Assembly (NCBI RefSeq): GCF_019823065.1
Contig: NZ_CP081966.1
Coordinates: 3,627,501-3,691,500, forward strand
Source: Pseudomonas mosselii
GTDB taxonomy: Bacteria; Pseudomonadota; Gammaproteobacteria; Pseudomonadales; Pseudomonadaceae
Length of the DNA: 64,000 nucleotides
Direction: 5' to 3'
Part shown: positions 1-64,000 of the stretch, piece after piece
Layout: every line of letters begins with the position of its first letter
How positions within the stretch are numbered: position 1 is the stretch's first letter
The notes under the pieces: model-generated
What the model was told of the DNA's origin: nothing
Database searches by the model: none
What the model saw: only the letters and a program-made list of their open reading frames with translations
Program-made: the position numbers and the translations under genes

Positions 1-1
1 C

Positions 2-2365
<2,364 letters not shown>

Positions 2366-2375
2366 CGTCGTGCAA

Positions 2376-2394
2376 GGGCCGCCAGGCGGCCCTT
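2376..2394 (+). terminator. Hairpin between multicopper oxidase and SCO gene
   Basis: GGGCCGCC and GGCGGCCC form a GC-rich stem with a very short loop, followed by TTTC. It lies 10 bases after the oxidase stop codon. It could end or attenuate the oxidase transcript before the SCO gene. The T-run is short, so termination strength is uncertain. Confidence 0.5.
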
Positions 2395-2420
2395 TCATGC
2401 CAACCCAAGAGGGTCAGACC

Positions 2421-3381
2421 ATGCCCCGCCTCTGCCGCCTGCTGCTCCTGCTGCTGCTCACCCTCGGCCTTTCCTGGTCGCTGCCCCCCAGCCCCCGCGC
2501 AACACCCTCCACCCCCTGGGGCGCCGACTACTTTCCCAACATCCCCTTGCTCACCCAGGACGGCCAACAGGTGCGCTTTTTCGACGACCTGATCAAGGGC
2601 AAGGTGGTGGCCATCAATTTCATCTTCACCGGCTGCGGCGACTCCTGTCCGGTGGAAACCGCCCGCCTGCGCCAGGTGCAGAAGCTGCTGGGCGAGCGCG
2701 TCGGCCAGGACATCTTCATCTACTCGATCAGCATCGATCCCTTTAACGACACCCCCGCCACCCTCAAGCGCTACGCCGAGAAGTTCGCCATCGGCCCGGG
2801 CTGGACCTTGCTTACCGGCGCAGCCGCCGACATCGAGCAACTGCGTCGCAGCCTCGGGTTGTACATCGAGGGCCTTGAGAATGGCCGCAGCAAGGACCAC
2901 AACCTCAGCCTGATCATCGGCAACCAGGCCACCGGCCGCTGGATGAAGGCCTCGCCCTTCGAAAGCCCGTACATCCTCGCCGACCGCCTGGCCAACAGCC
3001 TGCACAACTGGAAGACCGCCAGCGCCCAGCACCACGACTACACCCAGGCCCCCGACATTCGCCCGCCCAGCGCGGGCGAACAACTGTTCAGGACCCGCTG
3101 CTCGTCGTGCCATACCCTGGGCGAGGCCGAGCCCGGCGCCACCCGAGGTATCGGTCCGGACCTGCTGGGAGTGACCCGCCAGCGTGACGAGGCCTGGCTC
3201 AAGCGCTGGCTGATGGAGCCCGACCGGATGGATGCTGGCGGAGAAAGACCCGCTGGCGATGCTGCTGTACGCGCAGTACAACCAACTGGCGATGCCCAAC
3301 ATGCGATTGGGTGAAACAGAAGTGGCGGCGCTGGTCGGCTATCTCGAAGAGGAAACGACGCGCTTGCAAGCACCATATTGA
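2421..3381 (+). pseudogene. SCO1/SenC - cytochrome c fusion, frameshifted
   Basis: ATG at 2421 is preferred because GAGGG lies upstream and a hydrophobic N-terminus (residues 5-20) follows. Residues 35-190 are a SCO1/SenC thioredoxin-fold copper chaperone with the Cu-binding CGDSC motif (C72, C76) and a downstream KDHN histidine. A class I cytochrome c domain with the heme motif CSSCH begins near residue 228. At 3227-3234 the tetranucleotide GATG occurs twice in tandem. The reading frame then shifts and ends at 3314 with an unrelated tail. Removing one copy restores the expected cytochrome end with the axial-ligand region AMPNMRLG and a stop at 3379-3381, giving about 318 residues. As it stands the heme Met ligand is lost. 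The SCO half could still be made. Confidence 0.8.
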
Positions 3382-3520
3382 GCGACCGCAGGGGAACGCC
3401 ACAGGGCAGCTGGCAATATCATGAAGCCATCAAATCGCGTTAAGCTCGCGGTATACACTCAGCCATCGCATCATTGGATCCGATGCACGCCTGCTCGCCG
3501 AGATCACAAGGAGTCTTCTC

Positions 3521-3943
3521 ATGCCATACATCACCCAGGTCGACAGCACCCTTTGGGCGCTGATCACTCGCCTGCAGGGTCAGGAGCTGCAAACACCCCA
3601 CACGCCAAGCAACGCCCGCTTCCAGGTCGACACGGTGGGTGCCGACAACCTGACGATCACCACCGGCGCCCAGGCCAGTAGCCTGACCATCAGCCGTGGG
3701 GCGTTCCAGCAAACACTGGACTATCTCGCAGCCAACGGGCACTTCGGCGTTTCCAACGCAGTCCCGGTCGCCTCAAACAAGGATCCGGCACTGGCCGGCC
3801 CGGTCTGCCTGGCGGCGCGTCTTCAGCCCAACGGCAACCCTGGGCGCATGGTCATCACCTACATCCTGCCTATTCTCGAGCACTGCCAGGCGGTCGGCAT
3901 ACAGCGCGCCATCACCCCGACCACGACCTGGCTTCTACCCTGA
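3521..3943 (+). CDS. Small protein of unknown family, copy 1 (paired with helicase)
   Basis: This 140-residue soluble protein follows a clear ribosome site (AAGGAG, 8 bases before ATG). It matches none of the families I know. It is clearly homologous along its whole length to the protein at 27837-28259: both begin with ITQVDxTLWALIxRLQG, both contain FQQTLDYLA, and both end with VITYILPILEHCQAV and TTWLxP or STWLxP. It has no signal peptide or membrane segment. In both places the gene directly precedes a large protein gene (here an SF1 helicase 107 bases downstream). That suggests the family supplies a shared adaptor or regulator to different effectors, which is inference. Confidence 0.75.
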   Translation: MPYITQVDSTLWALITRLQGQELQTPHTPSNARFQVDTVGADNLTITTGAQASSLTISRGAFQQTLDYLAANGHFGVSNAVPVASNKDPALAGPVCLAARLQPNGNPGRMVITYILPILEHCQAVGIQRAITPTTTWLLP

Positions 3944-4050
3944 AGCCCATCTTGTCAGCGCGGCAGGACGCCAACGCGCCGCAGTTCACATGCCGCATTT
4001 TTGCCTAGAGCGACCGCCCGGATCCCCAGGCCCCGTTTTCAAGGATGTCG

Positions 4051-7000
4051 ATGAACCCGTCAAACATCGTGCGCTACTGGCACGCCATCGAATTGTTGCA
4101 ACCTCAACCCGTCCCCAAACTGAACATCCGTGACGAGGACGACATCTATCTGCCGTTCTTTCACGACATCCGCAGCCAGGACGACCCGCTGCCTTGGATG
4201 CCCGGCAGCCTGGTGGGCAAGCAGAAACTGCCGGAAAAACGCGTATGGAGCCACAGCCTGTTCGCCCACCTTTACGACAGCCTGGCGGTGACTACCGCCC
4301 TGGGGGAGCGGTTTGGCGCCGACCAGGGCTACAGCGAGCCACAGTCGCGGGAAACGGCCCTGTTCGCCCTGCGCTTCAGCGCCGAAGGCATGCTGGTACC
4401 GGACAGCCTGGTGCTGTCCAGCGAAGCCTGGTTTCTTGGTTGCGTGCTTGCCGAGCGGAATTGGGAGCATGGCTTCGCCAGCGCGCAGGACGACGCCCGC
4501 CAACTGGCCTGTCAGCTGCTTGGCACCGTCGTCACCAGCGATGCGTTGCATGAACTGACCCTGGCGATTGTTCAAGCGTTGGGGCTGGAGGCATTCTTCG
4601 GCGATGCCGCTCACCGCCACAGGGTGCGCTCCACCCCGATCGATCCAGAAAAGCCTGCACCTCAGGACGATCCACTCAACAGCTTCCTGCTCGATGACCT
4701 CACTCATGTCGCATCGGCGCTGGATCGCGGCGTGTCCAGTACCGCGCTCACCCAGTACCTGCGTGAACATGCCCCAGGCCAACGGCTGCACCTGGACCAG
4801 CCGCATGCCTCGCTGCCGATCATCGAGCGTCTCTATCCCCATCGCCATGCGCCGGGCTGCTGGCCGAGCGATAAGCATCTTGGCCTGGTGCACTCGCAAC
4901 AGCTGGCAGTCAACAGCCTGTTGGCCGAACTCGGTGAAAGTGCTGGAGTCATGGGGGTCAACGGCCCACCAGGAACAGGCAAGACCACGCTGTTGCGCGA
5001 CCTGATCGCGGCCGTGGTGACCCGCAGAGCCGATGTGCTCGCCTCGTTCGACAGGGCTTCCCAGGCCTTTCTCAACAATGGCTGCGAGGAGCTCAACGAC
5101 GGCGGGCGGCCGCAGAAAGGCTACCGCCTGAACCCCGAGCTGTTCGGTTTCGAAGTGGTGGTAGCCTCGAGCAATAATGGCGCGGTGGAAAACATCACGC
5201 TGGAGCTGCCGCAGGCCGGAAAGGTCGACCCCTCCTGGCTTGGCGAAATCGATTATTTCGCTGACATCGCCACGTTGCTGATCGACCAGCCGGCCTGGGG
5301 ATTGATCTCTGCGGCACTGGGCAGCAAGACCAAGCGCAAGCAGTTCGTCAGCCAGTTTTTCTACGGTGAAGCCCCCCCCAAGAAGAAAAAGGCACGAACG
5401 AGCGAAGCCGCAAACGACCTGCAGACCGCCGACGTGCTCGCTGAGCACGAAGACAGCTACACCGCGGATATCGACGTATCCGACAAGCCGACCGGTCCTC
5501 GGGGGTTCATCGGCTGGCTGAGCAACCCGGCCAACAGCATCCCCGAGAGCGAACGCCAGGCACGCTGGAAAGCGGCAAAACGTCGCTACACCGCCAGCAA
5601 GGAAGCAGCCGACGCGCTGTGTGAGCAAATCGCGGCGATCAATCAACGAATCGATGCCGTTCGTGAAAGTCGAACGGCGCTGACCTTTCAACAGGCTGAG
5701 CATGACGCTCACTGGCGCGCCCATGAGCGACTCAAGGCTGGCCAGCTAGACCACGAGAACGCGAATCTGCTGCCAGCCCGGAACCAACTGAGAAATGCGC
5801 TGGATGCCCTGGACAGCCACGTCGGCCAACGGCCCGGCATATGGCGCAATCTCGTCACCCTCGGGGGGGCGGGCCGCACATGGCGTGCGCAACGTACCTA
5901 TCTGCAGCAACGCCACCAGCTTTGCAGCGACAGTTACGCCACCGCCATGAAACAGGATGCGCGCCTTTCCGAGCAGCTACAGATGCATCAACTGCAGCTC
6001 GAAGCCGTCAAGCAGCAGCTTGGGCTTGCAGAGGCTGCACTGCACACCGACGTCGAAACAGCTCGGCAACTTGCCGTCGTGGGGGGAGCCGAGCATCTGC
6101 TGCCCTGGCTGACGCAGGGGGATATTGGCCGTGGGGAGGCCATTGAGAAACTCGAGCCCTGGCAATTGAAAGGCTGGCGCCAGGCACGGGCACGGGTGTT
6201 CATCGAGGCACTCGGCCTGCACAAGACCCTGTTCCAGATCGAGGCGAAGCGCTTGAGCGCCAACCTCTACTGCATCACCCGACAACTGACAGGCAGCCAG
6301 TATCTGGGCATTTCCCAAGACCTGAGCCGGTCGATCTGGGCATCACTGTTCATGGTGGTTCCGGTCCTGAGCAGTACCTTCGCCTCGTTCGCCCGATCGT
6401 TCGGCAGCTTTGGCTGTGAAGAAATTGGCTGGCTGCTGGTGGACGAGGCCGGCCAGGCCACGCCACAGGCTGCCGTAGGCGCCCTATGGCGTGCACGCCG
6501 CGCCGTGCTGGTCGGCGATCCGCTGCAATTGCCGCCCATCGTGCCGGTATGCGATGCGGTGCTTGAGCACATGCGAAACCACTACCAGGTCGATCCGCAC
6601 TGGATCTGCAATCGCCAGTCCGCCCAGTCCCTTGCCGACCTCGCCACGCGATGGGGCAAGATGCTGGGCCCAAAGGAGGCGCAGACCTGGGTAGGCCTAC
6701 CACTGGTGGTCCATCGCCGCTGCGACCGTCCAATGTTCGAGATGGCAAACCGTATCGCTTATGCCGGCGCTATGGTCTATGGCACGGGCACGCCGGAACC
6801 CGCGAAAGCTACCAAGGCCAGCCTTCCCTCCGGCTGGCTGCATGCTCCCGGTCCTTCGTCAGGCAACTGGGTCCGTCAGGAAGGCATCATGCTCAAACGT
6901 CTGCTGGAACGCCTTGAGGCCGATGGTGTGCCAAAGGACGCGATCACGGTCATTACGCCGTTTCAAGACGTACGGAGCAAACTCTCGACATTCTTGCCCG

Positions 7001-7272
7001 CCCAGATCGTCTACGGGACCATTCATACCATGCAAGGCAAGGAAGCGCAGATCATCGTACTGCTGCTGGGCGGAAGCGCCGACAGCCAAGGTGCGCGAGA
7101 TTGGGCGGTGGAAACCCCGAATCTGCTCAACGTTGCAGTCACCCGCGCCAGGGAGCGGCTGTACGTCATCGGTGACTACGATGACTGGAGCAAGCGCCGA
7201 CAGTTCGAACAGATCATGACGTTGTTGCCGAAACGATCCCTGCTGCCGCTCGACAGCACGACCTCTGCCTGA
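4051..7272 (+). CDS. Large SF1 (UPF1/Dna2-type) helicase with coiled-coil insert
   Basis: The start is placed at 4051 because AAGGA lies 5 bases upstream; an in-frame ATG at 4045 overlaps that site. The protein is 1073 residues. The helicase motifs are Walker A GPPGTGKTTL near 306, Walker B DEAGQ near 797, GDPLQLPP near 822, TIHTMQGKEAQ near 990 and NVAVTRARERL near 1027. This is the AAA_11/AAA_12 arrangement of UPF1- and Dna2-like enzymes. A region of roughly 450-700, between motifs I and II, is charged and heptad-rich (coiled coil), with a basic KKKKAR stretch. The first 300 residues match no domain I know. No nuclease motif was seen. The preceding small gene probably belongs to the same transcript. 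Such two-gene helicase cassettes often act in phage defence or nucleic acid surveillance; that role is inferred. Confidence 0.85.
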   Translation: MNPSNIVRYWHAIELLQPQPVPKLNIRDEDDIYLPFFHDIRSQDDPLPWMPGSLVGKQKLPEKRVWSHSLFAHLYDSLAVTTALGERFGADQGYSEPQSRETALFALRFSAEGMLVPDSLVLSSEAWFLGCVLAERNWEHGFASAQDDARQLACQLLGTVVTSDALHELTLAIVQALGLEAFFGDAAHRHRVRSTPIDPEKPAPQDDPLNSFLLDDLTHVASALDRGVSSTALTQYLREHAPGQRLHLDQPHASLPIIERLYPHRHAPGCWPSDKHLGLVHSQQLAVNSLLAELGESAGVMGVNGPPGTGKTTLLRDLIAAVVTRRADVLASFDRASQAFLNNGCEELNDGGRPQKGYRLNPELFGFEVVVASSNNGAVENITLELPQAGKVDPSWLGEIDYFADIATLLIDQPAWGLISAALGSKTKRKQFVSQFFYGEAPPKKKKARTSEAANDLQTADVLAEHEDSYTADIDVSDKPTGPRGFIGWLSNPANSIPESERQARWKAAKRRYTASKEAADALCEQIAAINQRIDAVRESRTALTFQQAEHDAHWRAHERLKAGQLDHENANLLPARNQLRNALDALDSHVGQRPGIWRNLVTLGGAGRTWRAQRTYLQQRHQLCSDSYATAMKQDARLSEQLQMHQLQLEAVKQQLGLAEAALHTDVETARQLAVVGGAEHLLPWLTQGDIGRGEAIEKLEPWQLKGWRQARARVFIEALGLHKTLFQIEAKRLSANLYCITRQLTGSQYLGISQDLSRSIWASLFMVVPVLSSTFASFARSFGSFGCEEIGWLLVDEAGQATPQAAVGALWRARRAVLVGDPLQLPPIVPVCDAVLEHMRNHYQVDPHWICNRQSAQSLADLATRWGKMLGPKEAQTWVGLPLVVHRRCDRPMFEMANRIAYAGAMVYGTGTPEPAKATKASLPSGWLHAPGPSSGNWVRQEGIMLKRLLERLEADGVPKDAITVITPFQDVRSKLSTFLPAQIVYGTIHTMQGKEAQIIVLLLGGSADSQGARDWAVETPNLLNVAVTRARERLYVIGDYDDWSKRRQFEQIMTLLPKRSLLPLDSTTSA

Positions 7273-7397
7273 GCAGCCGCGCGAACCAGGCCCGACCGAT
7301 GCCGGGCCTGGCCGCACCGCCCGTGTGACACTTGACCCGCACCTGCGGCCCGCTCCATGCTCGAACGCTTCCACCCCCACGCTCAAGGAACGACCGC

Positions 7398-8675
7398 ATG
7401 AAGCTGGAAACACTCGCCATCCACGCGGGCTTCAGCCCCGACCCGACCACCAAGGCAGTGGCCGTGCCGATCTACCAGACCACCTCGTTCGCCTTCGACG
7501 ACACCCAGCACGGCGCCGACCTGTTCGACCTCAAGGTCGCGGGCAACATCTACTCGCGCATCATGAACCCCACCAACGACGTGCTCGAGCAGCGCATGGC
7601 CGCCCTTGAGGGCGGTGTCGGCGCGCTGGCCGTGGCCTCGGGCATGGCCGCCATCACCTACGCCATCCAGACCGTCGCCGAGGCCGGCGACAACATCGTC
7701 TCGGTGGCCAAGCTGTACGGTGGCACCTACAACCTGCTGGCCCACACCCTGCCGCGCATGGGCATCACCACCCGCTTCGCCGCCCACGACGACATCGCCG
7801 CCCTCGAGGCGCTGATCGACGAACGCACCAAGGCGGTGTTCTGCGAGTCGATCGGCAACCCCGCCGGCAACATCGTCGATATCGCCGCGCTGGCCGAGGC
7901 AGCCCATCGCCATGGCGTGCCGCTGATCGTCGACAACACCGTGGCCACGCCGATCCTCTGCCGCCCGTTCGAGCACGGCGCCGATATCGTGGTGCACTCG
8001 CTGACCAAGTACATCGGCGGCCACGGCACCAGCATCGGCGGCATCGTCATCGACTCGGGCAAATTCCCTTGGGCCGAGCACAAGCAGCGTTTCGCCCTGC
8101 TCAATACCCCCGACCCGTCCTACCACGGCGTCACCTACACCGAAGCCTTCGGCCCCGCCGCCTTCATTGGTCGCTGCCGCGTGGTGCCGCTGCGCAACAC
8201 TGGCGCCGCGTTGTCGCCGTTCAATGCTTTCCTGATCCTGCAAGGCCTGGAGACCCTGGCCCTGCGCATGGAGCGCCATACCGAGAACGCGCTCAAGGTC
8301 GCCCGCTACCTGCAGGAGCACGACCAGGTAGCCTGGGTGAAGTACGCAGGCCTGCCGGACCACCCCGAGCACGAACTGGCCCGGCGCTACACCGGCGGCA
8401 AGCCGGCATCGATCCTGTCGTTCGGCATCAAGGGCGGCCAGGCCGCCGGGGCGCGCTTCATCGATGCGCTGCAACTGGTGGTGCGCCTGGTCAACATCGG
8501 CGACGCCAAGTCGCTGGCCTGCCACCCCGCCTCCACCACCCATCGCCAGCTCAACGACGAAGAGCTGGAAAAAGCCGGCGTGCCGCGCGACATGGTGCGC
8601 CTGTCGATCGGCATCGAGCACAGCGACGACATCATCGCCGACCTCGCCCAGGCACTGGAGGCCAGCCGAGGCTGA
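7398..8675 (+). CDS. metY: O-acetylhomoserine sulfhydrylase
   Basis: The 425-residue protein is a PLP enzyme of the Cys/Met metabolism family. The N-terminus MKLETLAIHAGFSPDPTTKA and the later SLTKYIGGHG, which holds the Schiff-base lysine, are typical of MetY. It would make homocysteine from O-acetylhomoserine and sulfide, or methionine from methanethiol, in the cytoplasm. The start at 7398 is supported by AAGGAA 9 bases upstream; an earlier in-frame start lacks such a site. Its length fits MetY (about 425 residues). It appears to be transcribed alone or with the membrane protein 63 bases downstream. MetZ (O-succinylhomoserine) is the main alternative, but it is usually shorter and lacks the long insertion seen near residues 225-265. 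Confidence 0.9.
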   Translation: MKLETLAIHAGFSPDPTTKAVAVPIYQTTSFAFDDTQHGADLFDLKVAGNIYSRIMNPTNDVLEQRMAALEGGVGALAVASGMAAITYAIQTVAEAGDNIVSVAKLYGGTYNLLAHTLPRMGITTRFAAHDDIAALEALIDERTKAVFCESIGNPAGNIVDIAALAEAAHRHGVPLIVDNTVATPILCRPFEHGADIVVHSLTKYIGGHGTSIGGIVIDSGKFPWAEHKQRFALLNTPDPSYHGVTYTEAFGPAAFIGRCRVVPLRNTGAALSPFNAFLILQGLETLALRMERHTENALKVARYLQEHDQVAWVKYAGLPDHPEHELARRYTGGKPASILSFGIKGGQAAGARFIDALQLVVRLVNIGDAKSLACHPASTTHRQLNDEELEKAGVPRDMVRLSIGIEHSDDIIADLAQALEASRG

Positions 8676-8738
8676 TTCACCTGCGCCCCACCCAATGCCG
8701 ACGGCGGGCGCCCCCTTGCAGAACCGGAACCCCGCGCA

Positions 8739-9512
8739 ATGACCCTTTTCTACCTGAAACTCGTCGTCACCCCGCTGCTGATGTGGGCCATCTCCCTCGC
8801 CTCGCGGCGCTGGGGTGGCCTGCTTGGCGGGCTGCTGTCCGGGCTGCCGATCACCTCGGCCCTGGTGATGACCTTCCTGTGCCTGGAGCAAGGCACGGGC
8901 TTCGCCCTGGGCGCGGTGCCCGGCGCACTGGGTGGGCTGGCGGCCGTGCAGGCCACCTACACCTTCTACCTGTTCGTCACGCGCAGACTCGGTACCGCAC
9001 CGGCCGTCGCGCTGTCGATCCTGTTCTATGGCCTGGCGGCCTATGCCTTCACCCACTGGGGTGGGCTGTACCTGTCGGTGGCCGTGGCGCTGCTGCTGAT
9101 CGGCGTGCTGATCCGCGCCAGTGGCCGCGAGCCCAGGCCCAACACCCTTGCCCGCCCCCGACACCGATATTGGGAGATTCCGCTGCGCATGGTGTCCGCC
9201 ACCTCGCTGCTGATGGTCACCACCAGCCTGGCCAGCTGGCTGGGCCCGGCCACCAGCGGCATGCTGGCGCCGATTCCGGTGATTGCCTGGCCGCTGGTGG
9301 TATTCGCCCATGTGCAGGGCGGCCGAGCCGGGATGGCGGCGATGGTGCGGGGCAATGCGATTGGCGCGGTGGGGGTGATCGCGTTCTACCTGGCGATGGC
9401 GGGGTTGCTGGAGCGGCTGGGGGTTGCCGTGACCATCAGCCTGGCGATGGGCGTAGCCGTAGCGCTGACGGTCGCCTTGGCGACGGTCTTGCGGCGCCTG
9501 CGAACCGACTGA
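8739..9512 (+). CDS. Integral membrane protein with two similar halves
   Basis: The protein has 257 residues, with about eight hydrophobic segments. Its two halves resemble each other: TPLLMWAISLASRRWGGLL near residue 9 and SATSLLMVTTSLASWLG near 150 begin similar units that end in GLLSGLPI and GMLAPIPV. A duplicated helix bundle like this is common in small transporters. I do not recognise a named family. The start has no strong ribosome site, only a GC-rich leader. It follows metY by 63 bases, so co-transcription is possible, for example as a transporter, but the substrate cannot be read from the sequence. Confidence 0.75.
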   Translation: MTLFYLKLVVTPLLMWAISLASRRWGGLLGGLLSGLPITSALVMTFLCLEQGTGFALGAVPGALGGLAAVQATYTFYLFVTRRLGTAPAVALSILFYGLAAYAFTHWGGLYLSVAVALLLIGVLIRASGREPRPNTLARPRHRYWEIPLRMVSATSLLMVTTSLASWLGPATSGMLAPIPVIAWPLVVFAHVQGGRAGMAAMVRGNAIGAVGVIAFYLAMAGLLERLGVAVTISLAMGVAVALTVALATVLRRLRTD

Positions 9513-9713
9513 GAGCAATGCTCTTGCCGGGCGTTCAAAATTGACGCCTGCCCCTGTGGGAGCGGCCTTGCCGAGACTACCCATTCCTACGAAGACCCCT
9601 CCCCCAGGACCGTCCCCAACAATCGATGATGGCAAACTGGCATTCCAGCAAACCTCGACAATACTGGCTCTTCACATGGATTCCTTGCCCACAACAACAA
9701 AAGGGAATTTGCG

Positions 9714-11468
9714 ATGAGCCAGCCCCAACCCTTGGACGTCGCCATCATCGGCGGCGGTGTCTCCGGTACCTACAGCGCCTGGCGCCTGCAACAGGCCCAT
9801 GGCGACAGCCAGCGTATCCAGTTGTTCGAATATGGCGATCGCATCGGCGGGAGGCTGTTCAGCGTCAAGCTGCCCGGCCTGCCCAACGTGGTCGCCGAAG
9901 TCGGGGGCATGCGCTACATGCCCGGCGCCGATGGCCATGTGATGGTCGACACGCTGGTGCAACACCTGGGCCTGCCGAGCCAGGACTTCCCCATGGGCAA
10001 CGAGCTGCCCAAGGACGCGCCCATTGGCGCCAAGGACAACCTGTTCTACCTGCGCGGCCAGCGCTTCCGGTTCCGCGACTTCATCGAAGCGCCGCACAAG
10101 ATCCCCTACGACCTCGGCTGGACCGAGCGCGGCTACAACCCCGAAGACCTCCAGGTCAACGTGATGAACAGCCTCTACCCCGGCTTCGACAAGCTGAGCC
10201 TGGCCGAGCAGATGCAAGTGCAGGTGTTCGGCAAGCCGATCTGGCGCTACGGCTTCTGGGACCTGCTCTACCGCGTGCTGAGCAACGAGGGCTACCAGTT
10301 CATGAAGGACGCCGGCGGCTACGAGGCCAACGTCGCCAACGCCAGCGCCGTGACCCAACTGCCGGCCACCGAATACAGCGACGCCACCGTGTTCCGCACG
10401 CTCAAGGATGGCTTCCAGAGCCTGCCGCTGACCCTCGCCCGGCGCTTCACCGAACAGACCGGCGGCCTGGTGCCCGCCGACCAGCGCATCCAGATGAACC
10501 GCCGCCTGGCCGCCCTGAGCTACAGCGACGACACCGAGTACCCCTACCGCCTGCACCTGCGCCACACCGAGACCGTCAACGGCAAGACCCACGACCTCGA
10601 AGGCGAGGACATCATCCACGCCCGCCAGGTGATCCTCGCCCTGCCGCGCCGTTCGCTGGAGCTGATCGACTCGCCGCTGTTCGACGACCCGTGGCTCAAG
10701 GACAACCTCGGTTCGGTGCTGGTGCAGTCGGCGTTCAAGCTGTTCCTCGCCTACGAGCAACCCTGGTGGCGCAACCTGGGCCTGGTGGCCGGACGCTCGG
10801 TCACCGACCTGCCGATCCGCCAGTGCTACTACATGGGCACCGAGTGCGAGCAGCCTGGCGGTGAACAGACCTACAACTCGCTGCTGATGGCCTCCTACAA
10901 CGACATCGGCACCGTGCCGTTCTGGAAAGGCCTGGAAGACGGCCCCGAGTTCGTCGGCTACACCCCGCGCAGCCTCGAAGGCCGCATCGCCAGCGACGCC
11001 GTGGTGCCGCGCACGCAGTTCCAGATCAGCGACGAGATGGTGCGCATCGCCCAGCGCCAGGTCACTCAGCTGCACGCCCAGATCGAGCTGCCGGCCCCCT
11101 ATTCGGCGGTGTACCACGCCTGGGACGCCGACCCGTACGGCGGCGGCTGGCACGAATGGAAGGCCAACTATCGCCTGGACCTGATCATCCAGAAGATGCG
11201 CCATCCGGTGCAGGACCAGCAGGTGTTCATCGTCGGCGAGGCCTACTCCTACGGTCAGGGCTGGGTCGAAGGCGCGCTGACCACCGCCGAGTCCGCGCTG
11301 CAGGAGTTTTTCGAGCTGCCCCGTCCTGACTGGCTCCCCGCCAGTTATCAGTTGCTGCCGACCCCAGCGCCGGAAGAGATCGACTACGCCACGCCGCCGA
11401 TGCCCACGCATCCCTCGCAAGTGCTTGAAGGCATCACCCAGAACATCTGCGCGGGGATCAAGCCATGA
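9714..11468 (+). CDS. Flavin-dependent amine/amino acid oxidase
   Basis: The 584-residue protein begins with an FAD-binding Rossmann motif, VAIIGGGVSGTYSAWRL at residues 9-25, followed by a GxRL region (YGDRIGGRLFS) and a flavin-contact end motif GEAYSYGQGWVEGALTTAE near 507. This is the flavin monoamine oxidase / L-amino acid oxidase / tryptophan 2-monooxygenase superfamily. AAGGGA precedes the ATG. Its last four bases (ATGA) overlap the start of a ThDP decarboxylase. Together they could turn an amino acid into its 2-keto acid and then an aldehyde. A monooxygenase that makes an amide (IaaM type) is possible but fits the partner less well. The substrate is unknown. Confidence 0.85.
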   Translation: MSQPQPLDVAIIGGGVSGTYSAWRLQQAHGDSQRIQLFEYGDRIGGRLFSVKLPGLPNVVAEVGGMRYMPGADGHVMVDTLVQHLGLPSQDFPMGNELPKDAPIGAKDNLFYLRGQRFRFRDFIEAPHKIPYDLGWTERGYNPEDLQVNVMNSLYPGFDKLSLAEQMQVQVFGKPIWRYGFWDLLYRVLSNEGYQFMKDAGGYEANVANASAVTQLPATEYSDATVFRTLKDGFQSLPLTLARRFTEQTGGLVPADQRIQMNRRLAALSYSDDTEYPYRLHLRHTETVNGKTHDLEGEDIIHARQVILALPRRSLELIDSPLFDDPWLKDNLGSVLVQSAFKLFLAYEQPWWRNLGLVAGRSVTDLPIRQCYYMGTECEQPGGEQTYNSLLMASYNDIGTVPFWKGLEDGPEFVGYTPRSLEGRIASDAVVPRTQFQISDEMVRIAQRQVTQLHAQIELPAPYSAVYHAWDADPYGGGWHEWKANYRLDLIIQKMRHPVQDQQVFIVGEAYSYGQGWVEGALTTAESALQEFFELPRPDWLPASYQLLPTPAPEEIDYATPPMPTHPSQVLEGITQNICAGIKP

Positions 11469-13144
11469 GCGCCTTCACCGTTGCCGATTACCTGCTGACC
11501 CGCCTCAAGGAACTGGGCCTGGACAAGGTGTTCCAGGTTCCGGGGGACTACTGCTCGAAGTTCATGAGCGCGCTGGATGCCTTCGAGGGCATCGAAGCCG
11601 TGGGCGAGATCTACGAGATGGGCGCCGCCTACAGCGCCGACGGCTACGCCCGGGTGCACGGCCTGGGCGCGGTGTCGCTGCAGTACGGCGTGGGCACCTT
11701 CAGCGCGGTGAACGCCATCGCCGGCGCTTATGTGGAGCGCAACCCGGTGGTGGTGATTTCCGCCAGCCCCTCGACCAGCGACCGCCTCAAGGCCAATGCC
11801 CAGAACGTGCTGTTCCACCACTCCATCGGCAACTTCGAGGCCGACCGCAACGTGCTGGAGCAAGTGACCGTGGCCTGCGAGATCCTGTCCGACCCGCACC
11901 GCGCGCCGTGGCAGATCGACAACGCGCTGATCGCCGCCCTCACCCACCGCCAGCCCATCTACCTGGAGGCCTACCAGGACATCTGGGGCGCCGAGGTCAG
12001 CCGCCCCCATGGCCAGCTGACCCCGGCCCCGCGCCCGTCCAATCCCCAGGCCCTGCAAAGCCTGGTCGAAGCCAGCGTGCAACGCCTGGCGAAGGCGCGC
12101 CAGCCCCTGGTGCTGCTGGGCGTGGAGATCATCCGCTACGGCCTGCAGGACGCCGTGCAGCGCCTGATCGACAGTTGCGGCCTGCCCTTTTCCACCACCC
12201 TCGACGCCAAGACCGCGCTCGACGAGAGCCAGGCGCCGTTCATCGGCACCTACGCCGGCCCCGCCTCGCGCCCGGAAACCTCGGCCCGGGTGGATGCCTG
12301 CGACTGCATCCTGGCCATCGGCGTGATCTTCACCGACGACTACCTGGACCTGCTCAAGGCCCGCTACGGCCAGATCGTCCAGGTGAACTGCGAACTGGCC
12401 CGCGCCGGCGCCGACTACTACCCCAACGTGCGTCTGCCCGACTACGTCGATGCCCTGCTCAAGGCCCTGGAGGTGGACGCCCAGTTCCCGCGCCCGAGCG
12501 CGGCACTGGCCGCCTCGCGCCCACTGCTGGGCAGCGGCGCGGTGCCCTGCGCGCTGAGCTACGCAAGCTTCTTCGACAGCCTGGTGAACTTCGCCCAGGA
12601 GCACCGCCTGTGGCAGACCAGCACGCTGATCCTCGGCGAGAGCTCGTCGCTGTATGTGGCCAGCAACATCAACGGCATGCCCCGTGGCAGCTTCATCTCC
12701 GACGCCATCTGGGGCTCGCTCGGCCACGAGACCGGTTGCGCCCTGGGCGTGGCGCTGGGCAGCGGCCGGCGCCCGGTGGTGGTGGCCGGCGACGGCGGGT
12801 TCATGATGGTCAGCCAGTCACTGGCGGCGTTGGCGCGCAACAAGGTCAATGCCTTGGTGTTCGTGATGAGCAACCAGGTGTATGCGATCGAGCAAGCCTT
12901 CGTCGACCCTGACGCGTTCACGCCCGAAGGTGAGTTTGCGCCGTTCGATACCCTGCCCGCGCTGGACTATACGGCGCTGGCGAGCGGGTATGGCGCACTG
13001 GGGTATCGGGTGGAGACGGTGGACCAGTTGGAACGGTTGCTGGCGCAGGTGCTGATGGTGGAGGATCGGCCGGTGCTGGTGGAGGTGAAGATTGCCGAGA
13101 AGGACTTTGCCGAGCAGATCAAACGGTTGGCCGGGGTGAGTTAA
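11465..13144 (+). CDS. ThDP-dependent 2-keto acid decarboxylase
   Basis: The 559-residue protein has the three-domain layout of pyruvate/indolepyruvate decarboxylases. The N-terminal PYR domain has GDYCSKFMSALDA and a catalytic-glutamate region GEIYEMGAAYSADGYAR. A central domain follows, then a PP domain with the ThDP/Mg motif GDGGFMMVSQSLAALARNKV and a downstream MSN that replaces the usual NN. Its start overlaps the stop of the amine oxidase by four bases, so the two are almost certainly translated together. The product would be an aldehyde from a keto acid, for example an arylacetaldehyde from an aryl pyruvate if the oxidase uses aromatic amino acids. A benzoylformate decarboxylase-like role cannot be excluded. 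Confidence 0.85.
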   Translation: MSAFTVADYLLTRLKELGLDKVFQVPGDYCSKFMSALDAFEGIEAVGEIYEMGAAYSADGYARVHGLGAVSLQYGVGTFSAVNAIAGAYVERNPVVVISASPSTSDRLKANAQNVLFHHSIGNFEADRNVLEQVTVACEILSDPHRAPWQIDNALIAALTHRQPIYLEAYQDIWGAEVSRPHGQLTPAPRPSNPQALQSLVEASVQRLAKARQPLVLLGVEIIRYGLQDAVQRLIDSCGLPFSTTLDAKTALDESQAPFIGTYAGPASRPETSARVDACDCILAIGVIFTDDYLDLLKARYGQIVQVNCELARAGADYYPNVRLPDYVDALLKALEVDAQFPRPSAALAASRPLLGSGAVPCALSYASFFDSLVNFAQEHRLWQTSTLILGESSSLYVASNINGMPRGSFISDAIWGSLGHETGCALGVALGSGRRPVVVAGDGGFMMVSQSLAALARNKVNALVFVMSNQVYAIEQAFVDPDAFTPEGEFAPFDTLPALDYTALASGYGALGYRVETVDQLERLLAQVLMVEDRPVLVEVKIAEKDFAEQIKRLAGVS

Positions 13145-13215
13145 AGCTACGGAGCAGTGGTGTCAGGCATCAGCCTTGCTGGTGCCACGCCCACGTACTT
13201 CCTCCAGATGAAAAA

Positions 13216-13241
13216 GCCGCTTTCGTTTGCTCGAAAGCGGC
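13216..13241. terminator. Bidirectional hairpin between convergent genes
   Basis: GCCGCTTTCG and CGAAAGCGGC form a perfect 10-bp stem with a 6-base loop. It lies between the decarboxylase and the convergent gene at 13262. A run of A precedes it on the + strand, which is a T-run for the minus-strand transcript. Confidence 0.75.
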
Positions 13242-13261
13242 CCTTGCCGTTACGCCGACGT

Positions 13262-13558
13262 TCAACTGTCGCCTTGCTCACACTTGGCCGGCAACTGCCC
13301 ATCGATCATCGCCTTGGCCATGCCACTGAGGTAGTACGTCGCCCGCATCAGCGTCTGTGCCTCTTTCGGCTGGCTCAACGCCTGGTACGTCAGCGATGTG
13401 ATACAGCCCAGGATGATTGTTGTTTCCTGCAGCACGTCCTCGGTCGGCAACCCCGGGATCGCCTGCACCCAGTCGCGCACCGAGAACTGCTTGGTGCGGC
13501 CGACCAGGCTGACGATCTTCAAGTCTGTGGTGCCCTTTGCGTGTTCGTCCTTGTCCAT
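13262..13558 (-). CDS. Small DUF3077-like protein
   Basis: The protein has 98 residues with the start at 13558; AGGGGG precedes this ATG, whereas the longer reading frame from 13600 lacks a site. The C-terminal part, TTIILGCITSLTYQALSQ and YYLSGMAKAMIDGQL, resembles the small DUF3077/DUF6124-type proteins that are abundant in Pseudomonas and have no known function. The protein at 31804-32028 shares the YLSGMAKA core. It is transcribed alone, convergent with the decarboxylase and sharing its terminator. Confidence 0.65.
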   Translation of the reverse strand: MDKDEHAKGTTDLKIVSLVGRTKQFSVRDWVQAIPGLPTEDVLQETTIILGCITSLTYQALSQPKEAQTLMRATYYLSGMAKAMIDGQLPAKCEQGDS

Positions 13559-13971
13559 GACCTTGCCCCCTGGAAAAAGAAAGAGCCCGTCGCGCTTCAT
13601 CCTCCGGAACCGCCATACCTGACTGCGCGATCCGTGCGCAGTAAGCTGCCCAGTGGTGCGGCCTGTTCCGACGGGTGAAGCGCGACGAGCAGGCCGAGAC
13701 TAAAGCGATCGCCAATGCGCTACAACGGGCTACCGGCAGGAAAAGGCATCTTTAGGAAAAGGCCTACATAAACAACGAAACAAAGGCTGCAGGACCTGAA
13801 ATATTCTCCGCATAGGTTGTCCACCGCGAGACAAGTCGCATCGCCGCGCCCACGAAGGCCGCATTGACCTGCATCGGGTGGCACCAGGGATGCCTTGGCT
13901 GCAAAGCATCTGCCCTGCTCCAGCACTTCAGGCTACGATGACACCTCGCCCCGCCAGGCCCAGCCACCGCC
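13559..13971. other. Intergenic region between divergent genes
   Basis: These 413 bases separate the leftward small gene from rightward mtlR. Short reading frames occur on both strands, but none has a ribosome site or recognisable product. Promoters for both neighbours must lie here; I could not identify them with confidence. A lower-GC stretch at 13740-13810 is the likeliest promoter area. Confidence 0.4.
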
Positions 13972-14877
13972 ATGCCCAGAACCAGCAAAGTCACCGACCC
14001 ATCCTACGAGTTGATGGACGACCATGAAGGCGCCTCGCTGATCTACCGTCAGCACGGCTTCCCCAGCCCGCTGGTGCGCTGGCATTTCCACAAGGAATAC
14101 GAGCTGCACCTGATCGTTGCCAGTGCAGGCAAGGTGTTCATCGGCGACTACATCGGCAACTTCGCCCCCGACACGCTGTTCCTCACCGGCCCCAACCTGC
14201 CGCACAACTGGATCAGCCAGGTCGGCCCCGACGAAGTGGTGGCCAAGCGCGACATGCTGGTGAACTTCACCGACGAGGTGCTTGAAGGCGGCAGCCAGGT
14301 GTTCTCCGAGCTCACCCAGCTCGCCCCGCTGCTGGCACGAGCGCGCTACGGCATCGAGTTCCGCGACCCGGCGCTGATCCGCGATAGCCGTCACCTGCTG
14401 CAACGCATCGCCGATAGCTGCGGCATGACCCGCCTGGGATACTTTTTTATCCTCATGGAACAGCTGGCCGCCTGTGAGGACTACCAACTGCTGTCCACCG
14501 TCACCTCCTCGCAACTGGCCGACGAGCACAACGTCGAGCGCATCAACCGGGCGGTGGACTACATCTTCCAGCACTACGCCCAGGACCTGAGCCAGAACGA
14601 GGTGGCCGAACACCTGGGGATGACGCCGACCTACTTCTCGCGGTTCTTCAAGCAGGCCGCCGGGCGCGGCTTCGTCGAGTTCGTCAACCGGCTGCGGGTG
14701 AGCAAGTCGTGCGAGCTGCTGGCCAAGGGCGAGCTGCCGGTGACCGAGGTGTGCTTCGAGTCGGGGTTCAGCAACCTGTCGAACTTCAACCGGCGCTTCT
14801 TGCAGCTCAAGGGCATGACCCCGTCCGACTACCGCAGCCTGGTGACCCAGCGCCTTACCGAGCAGAACCGGGCCTGA
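13972..14877 (+). CDS. mtlR: Polyol operon activator, AraC family
   Basis: This is a 301-residue AraC/XylS-type regulator. An N-terminal cupin-like effector domain (YRQHGFPSPLVRWHFHKEYE, near 24-43) is followed by two helix-turn-helix units near residues 190-290 (NEVAEHLGMTPTYFSRFFKQ and VTEVCFESGFSNLSNFNRRF). The sequence and its position directly upstream of mtlE match MtlR of P. fluorescens, the activator that responds to mannitol, arabitol and glucitol. It is on the same strand as the operon but separated by a REP inverted repeat, so it is probably transcribed separately. No clear MtlR operator was identified. Confidence 0.9.
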   Translation: MPRTSKVTDPSYELMDDHEGASLIYRQHGFPSPLVRWHFHKEYELHLIVASAGKVFIGDYIGNFAPDTLFLTGPNLPHNWISQVGPDEVVAKRDMLVNFTDEVLEGGSQVFSELTQLAPLLARARYGIEFRDPALIRDSRHLLQRIADSCGMTRLGYFFILMEQLAACEDYQLLSTVTSSQLADEHNVERINRAVDYIFQHYAQDLSQNEVAEHLGMTPTYFSRFFKQAAGRGFVEFVNRLRVSKSCELLAKGELPVTEVCFESGFSNLSNFNRRFLQLKGMTPSDYRSLVTQRLTEQNRA

Positions 14878-14908
14878 ATCGGGGCGATGTGCCGAGGTCG
14901 TACGCAAT

Positions 14909-15031
14909 CCCTGTGGGAGCGGCCTTGTGTCGCGAAAGGGCCGCACAGCGGCCCCGGCGATTCATGCGTTAACGCTGAAACCCTGGGGCCGCTGCGCGCC
15001 CCTTTCGCGACACAAGGCCGCTCCCACAGGG
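14909..15031. repeat. REP pair with 32-bp inverted arms
   Basis: A 32-base arm at 14909-14940 (CCCTGTGGGAGCGGCCTTGT and onwards) is repeated as its exact reverse complement at 15000-15031. This is the common Pseudomonas REP unit. It lies between mtlR and mtlE, where it could stabilise or end transcripts. The remaining bases up to mtlE (15032-15165) must hold the mtlE promoter and MtlR site, which I could not place. Confidence 0.85.
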
Positions 15032-15165
15032 AAATACCTAATCCCGGCACAGCAAAAAAGTATCGGTCAAGGTGCAGGCGAGGCTTTGTCGGCGTCGTCG
15101 CACAACGGTGTAATCGGCAGCGAGCGACACAAAAACAATAACGTCATCCCCGATGGAGTTCACCG

Positions 15166-16476
15166 ATGAACGACTCGATCAAGGCCTGCCTGGCCGCCGC
15201 CTGCCTCAGCCTGCCGCTGCACACCCAGGCCGCCGAGACCCTGACCATCGCCACGGTCAACAACAACGACATGATCCGCATGCAGCGCCTGGCCAAGGTG
15301 TTCGAACAGCAGCACCCGGACATCCAGCTCAAGTGGGTGGTGCTCGAAGAGAACGTGCTGCGCCAGCGCCTGACTACCGACATCGCCACCCAGGGCGGGC
15401 AGTTCGACGTGCTGACCATCGGCATGTACGAAGCCGCGCTATGGGGCGCCAAGGGCTGGCTGGCGCCGATGACCGACCTGCCCGCCGACTACCACCTCGA
15501 CGATGTGTTCCCCTCGGTGCGCAACGGCCTGTCGGCCAACGGCACGCTGTACGCCTTGCCCTTCTACGCCGAAGCCTCGATCACCTACTACCGCAAGGAC
15601 CTGTTCGAGAAAGCCGGGCTGAGCATGCCCGAGCAACCCACTTGGACCCAGCTCGGCGAGTTCGCCGCCAAACTCAACCACCCCGACCAGGGCCAGTACG
15701 GCATCTGCCTGCGCGGCAAGGCCGGCTGGGGCGAGAACATGGCGCTGATCGGCACCGTGGCCAACGCCTTCGGCGCGCGCTGGTTCGATGAGCAATGGAA
15801 ACCCGAATTCAGTGGCAGCGAGTGGAAGAACGCGCTGAACTTCTATGTGACCACCCTCAAGCAGTACGGCCCGCCCGGCGCCTCCAGCAATGGCTTCAAC
15901 GAAAACCTCGCGTTGTTCAACAGCGGCAAGTGCGCGATGTGGGTCGACGCCAGCGTCGCCGGCTCGTTCGTCACCGACAAGAGCCAGAGCAAGGTCGCCG
16001 ACCAGGTCGGCTTCACCTTCGCGCCCAAGGAGGTCACCGACAAGGGCGCCACCTGGCTGTATTCCTGGGCCCTGGCGATTCCCACCAGCTCCAAGGCCAA
16101 GGACGCCGCCAAAACCTTCAGCACCTGGGCCACCTCCGAGGCCTACGGCAAGCTGGTGGCCGAGCAGGAAGGCGTGGCCAACGTGCCACCGGGCACCCGC
16201 GCCTCGACCTACAGCGACGCGTACCTGGCCGCCGCGCCGTTCGCCAAGGTGACCCTGGAATCGCTCAAGCGCGTCGACCCCAACCACCCCACCCTCAAGC
16301 CCGTGCCTTATGTGGGCATCCAGCTGGTGACCATCCCCGAGTTCCAGGCCATCGGTACCCAGGTCGGCAAGCTGTTTTCCGCCGCGCTCACCGGGCAGAT
16401 GAACGTGGACCAGGTGCTGGCCTCGGCCCAGCAATCCACTGAACGCGAGATGAAGCGCGCCGGCTACCCCAAGTAG
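15166..16476 (+). CDS. mtlE: Polyol ABC transporter, substrate-binding protein
   Basis: The 436-residue protein begins with a signal peptide (MNDSIKACLAAACLSLPLHTQAAE, likely cut after TQA) followed by TLTIATVNNNDMIRMQRLAK, the start of a family 1 extracellular solute-binding fold. GGAG lies 9 bases before the ATG. It would capture mannitol, sorbitol or arabitol in the periplasm and deliver it to MtlFG. First gene of the operon, with mtlF 70 bases downstream. The assignment rests on sequence type plus the full mtl gene order. Confidence 0.93.
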   Translation: MNDSIKACLAAACLSLPLHTQAAETLTIATVNNNDMIRMQRLAKVFEQQHPDIQLKWVVLEENVLRQRLTTDIATQGGQFDVLTIGMYEAALWGAKGWLAPMTDLPADYHLDDVFPSVRNGLSANGTLYALPFYAEASITYYRKDLFEKAGLSMPEQPTWTQLGEFAAKLNHPDQGQYGICLRGKAGWGENMALIGTVANAFGARWFDEQWKPEFSGSEWKNALNFYVTTLKQYGPPGASSNGFNENLALFNSGKCAMWVDASVAGSFVTDKSQSKVADQVGFTFAPKEVTDKGATWLYSWALAIPTSSKAKDAAKTFSTWATSEAYGKLVAEQEGVANVPPGTRASTYSDAYLAAAPFAKVTLESLKRVDPNHPTLKPVPYVGIQLVTIPEFQAIGTQVGKLFSAALTGQMNVDQVLASAQQSTEREMKRAGYPK

Positions 16477-16546
16477 CTCGCACCGCCGTAGACCGCGCCG
16501 TCCTGCGGCGCGGTGACCGCCCCTTTCCGATGCACACGGAGTCGCC

Positions 16547-17470
16547 ATGAACACATCGGCCCTCGACACCCCGAGCCTCGCCACCGCGCGCCCCGGCAAA
16601 CGCCGCGTCGGCCCCGGCTGGTTCCTGGTCAGCCCTTCGGTGGCGCTGCTGCTGTTGTGGATGATCGTGCCCCTGGGCATGACCCTGTATTTCTCGCTGA
16701 TCCGCTACAACCTGCTGTACCCCGGCGAAAACCAGTTCGTGGGCATTGAGAACTTCGCCTTCTTCGTCACCGACGCCGGCTTCATGCCCGGCGCCCTCAA
16801 CACCCTGACCCTGGTCGGCAGCGTGCTGGCGATCAGCGTGGTGCTCGGCGTGCTGGTCGCCGCGCTGCTGGAGGCCGGCGAGTTCTGGGGCCGCGGCGTG
16901 GTGCGGGTGCTGCTGATCTCGCCGTTCTTCATCATGCCCACGGTCAGCGCGCTGCTGTGGAAGAACCTGATCTTCCACCCGGTGTCGGGCATCCTCGCCG
17001 CCGTGTGGCGCCTGTTCGGCGCGCAGCCGGTGGATTGGCTGGCGCACTACCCGCTGCTGTCGATCATCCTGATCGTGTCGTGGCAGTGGCTGCCGTTCGC
17101 CATCCTGATCCTGATGACCGCCATGCAGTCGCTGGACCAGGAACAGAAGGAAGCCGCGCGCCTGGATGGCGCAGGCCCCTTGGCGATCTTCTGGCACCTG
17201 ACCCTGCCGCACCTGGCCCGGCCGATCGCCGTGGTGGTGATGATCGAGACGATCTTCCTGCTCTCGGTGTTCGCCGAGATCTTCACCACCACCAGCGGCG
17301 GCCCCGGATACGAGTCCACCAACCTCGCCTACCTGATCTACAACCAGGCGCTGCTGCAGTTCGACGTCGGCATGGCCTCGGCCGGTGGCCTGATCGCCGT
17401 GCTGATCGCCAATATCGCCGCCATCGTGCTGGTCCGCATGATCGGCAAGAACCTCACCGCGCGCAGCTGA
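16547..17470 (+). CDS. mtlF: Polyol ABC transporter permease 1
   Basis: The 307-residue inner membrane protein has six hydrophobic segments and the binding-protein-dependent permease motif EAARLDGAGPLAIFWHLTLP near residue 203, which contacts the ATPase. The gene has the ribosome site GGAG and lies 10 bases before mtlG. It forms the MalF-like half of the sugar-alcohol importer. Confidence 0.93.
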   Translation: MNTSALDTPSLATARPGKRRVGPGWFLVSPSVALLLLWMIVPLGMTLYFSLIRYNLLYPGENQFVGIENFAFFVTDAGFMPGALNTLTLVGSVLAISVVLGVLVAALLEAGEFWGRGVVRVLLISPFFIMPTVSALLWKNLIFHPVSGILAAVWRLFGAQPVDWLAHYPLLSIILIVSWQWLPFAILILMTAMQSLDQEQKEAARLDGAGPLAIFWHLTLPHLARPIAVVVMIETIFLLSVFAEIFTTTSGGPGYESTNLAYLIYNQALLQFDVGMASAGGLIAVLIANIAAIVLVRMIGKNLTARS

Positions 17471-17480
17471 GGAGCCCGCC

Positions 17481-18314
17481 ATGCTGACACTCAAGCAAAC
17501 CCGCACCCTGAAGAACGCGCTGCTCGGCCTGCTGTGCTGGGCCATCGCCCTGGTGATCTTCTTCCCGATTTTCTGGATGCTGCTGACCAGCTTCAAGACC
17601 GAGCTGGACGCCTTCGCCACGCCGCCGCAGTTCCTCTTTGCGCCGACGCTGGAGAACTACCTGCACATCAACGAGCGCAGCGACTACTTCGCCTACGCCT
17701 GGAACTCGGTGCTGATCTCGTTCTCGGCGACCCTGCTGTGCATGCTGATCGCGGTGCCTGCGGCCTACTCGATGGCCTTCTTCGAGACCCGCCACACCAA
17801 GCGCACGCTGCTGTGGATGCTGTCGACCAAGATGCTGCCGCCGGTGGGCGTGTTGATGCCGATCTACCTGCTGGCCAAGCAGTTCGGCCTGCTCGATTCG
17901 CGCCTGGCGCTGATCATCGTCTACACCCTGATCAACCTGCCGATCGTGGTGTGGATGGTGTACACCTACTTCAAGGACATCCCCGTGGACATCCTCGAAG
18001 CCGCGCGGCTGGACGGCGCCGGCACCTGGCAGGAGATCGTCCGCGTGCTGCTGCCGATCGCCCGCGGCGGGCTGGCCTCGACCTTGCTGCTGTCGCTGAT
18101 CCTGTGCTGGAACGAGGCGTTCTGGTCGCTGAACCTGACCTCGTCCGCCGCCGCGCCGCTGACCGCGTTGGTGGCGTCCTATTCGAGCCCTGAGGGGCTG
18201 TTCTGGGCCAAGCTCTCGGCCGTCTCGACCCTGGCCTGCGCGCCGATCCTGATATTTGGCTGGATCAGCCAGAAGCAGCTGGTGCGTGGGCTTTCGTTTG
18301 GGGCAGTCAAATGA
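17481..18314 (+). CDS. mtlG: Polyol ABC transporter permease 2
   Basis: The 277-residue MalG-like permease has six hydrophobic segments and the EAA motif EAARLDGAGTWQEIVRVLLP near residue 173. A strong site (GAGGAG) precedes the ATG. It pairs with MtlF. It is followed by a REP pair before mtlK, which may lower expression of the downstream genes. Confidence 0.93.
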   Translation: MLTLKQTRTLKNALLGLLCWAIALVIFFPIFWMLLTSFKTELDAFATPPQFLFAPTLENYLHINERSDYFAYAWNSVLISFSATLLCMLIAVPAAYSMAFFETRHTKRTLLWMLSTKMLPPVGVLMPIYLLAKQFGLLDSRLALIIVYTLINLPIVVWMVYTYFKDIPVDILEAARLDGAGTWQEIVRVLLPIARGGLASTLLLSLILCWNEAFWSLNLTSSAAAPLTALVASYSSPEGLFWAKLSAVSTLACAPILIFGWISQKQLVRGLSFGAVK

Positions 18315-18326
18315 CTCCTCTATCAG

Positions 18327-18432
18327 GGGCTGCTTTGCAGCCCAATCGCGACACAAGGCCGCTCCCACAGGGGATCGCGCACGCCTGTGGGAGCGGCCTT
18401 GCGTCGCGAAAGGACCGCGAAGCGGTCCCGGC
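18327..18432. repeat. Two opposed REP units inside the mtl operon
   Basis: A REP copy at 18327-18372 (ending GCCGCTCCCACAGGG) faces an inverted copy at 18384-18432 (starting CCTGTGGGAGCGGCCTTGCG). They fill the gap between mtlG and mtlK. A strong hairpin of this kind in an operon usually protects upstream mRNA and can make downstream genes less abundant. Confidence 0.85.
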
Positions 18433-18473
18433 ATTCCCGCATCCAACCCCGACTTTCGCCGAGGACACCCCCC

Positions 18474-19586
<1,113 letters not shown>

Positions 19587-19596
19587 GGACTCCAGG

Positions 19597-21072
19597 ATGA
19601 AACTGAACCAGCACAACCTCGGCCAACTGCCGCCCACCGTCGCCCGCCCCTCCTACGACCGCGCCCAACTGCGCCAGGGCATCGTGCACATCGGCGTCGG
19701 CGGCTTCCACCGCGCCCACCAGGCCGCCTACACCGACGCCCTGATGAACGGCGGAGAAGGCCTCGACTGGGCCATCTGCGGCATCGGCTTGCGCGGCGAA
19801 GACCGCGCCATGCGCGACGCCCTTGCCGGCCAGGACCACCTCTACACCCTGTTCGAACTGGGCGACCAGCCCGACACCAAGGTCCGCGTGATCGCCGCCA
19901 TCAACGGCATGCTGCTGGCTGCGGACGGCGCCGAACCGCTGCTGGCCAAACTGGCCGAACCCAATATCCGCATCGTCTCGCTGACCATCACCGAAGGCGG
20001 CTACTGCATCGACGACAGCACCGGCGAGTTCCGCATCGACCTGCCACAGATCCAGCACGACCTGGCCAACCCGCAATCCCCGCAAAGCGTCTTCGGCTAC
20101 CTCTGCGAAGCCCTGCGCCGCCGCCGCGAAGCCGGCACCGGGCCGTTCACCGTGATGTCATGCGACAACCTCCCGCACAACGGCGACGTCGCCCGCAAGG
20201 CCCTGTTGGCCTTCGCCCAGCGCCTCGACCCCGACCTGGCCGACTGGGTCGCCAGCCACGTCAGCTTCCCCAACGCCATGGTCGACCGCATCACCCCGAT
20301 GACCAGCCCCGCCCACCGCCAGCAACTGCGCGAGCGCCACGGCGTCGACGATGCCTGGCCGGTGGTGTGCGAGCCGTTTTTGCAATGGGTGGTGGAAGAC
20401 ACCTTCGTCGCGGGCCGCCCGGCCTGGGAGAAAGTCGGCGTGCAGTTCACCCGCGACGTCACCCCCTATGAAGAGATGAAGATCAAGCTGCTCAACGGCA
20501 GCCACCTGGCCCTCACCTATCTGGGCTTTTTGCAAGGCTACCGCTTCGTCCACGAAACCCTCGCCGACCCGCTGCTGCGCCGCTACATGCGCACCTTCAT
20601 GGACCAGGACGTAACCCCACAACTGGCCCCGGTGCCCGGCATCGATCTTGAGCGCTACAAGCAAAGCCTCGGCGAACGCTTCGCCAACCGCGCCATCGCC
20701 GACCAGCTGGAGCGCGTGTGCTCCGACGGCTCGTCGAAGTTCCCCAAGTTCATCGTGCCCACCGCCAACCGCCTGATCGCCGACGGCAAGCCGCTGGAGC
20801 GCGTGGCCCTGGTGGTCGCCGCCTGGGCCCTGTACCTGCGCGGCGAAGACGAGCACGGCAACCGCTACAGCATCCCCGACCCCCGCGCCGCCGATTGCCA
20901 GGCCCGGGTGGTGCAACGCGACGGCCTGGCCGCCCGGGTGCTGGGCGACGAGGCGATCTTCGGCAGCGCCATCCCCGCGTCCAAGGCCTTCGTCAGCGCC
21001 TTCGAGCGCCTGTACGACAGCTTGCGCGAAGTCGGCGTGAGTGAAACCCTGCGCCAGGTCCTCGGCGACTGA
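19597..21072 (+). CDS. mtlD: Mannitol 2-dehydrogenase
   Basis: The 491-residue long-chain polyol dehydrogenase has an N-terminal nucleotide-binding motif GIVHIGVGGFHRAHQA at 28-43 and the family's lysine motif KIKLLNGSHLALTYLGFLQG near 296. It oxidises mannitol to fructose, and arabitol or sorbitol to the matching ketose, with NAD. AAGGA precedes the start; the gene lies 10 bases after mtlK. The fructose or xylulose it makes is phosphorylated by the next two genes. Confidence 0.93.
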   Translation: MKLNQHNLGQLPPTVARPSYDRAQLRQGIVHIGVGGFHRAHQAAYTDALMNGGEGLDWAICGIGLRGEDRAMRDALAGQDHLYTLFELGDQPDTKVRVIAAINGMLLAADGAEPLLAKLAEPNIRIVSLTITEGGYCIDDSTGEFRIDLPQIQHDLANPQSPQSVFGYLCEALRRRREAGTGPFTVMSCDNLPHNGDVARKALLAFAQRLDPDLADWVASHVSFPNAMVDRITPMTSPAHRQQLRERHGVDDAWPVVCEPFLQWVVEDTFVAGRPAWEKVGVQFTRDVTPYEEMKIKLLNGSHLALTYLGFLQGYRFVHETLADPLLRRYMRTFMDQDVTPQLAPVPGIDLERYKQSLGERFANRAIADQLERVCSDGSSKFPKFIVPTANRLIADGKPLERVALVVAAWALYLRGEDEHGNRYSIPDPRAADCQARVVQRDGLAARVLGDEAIFGSAIPASKAFVSAFERLYDSLREVGVSETLRQVLGD

Positions 21073-21088
21073 CACGGAGTGTTTCGAA

Positions 21089-22579
21089 ATGGACGGATTG
21101 TTCCTCGGCATCGACTGCGGCACCCAGGGCACCAAGGCCCTGGTGCTGGACGCTGGCAGCGGCCAGGTGCTCGGCCTGGGCAGCGCCGCCCACGCCCCGC
21201 CCCAGGGCCGTGACGGCCGGCGCGAGCAGGATCCCGCCGACTGGCTAGATGCCTTGCGAGCGGCGGTGGCCGCTGCCTTGCGTGAAGCCGGTGTGGATGG
21301 CCACGCGATCCACGCATTGGCAGTGTCCGGCCAGCAACACGGCCTGGTGATGCTCGACGCCCAGGGCCAGGTGCTGCGCCCGGCCAAGCTCTGGTGCGAC
21401 ACCGAGAGTGCGCCCGAGAACCAGGCACTGCTCGATGCCCTCGGCGATGCCCAAGGCTCGCTCGAACGCCTCGGGCTGGTGATCGCGCCAGGCTATACCC
21501 TGTCCAAGTTGCTATGGACCAAGCGCCATCATCCCGATCTGTTCGCCCGCCTCGCCCATATCCTGCTACCCCACGACTACCTGAATTACTGGCTGACCGG
21601 TCGCGCCTGCACCGAACCCGGCGACGCCTCCGGCACCGGCTACTACGATGTGCGCCGACGGACCTGGGCGCCCGATGTCCTTCAGCACATCGAGCCAGGC
21701 GAGCGTCTTTGGGCGGCGCTACCTGAGCTGGTCGAATCCGGCGATTGCATCGCCCCCCTGCGCGAACAGGCCGCCATTGCCCTCGGCCTGAGCCCGCAGA
21801 CCTGGGTGGCCACGGGCGGCGGCGACAACATGCTCGGCGCCATCGGCACCGGCAATATCGCCCCCGGCATGATCACCCTGAGCCTCGGCACCTCCGGCAC
21901 CCTGGCCGCCTACGCCGACCAGCCCCACGTCAGTGCCCAGGGCGAAGTGGCGACCTTCTGCGCCTCCAGCGGCGGCTGGCTGCCGTTGATCTGCACCATG
22001 AACCTCACCAGCGCCTGCGCCTTGGTGCGCGACCTGCTGGAGCTCGACCTCGACCGTTTCACCGCCCTCGCCGCCCAAGCCCCGATCGGCGCCGACGGCC
22101 TGCTGATGCTGCCCTTCTTCGACGGCGAACGCGTGCCCGCGTTGCCCGAAGCCACCGCCAGCCTGCACGGCATGACCAGCGCCAACCTGAGCCGCGCCAA
22201 CCTCTGCCGCGCCGTGCTCGAAGGCACCAGCTTCAGCCTGCGTTACGGGCTCGACCTGCTGCGTACCAGCGGCCTCCAAGGCAGCGAAATCCGCCTGGTC
22301 GGCGGCGCGGCGAAGAGCCCGCTGTGGCGCCAGACACTGGCCGACCTGCTCGGTCTGCCAGTGGTGTGCCCCCAACAGACCGAAGCCGCCGCCCTGGGCG
22401 CCGCGATCCAGGCCGCCTGGAGCCTCGGTCGCCAACTAGGCCAGGGCGACAGCCTCGAAACCCTGTGCAAACGCTGCGTCGCCCTCGACGAAAGCACCCG
22501 AACCCTGGCCCGTCCGGCACAGCAGGCCGCGTACGAGGTCGCCTATCAACGCTACCGGGAGCAACTGCCTGCACGCTGA
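21089..22579 (+). CDS. mtlY: Xylulokinase
   Basis: The 496-residue FGGY kinase begins FLGIDCGTQGTKALVLDAG (ATP-binding loop, residues 4-22), with the second signature RLVGGAAKSPLWRQTLADLL near 411. It phosphorylates D-xylulose formed from arabitol. The start at 21089 has a GGAG site; the longer frame from 21041 runs into mtlD. Its length matches xylulokinases. Confidence 0.92.
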   Translation: MDGLFLGIDCGTQGTKALVLDAGSGQVLGLGSAAHAPPQGRDGRREQDPADWLDALRAAVAAALREAGVDGHAIHALAVSGQQHGLVMLDAQGQVLRPAKLWCDTESAPENQALLDALGDAQGSLERLGLVIAPGYTLSKLLWTKRHHPDLFARLAHILLPHDYLNYWLTGRACTEPGDASGTGYYDVRRRTWAPDVLQHIEPGERLWAALPELVESGDCIAPLREQAAIALGLSPQTWVATGGGDNMLGAIGTGNIAPGMITLSLGTSGTLAAYADQPHVSAQGEVATFCASSGGWLPLICTMNLTSACALVRDLLELDLDRFTALAAQAPIGADGLLMLPFFDGERVPALPEATASLHGMTSANLSRANLCRAVLEGTSFSLRYGLDLLRTSGLQGSEIRLVGGAAKSPLWRQTLADLLGLPVVCPQQTEAAALGAAIQAAWSLGRQLGQGDSLETLCKRCVALDESTRTLARPAQQAAYEVAYQRYREQLPAR

Positions 22580-22620
22580 GTGCGGGTATCCTTCCCTTGT
22601 CTTTCGTTCTGGAGAACTGC

Positions 22621-23565
22621 ATGTACCTGGTGTGTGGCGAGGCCCTGTTCGATGTCTTCAGCCTGGAAAACAGCAGCCGCAGCAGCGAGCTGGGGTTTAC
22701 CGCGATTGCCGGCGGGTCGCCGTTCAACGTGGCCGTCGGCCTGCGCCGGCTGGGCGTGGCGTCAGCGTTGTTCGGCGGGTTGTCCAGCGACTACCTCGGT
22801 GCCCGGCTGCGCCGGGTGCTGGAAGAGGAACGGGTAGACTGCCGCTATGTGGTAACCAGTGATGCACCGACCACCTTGGCCATGGTCGGGCTGGATGCCG
22901 ATGGCTCGGCGCAGTATCAGTTTCGCGGTGAAGGCTGTGCGGATCGGCAGGTGACGCTGGCGCATCTGCCGGAGCTGGATGAGCATGTGCGGGGAATCCA
23001 TGTGGGTTCGTACACCCTGGTGGTGCAGCCCGTGGCCGATACGCTGATGGCGCTGGTGGAGCGCGAGCGGGACCGGCGGCTGATCAGCCTTGATCCGAAT
23101 GTGCGGCTTAATCCGCAGCCGGATGTGGCGCTGTGGCGGCGGCAGGTGGAAGCGTTTGCCGGGCATGCGCATGTGATCAAGGCCAGTGAGGAAGATATCG
23201 CTCTGCTCTATCCGGGCCGGGAGACTCGTGACGTGGCGCGGGGCTGGCTTAACGAACGCTGCCGGTTGGTTTTCATTACTCATGGAGCAGACGGTGCCAG
23301 TGTGCATTGCGCGCACGGCTCATGGCAGCGCCCAGCGGATACCTCGTTGCCGGTATGCGACACCGTAGGCGCCGGTGACACCTTCCAAGCTGCAGTGCTC
23401 GCCTACCTCGCACGCCTCGGAGCAGACAGCCCAGCCGGTGTGGCGAAGCTCTCCCATGAAACCATCGATGCGATCCTCGCCTACGCAATCCATGCCGCAG
23501 CGATCACCTGCTCCCGAACAGGCCCGGATCTGCCCTTCGAGCATGAACTACCACCGACATTCTGA
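22621..23565 (+). CDS. mtlZ: Fructokinase, PfkB family
   Basis: The 314-residue PfkB sugar kinase has the N-terminal AGGSPFNVAVGLRRLG signature near residue 27 and the catalytic DTVGAGDTFQAAVLAYL motif near 247, where the Asp is the catalytic base. It converts fructose from mannitol oxidation to fructose 6-phosphate. The start at 22621 has GGAG 8 bases upstream. It is the last gene of the operon. A decayed copy of its last 125 bases lies 8.6 kb downstream, at 32053-32178. Confidence 0.92.
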   Translation: MYLVCGEALFDVFSLENSSRSSELGFTAIAGGSPFNVAVGLRRLGVASALFGGLSSDYLGARLRRVLEEERVDCRYVVTSDAPTTLAMVGLDADGSAQYQFRGEGCADRQVTLAHLPELDEHVRGIHVGSYTLVVQPVADTLMALVERERDRRLISLDPNVRLNPQPDVALWRRQVEAFAGHAHVIKASEEDIALLYPGRETRDVARGWLNERCRLVFITHGADGASVHCAHGSWQRPADTSLPVCDTVGAGDTFQAAVLAYLARLGADSPAGVAKLSHETIDAILAYAIHAAAITCSRTGPDLPFEHELPPTF

Positions 23566-23581
23566 GGATCATCCATAGCCT

Positions 23582-23621
23582 GGGAAGCTTTCATACAACG
23601 CTTCCCACTCTCATCATTTTT
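23582..23621 (+). terminator. mtl operon terminator
   Basis: GGGAAGC and GCTTCCC form a stem with an 11-base loop, followed after a short gap by CATCATTTTTCC, 17 bases after mtlZ. The T-run is displaced, so it is a moderate terminator. Confidence 0.55.
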
Positions 23622-23741
23622 CCTATACCGCCCATCAAAATCCTGACTGAATGTATGCAAATGTAAAAAAATATGATGGCACTATGCCTCGTTAGCCGGC
23701 AAAATCCATAGATTCCCAATGGATTTGAAGGATCGGTTCCA
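23622..23741 (+). promoter_or_regulatory. AT-rich leader of the hxs operon
   Basis: This stretch is strikingly AT-rich for the window. It contains a good -10 match, TATGAT at 23672-23677, but no convincing -35 at the usual spacing. It is the only place for an hxs promoter, since the mtl terminator lies just upstream. Confidence 0.4.
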
Positions 23742-24041
23742 ATGACATGGCCAGTCATTCTGAAACTCGACAGCGCAGCCTATTCCCTAAGCGTGGTGCA
23801 ACGAACCGCTTATGCCTTGGCTGAAACAGTCGCGATTCAGATCGGCATTGAAGCTGACCAGATCAGCCTCACTGCCTTCCCTGCTAAAGCGAAAGCCATC
23901 CTGCCTCAGGAGCAGGCGCATTCGCTGATCCTCCAGCATTTAAATGACTTTGCCCTACGTGATCACATCAACCGTGAGACAGCTGGGTTGCGTGAGGTGC
24001 TGGCTCGAGCAGCGCTTGCTGGATGCGGAGTTTCGCGGTGA
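23742..24041 (+). CDS. hxsD: His-Xaa-Ser system protein HxsD
   Basis: The 99-residue soluble protein begins the four-gene His-Xaa-Ser operon. AAGGA precedes the ATG. Size and the N-terminal pattern (short beta strand then YALAETVAIQIG) fit HxsD, the small partner always found next to the two radical SAM proteins. Its molecular role is unknown; a leader-binding or scaffolding role resembling RiPP recognition proteins is only a guess. It overlaps hxsB by 19 bases. Confidence 0.85.
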   Translation: MTWPVILKLDSAAYSLSVVQRTAYALAETVAIQIGIEADQISLTAFPAKAKAILPQEQAHSLILQHLNDFALRDHINRETAGLREVLARAALAGCGVSR

Positions 24042-25525
24042 CACTGATTGCGAGCGACGCTAACGGCTACCGTCTGCTACCCTTTCGCTTCATGCGCCTG
24101 AACACCGCAAATGAACGTGACATTTTGCTCACCTCCGATACAGGCGAGTACATGCACGTGAACGACGCGCAGTTGCGGGCCCTCAGTTACTTCGACATAG
24201 AAACAGGCACACCTTTCTACAAGGACCTGCTAGCTCGCCATTTCATCTACGAACCGACACGTCACGACCCTTTTCCCGAAATGGCGGCGCAATATCGCAG
24301 CCGCAAAGACTTTCTTTTCCAGGGCCCAGCCCTGCACTTGTTCGTTGTAACGCTACGCTGCAACCACACCTGCCAGTACTGCCAAGTTTCGCGCGCACCG
24401 CTGGGTGGCTCAGGCCATGACTTATCGGAAGCGGATGCACTCGCTGCTGTTGATCGCTTGTTCGAGTCGAACGCTCCCGCCCTGACAGTGGAGTTCCAGG
24501 GCGGCGAGCCACTTCTGGCCTTCGAACGTGTACGCCAGATTGTCGAATGGGTAGCTGCACGAAACTTGGTCGAGCAACGAGATATTCAGTTCGTCATTAC
24601 CACAACGTTGCACCACCTGACAGACGAAGTACTCGACTTCGCAAAACAGCACCGCATCCAGTTCTCGACGTCCCTCGATGGACCGGCGCCCTTGCACAAT
24701 GCCAACCGCCCAACGCCTTCACGAGACTCTTACGAGCGCACCGTGGAAGGCATAAAACGGGTCCGTGAGCATCTTGGACACGACGCAGTCTCCGCACTGA
24801 CAACGTTGACTTCTCGAAGCCTTGAACAGCCTGAAGCTATCATCGACGAATACGTAAAGCAGGGTTTTTCCAGCATTTCACTTAGACCGCTCAGCCCTTA
24901 CGGGTTTGCTTCCAAGAGTGCACATCGCCTTGACTATCCGATTGAGCAGTACCTGACCTTCTACACGAAGGCGCTGGCCTATCTGCTGAAGATCAACCAG
25001 CAAGGAACCTACCTGTCGGAGAGCTACACCAGCTTGCTGCTGAAGAACATCCTGACGCCCTTCTCATCCGGCTATGTCGACCTGCGCTCACCCGCCGGCG
25101 CGGGTACAGCGGCGCTGGTCTACAACTATGACGGTTACGTCTACCCGTCGGACGAGGCTCGGATGCTGCTGGAGATGGGCGAAGACGGTTTAAGGTTGGG
25201 CACAGTCCAGCAACCCTTGTCAGAACTTTTGGCCTCACCCGTTATGGAGGCGCTACTTGCCAGTGGCGTCGCGGAGGCATTGCCAGGCTGTTCGGATTGC
25301 GCATTGGTTCCCTACTGCGGCGCAGACCCGGTCGAACATTATGCTCGCCAAGGTGATCCGATCGGACACCGGTTGTTCAGCAGTTTCTGCAAGAAGAACA
25401 TGGGGCTGTTAAAGCACTTGTTCGGCTTGCTACGCGACGGAGATGACAACGTCCAAAGGGTACTGCTGTCCTGGTTGAGCAGGCGCTCATACATCGATGT
25501 TCGCTTCCCAGGCTACAGGGGCTGA
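24023..25525 (+). CDS. hxsB: Radical SAM protein HxsB
   Basis: This is a 500-residue radical SAM enzyme. The [4Fe-4S] motif CNHTCQYC gives C113, C117 and C120. FQGGEP follows near 161. A C-terminal SPASM-type region, CSDCALVPYCGADPVEHYA near 420-438 plus a later Cys, would bind auxiliary clusters. That layout is typical of peptide-modifying enzymes. The likely substrate is HxsA, encoded two genes downstream, at its His-Xaa-Ser repeats. The start at 24023 overlaps hxsD; a GTG at 24038 is an alternative. GC content is lower than in the mtl genes. Confidence 0.92.
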   Translation: MRSFAVTLIASDANGYRLLPFRFMRLNTANERDILLTSDTGEYMHVNDAQLRALSYFDIETGTPFYKDLLARHFIYEPTRHDPFPEMAAQYRSRKDFLFQGPALHLFVVTLRCNHTCQYCQVSRAPLGGSGHDLSEADALAAVDRLFESNAPALTVEFQGGEPLLAFERVRQIVEWVAARNLVEQRDIQFVITTTLHHLTDEVLDFAKQHRIQFSTSLDGPAPLHNANRPTPSRDSYERTVEGIKRVREHLGHDAVSALTTLTSRSLEQPEAIIDEYVKQGFSSISLRPLSPYGFASKSAHRLDYPIEQYLTFYTKALAYLLKINQQGTYLSESYTSLLLKNILTPFSSGYVDLRSPAGAGTAALVYNYDGYVYPSDEARMLLEMGEDGLRLGTVQQPLSELLASPVMEALLASGVAEALPGCSDCALVPYCGADPVEHYARQGDPIGHRLFSSFCKKNMGLLKHLFGLLRDGDDNVQRVLLSWLSRRSYIDVRFPGYRG

Positions 25526-25530
25526 GGACG

Positions 25531-26760
25531 ATGCTGCGCAAAGATACCCACTTCGAAATTCAATACCTGAATGAACCAAAGCTGCTCAAGGTCATCACCC
25601 TGGATGAGTTCATTGAGCAAGGAGTCGCAGTTTGCGCCGGTACCGCGCAATTCAATGATTTGCTGCTCTGGTTACCCAACGAAGATCTTGAACGAAATCC
25701 ACATCTGCTTTCATTGCCAGTGGGCGGTTTCCTGACCCCAGAGGCACTCACTAGCCCGTTCGACAATGGCAGACTGCACCTGCATTCCCCCAAAGATCCG
25801 GATGTCGTTCAACCTGGCGATGTCATTGCCTTTACCCCTGGCAATGCATTGGTAAGAGTGCTCTATCGACGCGGGTCAGACAGTAACCTGCTGTTCATGA
25901 CGGATCGTTGCAACAGCCTCTGCCTGATGTGCTCGCAACCGCCTAAAGATATCGATGACCGCTGGCATATCGAGGAAAACCTTCGACTGATCGACCTTAT
26001 GGATGCAGGCGAGGAAAACCTGGGGATCAGCGGCGGAGAGCCCACACTTTATCGCGATGGCCTGCTTGAGATTCTGGCCAAGTGCAAAACCGTTTTGCCG
26101 CAGAAGTCCATACATGTGCTCAGCAATGGTCGGCTGTTCAAAGATCCGAGCTGGATCGCAGCCCTCGCGGTCCTAGGCCACCCACAGTTGAGTTGGGGCA
26201 TCCCGCTGTATGCCGACAACGCAGTCGACCATGACCATGTAGTTCAGTCCCCGGGCGCCTTCAGCGAAACCGTGCAAGGACTCTATAACCTCGCACGCGC
26301 TAACCAGATCATTGAGATACGCGTGGTACTCAGTCGCCTGACCACACCACGCTTGCCTGAATTAGCCCATTACGTGTTCAGGAACCTCCCCTTCGTACGG
26401 CACGTTGCGTTGATGGGTATCGAAAGTACTGGTCTGGCCAGAAAGCACTACGAGGAGTTGTGGATTGACCCGGTGGATTATCAAGAGGCATTGAGCCAAA
26501 CCGCCTATTTCCTCTTCAACCGTGGGATGCCGGTTTCGATCTACAACCTGCCCTTGTGTTTGACCCCACCCCACCTCTCACGATTCGCCCGCCAGAGCAT
26601 CTCCGACTGGAAAAACCTGTTCATCGATACCTGTCAGCAATGCGCTGCCGTCAAACATTGCTCAGGGTTCTTCAAATCCCACACTGACCGCTGGCAGAGC
26701 CGCGGCGTACGACAACTATCGACCGAGGCCTTTAGCGCCTATGCAAGGAGTGCACAGTGA
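25531..26760 (+). CDS. hxsC: Radical SAM protein HxsC
   Basis: The second radical SAM enzyme of the system has 409 residues. The cluster motif CNSLCLMC gives C127, C131 and C134, and ISGGEPTL near 168 is the SAM-binding GGE motif. A C-terminal cysteine group (CQQCAAVKHCSGFF) near 371-384 could hold another cluster. About 120 residues precede the radical SAM domain, an unusually long leader region. The gene starts 5 bases after hxsB, and its stop overlaps the GTG start of hxsA by 4 bases. The exact reaction is unknown to me. Confidence 0.92.
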   Translation: MLRKDTHFEIQYLNEPKLLKVITLDEFIEQGVAVCAGTAQFNDLLLWLPNEDLERNPHLLSLPVGGFLTPEALTSPFDNGRLHLHSPKDPDVVQPGDVIAFTPGNALVRVLYRRGSDSNLLFMTDRCNSLCLMCSQPPKDIDDRWHIEENLRLIDLMDAGEENLGISGGEPTLYRDGLLEILAKCKTVLPQKSIHVLSNGRLFKDPSWIAALAVLGHPQLSWGIPLYADNAVDHDHVVQSPGAFSETVQGLYNLARANQIIEIRVVLSRLTTPRLPELAHYVFRNLPFVRHVALMGIESTGLARKHYEELWIDPVDYQEALSQTAYFLFNRGMPVSIYNLPLCLTPPHLSRFARQSISDWKNLFIDTCQQCAAVKHCSGFFKSHTDRWQSRGVRQLSTEAFSAYARSAQ

Positions 26761-27365
26761 AATTGCTTGACCGCTGGAAAATCCTGATCAGTGGCATCAC
26801 CTTGTTGCCGATGGCTGGTACCACATTGGCACAGGCGGGCCATACACCGCTTGCCGATGCGAACTGGCAACCAAGCGACAAGCTGCAGCCTCCAGTCTTT
26901 GCCGATACGCTCAATGCCGCAGACGCAGTGAACATTTATGCGGCACATCGCTCGCACAGCTCACATCGGTCCCATAGCTCCCACAGTTCCCATTACAGCG
27001 GGTCCGGTGGCTATAGCGCGCCTCGTTACTACAGCCCGCCCGCAACGAGCACGCGGAGCTACAGTGCGCCGAGTACTTCGCACAGTACTTCAGGTAGCAA
27101 TAGCCTTTATCAGTCGACCGGCACTGCTCCCGGAGCGAGCCCGGGTACGTCAAAGACCCGCGCGACTAACGAACAGAAAAGCAACTTGGTCAAACGCGTA
27201 CAGACTGCACTTATGGTTCGCCAGTACTATCAAGGCACAATTGATGGGGTCTTGGGCAAGGCTACTCGTGGCGCGTTAATGGCCTTCCAAATGGATAGTG
27301 CCCTGACCGTGAATGGCAGGATGGATACACCCACTCTCAATTCACTGGGGATCAAGATTCCATAA
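26757..27365 (+). CDS. hxsA: His-Xaa-Ser repeat protein HxsA
   Basis: The 202-residue protein starts at GTG after AAGGAG. It has a signal peptide (hydrophobic residues 8-24, likely cut after TLAQA) and six tandem His-Xaa-Ser triplets at residues 64-81 (HRS, HSS, HRS, HSS, HSS, HYS). A Ser/Tyr/Pro-rich linker follows, then a peptidoglycan-binding type 1 domain at about 146-202 (VKRVQTALMVRQYYQGTIDG, ATRGALMAFQ). It is therefore an exported wall-binding protein whose repeat is the likely target of HxsB/HxsC. Export after cytoplasmic modification would be needed. No other gene lies in this operon. Confidence 0.93.
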   Translation: MKLLDRWKILISGITLLPMAGTTLAQAGHTPLADANWQPSDKLQPPVFADTLNAADAVNIYAAHRSHSSHRSHSSHSSHYSGSGGYSAPRYYSPPATSTRSYSAPSTSHSTSGSNSLYQSTGTAPGASPGTSKTRATNEQKSNLVKRVQTALMVRQYYQGTIDGVLGKATRGALMAFQMDSALTVNGRMDTPTLNSLGIKIP

Positions 27366-27836
27366 AGGCAAGGCTCACCTGACAACCCCGAGCGGGATTA
27401 CCTTTTGCCCAGCAATTCAGACGCAAAGCTGCTCGATCATCGCCGCGTTATTGTCACGCGCCGATAAAGCTTGGCCACGAGCCTTGAACGGACATGGACG
27501 TCAAGGTCATGGTCAAGCAACTCCAGACCGTGGTTCATCCAGGAGGCTTTGTGTCACCGAGGCTACAAAAATCGCTCATTTTAGTAGTCCAGGGACGACA
27601 ACATTAAAGAGGCGAAGGCACGTTCCGCGAAGGGCAATCGACACCATCGAAATCATCGTGGGAGCGGGCTTGCCCCGCGATGCGGGCGACACGCGGTAGG
27701 ACACCTGTTGCACGCCTAATTGCAGCTGCAGGACCGCCGTGGATCGTTACACGGGTAAGTCCAAAGAATGATGTCATTCGGACATCATGCCACGCTAATC
27801 TAGGAAGACGACCAGCGAACAACAAGGAAGGACGCC
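27366..27836. other. Intergenic region with REP unit and palindrome
   Basis: These 471 bases hold no supported gene. A single REP-like unit (GGGAGCGGGCTTGCCCCGCG) lies at 27656-27688 and a 21-bp palindrome at 27768-27788. The rest shows short unsupported frames only. Confidence 0.5.
27768..27788. promoter_or_regulatory. Perfect palindrome upstream of small protein copy 2
   Basis: ATGATGTC, 5 bases, then GACATCAT: an exact 8-5-8 dyad, 48 bases before the start codon at 27837. Its size and place suit a dimeric repressor site. No matching palindrome precedes copy 1 at 3521. Confidence 0.55.
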
Positions 27837-28259
27837 ATGCAGCACATTACCCAAGTCGATAACACTCTTTGGGCACTGATCAGCCGCTTGCAGGGGACGG
27901 AGCTGCGAACGCCCTCCAACGCCAGCAACACCCGTTTCAGAATCGCGGTGGTCAACAACGACCACGTAAGGGTGGTAACCGGCACGAACAACAGCTCAAT
28001 CACCCTGACCCGTGCGGCCTTCCAGCAAACGCTAGATTACCTGGCCAGCAACCGACACTTCGGGGAAGCACACGCAGTGGAGATTCGCTCCAATCTAGCG
28101 CCAGAAAACGCCGGCCCGCTTTGCCACGCCGCTCGTCGCCAACCAGACGGCCGTCCAGGCACCGTCGTCATCACCTACATCCTGCCGATACTGGAACACT
28201 GCCAGGCTGTCGCCATTCAGCGCGACGCCAGGCCGACCAGCACCTGGCTGGTGCCTTGA
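27837..28259 (+). CDS. Small protein of unknown family, copy 2 (paired with YaaW-like protein)
   Basis: This 140-residue protein is homologous to the one at 3521-3943 end to end, with conserved ITQVDNTLWALI, FQQTLDYLA, ITYILPILEHCQAV and a TSTWLVP end. AAGGA precedes the ATG. There is no signal peptide or membrane helix. The middle section (residues 30-60) is the most divergent and might carry specificity. It lies 71 bases before the YaaW-like gene, the same arrangement as copy 1 with its helicase. No known domain was recognised. Confidence 0.75.
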   Translation: MQHITQVDNTLWALISRLQGTELRTPSNASNTRFRIAVVNNDHVRVVTGTNNSSITLTRAAFQQTLDYLASNRHFGEAHAVEIRSNLAPENAGPLCHAARRQPDGRPGTVVITYILPILEHCQAVAIQRDARPTSTWLVP

Positions 28260-28330
28260 GCCCACCCCACCTTGTACGGGGGCACCAGCTCCCTTTACCC
28301 GATACACCGTTAAAAAGGTAAGGACACACG

Positions 28331-30154
28331 ATGGCAACCTCAGGAATCGATTGCGACGACGACTTGTTCACCAGCCTCATCAGCGCCACGCCCGAGGAAG
28401 TGGACATTCTGGTGGACATCATCACCGACTTCTCCCGGGGCCGCGCCGGCCTGGATGCGGACATCAAGAAGCAGCTGGTACAGGCCAAGTACAGTTCGCG
28501 AGCGGCGGGCTACACCGAGCAGCAGCTCGACCTGCTGGGCCATGAGCTGCAGCAGTTCGGCGGGCATTCGGCAATGAACCTGGCTCGTCGCCTGTTGAAG
28601 AAATCGGCGGTGCCCTACGCCGAGATCGTCAACGACGTGTACCAAAAGCTCAACGGCAGCGGCGCAACCAGCGTGGCGGACAAGGAACGCCAGATCGCCC
28701 TGGCGCTGTTCGGTGCCGGCTGGCGGGAGCTACCGGCCAGCGAGCGTTTCGAGCGGGCCACCAGCACCAAGGTGCTGACCGGGCTATTCAAACTCGACGA
28801 GGCGCTGCCCAAAGGGGCCGCCAGCATGATCGGCCTCTCCGCATCGCGCAGCGCGGCACTGTTCACCATGGCCGCGACCACCGGATTGCGCCTGAACCCC
28901 TTCGGCGCTGCCTTCACGGCCGGCGTGGGCCTGCATAGCAGCGTGGCTGAAGCCTACCGCGTGACCGTGCCCTTCGTTGCCCAGATGGGCTGGATCCGCC
29001 TGCGCCGGGAAGCCCCCGCCACGCCCCCGGCCACACGCCCCGACACCCAGCCAGTGGCCACCGCTTCCCAGACCACGGCCGACCTGGTGATCCAGGATGG
29101 CCAGGGCGGCACATTGCTCAAGCTCAACGTCGTGCAACGCCCGCCCGCAGGTACCCATCGCTCACTGCCAACCGACCAGATCAGTGCGCTCAACCCGCTG
29201 CTGGCCAATGTGCCCGGCCTGGCCGCCATGGGCGAGCTGGCCAGCGGCAACTACGTGGTGTGCAGCCTGCCGTTCGAGACACTGACCAAGAACGCCAACG
29301 GCGACGGCAGCGTCCGGGCCTTCGTGCGTACCGGCGGCAAGATCAGTGAACAGGCCAGCCTGTCACTGCCTGAAGACCTGCAGAACGTGCTGCTCAGTGG
29401 CGTGGTGTGGAACGCGGTGTCCTCGGCGGTGGGCCAGAAGCACTTGCACGACATCAACGAGAAGCTGGACGCCATCAAGCGTCAACTGGATGCCATGCAG
29501 CACGATCTGGACGAAAAACAGTGGGAAGAGCTGACCGGGATGTTCGAGTACACCCAAGGCGTGCTCGATCACTATCCGCAAGAAGGCATCGACAGCATTG
29601 CCCGCCAGACACTTGAGAATCAACATAGCCAGATCACCTCCCTGGCCAAATACTTCGATCGCAAGATGAACGAAGAACTGAAGCACGCCCAAGATGTGCA
29701 GGCTGACAAATTGTTCGGTGTGGACAGCACCCGCCAGGCATTGCAGGGCAGCCTGACGAAGATGGAGGGTTGGGTCAGCGGTTACCTGCAAACCGCACAG
29801 CTGCAGGTGGTCAGTTGTGCCTTGCGCTACCTGGCCGAGCCACTGCAACGCTATCGCGCCCAGGCGGCCAAGGCTCTCGAAAGTCTCGGCCAACTGGAGG
29901 AAATCGGTAACCAGAGCCGCAGCATCTACAACTCGCAGATGGAACTGACCAGCTCACGCATGTTCAGCCTCGACGCCTCGCTGAAACAAAGCTTCACGGC
30001 GCAACTGGACGGCCTGAGCAGCGTCTTGGCCCAAGGCCCGCAGGACACCCAGCAACTGCAGCAGTCGCTGTTCGATCAAGGGGAGCGTCAGGTACTGCTG
30101 CGTTATGAGAACGGACAGATCGCCGAAGCCCAACTGCTGGAGCGGGCAATCTGA
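28331..30154 (+). CDS. YaaW/UPF0174-like protein with coiled-coil C-terminus
   Basis: The 607-residue protein has a recognisable N-terminal third. LLGHELQQFGGHSAMNLARR near 70-89, AGWRELPASERFE near 128, and AEAYRVTVPFVAQM near 208-221 follow the same order as in E. coli YaaW (DUF3944 plus the UPF0174 core). The hydrophobic, glycine-rich stretch at about 160-210 may insert in a membrane. After a proline-rich linker (about 225-245), residues 380-607 are long helices with heptads (MDAIKRQLDAMQHDLDEKQW type), absent from E. coli YaaW. YaaW has no established function. The AAGG site precedes the start. The preceding small gene probably forms an operon with it. Confidence 0.75.
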   Translation: MATSGIDCDDDLFTSLISATPEEVDILVDIITDFSRGRAGLDADIKKQLVQAKYSSRAAGYTEQQLDLLGHELQQFGGHSAMNLARRLLKKSAVPYAEIVNDVYQKLNGSGATSVADKERQIALALFGAGWRELPASERFERATSTKVLTGLFKLDEALPKGAASMIGLSASRSAALFTMAATTGLRLNPFGAAFTAGVGLHSSVAEAYRVTVPFVAQMGWIRLRREAPATPPATRPDTQPVATASQTTADLVIQDGQGGTLLKLNVVQRPPAGTHRSLPTDQISALNPLLANVPGLAAMGELASGNYVVCSLPFETLTKNANGDGSVRAFVRTGGKISEQASLSLPEDLQNVLLSGVVWNAVSSAVGQKHLHDINEKLDAIKRQLDAMQHDLDEKQWEELTGMFEYTQGVLDHYPQEGIDSIARQTLENQHSQITSLAKYFDRKMNEELKHAQDVQADKLFGVDSTRQALQGSLTKMEGWVSGYLQTAQLQVVSCALRYLAEPLQRYRAQAAKALESLGQLEEIGNQSRSIYNSQMELTSSRMFSLDASLKQSFTAQLDGLSSVLAQGPQDTQQLQQSLFDQGERQVLLRYENGQIAEAQLLERAI

Positions 30155-30253
30155 GGGCGGCCAACGTAGCCTTTGGTATAAGCGGAACGGGGGATGGCAC
30201 AATCAGGGCCGGGGGCGTGAGTGTGCAGAAGTTGTCTGCTGACGATCACGCTC

Positions 30254-30463
30254 TCAACCTTCGAAAAGCACGGTGCACTTGCGATTCGCTTGTGCCCGTG
30301 CCCGAAGATCAGCCATGCGACTCAGCAACGATGCAGGGATGGGCTGGAGACGTTCCGGGTTCTCGGTAATGTCCGTGTGCACAAGCTCAAGAATGGCTTT
30401 TTCGGCCTCCTGCGCTTCGCATTCGATGGCCAGAAGTTCCACGTTCACCCTTGATTTGGACAT
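30254..30463 (-). CDS. Small conserved cytoplasmic protein
   Basis: The 69-residue protein starts at 30463, where AAGGAG lies 6 bases upstream; the longer frame has no such site. It is acidic and helical (MSKSRVNVELLAIECEAQEA). I do not know a family name. It is convergent with the YaaW-like gene and flanked by regions without genes. Confidence 0.55.
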   Translation of the reverse strand: MSKSRVNVELLAIECEAQEAEKAILELVHTDITENPERLQPIPASLLSRMADLRARAQANRKCTVLFEG

Positions 30464-30744
30464 GTTTTGCTCCTTCATCCGAACTATGCGACAACTGCCG
30501 CATGTGCGGTCTGACCAAGGGAATGTACAGCAGAATGACTTGAGGGAAATGAGGCACAAGCCCACCGTTACATGTTTCAGAACGGGACTACATGCCCATT
30601 GCCGATCGATCGGCACAGGCGCTCGCTCTAAACCGCACCTGAACGCCGCAGGCCTTTAGCCATTAGCACAACCGCCCTAATCGACCCTACTCACCCAGCA
30701 CTCGTATAGTCCCCTCTGGATTACAAAAACCAGGAAAGGACTCC

Positions 30745-31308
30745 ATGGGTCACAAACTTCCACCCCTCTGCCAATGGCTGGCCATCCTGGCCCTCACCTG
30801 CAGCACCCCAGCCCTGGCCGCCCCTGCCTCAGGCGACTACTGGATCATCTACGGCAAAGGCGAACGCCTGCACAACGAGGTCTACGTCGCCGATGCCGCC
30901 GGCATCCTGCAAAAGCCCGGCGGCGTGCAATCGGCCCAGGTCATGCAGCTGTTCGAAGACCCGGCCTTCCCGACCCTCGCCGCCTACGAGGTGCAGGTCA
31001 AATGCAAACAGCGCCAGATCCGCCTGGACAGCGCCCGGGCGATACGTCGCTTCGACGGCGCCGTGCGCGATGTGAAAACCAACGCCAAAGACTGGGCCGC
31101 ACCAAAGGACTACTGGCTGCAGCGCACCTTCGCCTTCGTCTGCGCCCCCGACAACCGCGCGCGCAACCAGATGCTGTCGATCGGCAAGATGCCGGCGGCG
31201 AAGATGGTCGCCACCATCCAGGCCATGTTCATCCAGTTGATTGGCGTGCAGGCCAACAGCCAGGCAGTGCAGGAGCTGGACGACATGCTGGCGAACACCC
31301 CACGATGA
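30745..31308 (+). CDS. Exported protein of unknown function
   Basis: The 187-residue protein has a signal peptide (hydrophobic residues 8-25, cut near PALAAPA). The mature part has paired cysteines in VQVKCKQRQ and FAFVCAPDN, perhaps a disulfide. Its stop overlaps the start of the lipoprotein gene (ATGA), so the two probably act together at the envelope. A good site (AGGAAAGGA) precedes the ATG. No known domain. Confidence 0.65.
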
Positions 31309-31694
31309 GCACGCGTCCTCTGCTGGTCCTTGGCCTGTTGCTGCCTGTGCTGGCCGGCTGCATCCCGACCCTGCCGGAGCTGATGGCGGGCAACCAATGG
31401 CAAGGGCGCGACGCCAAGCAAGCCATCGACTTCTTCGGCCCGCCCATGCGCATGGAGCCGTTGCCCAACGGCACTGGGGTGCAGTTGGGCTGGTACCGCG
31501 ATACCACCTACGTGCAAAAGGAGGTGGTCGGCAGCACCGCCGAGATGCAAGGCAACGTGATGGTCCATACCAATTACTGGGACGACGTGGCCCATCCTGG
31601 CGGCTGCACGATACTGATGTCGGTGAACAAGGCGCGGCAGATTAACGACTTTTCCACCAAGGGGCGCTGTAACGGTGTGAACCTGGCGCCATAG
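31305..31694 (+). CDS. Small lipoprotein
   Basis: The 129-residue protein has a lipobox, LLPVLAGC, ending at Cys19, so the mature protein would be lipid-anchored. The rest ([20 protein letters not shown]) resembles small SmpA/BamE-like outer-membrane lipoproteins only in a general way. It is translationally coupled to the upstream exported protein. Confidence 0.65.
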
Positions 31695-31734
31695 CGGCTA
31701 GCCGAAACGTGGCAGCGGACTTGTTGGAGCGGGA

Positions 31735-31765
31735 TCGTGGGAGCGGGCTTGCCCCGCGATAGCGC
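31735..31765. repeat. Single REP unit
   Basis: CGTGGGAGCGGGCTTGCCCC closes into a hairpin of the same type as at 27656. It lies between the lipoprotein gene and the convergent DUF3077-like gene. A partial unit of the related type also occurs at 9553-9572. Confidence 0.7.
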
Positions 31766-31803
31766 CCCCCAGGCAACCAAGCCCTCAGCCAGATACCCTC
31801 CCC

Positions 31804-32028
31804 CTACTCAGCCCCCCGCCCAACCATCAACCCATGATTCACATCCTGGGCCAACGCCTTGGCCATACCACTGAGGTAATGCACCGCCGTCAGCAGCGTA
31901 GGCAGATGATCAGTTTCCACCATCGCCAGATCACTGATCTTGTGCACTGCACGCATCAACACGGTCGCCTGCTCCACCGCATGGTTCAGCGGATGCCCCG
32001 CCACCACGCGGAACAGCGGGTCTTGCAC
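31804..32028 (-). CDS. DUF3077-like protein, possibly 5'-truncated
   Basis: The 74-residue frame starts at GTG 32028 (MQDPLFRVVAGHPLNHAVEQ). LTAVHYLSGMAKALAQDVNHG is the DUF3077-type core, similar to 13262-13558. Family members usually have 20-30 more residues before LFxV. The missing part would fall exactly where the decayed mtlZ fragment begins (32053), so the 5' end was probably lost in a rearrangement. AGGAG overlaps the GTG, so the start is doubtful. Confidence 0.55.
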   Translation of the reverse strand: MQDPLFRVVAGHPLNHAVEQATVLMRAVHKISDLAMVETDHLPTLLTAVHYLSGMAKALAQDVNHGLMVGRGAE

Positions 32029-32052
32029 TCCTATCTCCCCGCGCCAAACTTA

Positions 32053-32178
32053 GTACAGACAGTCCGGCCGGCGTGGCGATGCTCAACCAATAAACCATTG
32101 ATGCTTACCTACACAATCCATGCGGCAATTATCATCTTTTCGCGGTTAGGCATAGATCTGCCATTCGCGCACGAACGC
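32053..32178 (+). pseudogene. Decayed copy of the 3' end of mtlZ
   Basis: The DNA aligns with mtlZ 23421-23547 in the same orientation: CAGACAG, GGCGTGGCGA, AAACCAT then ACAATCCATGC all recur. The copy has an in-frame TAA where mtlZ reads GAA, and a 5-base deletion soon after. In the shifted frame it still reads TIHAAIIIFSRLGIDLPFAHE against AIHAAAITCSRTGPDLPFEHE. Only the last 40 codons remain. It lies directly before the IS3 element. It was not annotated as expressed. Confidence 0.8.
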
Positions 32179-32206
32179 TGTAATACGCTGAATCGCCCCT
32201 GGTTTC

Positions 32207-33088
32207 CTAGACACTCTCCAAGCTCAGAAAATAGCGTTTCTCATACTCTACTGGAGACAGCTGCATAGCACTGCTGTGTCGACGCTTGGGGTTATAGAAC
32301 ATCTCGATGTAATCGAAAATATCACTTCGGGCTTCGTCACGCGTTGCGTAGATCTTTCGTCGGATTCGCTCCCGCTTCAAAAGCTGGAAAAAGCTCTCGG
32401 CTACGGCATTGTCGTGGCAGTTTCCCCGTCGGCTCATGCTGCTGATCACATTGTTGGCCTTCAGGAAGCTTTGCCAATCTGAGCTACTGAACTGACTGCC
32501 TTGGTCTGAGTGAATCATCACTTGCTGCTGTGGCTTGCGTCGCCACACGGCCATCAGCATGGCGTCGATGGCCAGGTCGCTGCTCATCCTGGACTTCATT
32601 GACCAACCAATGACTTGGCGAGAGAACAGATCCAACACTACCGCCAGGTACAGCCACCCTTCATAGGTGCGGATGTAGGTGATATCGGTCACCCAGACCT
32701 TATTCGGCTCACTGACCTTGAACTGCCGGGCCAGATGGTTGGGCGATGCCACTGTTGGTTTTCCGCCATAAAACCCAGGACGACGGCGATAGCCCGTTTG
32801 CGAACGCAGCCCCTCTGCCTGCATCAAGCGACCGACTCGATTTCGCCCACAGATCTCTCCCAGCTCTCGAAGGTCATCGTGAATCTTGCGATAGCCATAC
32901 ACGCCTCCGCTTTCTAACCAGGCATGCTTGATCAAGCCAAGCAGGCGTTGATCTTCTTTGGCTCGGGCAGATTGAGGCTCGGCCAGCCAAGCGTAGTAGC
33001 CGCTGGGATGCACCTTGAGGGTTTGACAAAGACGCCGCACCGGGTAATCGATCGAGTGCTTCTTGATGAAGGCGTACTTCAGCCGCAC
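32207..33088 (-). CDS. IS3-family transposase OrfB
   Basis: The 293-residue integrase-core transposase has an N-terminal HTH_21-type part (GVYGYRKIHDDL) and the DDE catalytic residues in VTDITY, HSDQGSQF and NAVAESFFQLLK. The start ATG at 33088 overlaps orfA by 10 bases. In IS3 elements OrfA and OrfB are normally joined by programmed -1 frameshifting, so OrfB alone may be minor. No internal stop; it looks intact. Confidence 0.9.
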   Translation of the reverse strand: MRLKYAFIKKHSIDYPVRRLCQTLKVHPSGYYAWLAEPQSARAKEDQRLLGLIKHAWLESGGVYGYRKIHDDLRELGEICGRNRVGRLMQAEGLRSQTGYRRRPGFYGGKPTVASPNHLARQFKVSEPNKVWVTDITYIRTYEGWLYLAVVLDLFSRQVIGWSMKSRMSSDLAIDAMLMAVWRRKPQQQVMIHSDQGSQFSSSDWQSFLKANNVISSMSRRGNCHDNAVAESFFQLLKRERIRRKIYATRDEARSDIFDYIEMFYNPKRRHSSAMQLSPVEYEKRYFLSLESV

Positions 33089-33357
33089 TCCTTGGCAAAG
33101 TACGCGGCGGCCTTCTTTAAGATGTCTCGCTCTTCCGTCACCCGCTTGAGTTCAGCGCGCAGCTTGCGCAGTTCAGCCTGCTGATCATTGTCTTGCTGAC
33201 GCTGCTCTTGGGGCTTGCTGTAGACCTTGATCCAAGCGTAAAGGCTGTGCACGGACAAGCCCAGGCGCTGGGCGACCTCGGCGACAGGTTTGCCTTTTTC
33301 GGTCACTTGCTTGACCGCTTCGATCTTGAATTCTTCGGGGTAACGCTGACGACTCAT
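33079..33357 (-). CDS. IS3-family transposase OrfA
   Basis: The 92-residue protein has a helix-turn-helix (RYPEEFKIEAVKQVTEKGK, VAEVAQRLGLSVHSLYAWIK) followed by a leucine-zipper-like helix (LRKLRAELKRVTEERDILKK). It binds the IS ends and supplies the N-terminus of the OrfAB transposase. AGGAGG lies just before the ATG. Confidence 0.9.
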   Translation of the reverse strand: MSRQRYPEEFKIEAVKQVTEKGKPVAEVAQRLGLSVHSLYAWIKVYSKPQEQRQQDNDQQAELRKLRAELKRVTEERDILKKAAAYFAKECG

Positions 33358-33420
33358 GGCACCTCCTATTTGGGCCTCATTATGAGGCTTGGAGGTGTCT
33401 ACGAAACCAGGGGCGATTCA

Positions 33421-33814
33421 TTTCTACGAATAGCTTGTCCCCATGATATAGCGCGCCGAAAAACGCCCCCATTTCCGTGGGTATAAACTGTTTACCATCT
33501 TCCGTTGAGAACAGGACTTTTTTTACCGTCCCATCGCCAAACCTAACTTCAAGCTCACAAGTAGTTTCACCCCGCTCTGGACATCCTTCGACCCGAGCCC
33601 TGGAGAGGTCAAGCATTGCAGATGGAGCGCCATCCCCCTTATCAAAAACTCGAACCGTCAGCTTCGGTCCAGAACCATTTATAGGGCTGGCCTCTTGTGT
33701 GTACATTTGGGTGCTAGACGAGCGCATCTCATCTTTAATTTCACTGCTTACCCATCCTGCTTGGCAAATAGTTGGCAGTATCGACAATACCAAAATCGAA
33801 GCACGCACCAGCAT
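33421..33814 (-). pseudogene. Exported protein gene truncated by IS3
   Basis: The frame starts at 33814 with a signal peptide (MLVRASILVLSILPTICQAG). About 131 host residues remain before the reading frame runs into the IS end and stops at 33380. Mature motifs include CPERGETTCELEVRFGDG, with a likely disulfide. The missing C-terminus is not found on the other side of the IS, where the mtlZ fragment lies. Function unknown. Confidence 0.7.
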
Positions 33815-33886
33815 TCCTCACCCTCCTTGTTGATGAGGGCAATCTACCACAGCCAGGCAACCCCCGCCGCTCTCCGACAAGCGCCA

Positions 33887-33960
33887 CCCTGTCCACCCAT
33901 CCACCCTGGACACACAGCCAGTAACCAAGACCGCCACTGGCGTAGTAGCCTTCTGCCTTT
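33887..33960 (+). repeat. Direct repeat, copy A, upstream of nuclease gene
   Basis: The 25 bases 33887-33911 (CCCTGTCCACCCATCCACCC plus TGGAC) recur exactly at 36597-36621. AGCCAGTA and CGTAGTAGC recur at the same offset of 2710 bases. Both copies precede a rightward cargo-like gene, so a promoter or operator role is likely. GTCCA and TGGAC in the repeat form a dyad. Confidence 0.7.
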
Positions 33961-33992
33961 ACGTTAACCACAATGCATCAGGAAGATTGCAA

Positions 33993-34697
33993 ATGACCAC
34001 ACTGGCACAGGCGCTGCGAAGCTACATAGAGCAGGCAACCGATGGCGCTACCAGACAAGAAATGAAGGAGTACATCGATCGCGAATTCCCGAATCGATGG
34101 AAGCCTGGAGCAATCGCTGCCCATTTCTACGCTTGCACGGTTAATAATCCTAAGGCCTACATCCATCACAAATGGGCTGATCGCTTCTTCTACCGCTCCG
34201 AAGATGGTCGCTTCCATCGATACAATCCTGACCTCCACGGAGTAAACACTTGGGCTCCGACCAGTGATATAGAAACGGATGATTTCGACGAGGCCGAGGA
34301 AGCCAATATCGATGAACTCGTAGAGACTTCCATTAGCCTTGAGCGGGACGTCGAAACCCACTTGGTTCGCAGTCTCGACAGCATTGAAAAGGGTCTTCGC
34401 TTCATCGACCGCCAAGTCAGCATCGATGTTGGGCGAGTAGACATTCTTGCAGAGGATTCCGCCGGCCGCCGCGTCGTCATCGAACTGAAGGTCGGGCAGG
34501 CAAAGGATGCTGCTGTAGGCCAGATCGCCCGCTACCTTGGCTGGTATGGTCGCCAGGATGGCCAACGTCCCCGCGGCATGCTGATCGCCAGCGAGTTCCC
34601 GGATACCGTACGATATGCTGCCGAAGCCATCCCAGACTTGTCCCTTGTAGAATACAAGGTGCAGTTCGCTTTCAATTCTGTTGCGGTAGAAGACTAA
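33993..34697 (+). CDS. NucS/DUF91-like endonuclease with N-terminal helical domain
   Basis: The 234-residue protein starts at 33993 (AGGAAG 6 bases upstream). The N-terminus (TLAQALRSYIEQATDGATRQ) resembles winged-helix modules often fused to nucleases, ending with FFYRSEDGRFHRYNP near 65-79. The C-terminal half has a PD-(D/E)xK nuclease core: GRVDILAEDSAGRRVVIELK holds the catalytic Asp and ExK, followed by GQIARYLGW. It probably cleaves DNA at ends or mismatches. Placed at the tail end of a prophage with its own repeat-type promoter region and terminator, it looks like phage-carried cargo, perhaps for exclusion of other phages. Confidence 0.75.
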   Translation: MTTLAQALRSYIEQATDGATRQEMKEYIDREFPNRWKPGAIAAHFYACTVNNPKAYIHHKWADRFFYRSEDGRFHRYNPDLHGVNTWAPTSDIETDDFDEAEEANIDELVETSISLERDVETHLVRSLDSIEKGLRFIDRQVSIDVGRVDILAEDSAGRRVVIELKVGQAKDAAVGQIARYLGWYGRQDGQRPRGMLIASEFPDTVRYAAEAIPDLSLVEYKVQFAFNSVAVED

Positions 34698-34701
34698 CCT
34701 A

Positions 34702-34731
34702 AGCCCGGCCAAGCGCCGGGCTTTTCGTTCC
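34702..34731 (+). terminator. Terminator of nuclease gene
   Basis: AGCCCGGC and GCCGGGCT form an 8-bp stem with a 5-base loop, followed by TTTCGTTC, 5 bases after the nuclease stop. Confidence 0.85.
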
Positions 34732-34813
34732 TGTCCACCGACAAGCAACAGTACCCGACCCTCCATCCGGTCTATCCTTACCCCTCCCAACCACTCACAT
34801 GAAGGGTGCGAAG

Positions 34814-35008
34814 ATGCCCGGCGATGAGAAGCGGAGATTTGTCGAGGCGCTGGAGCACTGGGCGGAGGCTGTGGATGCGATCCGCGCCCGGGAGCGAACC
34901 GAGGCCATTGCCCAGGTTGAGGAACTGGAGAAGTTGCGCCTCAAGCAGGCTTTCCACGCCAGTGACCTGGGTCGGCACCATGCTTGGAAGCATCGCAGCC
35001 AGGGGTAA
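34814..35008 (+). CDS. Small charged helical protein
   Basis: The 64-residue protein starts at 34814, where AAGGG is 7 bases upstream; an ATG at 34799 is an alternative adding five residues. It is a single charged helix (EALEHWAEAVDAIRARERTE) with a His/Arg-rich tail. No known family. Its upstream region has a weak resemblance (CTGTCCACC) to the repeat before the nuclease. Confidence 0.55.
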   Translation: MPGDEKRRFVEALEHWAEAVDAIRARERTEAIAQVEELEKLRLKQAFHASDLGRHHAWKHRSQG

Positions 35009-35019
35009 GCGCCAGATGC

Positions 35020-35042
35020 AAAAGCCCAGCGCGGGGCTGGGC
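35020..35042 (-). terminator. Terminator of the leftward lipoprotein gene
   Basis: GCCCAGC and GCTGGGC pair; read leftward the stem is followed by TTTTGC. It lies 130 bases past the stop of the lipoprotein gene. Confidence 0.65.
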
Positions 35043-35171
35043 GTAGGCCGTAACGGCCGCATCCATAGCAGTAGAGATGGTGCGATCAGCTAAAATGCAA
35101 GGCCCCTCCTAGTCATCAAACAATAAAGTCACAACAAAGTCCAACAATCAAATATTGCAACCTTAAAAATT

Positions 35172-36206
35172 TCAATCACTCAACAGCCACTGCTTTAATT
35201 CAGGGTCTAATCTATGCATAGGATTTGCATCACCAGTACTAGAAACCAAAACCCTCCTGCAGTACTCAACCTCAGCAGACATAGCCGCATCTAGAGGGCG
35301 AGGCCTCTGCTCCCTACTGCCATCAGGGTTGATAACTTCAATTGGCGGCCTATTCTCAATGTTTATCAACCTCTCCATGCAAAGCAATGGCGTATCATCA
35401 GTCATTAGCGTGCTGACCACGATTTTAGTAACTGCCTTTATAGCCTCTGCATTGCCCTGCCCGCCCGAAGATGAAGACTGTCCAATTTGCCCTTCCGACT
35501 GCCCAGAAGCACTTAACAACGTAGATTTAAATATGTGGTCCTCTGTCCGCCTTTTATTACCCTCCAAATCTTTTAGCCTTGCCTTTTCCTCTGCACTTAG
35601 ATTCTGGCCGTCCCCAGCAGGCCCTCCAGAGGTCTCTATTGTTTTTATCTCACTCTTGAATTTTTCCAATTCAGAATTAAGTGCATCGAGATTACCCGAG
35701 ACGGAGGCAGCCCCATGAGACCCGAGCGTAACCGGCGGAGCTATTGTAGAGTCAGTTAACTGCTCGACGGCCGCCAGAGCGACTGCATAACGCTGCAATC
35801 TAGATTTATAGAAATTGTACTGTGCATCATCCAGCGTATCATTCATTCTATCTAGGCAAAAGCTATACAACTGATCTCTAAAAAACTGGATATTTCGCGA
35901 CCTAACACCTACATACGCTGCAGAGGTTTGCACGGCAGCTGCAACCTCTCCTTTCGCACCATTAGGAACTTCACCTTTGGCAGCCAGCTGAGCAGCGTAT
36001 GCTGCCAATGCATCAGGGCTTGGCGCCGGGCATATTGTGCCATTACCAACAACTACCTCTCGCTGCTGAATATCAACTATTATCGACTCAGCATCTTTTG
36101 ACCGCTCATCGATAGCAAACTTATGAGTTCTATAAATACTATTCCAATTTGCGCTACAGGCAGCAGTTAGCGAGAGCACCAAAGTGATAATCACATATCT
36201 AATCAT
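35172..36206 (-). CDS. Large lipoprotein of unknown function (AT-rich)
   Basis: The 344-residue protein has the lipobox LSLTAAC ending at Cys17. The mature part has several cysteines, a coiled-coil stretch with EEKARLKDLEGNKRRTEDHI near 207-226, and a Ser/Gly-rich linker (QIGQSSSSGGQGN). No known domain. The DNA is much richer in A and T than the surrounding genes, and intergenic sequence on both sides is AT-rich too, so it was probably acquired separately. It lies among rightward cargo genes but in the opposite direction. A phage-encoded surface-exclusion role is conceivable, without direct evidence. Confidence 0.7.
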   Translation of the reverse strand: MIRYVIITLVLSLTAACSANWNSIYRTHKFAIDERSKDAESIIVDIQQREVVVGNGTICPAPSPDALAAYAAQLAAKGEVPNGAKGEVAAAVQTSAAYVGVRSRNIQFFRDQLYSFCLDRMNDTLDDAQYNFYKSRLQRYAVALAAVEQLTDSTIAPPVTLGSHGAASVSGNLDALNSELEKFKSEIKTIETSGGPAGDGQNLSAEEKARLKDLEGNKRRTEDHIFKSTLLSASGQSEGQIGQSSSSGGQGNAEAIKAVTKIVVSTLMTDDTPLLCMERLINIENRPPIEVINPDGSREQRPRPLDAAMSAEVEYCRRVLVSSTGDANPMHRLDPELKQWLLSD

Positions 36207-36737
36207 AGCATCTTACTCAACCATCATGGCCATTACCCATCACTAAAGACCAGTACCGCATGGTTGGCAAGTTCATGAATCGCTTTGCCGCTTAACATCA
36301 ACCAAATCAAAAACCTATTAAGAATGCATAATCCCTTCTCACCGTTCAACAGCCATCCAGTACCTGAGCGATACCCGTGCTCAGCACCACCTTCAGCGCC
36401 TCATACGGCCGAGCGAAGCCCCTGGTGCGAACGGCCCCTTCATCTTGCTTCAGACGCTCTGACCACGAATCTTCGGTAACAACTTTGCCTCTCCCAGGTC
36501 AGCAGTTGAGCGATGCTGTAAGACCCCGCTCATGTAGTCGGTGTATATCGCGTGGAGAAAGCCGGCCTCATGACGTTGATGACTGGTAAATGGACGCCCT
36601 GTCCACCCATCCACCCTGGACGGAAAGCCAGTACATGGCCATGTCCGGGGCGTAGTAGCGTTGTGCCTCCCAACAAACCGCCCCGGCCCGTTGCCGGAAA
36701 GCCCATGGACTGGGGCACGACGACCTAGGAGGTCACT
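36207..36737. other. Intergenic region with direct repeat copy B
   Basis: These 531 bases hold no supported gene. The first part is AT-rich and must contain the lipoprotein promoter. From 36597 the direct repeat (copy B) leads into the next rightward gene. Confidence 0.5.
36597..36670 (+). repeat. Direct repeat, copy B
   Basis: It matches copy A at 33887-33960: 25 exact bases, then AGCCAGTA and CGTAGTAGC at identical spacing. It lies about 70 bases before the gene at 36738. Confidence 0.7.
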
Positions 36738-37001
36738 ATGCGTGATGATGGCAAGCTTGATCCACTTGAAGGCCTGAGTTCGCCTTTTGCACTTGGCACC
36801 CTTTCCGCGCTCTTGGCCCTGACACGGGTCGTACAGATCCTAGCCGGCAAGGACAACGCCCTGATCGATAAGGCGATGGAGGCTGTGAAAGCACCCGACA
36901 ACTTCACAGACCCTCAAACGAAGCGTGTTTTCGAAGGACCAGCCCAGCAAGTTGCTGCTATTGCCAAGGAGACTAGAGAGGCGATGAAGCAACGGTCTTG
37001 A
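36738..37001 (+). CDS. Small phage-region protein of unknown function
   Basis: The 87-residue protein has a near-perfect ribosome site (TAGGAGGT, 5 bases before ATG). LDPLEGLSSPFALGTLSALLALTR near 7-30 is an amphipathic or weakly hydrophobic helix. No family recognised. It follows repeat copy B, and its 3' end overlaps the leftward small gene ending at 36973. Confidence 0.6.
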   Translation: MRDDGKLDPLEGLSSPFALGTLSALLALTRVVQILAGKDNALIDKAMEAVKAPDNFTDPQTKRVFEGPAQQVAAIAKETREAMKQRS

Positions 37002-37098
37002 CGATATTGCTTATCATCGCCTCATGTGCATCAATCTGGCGCGCAACCTTTTTCTCTCTTTTCTCTTTGCGCGCCGGCTTACGTCGTTTTCTTTGCAT
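36973..37098 (-). CDS. Very basic 41-residue peptide
   Basis: ATG at 37098 follows GGAGAGGG. The product MQRKRRKPARKEKREKKVAR and onwards has 16 Lys/Arg in its first 20 residues. It lies 37 bases after the tail chaperone extension, as the last gene of the leftward late operon before cargo genes. It may be a remnant start of another gene or a real small protein. It overlaps the 3' end of the rightward gene by 29 bases. Confidence 0.4.
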   Translation of the reverse strand: MQRKRRKPARKEKREKKVARQIDAHEAMISNIVKTVASSPL

Positions 37099-37135
37099 AT
37101 CCCTCTCCTGCGGCCTGGCCGCGTCAGTCGTTGCC

Positions 37136-37458
37136 CTACTCCGCCGCCTCAGCCATCACGGCCAGAGCTTCGTGTTCCATGATGCGGAGATCGGGGAAAA
37201 TTTCGGTGAGTTCTCGGCGCTTGATTCCGAGCATCGACGCGACCGAGGGAATGGCTGTGTAGTCCAGACCCGAAGGTCCGCCCTGCCCCAAGCGCCACTG
37301 CGTGCCCAATGCCTCGAATACTCGGATGGCCGGCCAAGCATCTGGCCAAACCTCCACCTCTTCCTCGAGGAGGTCGGCCAGGGTCAGGCCAATGGCCGCC
37401 AGCTGCTCGGCGGACGGGCCGCTCTCATACAGCGCCCGAGCCGCCGCCCTCAGTTTCC
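37136..37458 (-). CDS. Tail assembly chaperone frameshift extension (DUF1799-like, GT part)
   Basis: The frame reads from inside the end of the upstream gene through LYESGPSAEQLAAIGLTL and VWPDAWPAIRVFEALGTQWR to its stop TAG at 37136-37138. It resembles DUF1799 phage tail proteins (WP, ALxTQWR, GGPxGLDY pattern). It has no convincing start of its own: a GTG at 37357 lacks a good site and would skip about 30 well-behaved residues. It is therefore best read as the T part of a G-GT frameshift pair, made only after -1 slippage at 37453-37459. Confidence 0.75.
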
Positions 37459-37833
37459 CAAGCGCGCCGGGTTGTAGGCCGCCTGGTAGGCATCGGTCAC
37501 TGCCTTCGGCGCGCCGGTGCAGGTGCGCACGAGTTCGACGATCGCCTCCTGGCTGAACTCGTCCTCCAGATCCCAGCCGGTGATGATCTCGCCCAGCTGC
37601 TCGGCCTGCAGGGTGATTTCACCAGCGGTGACTTCCTCCCAGCTCGCACCATCCTTCTGGGCCTTTTCTGCCCAGGTGTCGCGCGCTTTGTTCCAGCGGT
37701 CGAACATGCCGGCCAGTGTCACCCGGTCCATGTACCGGAACTGGAACTCAACCGGCACTGGCTCGCCGCCGATACGCGGCACCTGCACAACCGCAGTGAA
37801 AGTCGGGTTCTGCGCGATCTTGATCTTCGCCAT
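37450..37833 (-). CDS. Phage tail assembly chaperone (G part)
   Basis: The 127-residue protein is immediately downstream of the tail tube gene, where lambda has gpG. It begins MAKIKIAQNPTFTAVVQVPR and ends NPARLGN. The last sense codons are G-GGA-AAC followed directly by TGA, so GGGAAAC is a perfect X-XXY-YYZ slippery heptamer, nearly identical to the lambda GGGAAAG. Slipping joins this protein to the DUF1799-like extension. G and GT proteins bind the tape measure protein during tail assembly. AGGAG lies 7 bases before the start. Confidence 0.85.
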   Translation of the reverse strand: MAKIKIAQNPTFTAVVQVPRIGGEPVPVEFQFRYMDRVTLAGMFDRWNKARDTWAEKAQKDGASWEEVTAGEITLQAEQLGEIITGWDLEDEFSQEAIVELVRTCTGAPKAVTDAYQAAYNPARLGN

Positions 37834-37842
37834 GGGCTCTCC

Positions 37843-38496
37843 TTAGGCGCTGTAACGGGTCGGACGGCCAGACAGGCCGACGCTGATGGTGCGGGTCATC
37901 ATCTGGTTACGCTCCATGGTCGGCGTGCTGGTGATGCTGACGTAGCCAGGCATCAGGATCTGACCGCCGCCGGGCAAGTTCAGGCGGATCACCGTCAGCT
38001 CCTTGGAGTCGTCGTAGCCCTCTACCACAGGCACGTACAGCGCGCTCGGCTGGTCCTCGACCGTCACCGACACGCTTATCGGGTTGCGGTTGGTGGGGAA
38101 CTGCAGATCGTCGTCGTTCTCGAGGTAACCGACCGTGAGGAACTGCTGCTCGCCGCCGGAGACCGTGAAGCCTGTCACTTTCGAGATCTGCGTCCAGCCC
38201 GACACAGGGACAACCGAGCCGATGCCGGCGCCGGCGGTGTAGCGGTCAGTGTTGGTGGTGTCCAGGCCCGCCAGCGAGAATGCGTCGGTAGTGACGTTGG
38301 CGGCCTTGGCGGTGCGGTCGTTGATTAGGGCCCAGCCGGAGCTGATCAGCAGAATGTCGTCGGCATCGATGCTGTGGCCTACCGCGCTCGCCACTGGCGG
38401 CTTGGCATTGGTCAGGGCAATGAAAGGCACAGCGGTGCCAAGGGTGCTGGCAATCTCCAGCACAGAACCGTTGGGCAGCGGGATGCGTGCGGCCAT
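37843..38496 (-). CDS. Major tail tube protein
   Basis: The 217-residue protein is rich in beta strands and Thr/Ser (GYVSITSTPTMERNQMMTRT at the end), as in lambda gpV-like tube proteins. It lies between the tail terminator and the chaperone, the position of the tube gene in siphoviruses. AGAGGAAA precedes the start. Confidence 0.8.
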   Translation of the reverse strand: MAARIPLPNGSVLEIASTLGTAVPFIALTNAKPPVASAVGHSIDADDILLISSGWALINDRTAKAANVTTDAFSLAGLDTTNTDRYTAGAGIGSVVPVSGWTQISKVTGFTVSGGEQQFLTVGYLENDDDLQFPTNRNPISVSVTVEDQPSALYVPVVEGYDDSKELTVIRLNLPGGGQILMPGYVSITSTPTMERNQMMTRTISVGLSGRPTRYSA

Positions 38497-38532
38497 GTGT
38501 GTTTCCTCTTGGTAGCCCGCCGGGCGGCGGTG

Positions 38533-38961
38533 TTATGCCCCAGCGGGCGGTTGGTCCGCGATGCCGCGGTAGGTGAAGCTGGCCGGGACTGTGTAAGTCG
38601 ACGGCTCGGGGATGGTGGGGCCCTGCTCTACCGGCTCGACAACCAGGCCTTCGAAGCCGTTGCGGCTCAGCTCGCTGTCGACACGGAAGACACTGGTGAG
38701 CTCATCAATCACGGCCTCAGCAGTCGCCAGCGCCTGGCCTGCCGGGCAGGTGATGCTGACCTGGTAGACGCCGGTGTACTCGTAGGCCTCACCGCCCAAG
38801 TAGCGGCAGGTGGCGCTGGCCGGGAGCAGAAAGGCGCGCAGGAAGGTTTCGTCGGGGTCTGGCTCGAAAGCCTGCTCGAAGTTCGCGACCCGGATCGGGC
38901 GCGCCGCGGCCCAAGTCATCAGCTTGATCTCGATGGCCTGTCGTGCTCTTGCGTGGCTCAT
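38533..38961 (-). CDS. Tail terminator (gpU-like)
   Basis: The 142-residue protein (MSHARARQAIEIKLMTWAAA, later CRYLGGEAYEYTGVYQVSI) matches the phage minor tail / DUF4128 pattern. It sits just before the tube gene, where gpU would cap the finished tail. Its start overlaps the upstream gene's stop by four bases. Confidence 0.7.
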   Translation of the reverse strand: MSHARARQAIEIKLMTWAAARPIRVANFEQAFEPDPDETFLRAFLLPASATCRYLGGEAYEYTGVYQVSITCPAGQALATAEAVIDELTSVFRVDSELSRNGFEGLVVEPVEQGPTIPEPSTYTVPASFTYRGIADQPPAGA

Positions 38962-39629
38962 GCTCGGTGGGTCCTGATGGCTTCTTCAACGATGCGCTGG
39001 AAGTCGGCAACAGTGACTCGCACCATACCGCTAGGCGCCTGTGAGCTGTGGCCGTACTCCAGAGGAATGGCATACGGCAGGTTGTTGACGATGTAGGCGA
39101 CCTCGCCGGCGGAAAGATCACCTGCAGCCACGAGAAGCCTGTCCAGCCTCTCGCCGGCGCTCTCGATGTCCTCGATCTCGCCTGCGGCTGGAGCGCCGGT
39201 GGTAAGCTGCCAGTTACTGCGGAAGCGGCCGCCCACGTAGCCCTGGCCAGCCCTCCGAACGCCGAGCCCGAAGTTCTCACGCTGCTCGCGCTTGGTCAGC
39301 GGCTTGCGCAGTCGCAGGCCGCCTTTCAGGTTGCCGCTTTTGGTGTAGTTGGCCTGGTCGGCAGTGATGCCGACATTGATGGCCGCTGCCTTGGCGTTGT
39401 AAGCCGCGATCTGCTCAGCCGCGCTGCCCTGGGCCTCAACGTTCACCTTCCAGAGATCCGGGTTGCCGACCGGCGACATGGTCACCAGTCTCCGGCCGAC
39501 CATGATCACGACCTCACGGAAGGTTAGGTCCATCGCCTCCTTGGCGGCCTCTGCGAACTGCTCCAGCTGCGCGGCAAAGCTGCCGTCCAGGCCGCCGTAG
39601 CGGCTGGTCATGTGTGAGCCGCGGGCCAT
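38958..39629 (-). CDS. HK97 gp10-like / minor tail completion protein
   Basis: The 223-residue protein has RRLVTMSPVGNPDLWKVNVE near 46 and NNLPYAIPLEYGHSSQAPSG near 186-205. The last motif (LPYAxxLEYG) is the hallmark of HK97 gp10-like and gpZ-like tail completion proteins. M1 lacks a strong site; M7 (39611) is a possible alternative start. Confidence 0.8.
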   Translation of the reverse strand: MARGSHMTSRYGGLDGSFAAQLEQFAEAAKEAMDLTFREVVIMVGRRLVTMSPVGNPDLWKVNVEAQGSAAEQIAAYNAKAAAINVGITADQANYTKSGNLKGGLRLRKPLTKREQRENFGLGVRRAGQGYVGGRFRSNWQLTTGAPAAGEIEDIESAGERLDRLLVAAGDLSAGEVAYIVNNLPYAIPLEYGHSSQAPSGMVRVTVADFQRIVEEAIRTHRA

Positions 39630-39631
39630 GT

Positions 39632-40018
39632 TTACTTCCTCAACTGGATGGTCCAGGTGACCTTGGCCGCGTCTTGCCCTACGTCCATGACTCGATAGCC
39701 GCTGATGCGGTCACCGATGGCGGGGATGGCAGGGACTTCCGTGACCGCGTCGCCATCCTTCACGAACAGCTCGTTCTGCAGCGCCTTGAGGCGTAGGTCT
39801 GACGCCAGGATGCGCGTACCGTCGATCTCCCGGACCTTGTACTGGCCGAAGACACCGCGACCGGCGTAGTGCAGCGTTGTCGCCGGCGTACTGCCGCCCT
39901 TCTCAGGGTCGTAGGTGCCAGGCACAGTCCGGCTGCCATCGACCGCCGCCACTGCGTCGGCTAGGTCCGTATCGAAGGCCTGGGCCAGCTCGGCCTGTAA
40001 CTCGCGTCGAAGCCCCAT
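39632..40018 (-). CDS. Head closure / head-tail joining protein candidate
   Basis: The 128-residue protein starts at 40018 (GGGGGTGAC leader). The longer frame from 40090 would overlap the previous gene without benefit. Short beta-rich segments, such as YAGRGVFGQYKVREIDGTRI, resemble head-closure proteins, and its place between the connector candidate and gp10-like gene supports that. No specific family is certain. Confidence 0.65.
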   Translation of the reverse strand: MGLRRELQAELAQAFDTDLADAVAAVDGSRTVPGTYDPEKGGSTPATTLHYAGRGVFGQYKVREIDGTRILASDLRLKALQNELFVKDGDAVTEVPAIPAIGDRISGYRVMDVGQDAAKVTWTIQLRK

Positions 40019-40019
40019 G

Positions 40020-40388
40020 TCACCCCCTGACGATCTTGATCTGGCCGGTGCCCAGATACCGCGCCAGCAGGGCCAAGGCGAAGGACTCACCCGCGCTTAT
40101 GACCTTGGACGTTGCCGAGTAGGTCTTGCTGCTCGACACACCGTCAGCATCCACGGATTTGCTCAGCACACCGGTTTCCTTCGCCTGGTACAGGTTGCCT
40201 GCCGCCGCCTCCACAGCCACTTCCGCGCCCGCCTGCACGACATCGGCGGGAACCGTGTCGAACTCGGGCAGGCCCTGGTTGGTGAGCCAGGTGTTGGCCA
40301 TCAGCACCGCCCGGGCCTTCTGGTCGTCGGGCGCCCAGGTCGGCCCAAGCAGGGCGTCTACCTGCTCGACGGTGATGTAGATGGTCAT
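40020..40388 (-). CDS. Head-tail connector candidate (DnaT-like domain)
   Basis: The 122-residue protein (MTIYITVEQVDALLGPTWAP, then ALLMANTWL-type helices) matches the phage protein type often labelled 'DnaT-like ssDNA-binding', which occupies the gp6-like head-tail connector position. It overlaps the upstream gene by one base. Confidence 0.7.
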   Translation of the reverse strand: MTIYITVEQVDALLGPTWAPDDQKARAVLMANTWLTNQGLPEFDTVPADVVQAGAEVAVEAAAGNLYQAKETGVLSKSVDADGVSSSKTYSATSKVISAGESFALALLARYLGTGQIKIVRG

Positions 40389-40684
40389 TACGCGGCCTCG
40401 TCCAGCAGCTTCTTGAGGTCTTCCAGGCTGGCGTCAGGGCTGAATTGCACGCCCTTTTCGTTCAGGGCGGCCTGCAGCTTTGCCTTCAGCTCGGCTTCTT
40501 CGGCAGCCTTCTTGTCGGCAGCGGACTTGCCAGTCTTCGAGCCTTTGGCCTCCTTCAGCGGCTCCGGGTGCTCGTAGTCATCGGGCGCGAAACGGGCATC
40601 GATGATCTTGTACCCCTTCTGCCGCAGCTCGGCTTTACGCTCAGGGCTGACCGGGTGCTTCTCGTAAATAACTTTCTCGCTCAT
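40388..40684 (-). CDS. Small phage head protein with LEM-like C-terminus
   Basis: The 98-residue protein is mostly charged helix, ending GVQFSPDASLEDLKKLLDEA, a pattern seen in HeH/LEM-type folds next to phage capsid genes. The middle is Lys/Ala-rich (KAAEEAELKAKLQAAL). GGAGATC precedes the start. Confidence 0.65.
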   Translation of the reverse strand: MSEKVIYEKHPVSPERKAELRQKGYKIIDARFAPDDYEHPEPLKEAKGSKTGKSAADKKAAEEAELKAKLQAALNEKGVQFSPDASLEDLKKLLDEAA

Positions 40685-40726
40685 GGCGATCTCCTGGGGA
40701 AGGCGCCCCGGAGGGCGCTGTACCGG

Positions 40727-41695
40727 TTACTTGGTGGCGTCACCGATGGTCAGCACGCCGGCCGAGGCCTTGATGCTGTTCGCCACCAGGTCCCAGTTGG
40801 TGCCGGTGGACAGCTCGGCGTTGGTCGGCGACTTGCCGCCGTTGGCGGTGTCCCAGGTGTAGCCCTTGAGGCCCAGGCCGAAGGCGTAGTCGGCCTGCAT
40901 GGTCGTCTCGATACGCTCCTTGCCGTTGGAGGTCTCGATGTTGGTGATCAGGTCGGAGCCATCCATCACCACCGCGGCGCCGTCGGCCAGGCTGAGCACC
41001 TTCTGCTTGTTCGGGGTGCCGGCCTCGTATAGCGCAGGAGCGTCAGTGATGATCACGGCCTTGCCGAGGATGTCGACCACCTGCACGCCGGAGAACTGGA
41101 ACAGACGCTCGGCGTTGGCGAGGTTCTGGCCGACCAGCTTGTGGTACATGGCACCGGTCATGACCTGGGCCATCAGGCGCTGGGAAGCGTCACCGAACAG
41201 CGCGTGGGCGTTGTTGATCGCTACGTAGGTCACGCCAGCAGTGGCCGAAACGTCGTTGGTGGCGCTCGGCTGGTTCCCGATGGCGCCGGCCAGGGCCGAG
41301 ATGGCGGTGTTCAGCTGGTCCGCCATGATGGCTTCGGACAGGTTGCGGCTGATCACTTCCAGCGCTTCTTCCGGGTTCTTCTGGATCCAGGAGAGCTGGG
41401 AAGGCTCCCAAAGGATCGGGCCGAAGCCGCCGGCGATCTTCACCGAGTCGTACTGCTTCTGGGCCAGCGGGGTGGAAGCCTGGTTGCCGTTGGCAGCATA
41501 GCGGTCAACACGACGCTGGGCGCCGTGCAGGCCGGCCCAGAACGATTCCTGCAGGAAGTCGCCGTCGATGCCCTGGGTGGTCAGGCGGATGGCGCCGGCC
41601 GAGGATGCGTTGAACTTCTCGACATCCTGAGCCAGGGTCTCGATGGTGGTGCGCTTGAGGTATTCGTTGAACACCTTCATGTTCGAAAGGGCCAT
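40727..41695 (-). CDS. Major capsid protein
   Basis: The 322-residue protein follows the scaffold-like gene by only 9 bases. It has the general form of HK97-fold coat proteins of the P22-like branch: VDRYAANGNQASTPLAQKQY early and VVMDGSDLITNIETSNGKER late. Size and place between the scaffold and connector genes support the call. Confidence 0.82.
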   Translation of the reverse strand: MALSNMKVFNEYLKRTTIETLAQDVEKFNASSAGAIRLTTQGIDGDFLQESFWAGLHGAQRRVDRYAANGNQASTPLAQKQYDSVKIAGGFGPILWEPSQLSWIQKNPEEALEVISRNLSEAIMADQLNTAISALAGAIGNQPSATNDVSATAGVTYVAINNAHALFGDASQRLMAQVMTGAMYHKLVGQNLANAERLFQFSGVQVVDILGKAVIITDAPALYEAGTPNKQKVLSLADGAAVVMDGSDLITNIETSNGKERIETTMQADYAFGLGLKGYTWDTANGGKSPTNAELSTGTNWDLVANSIKASAGVLTIGDATK

Positions 41696-41704
41696 TGGGC
41701 CTCC

Positions 41705-42451
41705 TTATTCGCTTGCGGTCAGGCCCTTGATGGCTTCCAGGCGTTCAGCCTTGGTGCCACCGAAGTTGCCCTTTGTAGTTTTGTGCTGGCCACCGCCGTT
41801 CGGCGCGCCGCCGCCATTGGCGCCGGAGCTCTTCAGGATGTGGTCGCGATGGGGGTACTGCGAGACGAGGGTTTCGAGCGCTTCGTTGAAGTCGGCCAGT
41901 TCACCCGGGCGAGCGCGGCTGAAGATCTTCTGGCCCTGGGCGTCGTACGCGACGACCTTGCCTTCCTCGATCTTGAAGTTGCTGCCGAAGGCGGCCTGGA
42001 CCATGTCAGCGGGAACAGCCATCTTCTCGGCGATGAACTGGGAGCGCGCGAAGCTGCCGCCGATCTTCTCGGCATACAGCTGCTGCTCGAAGGTCTGCGC
42101 CTTGTCGTTGGCTTCATCCAGCTGGGTTTGGAAGGCCCTGCTGATTTCGCCCTTCACCTTCTCGATCTCGCCGGCATCCACCAGCTTCTTGGCGTCGAGG
42201 TTGGCAACGATCTCCAGGGCTTTCTTGGCGGCCGCAGCATCTTCGATGCCTTCGAACGCCTTGGCGGTCTTCTCGAAGCCGTCGGCGCGCTCGCGGTGCG
42301 ACTTGGCTTCGGCGTTCAGCCTGGTGATGGTGTTGCGGGTGCCTACGGCATCGAAGGCGACCTCCTTGCCATCGTCCTCGACGTAGACCGGCTTGCCATC
42401 CTCGATCACGGCGTACTGCTTGCCATCCACTTCAACGGTCTTGAGTTTCAT
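41705..42451 (-). CDS. Capsid scaffolding protein
   Basis: The 248-residue protein starts at 42451 (AGAGAG upstream); an ATG at 42469 is possible. It is acidic and largely coiled coil (KVKGEISRAFQTQLDEANDK), ending in a Gly/Asn-rich stretch followed by a basic tail that could bind coat protein. This is the expected form of a scaffold directly before the coat gene. Confidence 0.75.
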   Translation of the reverse strand: MKLKTVEVDGKQYAVIEDGKPVYVEDDGKEVAFDAVGTRNTITRLNAEAKSHRERADGFEKTAKAFEGIEDAAAAKKALEIVANLDAKKLVDAGEIEKVKGEISRAFQTQLDEANDKAQTFEQQLYAEKIGGSFARSQFIAEKMAVPADMVQAAFGSNFKIEEGKVVAYDAQGQKIFSRARPGELADFNEALETLVSQYPHRDHILKSSGANGGGAPNGGGQHKTTKGNFGGTKAERLEAIKGLTASE

Positions 42452-42526
42452 GTCGTCTCTCTGGGCCATCCGGCCAGTTGATGAGCCATCCGGCCCCAGT
42501 TACGCCCCGTCCATCCGAACCGCAGG

Positions 42527-42555
42527 CAAAAAAAAGCCCCGACAGATGCCGGGGC
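42527..42555 (-). terminator. Intrinsic terminator inside the late operon
   Basis: Read leftward, GCCCCG and CGGGGC (8-base loop) are followed by eight T. It lies between the gene ending at 42574 and the scaffold gene, so head and tail genes need antitermination or a separate promoter. Confidence 0.85.
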
Positions 42556-42573
42556 CTTGTGTTCAGCGTTTAT

Positions 42574-42852
42574 TCAGTTGGGCGCTTCTTGCTCAGCCTC
42601 TTGCTTAGCCAGAAGGCTTTCACGCCCATAGGCAAACATTACGAGAGCGGTGTAAAGGTTAATATTGTCTCCTTCCTCGCTCCAGTATGTGTACCCCACG
42701 TACTGATACTTCCCGATGTCGACGACCTCCTCAAAATCGTCCACATGAGGATTAAGAGCATCACCCTGAACAATAATGTCCCTGCCCTGCAGTTGCGTGA
42801 TCTCTCCCTGAATAAAGCGTTTCAGGAAATCAGCGTTCTGTTGATGACTCAT
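42574..42852 (-). CDS. Phage protein of unknown function
   Basis: The 92-residue protein starts at 42852 (AAGGAC 6 bases upstream). MSHQQNADFLKRFIQGEITQ is followed by an acidic middle and a YVGYTYWSEEGDNIN stretch. No known family. It is placed between the head morphogenesis protein and a terminator, so it may be an addition rather than a structural gene. Confidence 0.6.
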   Translation of the reverse strand: MSHQQNADFLKRFIQGEITQLQGRDIIVQGDALNPHVDDFEEVVDIGKYQYVGYTYWSEEGDNINLYTALVMFAYGRESLLAKQEAEQEAPN

Positions 42853-42889
42853 TGTGTGTCCTTGCACTGGTTTCGACCGCACCAATACA

Positions 42890-43990
42890 TCAGGGTTTAC
42901 GTCCCACCGCAAGTTTCAGCCTGCCGCGCAGCTCGTCAAGGGACAGGAACTTCCCCTTGTCGTTGTAAAAAGCGCTCAATTTCAGCCCGCCCTCACGCAT
43001 CAGCCGTGCACGCTCCGGGCCAAGGATCTCGTCCTGGCGCACTGCTGACTGCTTGCTCAGCCATTCGGCGTAGGTGGTCGACTCCGGAACCTGGCCGTCC
43101 ATGCTCGCCCGCGTTGCACCGTCGCTAAAGCCCAGGGCCTTGGCGCTCTTGAGCACCGGAACCTTCGAGGATCGGCAGCAGAAGTGAATGCGCCCGGGCC
43201 CGGCCAGCCACGGGATCGTGTGGCCAATGGGCTTGTAGCCGCCCAAGGCGTAAGGCAGTCGGTCGCGGATCCGGCAGTCGCTCGACGTGTGGTTGTCCAG
43301 CGTACTGAGCCACTCGACGTGGCTGATGACGTCGCTGTTGGCCTCGTACGCTGCGTCGCTGGCCGTTTCGGCGGTATGGGATACCGCAGACCGCACTACC
43401 GCCTCAACGTCGCGCCTGGCCTTCTGGAGGGCACCGTCGGCGTATTGCTGAACCCGGCTGCCCATGACTGTGCGAACGATCTCGGCAGTGGTGCGCCCCT
43501 CGACCACGCCCGAGCGCACAGCGTCGCGCACTGCGGCGGCGCGACTCGACTCGATGCCAGCCATCCACTCCCTCAGCAGGCGCCCCTGGAATGGTCGGGC
43601 CTGGGCAATCGCCTTCACCGCGCTGAACACCGGGGAGACGATCGGGTATGCCTCCTGCACCAGAGCCGGGAGAACGGCCCGCAACGTGTTCTGCTGGAAC
43701 GCCAGCTCGTAGCTGATCAGCCCGTCGGTCACCTGGTCCATGGCCAGGCGGATCTCAATGAAGGTCTGTTGGTTGATCCGCAGCACCGCCGACAGGGCGA
43801 TATCGACAGACGCAGCCGACAAGTCGGTGCCAAGGTTGTCGATAGCCTCGATCAGCGCGGCGCGCAGGTCGGCGTCCTTGCTGTTGAGGATCTTGATGAT
43901 CGTCACAACCTGGCTGTTGCTCAGCCTGGACAGATCGACCTCATGCCCAATCAGCTCGCTCAGCAGCTTCTCGTTTACCGTCATCATCAC
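42890..43990 (-). CDS. Phage head morphogenesis protein (SPP1 gp7 / Mu F-like)
   Basis: The 366-residue protein has the C-terminal motif of the family: SRVQQYADGALQKARRDVEA, VEWLSTLDNHTSSDCRIRDR and HFCCRSSKVPVL, which includes Cys/Asp pairs likely to bind metal. It follows the portal gene with a 4-base overlap, the usual order. It would be a minor capsid component needed for head assembly or DNA ejection. Confidence 0.88.
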   Translation of the reverse strand: MMMTVNEKLLSELIGHEVDLSRLSNSQVVTIIKILNSKDADLRAALIEAIDNLGTDLSAASVDIALSAVLRINQQTFIEIRLAMDQVTDGLISYELAFQQNTLRAVLPALVQEAYPIVSPVFSAVKAIAQARPFQGRLLREWMAGIESSRAAAVRDAVRSGVVEGRTTAEIVRTVMGSRVQQYADGALQKARRDVEAVVRSAVSHTAETASDAAYEANSDVISHVEWLSTLDNHTSSDCRIRDRLPYALGGYKPIGHTIPWLAGPGRIHFCCRSSKVPVLKSAKALGFSDGATRASMDGQVPESTTYAEWLSKQSAVRQDEILGPERARLMREGGLKLSAFYNDKGKFLSLDELRGRLKLAVGRKP

Positions 43991-45399
43991 AGCGTACCGA
44001 GGGCTGGGCCTTGAGCCTCAATCTTCGCCAGCTCATCGTCCCAGTCGTATTCGTCGCTGATCACGCCGCGGCGTTGCATCTCGGTGAACAGCGTCTCTTT
44101 GCTGATCATCCCGGCATTGGCCATGGATACCAGCGTTGGCAGCGACACCTCGGGCATGTAGTCGACGTCGAAGTTGCCGCGCATCTCGACCGTGCCGCCC
44201 TCGCCCAGGCCACGGTAGTCGGCCATGAACTGGAGCAACTGAGCCAGGCAGTCAGCGAAGTGGTGCGCCATGCGCGCCAGCGGGGACAGCTCCTGAGCAG
44301 CCTCCTCCTCCGCCTGCGTGGCGGTCTTGGTAGCCGTTTTGTCCGGGGTCAGCAGCTTGGCCCCAGCCATGCGCATCTCACCGATCAGGTCTTGCAGCGC
44401 GGTTCGGCCGGATTCAACGGCCTGGCCGGTGTGCTCGACATACTTGAGGTCGCCATCCTTGGGCAGGTCGGTCAGCTGGCCGGTGCCAACCTTGAACTCT
44501 GGCGGGACGATCTTCCCTTGGTTGTCGTACTGGGTCTGGATGCCGATGCGCACCAGGATCGGCACGCGAATGACATGCAGGATGTTGTCCTGGTCGCTCT
44601 GGCTCTGCCAGTGCTTCACGTTCAGGTGCGCCAGCTCGATCAGCGGCGGCTTTGCCATCATGAAGCCGGTGCGGCCGGTGTAGAAGGTAACCCAAGGGAT
44701 CGCGGTCAGGCTGTTGGTGCCCTCTTCGTGCAGCTCCCAGGTGCCGCCAACTGAGGCCTGCTTGCCCCGTGCGGCCTTGGCCGACCTGCGATAGGTCCGC
44801 CAGGAACCAGGCTCCAGCACGCGAATCTGCTCGACGCACTTAGCGCCGAACTCTCCATCTTCCTCCTCGACCACCTCGATGTAGCGGACCATGGTCAGCA
44901 CACCGCCCTTGGAGCGCCAGCCCAACACCTGCTCAGGCCTTACCAGCACGACGTAGGGGCGCACACCGGCGGCCTGCTCGTCGGCCTGGGTTTTAAGGTC
45001 GCCCGCTGGCGGGTGATCGACGAAGGCATGGCACAGGCCATGGCTCAGGCCCTCGGTGAAGAATCCGACAGCCCAGGAGTTGAGGTCGTTTCCGGCGTGA
45101 TCGATGTCCTTGGCCATCTCAACAATGGTCTCTGGCACATCGTCACCCACCTGAAGCGGCTCGGCGAACACCCGCGAGGTCATGTTGCCTACCGTCTCGG
45201 AATAGGCCGGCAGCAGTGTCGAGAGGCGCAGACGCTCCCGGTAGGATTCGTCATCTTCGGCGGGATACTGCGGCAGCAGGACCTTCCCCGCCACGCGCAT
45301 CGCCATGGTTCCGCCCATGAGAGGCGAGATCACGGCCCAGTAGGCGCGCATCGCGTCGACAGCGGGCAGCGTGATGCTCGGGTTATCGCTCATGGTCAC
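43987..45399 (-). CDS. Portal protein (DUF4055 type)
   Basis: The 470-residue protein follows the large terminase with a 4-base overlap. The N-terminus SPLMGGTMAMRVAGKVLLPQ and the middle RPYVVLVRPEQVLGWRSKGG match the DUF4055 portal group. The C-terminus is acidic. It forms the ring through which DNA enters and leaves the head. Confidence 0.85.
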   Translation of the reverse strand: MTMSDNPSITLPAVDAMRAYWAVISPLMGGTMAMRVAGKVLLPQYPAEDDESYRERLRLSTLLPAYSETVGNMTSRVFAEPLQVGDDVPETIVEMAKDIDHAGNDLNSWAVGFFTEGLSHGLCHAFVDHPPAGDLKTQADEQAAGVRPYVVLVRPEQVLGWRSKGGVLTMVRYIEVVEEEDGEFGAKCVEQIRVLEPGSWRTYRRSAKAARGKQASVGGTWELHEEGTNSLTAIPWVTFYTGRTGFMMAKPPLIELAHLNVKHWQSQSDQDNILHVIRVPILVRIGIQTQYDNQGKIVPPEFKVGTGQLTDLPKDGDLKYVEHTGQAVESGRTALQDLIGEMRMAGAKLLTPDKTATKTATQAEEEAAQELSPLARMAHHFADCLAQLLQFMADYRGLGEGGTVEMRGNFDVDYMPEVSLPTLVSMANAGMISKETLFTEMQRRGVISDEYDWDDELAKIEAQGPALGTL

Positions 45400-46715
45400 A
45401 TTCTCAGGGATTGGCTTGTGGCCGTTGCCACGTTGATCGGGTATCGCTTGGCGATGAAGTAACCGGCGGCGTCGTTCATGTGGTCATGACCCTTCTTCGG
45501 GTCCTTGTCGGGTTCGCCATGCTTGTCGTAGGTCTGCCGCTCAAGGCACAGCGTCAGCTGCGGGCACTGGTCGATGTTGACCTTCAGCCGGCGCTCGCCG
45601 TAGGCGTTCATGAGCATGGCGTTGACCGAGTTCACCCGGTCTTTAACGCCTGGGTTCTGGCTGTCCACGATCACCGTGAAGCCAGCCTTGCGCAGCAAGG
45701 ACAGGTCGGACTCGCTGGCGTTCTTGCTGCTGGTGGTCTGTCCGCTGGCGTCTGGATAGACGGCGATGCCGTGCCCGGGGAAGCGCGCCTTGATCTTCTC
45801 GATCATCTCCGGCGTGTCGCGCACTGAGTGGAACTCATCCAGGGCCAGCGGCAGGCCATCGCGGACGACGTAGACCACCGCGGCCATCTTCATGACGTTG
45901 AAGTCCATGCCGATGTGCAAGGCCTCTCCCGGCTTGATTCGCTCGCTGGTGCGGCTCTCGCTTCGGCTGAAGGTGTAGTAAACGACCCCGGCGTAGTTCT
46001 CGAAGCTGGCCTCGTACTCCTGCCGGAACGTACGCGGGTCCATCTTGCGCCGCGCCGCGTCCAGCTCCTCAGCTGGGACGTTGCCGCCCTGTAGCGAGGT
46101 GTAGAGCCAGCTCTTGTGGTCCGGTTCACCATCGGCCTGGCCGTCACGGTAGGTGTCGAAACAGTGGTTGAAGCCCTTGGGCGTGCCGATGCGCAGCGCA
46201 TGACCTCCCTTGCACTTGCCGACGCCCGGTATGACGTACTCACACGTGGATAGCATCGGCCGCAGGACTTCTTCCCAGGCAGCCCACTTGCAGTCTGCCC
46301 ATTCGTCCACCAGGACGAAGAACAGGCCTGAACCGCGCAGGTCGTCGTAATTCTCCAGGCCAACGCAGCGGATCAGGTGACCGCTCTTGAGCGTGATCAG
46401 CATGTCCGACTCGTTCGGCTTGCACTCCCGCCACTCTCGTGGGATGGCCTGCTTCAGTCGGCGCCAGAACACCCGGCGGGCCTGCTTCTGCGTCGGTGCT
46501 GCGTACCAGATCTCGTCCTCGACGCTCACGCCCCATTCAGCAGCCAGCCGAGCCGCGCGACGCATCTCCGCCTTGCCGAGGAAGGTCTTGCCGAACCGCC
46601 GGCCACAGACCGCATCGCGGAAGCGGGCATTACGCTGGAATCCCCACACGTAGATGTTCGCCTGCTTCGGCGTCAGCTTGACCGGCGCCTCATAGGTACG
46701 GGGTAGCGGGGACAT
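45396..46715 (-). CDS. terL: Terminase large subunit
   Basis: The 439-residue protein starts at 46715, which has GGAG upstream; the longer frame overlaps terS heavily. ATPase: variant Walker A CGRRFGKT at 37-44 and Walker B LFFVLVDEW near 128. Nuclease: GMDFNV, a middle PDASG, and DHMNDAAGYF near the end supply the RNase H-like acidic residues. It packages and cuts concatemeric phage DNA at the portal. Confidence 0.93.
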   Translation of the reverse strand: MSPLPRTYEAPVKLTPKQANIYVWGFQRNARFRDAVCGRRFGKTFLGKAEMRRAARLAAEWGVSVEDEIWYAAPTQKQARRVFWRRLKQAIPREWRECKPNESDMLITLKSGHLIRCVGLENYDDLRGSGLFFVLVDEWADCKWAAWEEVLRPMLSTCEYVIPGVGKCKGGHALRIGTPKGFNHCFDTYRDGQADGEPDHKSWLYTSLQGGNVPAEELDAARRKMDPRTFRQEYEASFENYAGVVYYTFSRSESRTSERIKPGEALHIGMDFNVMKMAAVVYVVRDGLPLALDEFHSVRDTPEMIEKIKARFPGHGIAVYPDASGQTTSSKNASESDLSLLRKAGFTVIVDSQNPGVKDRVNSVNAMLMNAYGERRLKVNIDQCPQLTLCLERQTYDKHGEPDKDPKKGHDHMNDAAGYFIAKRYPINVATATSQSLRM

Positions 46716-47166
46716 TCTCGTCTGGCTCCAGCTTGTACTCAGCAACGGCGTGCTGCTGGTCCGCCTGGGAGCCCAGGGGCTTGTCTGGTTCAATCTTGCG
46801 GTTGACGTACATGTCGCCGCATTCCTTGGCCGCCTGCTCGTACAATTGAGCGGTTAGGGCCAGGTTGCGCATGTTCTCAGCCTTCTCAGCCATTCGGCCA
46901 AGACCCCGGAGCCGGAACGCCCTGTTGGCGATCGGTATCTCTGCCGTCTCCTCGCGGAAACGCTTGCGGGTGTCCTCGAACAGGGTCCGCCACTTGGCTG
47001 CCAGGTTGGCGCCAGCTCGCTTGGTTGGGTCGTGCTGCTCCACCTGCTGGCGGGTCACATCGATGTTGAATTCTTGCTTAACGGCTTGTGAGACCTGGGT
47101 GGGCGTGTCAAAGCACGCCAAAGCCTGAACGATGAAGGCTTTCACATCGCTTTTCAGGGCTGCCAT
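46690..47166 (-). CDS. terS: Terminase small subunit (DUF2280-like)
   Basis: The 158-residue protein has an N-terminal helix-turn-helix (FDTPTQVSQAVKQEFNIDVT, RQQVEQHDPTKR) that would bind the packaging site, as in DUF2280 small terminases. It overlaps the terL start by 26 bases. Confidence 0.85.
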   Translation of the reverse strand: MAALKSDVKAFIVQALACFDTPTQVSQAVKQEFNIDVTRQQVEQHDPTKRAGANLAAKWRTLFEDTRKRFREETAEIPIANRAFRLRGLGRMAEKAENMRNLALTAQLYEQAAKECGDMYVNRKIEPDKPLGSQADQQHAVAEYKLEPDENVPATPYL

Positions 47167-47197
47167 AGGTTGGATTCCGTCTCATGCCTGTCTCACA

Positions 47198-47821
47198 TCA
47201 GGCCGACTTGAGCAGACAGGTTCCGCAGGCCCTCGCAATGTTGATCTTGGCCACCTCAGGCGGCCGGCTTGCAGCGTCGATAAGCTGCTGTACGTCTTCG
47301 CTTGCACCGTAGCGCTTCACCACTCCAACGAACTCTTCGACGTCGTGACCGCGCATTTCAAGCTTGGGCAGGCCATCCTGGGTGAACTTGGGAGCGCCGC
47401 ACTGATCGGTCGCCTGGGCGATGTGGTAGAGCTCGTGCTCGACCAGGGCGCAGAACTCGGCGTCGGTGCACTGGGCGCAGTAGTCGGCTGCCAAGGTGAT
47501 CAGGTAGGCCGGCTCCTCGCCGAACCAATCCCGCATCTGTTGCTCTTGCCGGGCCTTCTGCCATCCACCTGCGCGGAACATCAGCTGCTCGGCCTGGCCT
47601 AGCACCACCCTTCCCTGCTTGGCGAATCCAGAGGATGCCCAAAGCACTCCAATGTTGGCGTCGATCAGGTGAGAGTGGTCTTCGTTGTGGATGCTGCCAG
47701 TGTTAGCCAGGATCTGGCGGCTGACCCAATCCCACACTTCAGGAGCTGGCACCAGACGTATTCCGAAATCAGAGAGCTCTGAAAGCCCAAGCAGTGATTG
47801 AGGAGGAATAGGTCTTTCCAT
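47198..47821 (-). CDS. Putative phage metallopeptidase
   Basis: The 207-residue protein contains LVEHELYHIAQ near residue 136, an HExxH-type zinc site (HELYH), followed by acidic residues. This type often lies just before the small terminase in Pseudomonas siphophages. Cysteines at both ends (CAQC, CGTC) may hold another metal. The substrate is unknown. Confidence 0.75.
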   Translation of the reverse strand: MERPIPPQSLLGLSELSDFGIRLVPAPEVWDWVSRQILANTGSIHNEDHSHLIDANIGVLWASSGFAKQGRVVLGQAEQLMFRAGGWQKARQEQQMRDWFGEEPAYLITLAADYCAQCTDAEFCALVEHELYHIAQATDQCGAPKFTQDGLPKLEMRGHDVEEFVGVVKRYGASEDVQQLIDAASRPPEVAKINIARACGTCLLKSA

Positions 47822-47944
47822 CGGTCACCTGACATTCAAAACGCACACGAATCAATTTCAGACCGCAAAGCGGGGCGAATACGGCCCTCACGGAAGAGTT
47901 AACCGCGGAGGATAGGAGGCTCACACAGTAAGTGGAGTTACGAC

Positions 47945-48085
47945 ATGCAAAAAACAGAAATTGCCTTGGTCTTGATCCTCAGCACGGTCGCGGCTTGGCC
48001 ATGGCTAAAAAAGCTCTTCACCTGGAAGTCAGCACTGATACTCGCCCTTGGAGGGGTAGTCCTCTGGCAAATGGTTAAGGCTTAG
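47945..48085 (+). CDS. 46-residue membrane peptide
   Basis: ATG at 47945 has GTGGAG 7 bases upstream. The product has two hydrophobic stretches, IALVLILSTVAAWPW and ALILALGGVVLW, separated by a short basic loop, so it is a two-helix membrane microprotein. It runs opposite to the late genes, as phage cargo often does. Confidence 0.5.
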   Translation: MQKTEIALVLILSTVAAWPWLKKLFTWKSALILALGGVVLWQMVKA

Positions 48086-48239
48086 TCAACAAGAAACCCG
48101 GCTCGGAAGGCTCGTTCGATCGCCTCCCAGTCGGGTTGCCTGATTGTCATAAGTTAAGACCGTGCTTACAGTTGGCGTTGAGTGCGGTAGCTTGGCATGC
48201 CGCTTTCCGGAATTGGTCGATCAAATCACTGGAGACAAA

Positions 48240-48623
48240 ATGAGCAAGGACGAAGCGCTTTGGCATATCGCCGAACTATTTGCCGCAACATGCTTATCGC
48301 TTGAGGAAGCGATTGATTACCCTCAGCAGCTTGATTTGAAGGTGGCAAGGGAGCTAAGCCCCCGTTGCGCCTCTATTCTTCAAGCTCATGGAGTCGCCAT
48401 CTATGCGATCACCATGCGTAACGAAAGGGTGAAGCTTCCAAGCCCAGGGCGTCCCATCAATGGCGGCGAGTTCCCTGCCCAGATAATCGTTGAGAGGAAT
48501 CAAAAGGATTTTCCGATTAACGAGTACGCCGCCAGGCAATACTCGGATCAGTTCATGCCAAGTACCTGGGCAAGATCGCCGCTTAGGGAGAAAACGGAGA
48601 AGGCTTTTCGGGCCCTGTCATAA
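48240..48623 (+). CDS. Phage cargo protein of unknown function
   Basis: The 127-residue protein starts at 48240 (GGAG 6 bases upstream); the longer frame from 48162 lacks a site. It begins MSKDEALWHIAELFAATCLS and later has QIIVERNQKDFPINEYAARQ. No known domain. It is on the strand opposite to the late operon, beside the membrane peptide. A hairpin (GTGCCGC/GCGGCAC, 48635-48656) lies just past its stop. Confidence 0.6.
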   Translation: MSKDEALWHIAELFAATCLSLEEAIDYPQQLDLKVARELSPRCASILQAHGVAIYAITMRNERVKLPSPGRPINGGEFPAQIIVERNQKDFPINEYAARQYSDQFMPSTWARSPLREKTEKAFRALS

Positions 48624-48787
48624 TTCTCATGCTGGTGCCGCACTCACCTGCGGCACATCTGCGTAGCCTATTGATGCAGATGGACAACGCTCTGACCACA
48701 AGGACGTGATCGATCGCCGCTTAGCCAGGCTGCCTCCTCAGCATAAATCGATCACGCTCACATATCCCCGCACGTGCCGCAGATCAA

Positions 48788-49045
48788 TTAGCGCACAGGC
48801 GTCCAGGCTTTGGAGTCTCTTGGGGAATGATGGACAATTCGGCACCCGTTGACCGTTGGGAACCCTGAAGAGATACGCATCAGGTCCAACAGGTTATCGT
48901 ACTCCTCGTTCGACAGTCGGTAGAACAGGCCATGTCGGCATACGACGTAGTTGTTGGCTTCGTCTTGATTCGTCATGGCGCCCATGTTCACCTCAACTGG
49001 CTCCACGAAGACTGTGGGCTTCACCTCAAATATGAGCTCGCTCAT
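48788..49045 (-). CDS. Phage protein of unknown function
   Basis: The 85-residue protein starts at 49045 (AAGGAG 7 bases upstream). MSELIFEVKPTVFVEPVEVN leads to a short CRHGLFYRLSNEEYDNLLDL core. No known family. It is in the leftward operon between the Acb2-like gene and the metallopeptidase. Confidence 0.65.
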   Translation of the reverse strand: MSELIFEVKPTVFVEPVEVNMGAMTNQDEANNYVVCRHGLFYRLSNEEYDNLLDLMRISSGFPTVNGCRIVHHSPRDSKAWTPVR

Positions 49046-49110
49046 CTCTAACTCCTTGGTAAATGGAGGAAGCACTCTACCGGATGCGGCTCAAGTTGTG
49101 CTGTGCTCCG

Positions 49111-49341
49111 TCAAGCGAACGGGTCAGCTGGCTTGGCGATCGAGCGCACAAACCACATGAAGCCCTGCTGCAGGTTGGTCTTGGCCAAGGCCAGCAGTCG
49201 CGGGTCAACACCTTCGATCTGGCCGATCTGCTTGAACAGCTCGCCGGCATCGGCCTCCAGGGCCTTGATTGAGTTCATGCCGTCGATCTCGCTCTGGGTG
49301 AGGTCGCGGTAGCCGGTGATCTTCTTGTGCTGGTTGTCCAT
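49111..49341 (-). CDS. Acb2/Tad1-like cyclic nucleotide sponge (anti-CBASS candidate)
   Basis: The 76-residue protein starts with MDNQHKKITGYRDLTQSEID and ends with LQQGFMWFVRSIAKP. The spaced pattern NQHxxIxGYRxLxxxEIxxMNxIK plus a C-terminal QxGFMxxxRxxAxP is the one I know from the small phage proteins now grouped as Acb2/Tad1 hairpin domain (formerly DUF7681). Acb2 forms hexamers that bind the cyclic nucleotide signals of CBASS and related defences. The length also fits. The gene is in the leftward late operon directly below the holin pair. Binding activity is inferred from the family. Confidence 0.8.
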   Translation of the reverse strand: MDNQHKKITGYRDLTQSEIDGMNSIKALEADAGELFKQIGQIEGVDPRLLALAKTNLQQGFMWFVRSIAKPADPFA

Positions 49342-49398
49342 GGGTGAACCTCAGGTTGTTGCGCCACGAAACGGCGCATCTCGAATTTGTGGCGCGGA

Positions 49399-49662
49399 TC
49401 AGGTGAACACATGCCCACGTCGCGCCCAGGCATAGGCAACCACACCGGCATGAAGCATCGCGCCGAACGGGTTGACCCAGTGGCCTTGCAAGGCGGTGAC
49501 GAATGCGCCGAACCCACCGATAGCCACCAGGTAGAAGGCGATACTGAGCAGAGGCTGGTCAGCCGGGCGAACCTTGCGCAGGTAGTCACAGGCGGCCATG
49601 ACCACCAGGACACACAGGAACACGTCCAGGCCGGTCAGCGCTGAAACCAGGATGCTGTTCAT
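49399..49662 (-). CDS. Small three-helix membrane protein, second holin candidate
   Basis: The 87-residue protein starts at 49662 (GAGGTG upstream). Three hydrophobic segments (ALTGLDVFLCVLVVMAACDY, LLSIAFYLVAIGGFGAFVTA, AMLHAGVVAYAWA) suggest a holin or antiholin. In the phage before the IS66 insertion its start lay next to the stop of the first holin gene, so the two were coupled. Confidence 0.7.
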   Translation of the reverse strand: MNSILVSALTGLDVFLCVLVVMAACDYLRKVRPADQPLLSIAFYLVAIGGFGAFVTALQGHWVNPFGAMLHAGVVAYAWARRGHVFT

Positions 49663-49745
49663 ATCAGGCACCTCGCGCCGTAACGAACGACCCCATGGCA
49701 GCTTTGTAACCGCTCCATGAACCCCGTCCTGGCGGACGGTTTTTT

Positions 49746-51311
49746 TCAGGAAGCAGAGGCAGAAGCTGGCGAGCAGTTCCACGGCAGCAGCGCTTCGTAA
49801 TCCTCGACGCGGCTCGCCGCTGGCAGGCGTTCAAGGATGTGGCGCAACCAGGCGTAAGGCTCTTGCCCGTTGGCTTTGGCAGTTTCGATCAGGCTGTAGA
49901 TCTGCGCGCTGGCGGTAGCGCCTTTCGGCGTGTCGCTGAACAGCCAGTTCTTGCGGCCGATGACGAAGGGACGGATGGCGTTCTCGGCGCGGTTGTTGTC
50001 GATCGGTAGATGCCCGCCTTCGATGTAGCGCACCAGCCTGCTCCAGTTTCTGGCCAAGTAGTTTACCGCCTTGCCCAGGGCCGTCTGCCCAGCGACCTGC
50101 GGTTGGGTTTTGTCCAGCCAGGCCTTGAGTTGGTCGATCAGGGGCTGGCTGCGTTGCTGGCGGACGTCGAGGCGTTCGCTATGGTCAGCGTCCTTCAGGT
50201 CACGCTCGATGCCGTAGAGCTTGTTGATCAGGCTCAGCGCCACGTCGGCACGCCCAGTCTTGCCCTTGGGCTGCACCTTTTGGGCTTCGACGAACTTGCG
50301 TCGCGCATGCGCCCAGCAGCCCAGGCGTTCGATGCCGTCGCGTGCAGCCACGGCGTTGTAGCCGGCGTAGTCGTCGGTCATCAGGTAGCCGCGGTAGCCA
50401 TCGAGCAGGCGTAGCGGCACCTCCTGCGCGCGGCTGGCTGTGTAGTCGAAAAGGATCACCGGCTTGTCCGGCGGCCCACCGCTTTGCACCCACATCCAGG
50501 ATTGTGCCGAGGGGTCGCGCCCCGGTTCATGCAGCACCTGTAAGCGCGTTTCGTCGCAGTGCAGCACGGGGTATTCGAACAGTTTGTCGCGCATCAGGTT
50601 GAGCAACGGTTGCAGTTGCTCGCCACTTTGGATCACCCAACGCGCCAGGGTCTGCCGTGGGATGTCGACGCCGTGGCGGCTGAGCATCTTTTCGAAGCGG
50701 TACAGCGGAATGCCGTCGGCGTACTTGGTGGTCAGCAGCATCGCCAGCACGCTGGGGCTGGCCAGGCTCTTCTCGATCAGTTGTGCCGGTTTATCGGCGG
50801 TGACCGGCGCGGTTTCACAGGCCTTGCAGGCATAGGTCTTGCGGATGTGGCGGATGACCCGCACCTGCATCGGGATGATCTCCAGCTGCTCGCTGGTCTC
50901 CTCGCCGATCACCTGCTTGCAGGCACCACAGGCGCAGGCGCGCTCATGCTCGGGTAGCTCATGGATGACTTCCACGCGCGGCAGGTTGGCCGGCAGCGGC
51001 TTGCGTTTGCCACGGCGCTTGACCGGCGCAACGACTTCTTCGGCTTCGGCTTCGGCTTCGGCTTCGACTGGCTCGGCGGCCGGCGCTTCGATCAGCTCTT
51101 CGACCTCGTTGAACATGGCCAACTGCGGTGAGTCGGCGTCTTCAGAGCTGCGCTCGGACTTGGGCGAGAACAGCTTGTGGCGCAGCAAGGCGACCTGTTC
51201 TTGAAGTTGTTCTATGCGAGCATCTTTCGCCGCCGCCTGTTCACTGGCCAGCAGCAGTAAATGCTTCAGCAGGATTGGGTCGTCAGGAAGAGATTCGGGC
51301 ACGGCGATCAT
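49746..51311 (-). CDS. tnpC: IS66-family transposase TnpC
   Basis: The 521-residue protein has an N-terminal leucine-zipper region ([20 protein letters not shown]), an acidic Glu/Ala run, a zinc-binding part ([17 protein letters not shown] and YACKACE) and the DDE domain with [23 protein letters not shown] and [12 protein letters not shown]. It appears full length. Confidence 0.93.
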
Positions 51312-51330
51312 GGCCGTGGATTATACCGGC

Positions 51331-51690
51331 TCAGGTTACGAAGCGCGGCGTCAGTATCTGGTGCGGACGGTTGCGCCACAGGTCGATGCCGTCGAGCAGC
51401 CAGTTCAGTTCGTCGACCGTCAGTTCGATGGCTTCGTCACCCGCATCGGGTTTGGTCTTGAAACGCTCGGCTTCCAGTCGCTTGAGCCACAGGCAGAAGC
51501 CATTGCGCTCCCAGTAGAGAATCTTGACCTGGCTGCGCGTGCGATTGAGGAACACGAACAGCACCGGGTTGAACACCTCCACCTTGATGTCCAGCTCGAC
51601 CAGCGCGGCCAGTCCGTTGATGGATTTGCGGAAGTCGACGGGCTTTGGGTAGAGATAGACCTTCTGCACTTTGGCGTCGGGACGCATCAT
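51331..51690 (-). CDS. tnpB: IS66 accessory protein TnpB
   Basis: The 119-residue protein has the family motifs KVYLYPKPVDFRKSINGLAA and FVFLNRTRSQVKILYWERNG. It lies 19 bases before tnpC and is needed for IS66 transposition. GGAG precedes the start. Confidence 0.93.
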   Translation of the reverse strand: MMRPDAKVQKVYLYPKPVDFRKSINGLAALVELDIKVEVFNPVLFVFLNRTRSQVKILYWERNGFCLWLKRLEAERFKTKPDAGDEAIELTVDELNWLLDGIDLWRNRPHQILTPRFVT

Positions 51691-51773
51691 GACGGAACTC
51701 CACGGGAAAATAGGGAGCCCAGCATCCGGGATACGGAGAGGTCAGTTGAAGATGGGGTCTATGGAGCGCATAC

Positions 51774-52063
51774 GCAGCTTTGATCGCCGGGATGATGTTC
51801 ATTGCTGTGAGGCCCAGCACGAAGGCGACGCCGCACAGCAGATCATCGGTGACAGCGAGCTCGAGCTTGGGAGCCAGCCAAGCAGTAACGGGCTGGGTCA
51901 GGTAGACCGAAAAGCCAAATCCGGTAGCGACCGCAGTTGCGGCCTGGAATCGGGTCAGGTCCTTCAGGAAACCGAGCGACAGAATCGAGCCGATGAAGGC
52001 AGCCATGACTACCCCATATTTGCCGAGCACTACGCTCGCAGCAGTGCTGGTTGGTTCGGCCAT
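51774..52063 (-). pseudogene. Phage holin, interrupted by IS66
   Basis: From the ATG at 52063 (AAGGAC upstream) about 97 residues remain, with three hydrophobic helices (VVMAAFIGSILSLGF, AATAVATGFGFSVYL, DLLCGVAFVLGLTAMNIIPA). The IS enters at codon 97. Removing the IS and one copy of GCAGCTTT extends the frame by MGSFVTARGA to a stop at 49664-49666, for an intact holin of about 107 residues. In its present form the protein continues into IS sequence. Lysis by this prophage should be impaired. Confidence 0.88.
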
Positions 52064-52111
52064 AGGGGTGTCCTTGGAAATTCAGGGCCTCTTGAGGGCC
52101 TATTCGGGCAA

Positions 52112-52140
52112 TAAAAAGCCCGGCGCGAGGCCGGGCTTGA
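52112..52140 (-). terminator. Terminator upstream of the lysis genes
   Basis: Read leftward, AAGCCCGGCC and GGCCGGGCTT-type arms are followed by TTTTATTG. It separates the small membrane gene at 52168 from the holin, so it is a likely target of a Q-like antiterminator. Confidence 0.8.
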
Positions 52141-52167
52141 TTACAGCTTAAGGCTAAAGCTTATGCT

Positions 52168-52440
52168 TTAGGCTCTGATAAAAGTTCCAGGCAGATTGTT
52201 AACATACAGGGCAGTGCCAGCATTGGTGATCAATGAAAGAAAACCTTTATCTATTACTTTTACCATATGTTCGTCCTCCGCTTTTACAGAATGATAAGTT
52301 GATTGAATGGGTGCATCGAAATTAGCTAGCAAATACCACAAATAAAACAACGCCAGAAAACCTAAAACAACGCAGGCCAACCCTAACAATCCGCCGGAAC
52401 CTCCCCTCTCTAGGAGAAGATGGTCATCACCCCTCAACAC
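52168..52440 (-). CDS. Small single-helix membrane protein
   Basis: The frame reads from a GTG at 52440, but GGGGAGG suggests a TTG start near 52389 instead. A strong hydrophobic helix (LLGLACVVLGFLALFYLWYL) is followed by a short soluble tail. No known family. DNA is AT-richer than its neighbours. Confidence 0.5.
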   Translation of the reverse strand: MLRGDDHLLLERGGSGGLLGLACVVLGFLALFYLWYLLANFDAPIQSTYHSVKAEDEHMVKVIDKGFLSLITNAGTALYVNNLPGTFIRA

Positions 52441-52512
52441 GCGCAGGAATGACAGGATGGAGCAAATTTACGACATGGCGACATGATATTGCAAGCCCTT
52501 TGAGGGACTTAT

Positions 52513-53193
52513 TCAAGCTGCCTCGTCGAACAGCACTCCAATCGCTTCAAGCATGTGTTGCGCCTCGGTCAGCGCCTCATTCACCAGCGACTCCAGAGCA
52601 CCCTTGATCGCCCGGTTCCAGCGCTGGCAAGTGCGCTCTGTCAGGCCTTGGGAGTCCCAGCTGGTCATGTCGTAGTTCGACTCGGCCAGGACGATCATAT
52701 CCCCCGGCTTCACCTCGGCCACGGCACGGGCGTGCTTGTTGGCACGCTCAGCTGCGGCCGCAGCAGCCTTGTTGCGCCAGTCCCACTGCCCTTCCCGTTC
52801 ATTCTCGCGCGGCTGAGGCGCCTTGACCTGGGGCACCTTGCGCTGAATGCCCTTTGTTTGCTGAGGAACAGCCCATACAAGCACGGCCTGCTGGGTGAAG
52901 CGCTTCGGCGCCGGGGTTGGCACGATTGCAACCAGGCGGCCAATGGAATCGATCTTGCGCCCCTTGTGCGTGCTGTACTTCGCCACCAGGGCATTCCAGT
53001 GTCGCGGGCTGAGCTGGGCGTGCAGCAGCTTGTGCACGATCGAGTCAGCCAGCAGTGCGGCATCCTTGCCCGAGATCTCGCCCTTGAGCTTGCTGGCCTG
53101 CACGCGCGGCTCGACGTTGCATCCGCCAGCGCTGTTGATCGTCTCGGCCGCCAAGGCTCGAACGACTGCGGAAATCACGTTCTGATAGCTCAT
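52513..53193 (-). CDS. Phage protein in late-regulator (Q-like) position
   Basis: The 226-residue protein starts at 53193. The longer frame to 53325 is the antisense-free overlap with the preceding microprotein and is not needed. Helical N-terminus (MSYQNVISAVVRALAAETIN), a Lys/Pro/Gln-rich linker near 120-150, and a C-terminal GLTERTCQRWNRAIKGALES that could be a DNA-binding helix-turn-helix. It ends the early operon just before a terminator and the lysis genes, where lambda-like phages encode the late antiterminator. The zinc-finger of classical Q is absent, so function is inferred from place. Confidence 0.6.
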   Translation of the reverse strand: MSYQNVISAVVRALAAETINSAGGCNVEPRVQASKLKGEISGKDAALLADSIVHKLLHAQLSPRHWNALVAKYSTHKGRKIDSIGRLVAIVPTPAPKRFTQQAVLVWAVPQQTKGIQRKVPQVKAPQPRENEREGQWDWRNKAAAAAAERANKHARAVAEVKPGDMIVLAESNYDMTSWDSQGLTERTCQRWNRAIKGALESLVNEALTEAQHMLEAIGVLFDEAA

Positions 53194-53336
53194 TGATTGC
53201 CCCCTGCCCGCTTGGCCTTTCTCAAAATGAATTCTTCGTAGCTGCGCTTGCGGCGGACCGCGCCGGCCCAGGACAGCGATGCTCCGCCCACCACCGTGAG
53301 GGTGGCCAGAATCAGAAATGCCCATGCTGGCGTCAT
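53190..53336 (-). CDS. 48-residue membrane peptide
   Basis: ATG at 53336 to TGA at 53190. One N-terminal hydrophobic helix (WAFLILATLTVVGGASLSWA) then a basic tail. The stop overlaps the next start by four bases and the start overlaps the ninG stop by four bases, so it fits the operon exactly. Confidence 0.65.
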   Translation of the reverse strand: MTPAWAFLILATLTVVGGASLSWAGAVRRKRSYEEFILRKAKRAGGNQ

Positions 53337-53938
53337 GCTGCTGCCCTCCTAAGGTCTTTGAGTTTTTGCCTGTACAGGGCCTTGATGGCCTGCAGGTCTT
53401 CGATGGTCAGGCGCTGGGGCTTATGAGGCCCTTCGAGGAATTCCACCTGGTCGGCGCCGATGCGTTTCACCAACCGGATGCGGTACTCGACCGCGTTCCC
53501 AGACAGATTCCGGTTGCACTTCACGCACTGGCGGTGGACGTTCAGAGGCTCGAACCGGAGCTCCGGGCAGGCACCCACCGACCTGTAATGGCCGGCGTCC
53601 CAGCGGCTACCGGTGATGAGGTCGTGATCGCTCGGCAACGAGTCGCAGCTGATGCACGGCAGGCCGGCGTCACGTTCGCGGATGTAGGCGTTGAACGCGG
53701 CTTGGGTTTCAGCCATGTGCTCGCGGCGGGTCTTCAGTTTCTCCCGGCGCTCCTGCAGGTCCAGGCGCTTCTGCTTGGTGATGGCCTTGGCCGCGATCTT
53801 CTGAAGTTTCGGGTCCTTCGCCATGGCCTTGGCACAGGCGATGCTGCACACCTTCTGCGTGGTCATGGCAGGCTTGAAGTGCTTGCCGCAGCCTGGCGCT
53901 TTGCACTTCTTCGGTTTGATCTCCTTGGCCAGTGTCAT
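53333..53938 (-). CDS. ninG: NinG (Rap-like) recombination protein
   Basis: The 201-residue protein has an N-terminal zinc-binding part (CKAPGCGKHFKPA and VCSIAC) and a C-terminal HNH-like region, CISCDSLPSDHDLITGSRWD, AGHYRS and NVHRQCVKCNRNLSG. This is the NinG/Rap family, which binds branched recombination intermediates in lambdoid phages. It is overlapped by the genes on both sides. Confidence 0.93.
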   Translation of the reverse strand: MTLAKEIKPKKCKAPGCGKHFKPAMTTQKVCSIACAKAMAKDPKLQKIAAKAITKQKRLDLQERREKLKTRREHMAETQAAFNAYIRERDAGLPCISCDSLPSDHDLITGSRWDAGHYRSVGACPELRFEPLNVHRQCVKCNRNLSGNAVEYRIRLVKRIGADQVEFLEGPHKPQRLTIEDLQAIKALYRQKLKDLRRAAA

Positions 53939-54165
53939 GCCGACCTCCAGATCTGTGCGCGCGTTTTCTTGCCGTTCTTTTTCGCCTCACGCTTCACTTT
54001 GCGCAGCTCCTCCTGCACCTGGTCGAGGGTCATTTCTCCGGACTGAAGCTTGGAGACCAGGGTCTGCCTGAATTCTGTGCTGTCGGCTACACCCCCCTGC
54101 TCCTCGGCGATCTGCAGGGCCACACGCTTATCCAGGCGCCGGTCGTACCAATCACGCCTTCTCAT
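53935..54165 (-). CDS. Small phage protein of unknown function
   Basis: The 76-residue protein starts at 54165 (GGAGGAG upstream). It is very basic at both ends (MRRRDWYDRRLDKRVALQIA and KREAKKNGKKTRAQIWRSA), so it may bind nucleic acid. It lies between ninB and ninG with 4-base overlaps. Confidence 0.7.
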   Translation of the reverse strand: MRRRDWYDRRLDKRVALQIAEEQGGVADSTEFRQTLVSKLQSGEMTLDQVQEELRKVKREAKKNGKKTRAQIWRSA

Positions 54166-54632
54166 GCGGCCTCCTCCCCCAGCAGGTCGCTGAACACCAC
54201 GCCCTGCGACGCGAACTCGGCCACGATGCGGTCGGTGTACTGGCAGCCCTGGGCCCGGTCGAACAGCCGGGTGACCGGGAAGCCATCCGGCCCGAACATG
54301 GCACACGGCCCCATCAGGCGAAGCTTCACCTCATACGGCAGGTGAATGAACGACTCGGCCCAGCCGCTGCGGAACTCGTCACAACCAGCGCGCATGATCG
54401 GCACGCCGAAGTGCAGCTTGCAGTACCGGCGCACATCCTCGATGTCGCCCATCTCGGTGCTCTTGGCGATGCGGTCGTACATGGCGAACCACAAGGCGTT
54501 CTGGTCCAGGGTGCGGTCTTTGCCCGGGCGCATGCTGACGACGACGAACTTCTTGTCGCGGAACAGGCGGGTGAGCATGGTTACGGCCTCGGACAGCTTG
54601 GCCTGGCTGTTCACGCTGATCTTCTCAGTCAT
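54162..54632 (-). CDS. ninB: NinB recombination protein
   Basis: The 156-residue protein matches NinB/Orf-like proteins: RPGKDRTLDQNALWFAMYDR near 36-55, YCKLHFGVPIM and the C-terminal PVTRLFDRAQGCQYTDRIVA. NinB (lambda Orf) helps RecA load on SSB-coated DNA. Confidence 0.9.
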   Translation of the reverse strand: MTEKISVNSQAKLSEAVTMLTRLFRDKKFVVVSMRPGKDRTLDQNALWFAMYDRIAKSTEMGDIEDVRRYCKLHFGVPIMRAGCDEFRSGWAESFIHLPYEVKLRLMGPCAMFGPDGFPVTRLFDRAQGCQYTDRIVAEFASQGVVFSDLLGEEAA

Positions 54633-54847
54633 GCCACCACCTCCTGCAGCTGCTTATCCGCGGCACGAACCCGAGCGGTGAGCTGGCTGATCTCGTCGAG
54701 CAGACCAAGGGCGACTTCCTCAACCGTGGTCTCGCCGAGGAACTCGTCCAGCGCGTCCGTGTGGCGTTCGAGGGCATCACTGCCGGCGCGCCAGGAGGCG
54801 ACAACCGACCACAGCAGGGGCTGGAGCTTTTGCTTGTCGATGTTCAT
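54629..54847 (-). CDS. Small helical phage protein
   Basis: The 72-residue protein starts at 54847 (GGGAGAAG upstream) and reads MNIDKQKLQPLLWSVVASWR, then acidic helices. No known family. It lies in the replication/nin operon, overlapping ninB. Confidence 0.65.
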   Translation of the reverse strand: MNIDKQKLQPLLWSVVASWRAGSDALERHTDALDEFLGETTVEEVALGLLDEISQLTARVRAADKQLQEVVA

Positions 54848-55041
54848 CAGTGCTTCTCCCAAGGCAGGAAAATCGCTTCGCAGGCGCGGGTAATCTCAGA
54901 AAATTCATCACGGTTGTGCCAGAGCACTGCGGCCGCAAACATGAGCGGCATAACTGGAAGTAGCGCCAGTAGGTAGATGCGGGCCAGCCAAGGCCGGCGG
55001 ATCATCCACGGCTTGATGCCGCGAGAATTGAACTTGCGCAT
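54847..55041 (-). CDS. Small membrane protein
   Basis: The 64-residue protein starts at 55041 (GGGAGGGGG upstream). A basic N-terminus precedes one helix, IYLLALLPVMPLMFAAAVLW. No known family. One base is shared with each neighbour. Confidence 0.6.
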   Translation of the reverse strand: MRKFNSRGIKPWMIRRPWLARIYLLALLPVMPLMFAAAVLWHNRDEFSEITRACEAIFLPWEKH

Positions 55042-55802
55042 CACACCCCCTCCCCGGCCAGCTGCCCGGCGCGCTTGATGTTCAACTTGGCCAGCAGGTG
55101 TGCACGGCACGCGGCGGCGCTGGTTGGGATCTGCTGGACCTCCAGCAACCGTGCCTGCTTCTGGCTGGCGTATTCGTCGGCCAGCTGCGCGGCGCTCTTC
55201 TGGCTGTCGTGACCGATGCCGGTGGCGATGTCGCCCAGTGGCTCGCCGGCGACCAGCATGCGAATCGTGATGTCGTAGGCCCGGGCGAAAACCTTCTCGG
55301 CCCGCTCCACCTCCATCGATCCCAGGTTCTGCGCTTCACACTGCAGGGCCGCGTGGCGCACCGCTGTGTGCGTCCAAACGCGCGACCCTGCCCTGCTGGG
55401 ATGGAAGTTCTCCAGCGCCTCTGCCAGGGCCCGCGCAAGCGGCGGGATTCCCATCTCTTCCGGGGTCGGCTGGCACAGCCTGATGAACTTGCCGCTGCTC
55501 GGGGCGAAGTCGGTACCCAGCACCCGGCACTTCTGGATGCCAAAGCGGATCTGCTCGAGCGTGTTGATGCCCGCGGCGACGAAGGACTTGATCCAGCTGC
55601 GCTTGGCAGCCTTCAGCGCCTCGTCATCCGGCCAGGCCTGCTTCCACGCCGGGAAGATGGCCTGCAGCTCCTTGAACAGGGCGTTGACCACTTCGGTGGT
55701 GCCTGGGTCGAGTTGCTTGGCCGGGGCCTGCACCTCGGCGGGCAGATTGCGGGCCGTGGCCATGATCTGCGTGACGCTATTGGGAGCGCTCGGCGTGCTC
55801 AT
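55041..55802 (-). CDS. Phage replication protein P-like
   Basis: The 253-residue protein resembles lambda P: VVNALFKELQAIFPAWKQAW near 38-57, AAKRSWIKSFVAAGINTLEQ, and a C-terminal helical part. P loads the host DnaB helicase on O-bound origin DNA. It follows the O-like gene with a 4-base overlap, as in lambda. Confidence 0.85.
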   Translation of the reverse strand: MSTPSAPNSVTQIMATARNLPAEVQAPAKQLDPGTTEVVNALFKELQAIFPAWKQAWPDDEALKAAKRSWIKSFVAAGINTLEQIRFGIQKCRVLGTDFAPSSGKFIRLCQPTPEEMGIPPLARALAEALENFHPSRAGSRVWTHTAVRHAALQCEAQNLGSMEVERAEKVFARAYDITIRMLVAGEPLGDIATGIGHDSQKSAAQLADEYASQKQARLLEVQQIPTSAAACRAHLLAKLNIKRAGQLAGEGV

Positions 55803-56578
55803 AGCGCCCCCAAGTCATCAGCCCATGTCGTGTCGTTGAAGTCGGGACCATTGGCCTGTCGCCGGGGTGGGAACGGATGGACATTGCCTGGCGCCGGCAG
55901 CTCGTCATCCCAGCGCTTGCCGTTCAGCCAAGTGGCCGGGTGCGGAATGAACTGGCCGCCGTCCTTGGTCCAGTCCGGCGAAGCCGCCCAGGCAGCCAGC
56001 GCGCCAGCCATACGTTCGAACAGGTCGGCGTCGACTTTCAGCTTCGACCAAGCCTTCTCAGCATTGGCCTTGCCCACCTTCCGCGGATAGAGCTTCCAGA
56101 ACCGAACAAACAGGTCGCCGTCATCGCCCGATGACGAAGTCTTTTGATCTTGTTCTTTCTCTTCTCTTCTCTTCTCTTCTCTGGTCCGCGTTCTGTCCGC
56201 ATCGTCTGCGGACAAATTGCGGACAGAATCAGCCTTTCGAGAAACCCGCTTGCGCTCGCTATTGTTTGCTCGACGCTTCGCGCTGGCCCCGTTGTGCTCG
56301 TCAAAGCGAGGCATGACAAGGCTTCCCTCCTCATCGATATCTGCCCATTCGACATCAACCATGGCCTGGGTGAAGCCCGGCCAGCCGATCACCGCATCCA
56401 TAGCCTCAGTGGTGTAGCCGTGAAGCACACCGTCAGCAGAATGGGTGTCAAAGATGCTCCAGGCGACATGCAGTCCGCCGATAACCCGCAACCTGTCCGC
56501 ACGCAATGCGGACACCATGCGGAAAACTTTCGGATGCGTCTGAAGATCTACGCGCATTTTGATCCAGTCTCCGGCCAT
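55799..56578 (-). CDS. Phage replication initiator, O-like
   Basis: The 259-residue protein starts at 56578 (GGGAG upstream). N-terminal domain MAGDWIKMRVDLQTHPKVFR and RLRVIGGLHVAWSIFDTHSA is a winged helix of the DnaD/O-like type. A charged linker, TREEKRREEKEQ at about 134-145, is encoded by a pentanucleotide repeat. The C-terminal LFVRFWKLYPRKVGKANAEK is the conserved part of phage replication proteins. The gene contains two 21-bp palindromes (56194-56214 and 56494-56514) that may be the origin. Confidence 0.85.
   Translation of the reverse strand: MAGDWIKMRVDLQTHPKVFRMVSALRADRLRVIGGLHVAWSIFDTHSADGVLHGYTTEAMDAVIGWPGFTQAMVDVEWADIDEEGSLVMPRFDEHNGASAKRRANNSERKRVSRKADSVRNLSADDADRTRTREEKRREEKEQDQKTSSSGDDGDLFVRFWKLYPRKVGKANAEKAWSKLKVDADLFERMAGALAAWAASPDWTKDGGQFIPHPATWLNGKRWDDELPAPGNVHPFPPRRQANGPDFNDTTWADDLGAL
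56155..56182. repeat. CTCTT pentanucleotide repeat in the O-like gene
   Basis: About five tandem CTCTT units encode the charged linker TREEKRREEKE on the minus strand. A gain or loss of one unit would shift the reading frame. Confidence 0.8.
56194..56225. promoter_or_regulatory. Candidate replication origin repeats, cluster 1
   Basis: TGTCCGCA, 5 bases, TGCGGACA (56194-56214) is a perfect dyad, followed by a third half-site TGCGGACA at 56218-56225. It lies inside the O-like gene, as do the lambda iterons. Confidence 0.6.
56494..56514. promoter_or_regulatory. Candidate replication origin repeat, cluster 2
   Basis: TGTCCGCA, 5 bases, TGCGGACA: the same 8-5-8 dyad exactly 300 bases from the first, near the 5' end of the O-like gene. 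Confidence 0.6.
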
Positions 56579-57387
56579 TACTTGGCTCCCACGCCGACCA
56601 GGTCGACGAGTTCTTCGAAACGATCGATGTACCAGTGCGGCTGCGTTTCTCGCGGGCACTGAGGGCTGGTGATGTTCTTGCCGTAGCTCAGGCCCTTATC
56701 AGTCACAGACCAGAAGCACACAGGTTCGCGCTTGCTGTTCTGCCGGGTTCTAGCCTGGAGGAAGCCAAGCCCGGCCAGGGCACGGTTGAAGGCAGGGGCC
56801 GACGTGTTCACTCCGTGGCGCTTGAGCAGAGCTGTCACAGCCATGGTTGGCATTGAGCTTCCACCTGTGGCATCCGGTGGTGAGTCGATGGCGTAGCTCG
56901 GCAGGAACTGCCGGTCGAGCCCGTTGTTCTCGGCGATCTTGGTAAGCATCGCCAACTGGCTGGATGGGGCTGGCTTCAAAAGACGAGTGAAGCACTCCAT
57001 GATGGCGATTTCGCCGATGACTTTTGTGCCGGTAGCTCCCGCAGCAGCCCTAGACACATCACGCTCTTCCAGTTCGCGCCAGCGGCGGATCACCTTCATG
57101 CGCAGCGGTGCGCTGTAGCCTGCGAGCAAACAGTCGGTATGCTCGCGATCTAGGAGGTACTGGGTTTGCCGGCGATTGCGACCATCCAGGTAAATGTCCT
57201 CAAATTTGAGGACATCAGCGCCAAGGTCACTGAGCATCGCGAGGATGTCGCGCCTAACGTTGTCGTGTCTCTTGCCGGTCAGACTCGCAAGCTCCCTCGA
57301 AGACATCGTGCGCGCCACGAAATCACCGCCAGCATTTTGTGGCGCGGGCCTGGGCAGGGCCTGTACATCGTGTTGGTGGGTGTGCAT
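56578..57387 (-). CDS. Rha-family phage regulator
   Basis: The 269-residue protein has an N-terminal Rha domain: MSSRELASLTGKRHDNVRRD near 28-47, YLDGRNRRQTQYLLDREHTD, LLAGYSAPLRMKVIRRWREL. The rest includes TKVIGEIAIMECFTRLLKPA and a C-terminal winged-helix-like part (AFNRALAGLGFLQARTRQ). Rha proteins interfere with phage development in some hosts and are common in early operons. Confidence 0.9.
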   Translation of the reverse strand: MHTHQHDVQALPRPAPQNAGGDFVARTMSSRELASLTGKRHDNVRRDILAMLSDLGADVLKFEDIYLDGRNRRQTQYLLDREHTDCLLAGYSAPLRMKVIRRWRELEERDVSRAAAGATGTKVIGEIAIMECFTRLLKPAPSSQLAMLTKIAENNGLDRQFLPSYAIDSPPDATGGSSMPTMAVTALLKRHGVNTSAPAFNRALAGLGFLQARTRQNSKREPVCFWSVTDKGLSYGKNITSPQCPRETQPHWYIDRFEELVDLVGVGAK

Positions 57388-57416
57388 AATCGACTCCAGT
57401 CATATGCAGTTGAAGA

Positions 57417-57442
57417 AGCCGGGCCGCAATCCCGGCTTTTTT
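57417..57442 (+). terminator. Hairpin with rightward T-run in the early region
   Basis: GCCGGG and CCCGGC with six T on the + strand. It points against the leftward early operon and has no rightward gene before it; it may limit antisense transcription or act as an RNA structure in the leftward transcript. Confidence 0.5.
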
Positions 57443-57473
57443 GTGCCCGCAATTCGGGCTTATCAGGCCCTGG

Positions 57474-57653
57474 TCAGGGCCGTCGATGGAACGGCGTCAC
57501 TGAACCCCGTGGATTTCGGGGTTTTGTTCGGATGGCCAGTTCTCGACGGATCAGCTCGGCCGCCAGCGCACTAGGGCTCATACCCCGGCGTTCCGCCTCT
57601 CGCTCGAGCTGCTCCATCAATCCCTGGTCCAGGCCGACCTGTTCAGTAGGCAT
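57474..57653 (-). CDS. Small CopG/ribbon-helix-helix-like protein
   Basis: The 59-residue protein starts at 57653 (GGAGGAGGG upstream). LDQGLMEQLEREAERRGMSP then SALAAELIRRELA is the ribbon-helix-helix pattern of small DNA-binding regulators, followed by a basic Arg/Pro tail. Confidence 0.7.
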   Translation of the reverse strand: MPTEQVGLDQGLMEQLEREAERRGMSPSALAAELIRRELAIRTKPRNPRGSVTPFHRRP

Positions 57654-57671
57654 GGGCCCTCCTCCGGGCCT

Positions 57672-57860
57672 TCAGGCCACTTCTTGTTCAGCGGTAGTCT
57701 CCGAAGACAGGGCAGCCAGCTGCGCCTCCAGCAGCTCACGGCACAGCACAGCGCGCTGCGTACGGTGAAACGTCGCCAGCGCCTGGATCAGGTTGAAGGT
57801 GTCCTCGTCGACCCGGACCTTGATCTCGCGGTCATGCAGGTGCTTGGGGTTGGCGTACAT
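57672..57860 (-). CDS. Arc-like ribbon-helix-helix protein
   Basis: The 62-residue protein has REIKVRVDEDTFNLIQALAT and FHRTQRAVLCRELLEAQLAA, the strand-helix-helix layout of Arc-type DNA-binding proteins. It is the second gene of the leftward early operon. Confidence 0.75.
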   Translation of the reverse strand: MYANPKHLHDREIKVRVDEDTFNLIQALATFHRTQRAVLCRELLEAQLAALSSETTAEQEVA

Positions 57861-57890
57861 GCGGGGATTGCTCCTTGCTGTTGTAGGTGG

Positions 57891-58127
57891 TTACGCGGCG
57901 CCTTTCAGCGCTTTTCGGGCAAATGGGATGAGGTCCGGCCGCAGGCCGGCGATCGTGATCTCGCCGTCCGAGGCGTCCTGCAGTCGTTCGGCGAGTTCGG
58001 TAGAGGCCTTCCGGTGACCACCTGCGAGCTGCCACAGGTGGCCCACAGTGGTCTTCGCGTCGGCTGCGACCTGCTGCCGGCGTTCATTCGTGGGCCTGCC
58101 CAACCAATCACGGAGGTGATCATTCAT
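57891..58127 (-). CDS. Cro-like repressor (YdaS-type helix-turn-helix)
   Basis: The 78-residue protein starts at 58127 (AAGGAG 7 bases upstream). NDHLRDWLGRPTNERRQQVA and KASTELAERLQDASDGEITI follow the YdaS/Cro pattern. It is the first gene leftward of the operator region and faces the CI-type gene, the standard genetic-switch layout. Confidence 0.8.
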   Translation of the reverse strand: MNDHLRDWLGRPTNERRQQVAADAKTTVGHLWQLAGGHRKASTELAERLQDASDGEITIAGLRPDLIPFARKALKGAA

Positions 58128-58153
58128 GAGGGTTCTCCTTACACATAGAACGA

Positions 58154-58182
58154 AATTTAGCTCATGGCTAATTTCAGGGCAA
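58154..58182 (-). promoter_or_regulatory. Leftward early promoter (PR equivalent)
   Basis: Read leftward: -35 TTGCCC (58177-58182), 17 bases, -10 TAAATT (58154-58159). The operator at 58157-58171 covers the -10 and spacer. Confidence 0.7.
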
Positions 58183-58220
58183 GGATAATTTAGCTGTGCG
58201 CACATTTAGCAGCCAGCTAA
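58157..58220. promoter_or_regulatory. Repressor operators, right-operator equivalent
   Basis: Two perfect sites TTAGC-N5-GCTAA at 58157-58171 and 58206-58220, with a half-conserved one (TTAGC only) at 58190-58204 between them. The same motif recurs at 60794-60916. Confidence 0.85.
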
Positions 58221-58240
58221 ACACTGGCATTCTTCGCGTC

Positions 58241-59068
58241 ATGGATATCTACGAGATTCGCAAGCACAACCTGGTCAAGCTGATTGGTAGCCAGAGAAAA
58301 GGCTCCTGTGCCGAGCGCTGGGGGATGGCACCTGCGCACCTGAGCCAAATCCTTTCGGACAAGACCGCGAAGAACCTGGGCGACGATGTTGCCCGGAGGA
58401 TCGAGGGCATCGAAGGCCTGCCACGCGGATGGTTCGACTCGATCCCTTCGGATGATGAGCCGCGTGCTACAGCCCCGGATTCAGATGCCAGCGGGAAGTC
58501 GGCCGCAGACTTGGTCAAGCAGATGCTGGCGAAAAGCGGCAAGGGGATTCCAGAGGAGACGCGACAGCGATTGCTGGCAGCGGCCGAGGAGCCGGCAGCC
58601 ACCAACGTGATCACGGCCGACTTCTCTCGCCCAGGCCTGGTTGGTGATGAGGTGTGGATCGCGCACTACGATATCCGCGCAGCGATGGGCGGCGGCCAGG
58701 CGGTACAGGACTATCCGGAAATGCTCCAGGATGTGCGCGTCAGCCCGCGGCACCTGCGTGAGCTAGGCGTGGAGTTCACCGAGCACTTCCACCTAAAGCT
58801 GGTCACCGGATGGAGTCAGTCGATGGAGCCCACGATCAAACACCGGGACCCGCTGATCGTCGACGTCAGCATCCGCGAGTTCGTCGGCGATGGGATCTAC
58901 CTGTTCTCTTGGGGCGACCATATCTACATCAAGCGGCTGCAGATAGCGGACGAAGATCACTTCGAGATGATCTCGGACAACAGCAAGCACAAGGATCGGA
59001 TGATCCGACGGGAAGAAACCTACATCCAGGCCCGCGTGCTGCTGGTCTGGAACGCGCACTTGGTGTAG
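58241..59068 (+). CDS. CI-type prophage repressor (S24 family)
   Basis: The 275-residue protein starts at 58241. An N-terminal helix-turn-helix covers about residues 12-45 (CAERWGMAPAHLSQILSDKT). The C-terminal LexA/S24 self-cleaving domain has catalytic Ser194 in GWSQSMEP and Lys231 in YIKRLQ, 37 residues apart as in LexA. There is no Shine-Dalgarno-like sequence before the ATG, so it may be translated from a very short leader, as lambda cI is. It should hold the prophage silent by binding the TTAGC-N5-GCTAA sites and be cleaved after RecA activation. Confidence 0.92.
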   Translation: MDIYEIRKHNLVKLIGSQRKGSCAERWGMAPAHLSQILSDKTAKNLGDDVARRIEGIEGLPRGWFDSIPSDDEPRATAPDSDASGKSAADLVKQMLAKSGKGIPEETRQRLLAAAEEPAATNVITADFSRPGLVGDEVWIAHYDIRAAMGGGQAVQDYPEMLQDVRVSPRHLRELGVEFTEHFHLKLVTGWSQSMEPTIKHRDPLIVDVSIREFVGDGIYLFSWGDHIYIKRLQIADEDHFEMISDNSKHKDRMIRREETYIQARVLLVWNAHLV

Positions 59069-59070
59069 CC

Positions 59071-59306
59071 ATGCCTCTGACAAAGCCCAACCAAGAACTC
59101 CTCCGCGACCTCCAAGGCTTGCCAGCGACCTGAAGTGGTCAGCCGTCGAGCTGATGCGTATTGCGGTGCGCCTGAGTGAATCCGGAAACGAGGCCGACGC
59201 CCAGGCAGTGATCAGGATCTGCCAGGCGATGCAGGCTGGGGAGGATCGGCTAGCTGAGTATGGGGAAGAGGTGAAGGTGGGCGTGGTTTCTAGGCTGCCA
59301 GAGTGA
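59071..59306 (+). pseudogene. Small gene with likely frameshift
   Basis: ATG at 59071 gives MPLTKPNQELLRDLQGLPAT and a stop. The next frame then continues sensibly as ASDLKWSAVELMRIAVRLSE and AVIRICQAMQAGEDRLAEYG to a stop at 59304-59306. The two parts read as one protein of about 78 residues with a frameshift near 59128. A shorter intact product from ATG 59154 (50 residues) is possible. Confidence 0.4.
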
Positions 59307-59362
59307 CTTCCAGCAGGGCTAGGGCCTGCTGAAATGACCAAGATTCAAAATGGAGAATGCCA

Positions 59363-59647
59363 ATGAAGGCGAGGGATGATGGAAAAGCATACGCTCAGGA
59401 TGTGTCACTTGAGGAGCTGCGAGATTTCGTCCTGAGTAACAACCTCAACAAAGCTGGATGCCGGTACTGCGGAAGCGATACGTGGGACATTCCCTCCCAT
59501 CAAGGTCGCCCGATTGTCATCAATCTGCCCACCCCTTACAGCCATCCCGCCGGAATCAATGCTTTTTACATTTCCTGTGCTCGATGCGGAGGGATGGAAA
59601 CCTTCTCGGCCCAGATTGTCGTTTCTCGGTTAATGGGGTGGCTCTAA
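59363..59647 (+). CDS. Zinc-ribbon-like small protein
   Basis: The 94-residue protein starts at 59363 (GGAG 8 bases upstream). Two CxxC pairs, GCRYCGSDTW and ISCARCGGME, suggest a zinc ribbon. It overlaps the next gene start by one base (TAATG). Confidence 0.65.
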   Translation: MKARDDGKAYAQDVSLEELRDFVLSNNLNKAGCRYCGSDTWDIPSHQGRPIVINLPTPYSHPAGINAFYISCARCGGMETFSAQIVVSRLMGWL

Positions 59648-60078
59648 TGCAAGCCATTCAGTTTCTTGAAACGATTGAGGCTGGTGCTGGCATTTCGGAG
59701 CCGGTACGCTTTTCTATTAAGCCAGCCGGCAAAAAGGTGCGATTTTCCATACAGGCGCCCAAAAGGCCAGGGCTTGAATCATTCAGCTACCATTCCCATG
59801 TAGGTACGGTCGATTCGTTCGCTTACACTAGATACAGTATAACGTTCAAATCTCGTCGCCATAGGAGGGGAGCTATGATCAGTTTTTTGAAGTTCGACAA
59901 TCGCGACCTATCCATGATGGTGGGGTTGGCCACCTTGGCAGGGGCTGTTTCTGGCGAAATCTCCAAAGCTCTCTTTGGGGCGCCGCCTGTCAACATCATG
60001 TCGCTCGGTATAGTGCTGGCCGCCTTCATATCTGGCCGATACCTAGCGAGCTGGCTGGGGCTGAAGGCCAATGACTGA
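59647..60078 (+). CDS. Protein with C-terminal membrane helices
   Basis: The 143-residue protein starts at 59647 and is coupled to the previous stop. A soluble N-terminal half (MQAIQFLETIEAGAGISEPV) precedes two hydrophobic stretches, MMVGLATLAGAVSG and IMSLGIVLAAFISG. With the neighbouring zinc-ribbon and membrane genes it forms a three-gene unit next to the repressor. That is a usual place for lysogeny-expressed exclusion genes; the role is inferred. Confidence 0.6.
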   Translation: MQAIQFLETIEAGAGISEPVRFSIKPAGKKVRFSIQAPKRPGLESFSYHSHVGTVDSFAYTRYSITFKSRRHRRGAMISFLKFDNRDLSMMVGLATLAGAVSGEISKALFGAPPVNIMSLGIVLAAFISGRYLASWLGLKAND

Positions 60079-60391
60079 ATACCTAACGCTGTACTTCCTG
60101 AATCTATGGAAAATAACAGCCGGCTTCTGCCTTATCATTTTCGTGCTCCATATGTTTTGGGCCAGAAAATCTGATGACAGTCTTCAGGTCGCGCTGGGTA
60201 AGCTCGTGTCTGCCGCAGGCGTGCCCAACGGGATAGCTTTTGTCGCTTGCTCTTTTTATCCCGAGTTCATAGTGAAGATGGAGGGGGCCTCCTGGGCATT
60301 CTTCATAGCCGGCCTGGTGCTTGTGGTTGTTACCGCTAGGGATATTGCCAAGCCGAAACGGAGAGCCTCGAATCCACTGACTGCAGACTGA
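60071..60391 (+). CDS. Small membrane protein
   Basis: The 106-residue protein has three or more hydrophobic segments (LWKITAGFCLIIFVLHMFWA, FIAGLVLVVVTARD). It overlaps the previous gene by 8 bases and is followed by a terminator. No known family. Confidence 0.65.
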   Translation: MTEYLTLYFLNLWKITAGFCLIIFVLHMFWARKSDDSLQVALGKLVSAAGVPNGIAFVACSFYPEFIVKMEGASWAFFIAGLVLVVVTARDIAKPKRRASNPLTAD

Positions 60392-60406
60392 GATAGGCAC
60401 ACGAAT

Positions 60407-60437
60407 AGCCCGCATAGCAGTGCGGGCTTTTCTTTGC
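60407..60437 (+). terminator. Terminator after the repressor-linked genes
   Basis: AGCCCGC and GCGGGCT (8-base loop) are followed by TTTTCTTTG. It ends the 59363-60391 transcript. Confidence 0.85.
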
Positions 60438-60440
60438 CTG

Positions 60441-60749
60441 TCAGAAAGGTGCCTCGTCGATATCGCTCTCTTCGAGGCCGACCACACTGTCGGCTTCCGC
60501 CCTCTCCCACTGCAGGATCACCGATCCGTCATCACAGAAGGTCATATCCAAGCCGTCGGTCTCGGCCAGCAGCTCCATGATTGCCTCCCAATCCTGATCG
60601 CTGTCCGTGTCCAATCGATGGATCAGCACCCTCCTCCCTAACTGCGCCAGCGGCGAGTTGATCATCGCCGACACCCGCAAACCCAGGCGCTCCAGGCCGG
60701 TCAGTTCGGGGCGCACGGCCATTGAGGTGTCTTCGAGTACTGCTGCCAT
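60441..60749 (-). CDS. DUF1654-like phage protein
   Basis: The 102-residue protein has ERLGLRVSAMINSPLAQLGR, VLIHRLDTDSDQDWEAIMEL and DDGSVILQW, the DUF1654 pattern common in Pseudomonas prophages. A strong site (GGAGG) precedes the ATG at 60749. Function unknown. It is the only leftward gene in this part. Confidence 0.8.
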   Translation of the reverse strand: MAAVLEDTSMAVRPELTGLERLGLRVSAMINSPLAQLGRRVLIHRLDTDSDQDWEAIMELLAETDGLDMTFCDDGSVILQWERAEADSVVGLEESDIDEAPF

Positions 60750-60793
60750 TTCCTACCTCCGATACTGTATATCCGTACAGATTTATCGGAATC

Positions 60794-60916
60794 ATAGCTC
60801 AGTGCTAAACGAAGCGTAAAGTCGCAGCCGCTGGCAAAACGGTTCAGCCGGCTGTTTGTCGCTCGGCGAAAATAATTTAGCTCTGAGCTATTGACGATAT
60901 TTTAGCTTGGGGCTAA
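60794..60916. promoter_or_regulatory. Repressor operators, left-operator equivalent
   Basis: Copies of TTAGC-N5-GCTAA: 60794-60808 (ATAGC at one side), 60877-60891 (GCTAT at one side) and 60902-60916 (perfect). Confidence 0.85.
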
Positions 60917-60919
60917 ATT
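60891..60919 (+). promoter_or_regulatory. Rightward early promoter (PL equivalent)
   Basis: -35 TTGACG (60891-60896), 17 bases, -10 TAAATT (60914-60919). The perfect operator at 60902-60916 lies over the spacer and -10, and another touches the -35. Confidence 0.8.
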
Positions 60920-61264
60920 TCACCTTAAGCAGTCACCAACCAGGGACTGCCGAGGCCCTCACAGGCCGCCGCTCTTTCACATCGATGGGAACCTCGCGGA
61001 TCGATCCCGGCAACGGTACAGCGCGAGCAATAAATTCGATCCCCATGCCAGCTCTGGAACTGGCCAGCTCGAAGTCAAGCGCATACGGCGCGGATGGAGG
61101 GCTGAGCTGCAACGCTCCCTGCCAGGTAGCCCTCAGAACGGGCTGATGCACTGGTACAGCGGGCCACGCCGGAGAACCGGTGGAGGCTGCAGCAAGCAAG
61201 ACCACGAGATTCACTGATGCCGCTTCGATGAGGCGGCATTGGGAACCCACTGGAGGAATACAGG

Positions 61265-61450
61265 ATGAACAAAGTCCTTCGCATCACCCTTGCTGGCGAG
61301 CGCGAGGTGTTCGCCGACAGCGACCTGGCCGCCTGCATCCGCGAGGCCAACCGACTCAACACGGAGCGCGGCTACCGCAACGGCGTGTGCGTGGTCGAGC
61401 TGGCAGACGGGCAGCGAATGACAGCTGCTGACTGCAAAGCTGCGGCATGA
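61265..61450 (+). CDS. Small early phage protein
   Basis: The 61-residue protein (MNKVLRITLAGEREVFADSD) has GGAGGAA upstream. No known family. First supported gene after the rightward early promoter. Confidence 0.65.
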   Translation: MNKVLRITLAGEREVFADSDLAACIREANRLNTERGYRNGVCVVELADGQRMTAADCKAAA

Positions 61451-61511
61451 CGACTTCACTGGCTGGCCTTGGCGACAGGGCCAGACGGGAAATCAACCAG
61501 GGAGCAGCACC

Positions 61512-61823
61512 GTGAACAAAGAAGAGATCTACGACGAGCAGATCAGCCCGCTGATGCAGCAGATCATTGCCATCTGCAAGGACAAGGGAATCGCAATGCA
61601 GGCCAGCTTCGACATTGCTCACGATGGCGAAGGCCCGAACGGCGAGGATTGCTCGTCTCTGACGTGCACAACTCACCTCCCTGACGGTGAAGGCAAGTTC
61701 AACGAGCGCTTCGACAAGGCAAACCAAATCATTCGCCAGGGTCACCGCTCGCACAGCGCTCCGGTGATGCACCTCACAACCGTGAACGCCGATGGCTCAA
61801 AGACTTTGACCGCGATTATCTGA
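61512..61823 (+). CDS. Small early phage protein
   Basis: The 103-residue protein (MNKEEIYDEQISPLMQQIIA) is acidic, with a beta-rich centre (MQASFDIAHDGEGPNGEDCS). No known family. GGGAG precedes the GTG-free ATG start. Confidence 0.7.
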   Translation: MNKEEIYDEQISPLMQQIIAICKDKGIAMQASFDIAHDGEGPNGEDCSSLTCTTHLPDGEGKFNERFDKANQIIRQGHRSHSAPVMHLTTVNADGSKTLTAII

Positions 61824-62109
61824 ACAACCAGCGCCACGTCAGCCTGACGTTAACTGCCCGATCACCTGGTTACCCATCACCAGGCTGCATCGGAGTGTGA
61901 TCTGTGAGACGTGGCCGCTGAAACCCAAGCGCCTAGAGGATGCGCCGAAACGCGGATACGGGGCGCTCAACACCAGATCACACCCCGATGCATCCCGCAT
62001 CCCATTCCCTTCACTTAGACCGCATTGGCAGGCGCCAGGCCACCTTTCACGGTGGGTTTGGTCACCTTCGCCTGGCTCCTGGCCAATGCGGTTGTCGAGG
62101 ATAACCAAA

Positions 62110-62388
62110 ATGCACAATTGCACCGATACCCAGGCCGTGTGCCGGGGCTACGGCCTCAAGTTGCGCGGGTCGCCTTCTTGGAAAGGCGGCCTGGCCTATC
62201 ACCCCGACCCGAAAGGCGAAGTACACTGCTGCCACTACGGCGGCTGGGTGTGCTCGCGGCGCTGTGACATCAAGGCCTGCGTCGAGCTGGAAGGAACCAT
62301 GCCCGGATGTGGCGGGGTAAACAGCTTCGAGCGACTCTCCCCCTATGCCAAAGAGAGCATCAATCGCCATTGGCCGGAGGCAGCATGA
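62110..62388 (+). CDS. Cysteine-rich small phage protein
   Basis: The 92-residue protein starts at 62110 (GAGG upstream). MHNCTDTQAVCRGYGLKLRG and VHCCHYGGWVCSRRCDIKAC contain nine cysteines, suggesting zinc binding. The longer frame from 61897 lacks a site. The preceding 286 bases (61824-62109) hold no supported gene. Confidence 0.6.
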   Translation: MHNCTDTQAVCRGYGLKLRGSPSWKGGLAYHPDPKGEVHCCHYGGWVCSRRCDIKACVELEGTMPGCGGVNSFERLSPYAKESINRHWPEAA

Positions 62389-62642
62389 GCGGCTGGATCA
62401 AGTGCAGCGACAGGCTGCCCGAGCTACAGGACGACTCTGTTCTCGCTTACGCCGACGGAACCTCGCCCCACGCTGGGCGGCATGCATGGCCGAAGGGCGG
62501 GATGGACATGGTTCACATCGAGGACTATTTCCGCGATGTCACCGCCGGCCTGGATGAAGCCGGCAACCAGCTCTACACGAAGATGTACTTGAGCAATGGC
62601 GTCACCCACTGGCAGCCCCTCCCTTCCCCGCCCACCGAGTAA
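62385..62642 (+). CDS. DUF551-like phage protein
   Basis: The 85-residue protein has SGWIKCSDRLPE at the start and VTHWQPLPSPP at the end, the DUF551 signature. Its start overlaps the previous stop. Function unknown. Confidence 0.85.
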   Translation: MSGWIKCSDRLPELQDDSVLAYADGTSPHAGRHAWPKGGMDMVHIEDYFRDVTAGLDEAGNQLYTKMYLSNGVTHWQPLPSPPTE

Positions 62643-62662
62643 CCCACCACCTGGAGGCGACC

Positions 62663-62908
62663 ATGTCCAGGGAGCATGAGCTTTACGCGGACAGCGCCCA
62701 GGCCCGCGAAATGGATCGCCGGCTCACAGGCGACTCCTCCTGGGTGGATATCGACTCAAGGCAAGCCAAAGCCAACAACCAGGTCTGGCTACAGATGATC
62801 CGCGAGCAGGAGGAACACCACCGCAACCAGATGCGCAGCAAGATCGCCGCGGCGGTGGATCAGATCGGAAATCGATGGGGCTACATGGGTACCAGGAGGC
62901 CGCAGTGA
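62663..62908 (+). CDS. Small early phage protein
   Basis: The 81-residue helical, charged protein (MSREHELYADSAQAREMDRR) follows GGAGG. No known family. Confidence 0.65.
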   Translation: MSREHELYADSAQAREMDRRLTGDSSWVDIDSRQAKANNQVWLQMIREQEEHHRNQMRSKIAAAVDQIGNRWGYMGTRRPQ

Positions 62909-63135
62909 ACAAGAAGACCAGGCAGGACGTTGTCGACATCATCGAGTCGCGGTTCACGCAGATCTGTGCGTCGTTCAGCGACATCTTGCGCGGCGAGCTG
63001 GAAATGGCGATCGACCTTGCCGGGCTCACTGACGCCATCGGTCTTGATCAACAGCGCAACTACAAGCAGCGCCTGAACAAAATCATTGAGCGCAACAGCC
63101 AGCAGTTGCAGGAAGCGCTCGGGAGGGTTGCATGA
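62905..63135 (+). CDS. Small helical phage protein
   Basis: The 76-residue protein starts at GTG 62905 after AGGAGG, with a 4-base overlap of the previous gene. MNKKTRQDVVDIIESRFTQI and later helices. No known family. Confidence 0.65.
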   Translation: MNKKTRQDVVDIIESRFTQICASFSDILRGELEMAIDLAGLTDAIGLDQQRNYKQRLNKIIERNSQQLQEALGRVA

Positions 63136-63302
63136 GCACCGCACCAGTAGAGTCCCTGATCGACGAACAGCTTGAACAGATCGAGCGGAGCCTGGCGATT
63201 ATCAGCGTGGGGCTGCCGCGCGAATGGCCAGTGCAGAAACTGCGCCCTGAGATAGTAGCGGCGCTTAAGGCTGGCCAGATCGCGGTGAGGCCACAGCCAT
63301 GA
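63132..63302 (+). CDS. 56-residue phage peptide
   Basis: ATG at 63132 overlaps the previous stop; MSTAPVESLIDEQLEQIERS. The tight ATGA coupling on both sides supports it as real. Function unknown. Confidence 0.6.
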   Translation: MSTAPVESLIDEQLEQIERSLAIISVGLPREWPVQKLRPEIVAALKAGQIAVRPQP

Positions 63303-63415
63303 CCTCCCACCAGCGCGCGCGCCGATTCGCCTTCTGGCGCGGCGGCCTGATCACCCTTTCGCTCTGTACCGCCTGGATGCTTGCCAGCGCCTACGCCGAC
63401 CGCATCACCTCCTGA
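63299..63415 (+). CDS. 38-residue membrane peptide
   Basis: ATG at 63299 overlaps the previous stop. A basic start (MTSHQRARRFAFWRGG) leads to one helix, LITLSLCTAWMLASAYA. Function unknown. Confidence 0.55.
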   Translation: MTSHQRARRFAFWRGGLITLSLCTAWMLASAYADRITS

Positions 63416-63422
63416 GGCAACC

Positions 63423-63569
63423 ATGAACACAACACCCCGCCTGGCCGCCCAGCTCGACTGGATGACGGTCGGATCGTTCTCGCCCGAGCGGTACCAGGGC
63501 GATGAGCGCAAAGAGTACGAAGACGAGGCCGCACGCATTCAGCGGCAGTGGGACAACCAACCGAACTGA
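63423..63569 (+). CDS. 48-residue phage peptide
   Basis: ATG at 63423 follows TGAGGCAACC; MNTTPRLAAQLDWMTVGSFS, ending with an acidic helix. Function unknown. Confidence 0.55.
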   Translation: MNTTPRLAAQLDWMTVGSFSPERYQGDERKEYEDEAARIQRQWDNQPN

Positions 63570-63578
63570 GGAACACCC

Positions 63579-64000
63579 ATGTTCAAGAAAGCCGAACGCA
63601 AGCAGGCCAAGCTACGGCTGGCACTTGCTGGGCCATCCGGGTCTGGAAAGACCATGTCAGCGCTGCTCATGGCCAAGGGCCTGGGCGGCCGGATCGCGGT
63701 GATCGACACCGAGCACGGCAGCGCGTCGCTGTATGCCGACATTGCCGACTTCGACGTGCTCGAGCTGCACGCGCCCTACTCACCCGAGCGCTACGCCGAG
63801 GCGATCACCGCCGCCGAACAGGCCGGCTACAGCGTGCTGATCATCGACAGCTACTCGCACGAGTGGACAGGCTCCGGCGGCTGCCTGGAGTCGAACGAGA
63901 AGCTTGCTCACCAGAAGTTCAAGGGCAATACCTGGGCGGCCTGGAACGAAACCACACCGCGCCATCGCAAGCTGACCGACAAGATCCTGACAAGCCCGCT
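63579..64000 (+). CDS. Phage AAA/RecA-like ATPase, Sak4-type (3' end outside window)
   Basis: The frame is open to the window end (140 codons visible). Walker A GPSGSGKT at residues 19-26, RIAVIDTEHGSA near 38, and Walker B-like SVLIIDSYSHEW near 87. This is the phage nucleotide-binding family related to Sak4 single-strand annealing ATPases, found in early recombination modules. GAGGAACACCC precedes the ATG. Confidence 0.85.
   Translation, partial: MFKKAERKQAKLRLALAGPSGSGKTMSALLMAKGLGGRIAVIDTEHGSASLYADIADFDVLELHAPYSPERYAEAITAAEQAGYSVLIIDSYSHEWTGSGGCLESNEKLAHQKFKGNTWAAWNETTPRHRKLTDKILTSP

Follow-up and report, generated by a model that had tools for sequence, protein, structure and literature searches.

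The His-Xaa-Ser (Hxs) system is a bacterial gene set named by four curated NCBIfam models (TIGR03976-TIGR03979). Two papers found in a literature search mention it: one lists Hxs genes in a genome (PMC8446631), and the other cites Haft and Basu and presents the motif as putatively dependent on HxsB and HxsC for its maturation (PMC9062424). The passages retrieved from these two papers give no chemistry, in line with the preliminary description of the DNA studied here, which called the system known by name but poorly understood. The triceptide systems (MscB, Grr/OscB, XncB, YhhB and HaaB) have an aromatic-x-x motif and a SPASM fold in common with Hxs, and the Phe-Ser link of MscB, as excerpts from the literature present it, is a direct analogue of HxS. 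Twitch enzymes carry cysteines for one auxiliary cluster, according to the passage retrieved (PMC9012708). Here we analysed an Hxs locus in a 64,000-nucleotide stretch of Pseudomonas mosselii DNA (the window; contig NZ_CP081966.1, positions 3,627,501 to 3,691,500). The two radical enzymes of this locus probably join histidines to serines within the repeat of an exported envelope protein.

A complete Hxs cassette and its neighbours

The genes hxsD-hxsB-hxsC-hxsA occupy window positions 23742-27365 on a single strand (plus, as for all features below), and all four products scored above the NCBIfam cut-offs. hxsD (23742-24041) encodes a 99-aa accessory protein (TIGR03976, 67.8 bits against a cut-off of 50); hxsB (24023-25525), a 500-aa radical SAM/SPASM maturase (TIGR03978, 571.5 against 370); hxsC (25531-26760), a second radical SAM enzyme of 409 aa (TIGR03977, 376.1 against 267.9); and hxsA (26757-27365, GTG start), a 202-aa target, exported as judged by eye (TIGR03979, 240.4 against 121.65). 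hxsB overlaps hxsD by 19 bases, 5 bases separate it from hxsC, and hxsC overlaps hxsA by 4 bases. The locus is a complete Hxs system and an ordinary copy of the named gene set; the full system and the overlapping or nearly overlapping gene order of the preliminary description were both recovered. Its further claim of a GC content below that of the flanking operon held on the upstream side (0.55 for 23650-27365 against 0.676 for 19597-23565; whole window, 0.616), whereas the contrast was smaller downstream (0.63 for 28331-30154).

A conserved region precedes hxsD (23650-23741). It contains an extended -10-like element, TGGCATAAT (TGGCACTAT in the window), an inverted repeat (AAATCC...GGATTT) and a Shine-Dalgarno-like site (AAGGA), as judged from an alignment of 38 upstream regions; the region is not conserved in the most distant of these rows. 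A sigma-70 consensus scan returned 0 sites, and a sigma-54 promoter (TGGCA...GCC) was ruled out by eye from the spacing. In 28 of the 44 window-type named loci, the alignment with the window started at 23643-23662, extended no further upstream, and reached 27365. Two near relatives have no cassette at this site, and among 249 genomes from the genus 32 encode an HxsB above the cut-off. By the alignments and by its absence from these relatives, the unit is a low-GC cassette that moves together with its upstream region, and horizontal acquisition of the maturation cassette forms part of our best explanation.

A 140-aa orphan ORF (27837-28259), often found directly after hxsA in Pseudomonas, was present in 10 of 21 genomes with a window-type HxsB (by score class) and in 9 of 228 other genomes. 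It occurs in 8 genomes that have no HxsB above the cut-off and in one with the other Hxs type (G051). A second copy, 62% identical, lies at 3521-3940, and tblastn found the ORF partial or fragmented in several loci. Profile searches gave it no family match; the precomputed family PF25943 covers 2 of its 48 homologues. We rejected it as a fifth Hxs gene because of its occurrence without an HxsB above the cut-off and its second copy, and it is not a required component. The JukA-like ORF at 28331-30154 was likewise rejected as a partner, being common to one other locus (L036) alone among those compared.

The HxS repeat and the exchangeable end of HxsA

HxsA carries six HxS triplets at residues 64-81 (26946-26999), which read HRSHSSHRSHSSHSSHYS and follow the order HRS-HSS-HRS-HSS-HSS-HYS, as described earlier. 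The conserved end of the leader, N-[LIM]-[YF]-A-[AG], stands directly before the first triplet. An unbroken run of at least six triplets was found in 45 of 45 loci (44 close named ones plus the window) despite codon variation, and a contiguous run of 3 to 8 in all of the best 120 of 532 HxsA homologues. Furthermore, all 80 named loci have an HxsA with a run of at least three triplets beside two radical SAM ORFs, in two gene orders. The runs in these 120 homologues and 80 loci indicated that the repeat is not due to chance.

His-rich repeats bind metals, and the HxS repeat might accordingly stay unmodified as a metal-binding segment or structural spacer while the enzymes act elsewhere; the passages retrieved from PMC8446631 and PMC9062424 also show no modification. 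We consider this very improbable, since the repeat accompanies two radical SAM ORFs in every named locus and in both gene orders, and since the HxS core persists when the C-terminal domain is exchanged.

This exchange was evident from the part of HxsA beyond the core. In the window it is a peptidoglycan-binding domain (PG_binding_1) at residues 142-197 (27180-27347; PF01471, 1.1e-11), and the N-terminus resembles a classical signal peptide by eye; both features had been noted before. One PG_binding_1 copy is likewise present in L080 and L083, and two copies in L081, L097, L099 and the first HxsA of L111, while the second HxsA of L111 has TonB_C. A Pfam search beyond the core found no domain in L078, L079 and L102, and a PEGA domain suggested by eye in the myxobacterial proteins (L078, L079) was dropped on this result. 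In 10 of 10 further loci (L005-L014), HxsA stops two residues past the core. The C-terminal domain is exchangeable, and the core is a module swapped between envelope anchors; therefore, wall binding is not a constant feature. The cell-wall role assigned in the preliminary description suits the present copy and does not extend to those with TonB_C, no domain or no tail.

Domains and clusters of the maturation proteins

The two radical SAM enzymes with cluster motifs reported earlier were borne out by conservation. CxxxCxxC was kept without exception in the 46 aligned HxsB rows (C113, C117, C120; 24359-24382) and in the 44 HxsC rows (C127, C131, C134; 25909-25932). The rows came from 47 representatives that we chose from 113 loci, with L093 and L095 left out for HxsB (alignment A2), and these two, L113 and L103, which a contig end interrupts, left out for HxsC (A3). 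The structure-based alignments held 38 rows for HxsB (A5) and 41 for HxsD (A4), with the genomes labelled G left out.

In the predicted HxsB model (mean pLDDT 86.9), residues about 16-100 (24068-24322) form three strands followed by three helices. CteB was the best structural match, N-terminal domain included; the alignment with CteB (5wgg) began at model residue 20 and that with TigE (8vpo) at residue 12. We take the matching part of CteB to be its RRE. At the other end, four AuxII-type cysteines (C423, C426, C432, C456; 25289-25390) were aligned to those of the anaerobic sulfatase maturase anSME (4k36) and were invariant in 46 of 46 rows, whereas a cysteine for AuxI at 361-363, 376 or 436 was found in 0 of 46. 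By model and alignment, HxsB combines an RRE-like N-terminal domain with a SPASM domain that keeps AuxII and has no AuxI cysteines.

The invariant D377 of HxsB aligns with anSME D277, which would suit Ser oxidation as well as cross-linking. Each HxS serine could be oxidized to formylglycine, the product that anaerobic sulfatase maturases form, and the aldehydes would react with other wall or protein groups. However, anSME positions 255, 261, 276 and 330, presumably the AuxI ligands, correspond to no cysteine in HxsB, HxsB scored 63.5 against the anSME cut-off of 349.45, and oxidation gives no reason why a His is conserved or why the spacing is three residues. We regard formylglycine formation as decidedly unlikely. 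Mass alone cannot separate it from a cross-link, because both amount to -2 Da.

HxsC, which has a long N-terminus in this copy, contains four further cysteines (C343, C368, C371, C377; 26557-26661), invariant in 44 of 44 rows. They suffice for one auxiliary cluster, which HxsC may bind. This resemblance to twitch enzymes, together with matches of the HxsC profile to the epimerase YydG/EpeE (8ai1, E 2.1e-4) and to SkfB (6efn, E 4.1e-9), would fit an epimerization of repeat residues by one of the enzymes, more likely HxsC, alone or after cross-linking by HxsB. Yet the YydG match spans profile positions 49-151, no more than the radical SAM core; the scores of viperins, BlsE and MoaA are equal or higher; and the invariant HxsC residues offer no candidate Cys as H-atom donor besides the seven cluster cysteines. 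Epimerization seems quite unlikely. Epimerization leaves the mass unchanged, and the peptide mass comparison proposed in the preliminary description would by itself miss it.

The AlphaFold2 model of HxsD (mean pLDDT 90.2) shows a beta-alpha-beta-beta arrangement with a long C-terminal helix, a predicted ferredoxin-like fold. PADLOC gave weak viperin-type matches for HxsB and HxsC and no match for HxsA or HxsD; on these matches, the Hxs proteins were not taken as listed defence components. The features new here are the domain and cluster make-up of HxsB, the one-cluster cysteines of HxsC, the HxsD fold and the exchangeable C-terminal domain of HxsA.

Proposed chemistry and comparison with known systems

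By analogy with triceptides, the modification is most likely a single cross-link between His and Ser (i,i+2) in each triplet, at -2 Da each. For recognition, HxsB would use its RRE-like domain to bind pre-HxsA in the cytoplasm, reading the leader, and then move along the six-triplet segment. A radical formed at the Ser C-beta would close a ring by bonding to the His imidazole two positions earlier; each triplet would thereby become one three-residue His-x-Ser ring, with six rings at most. In the division of labour, HxsC, with one auxiliary cluster, would carry out a second step or act on a second set of sites, and HxsD would be a non-catalytic adaptor. Modified HxsA would leave the cell via its signal peptide, and PG_binding_1 would fix it to the wall in this lineage, displaying a rigid His-rich rod. 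The whole proposal, from an acquired cassette to wall display, appears to us about evenly balanced between right and wrong.

Several results weigh against the cross-link. HxsB scored far below the cyclophane-maturase cut-offs (YhhB, 69.1 against 445; GrrM, 55.7 against 310; FxsB, which we take to be the MscB family, 47.1 against 370; AmcB, 49.3 against 425), and its best outside profile was the thioether maturase PapB (97.8 against 340). AuxI is also absent from an anSME-like row (L194), so cyclophane enzymes are not alone in its loss. In addition, the cross-link does not account for two radical SAM enzymes acting on one motif.

The bond itself may differ: a His-N to Ser-carbon (C-N), Ser-O or His-His cross-triplet link could replace C2(His)-Cbeta(Ser). 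Profile score and tree both place HxsB outside the known cyclophane families. Its closest profiles are the PapB, nif11, QhpD and SCIFF maturases, and in several of these the nucleophile attached is a heteroatom. Against this, the literature passages retrieved give C2-Cbeta bonds for the His cross-links made by radical SAM enzymes; the same passages include a P450 His-O-His ether. We consider such a link unlikely.

The sequence evidence narrows Hxs chemistry to a few testable reactions and yields two sharp predictions: HxsB should need no AuxI for its activity, and the mass should fall by 2 Da per triplet. With a cross-link at every triplet, a cell-wall protein would contain a long polymer of repeated rings. 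In a more speculative reading, which we consider unlikely, HxsA would be a poly-cyclophane envelope rod of up to six (elsewhere eight) consecutive His-x-Ser rings, made by a SPASM enzyme that has no AuxI and belongs to none of the known triceptide families, and held by exchangeable anchors (PG_binding_1, TonB_C, others or none); in Bacteroidota the rod would sit in a larger island that guards the envelope and that also contains an ion channel, a nuclease that is secreted, and a TerY-P-like triad of kinase, VWA and PP2C. If so, the rod would act within a system against stress or phages and would not be a natural product.

Among known systems, none of the literature matches listed for ChlB dealt with the 9gm3 enzyme. 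CteB/SCIFF and PapB provide the best structural match and the best outside profile of HxsB, respectively, and differ in their target, as HxsA in the window has no Cys; a PapB-type thioether would need a Cys-containing core. HxsB shares with anSMEcpe (4k36-4k39) its fold and the Asp that follows the lost Cys, and differs from it in having no AuxI cysteines. The triceptide motif, an aromatic at i and a partner at i+2, is matched by His-x-Ser in 45 of 45 window-type loci, and GrrM (two proteins compared) has AuxII without AuxI, as does HxsB. Orthology to triceptide maturases, expected from this AuxI comparison, was not borne out: in a tree with long branches and few rows, none of them FxsB or true YhhB, the HxsB clade (100/99) joined the other rows, apart from the GrrM, XyeB-like and anSME-like rows (99/98). 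Because of this placement, the AuxI loss common to HxsB and GrrM looks convergent, and by profile score and tree HxsB belongs to none of the known families of triceptide maturases. Hxs further differs from triceptide systems in its two radical SAM enzymes, HxsD and a large exported envelope target. From the named Hxs system, the locus shows no categorical difference: four proteins above the cut-offs are encoded contiguously on one strand, tandem HxS triplets occur in a target beside the enzymes, with export read from sequence alone, and the D-B-C-A order, long HxsC N-terminus and PG_binding_1 tail characterize this copy.

The hxs cassette and the DNA beside it

Four ORFs on the forward strand at 23742-27365 encode HxsD (99 aa), HxsB (500 aa), HxsC (409 aa) and HxsA (202 aa, GTG start), in that order. 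All four proteins passed the curated NCBIfam cut-offs, and it is virtually certain that the window holds a complete Hxs system, as the preliminary description had claimed. The first and last junctions are overlaps of 19 and 4 bases and the middle one is a gap of 5 bases, which agreed with its account of genes that overlap or nearly so, and the lower GC content that it reported relative to the flanks held for the upstream, xylulokinase side (0.55 at 23650-27365 versus 0.676). The host genome (6.35 Mb; nearest named relatives, Pseudomonas) contained a single over-cut-off HxsB. It also carried a further peptide-maturase-like radical SAM/SPASM gene (L002, G000:C1:2840962-2841543), whose 484-aa frame scored 116 bits against the HxsB model and had AuxI-type and AuxII-type cysteines by pattern.

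The cassette is adjoined by a 607-aa ORF at 28331-30154 (+), the N-terminal part of which matched PADLOC JukA models (1.8e-22); among the loci compared, it was common only to L036. Between hxsA and a 140-aa orphan ORF (27837-28259) lies a stretch, 27366-27836, that is missing in relatives with about 50 bases between those two; by its motif, read by eye, we take it to include a Pseudomonas REP-like element. A second copy of the 140-aa ORF (62% identity) was located at 3521-3940 (+) (G000:C1:3631021-3631440).

Distribution, mobility and neighbours

Within the genus, 32 of the 249 genomes searched carried an HxsB above the cut-off, with at least two gene orders: A-D-B-C in all ten loci L005-L014 and D-B-C-A in all 20 others (L001, L015-L033). 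HxsB from the A-D-B-C Pseudomonas type clustered with rows from Acidobacteria, Myxococcota and one Bradyrhizobium, and HxsB of L087, a third Pseudomonas type, fell with its Acinetobacter and betaproteobacterial counterparts. When matches of at least 200 bases were counted, 28 of the 44 named window-type loci aligned from 23643-23662 to 27361-27366 and none of these 28 further upstream; the cassette and its upstream region thus travel together as a unit. Downstream, 13 of the 28 also matched the 140-aa ORF, and one (L053) matched near 32189-33438. Relatives G110 and G102 lacked an over-cut-off HxsB. In these two relatives, window position 23555 is joined to 30649 (locus L134) and 23540 to 30252 (locus L135), and unrelated DNA of 1,360 and 935 bases, respectively, lies between the joined flanks; L034 and L035 had the cassette and lacked 27366 to about 30813 (L034) or 30649 (L035).

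Genome G059, from the same genus, held two HxsB genes above the cut-off that differed in score class (C1:788207-789601 and 840874-842265), on opposite strands about 51 kb apart. A split or shortened hxsB, possibly through sequencing error, was seen in L058:2998-4632 and L070:9941-11386, hinting that the system may be dispensable.

Neighbours were surveyed in flanks of up to 10 kb at 80 named loci, using greedy ORF calls and phmmer relatives; Pfam labels of the families rest on single members. An Ion_trans channel occurred in nine Bacteroidota loci (two from one genome), always on the hxs strand and in eight downstream, and a DNA/RNA non-specific endonuclease in nine Bacteroidota loci. A kinase-VWA-PP2C set was found in five (L100, L106, L108, L109, L111), and L096 gave weak kinase and VWA matches only. 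All five are Bacteroidales-type loci; L100, L106, L108 and L111 add both Ion_trans and Endonuclease_NS to this triad, and L109 does not. The triad loci are possibly a larger envelope signalling or defence island. A PADLOC match was limited to the L100 kinase and was weak. In PMC11090510, TerY-P triads of this make-up are presented as a hypothetical switch that senses metals, and TerY-P-like modules are described as systems acting against phages; PMC7159879 places a radical SAM enzyme, likely modifying a peptide effector, in vWA conflict systems.

Three Bacteroidota loci had an SGNH-hydrolase and MBOAT acyltransferase pair on the downstream side of hxs (L081:13299-16591, L102:9197-12555 and L109). 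In all four loci of the P. mandelii type (L087:13212-14970, likewise L090, L091 and L095), a 131-aa ORF came after hxsA, and then a MauG-like di-haem peroxidase, possibly a periplasmic second modifier. None of these families appeared among the scanned ORFs that flank the window copy (within 21041-31305), so the role proposed for HxsA rests on its own domains.

The HxsA core and its variable tail

HxsA begins with a signal-peptide-like N-terminus (judged by eye), followed by a leader, six tandem HxS triplets (residues 64-81), a Ser-rich linker and a PF01471 peptidoglycan-binding domain (residues 142-197), and of these the signal peptide, the six triplets and the peptidoglycan-binding domain had been described beforehand. 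Identity to 35 homologues, out of the 38 loci L037-L074, was 99% in the core, 85% in the wall domain, 77% in the leader and 68% in the linker. The triplet run was unbroken in all 45 copies (window and L034-L077), with six triplets in 42, seven in two and eight in one, while the codons varied; the codon test pattern itself demands His and Ser codons, and the evidence is the unbroken run. In the 80 named loci taken together, the longest run ranged from three to eight triplets (six in 52), and a run of three to eight was present in each of the best 120 of 532 HxsA homologues, among which six (59) and five (41) were commonest. The middle position was mostly Ser or Arg, often Tyr in the final triplet, and N-[LIM]-[YF]-A-[AG] was frequent directly ahead of the core (183 distinct sequences).

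Beyond the core, PG_binding_1 occurred once in the window copy, L080 and L083, and twice in L081, L097, L099 and the first HxsA of L111, whose second HxsA had TonB_C; these last two are a tandem pair (L111:8121-9694) with differing C-terminal parts. The Pfam scan of this region gave no match in L078, L079 and L102. HxsA stopped two residues beyond the core in all ten loci L005-L014 and was likewise short in L085 and L101. The constant part of HxsA is the core, not the wall anchor. The proposed cell-wall location thus suits the window copy, with its PF01471 domain, but not HxsA in general. HxsA would form an envelope rod made of His-Ser rings, which in the window copy would be anchored to peptidoglycan.

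Comparison of HxsB with known maturases

The closest non-Hxs profiles to HxsB were the PapB, nif11, QhpD and SCIFF maturases, followed by CcpM, TIGR04083, YhhB, CbpB and anSME; at 1e-10, the PapB profile was matched by all 38 diverse HxsB and that of YhhB by 30. Several of the PapB, nif11, QhpD and SCIFF maturases form thioethers. The window HxsA has no Cys, which makes thioether formation impossible.

GrrM/OscB proteins, sought as a discriminator, exceeded the cut-off in one and two genomes, respectively, of two draws of 150 genomes each (one genome common), and L169 and L189 were obtained for comparison. The AuxI set, which HxsB lacks, was absent from both, with one Cys near the third position kept in L189. 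Except for GrrM, the labels used here (XyeB-like, anSME-like, 'other') are our own for below-cut-off matches; over-cut-off YhhB was found in 0 of 150 and XyeB in 0 of 274. AuxI was also absent from XyeB-like L181 and L182 and was kept in three other low-scoring XyeB-like proteins (L184-L186), five of six anSME-like proteins (L194 lacked it) and all eight 'other' rows. The tree grouped HxsB with the 'other' rows, indicating that its AuxI loss is probably convergent with that of the GrrM and XyeB-like proteins. The loss common to HxsB and GrrM is support for a like way of working, not for membership.

The Hxs system here is of a known kind and yields useful predictions. As described in PMC11002830, the radical SAM enzymes HaaB, ScaB and YhhB bond His C2 to the C-beta of the residue at +2, and MscB bonds Phe C4 to Ser C-beta. 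HxS is the His counterpart of the MscB Phe-Ser motif, and we give an even chance to a His-Ser (i,i+2) cross-link of the C2-Cbeta type.
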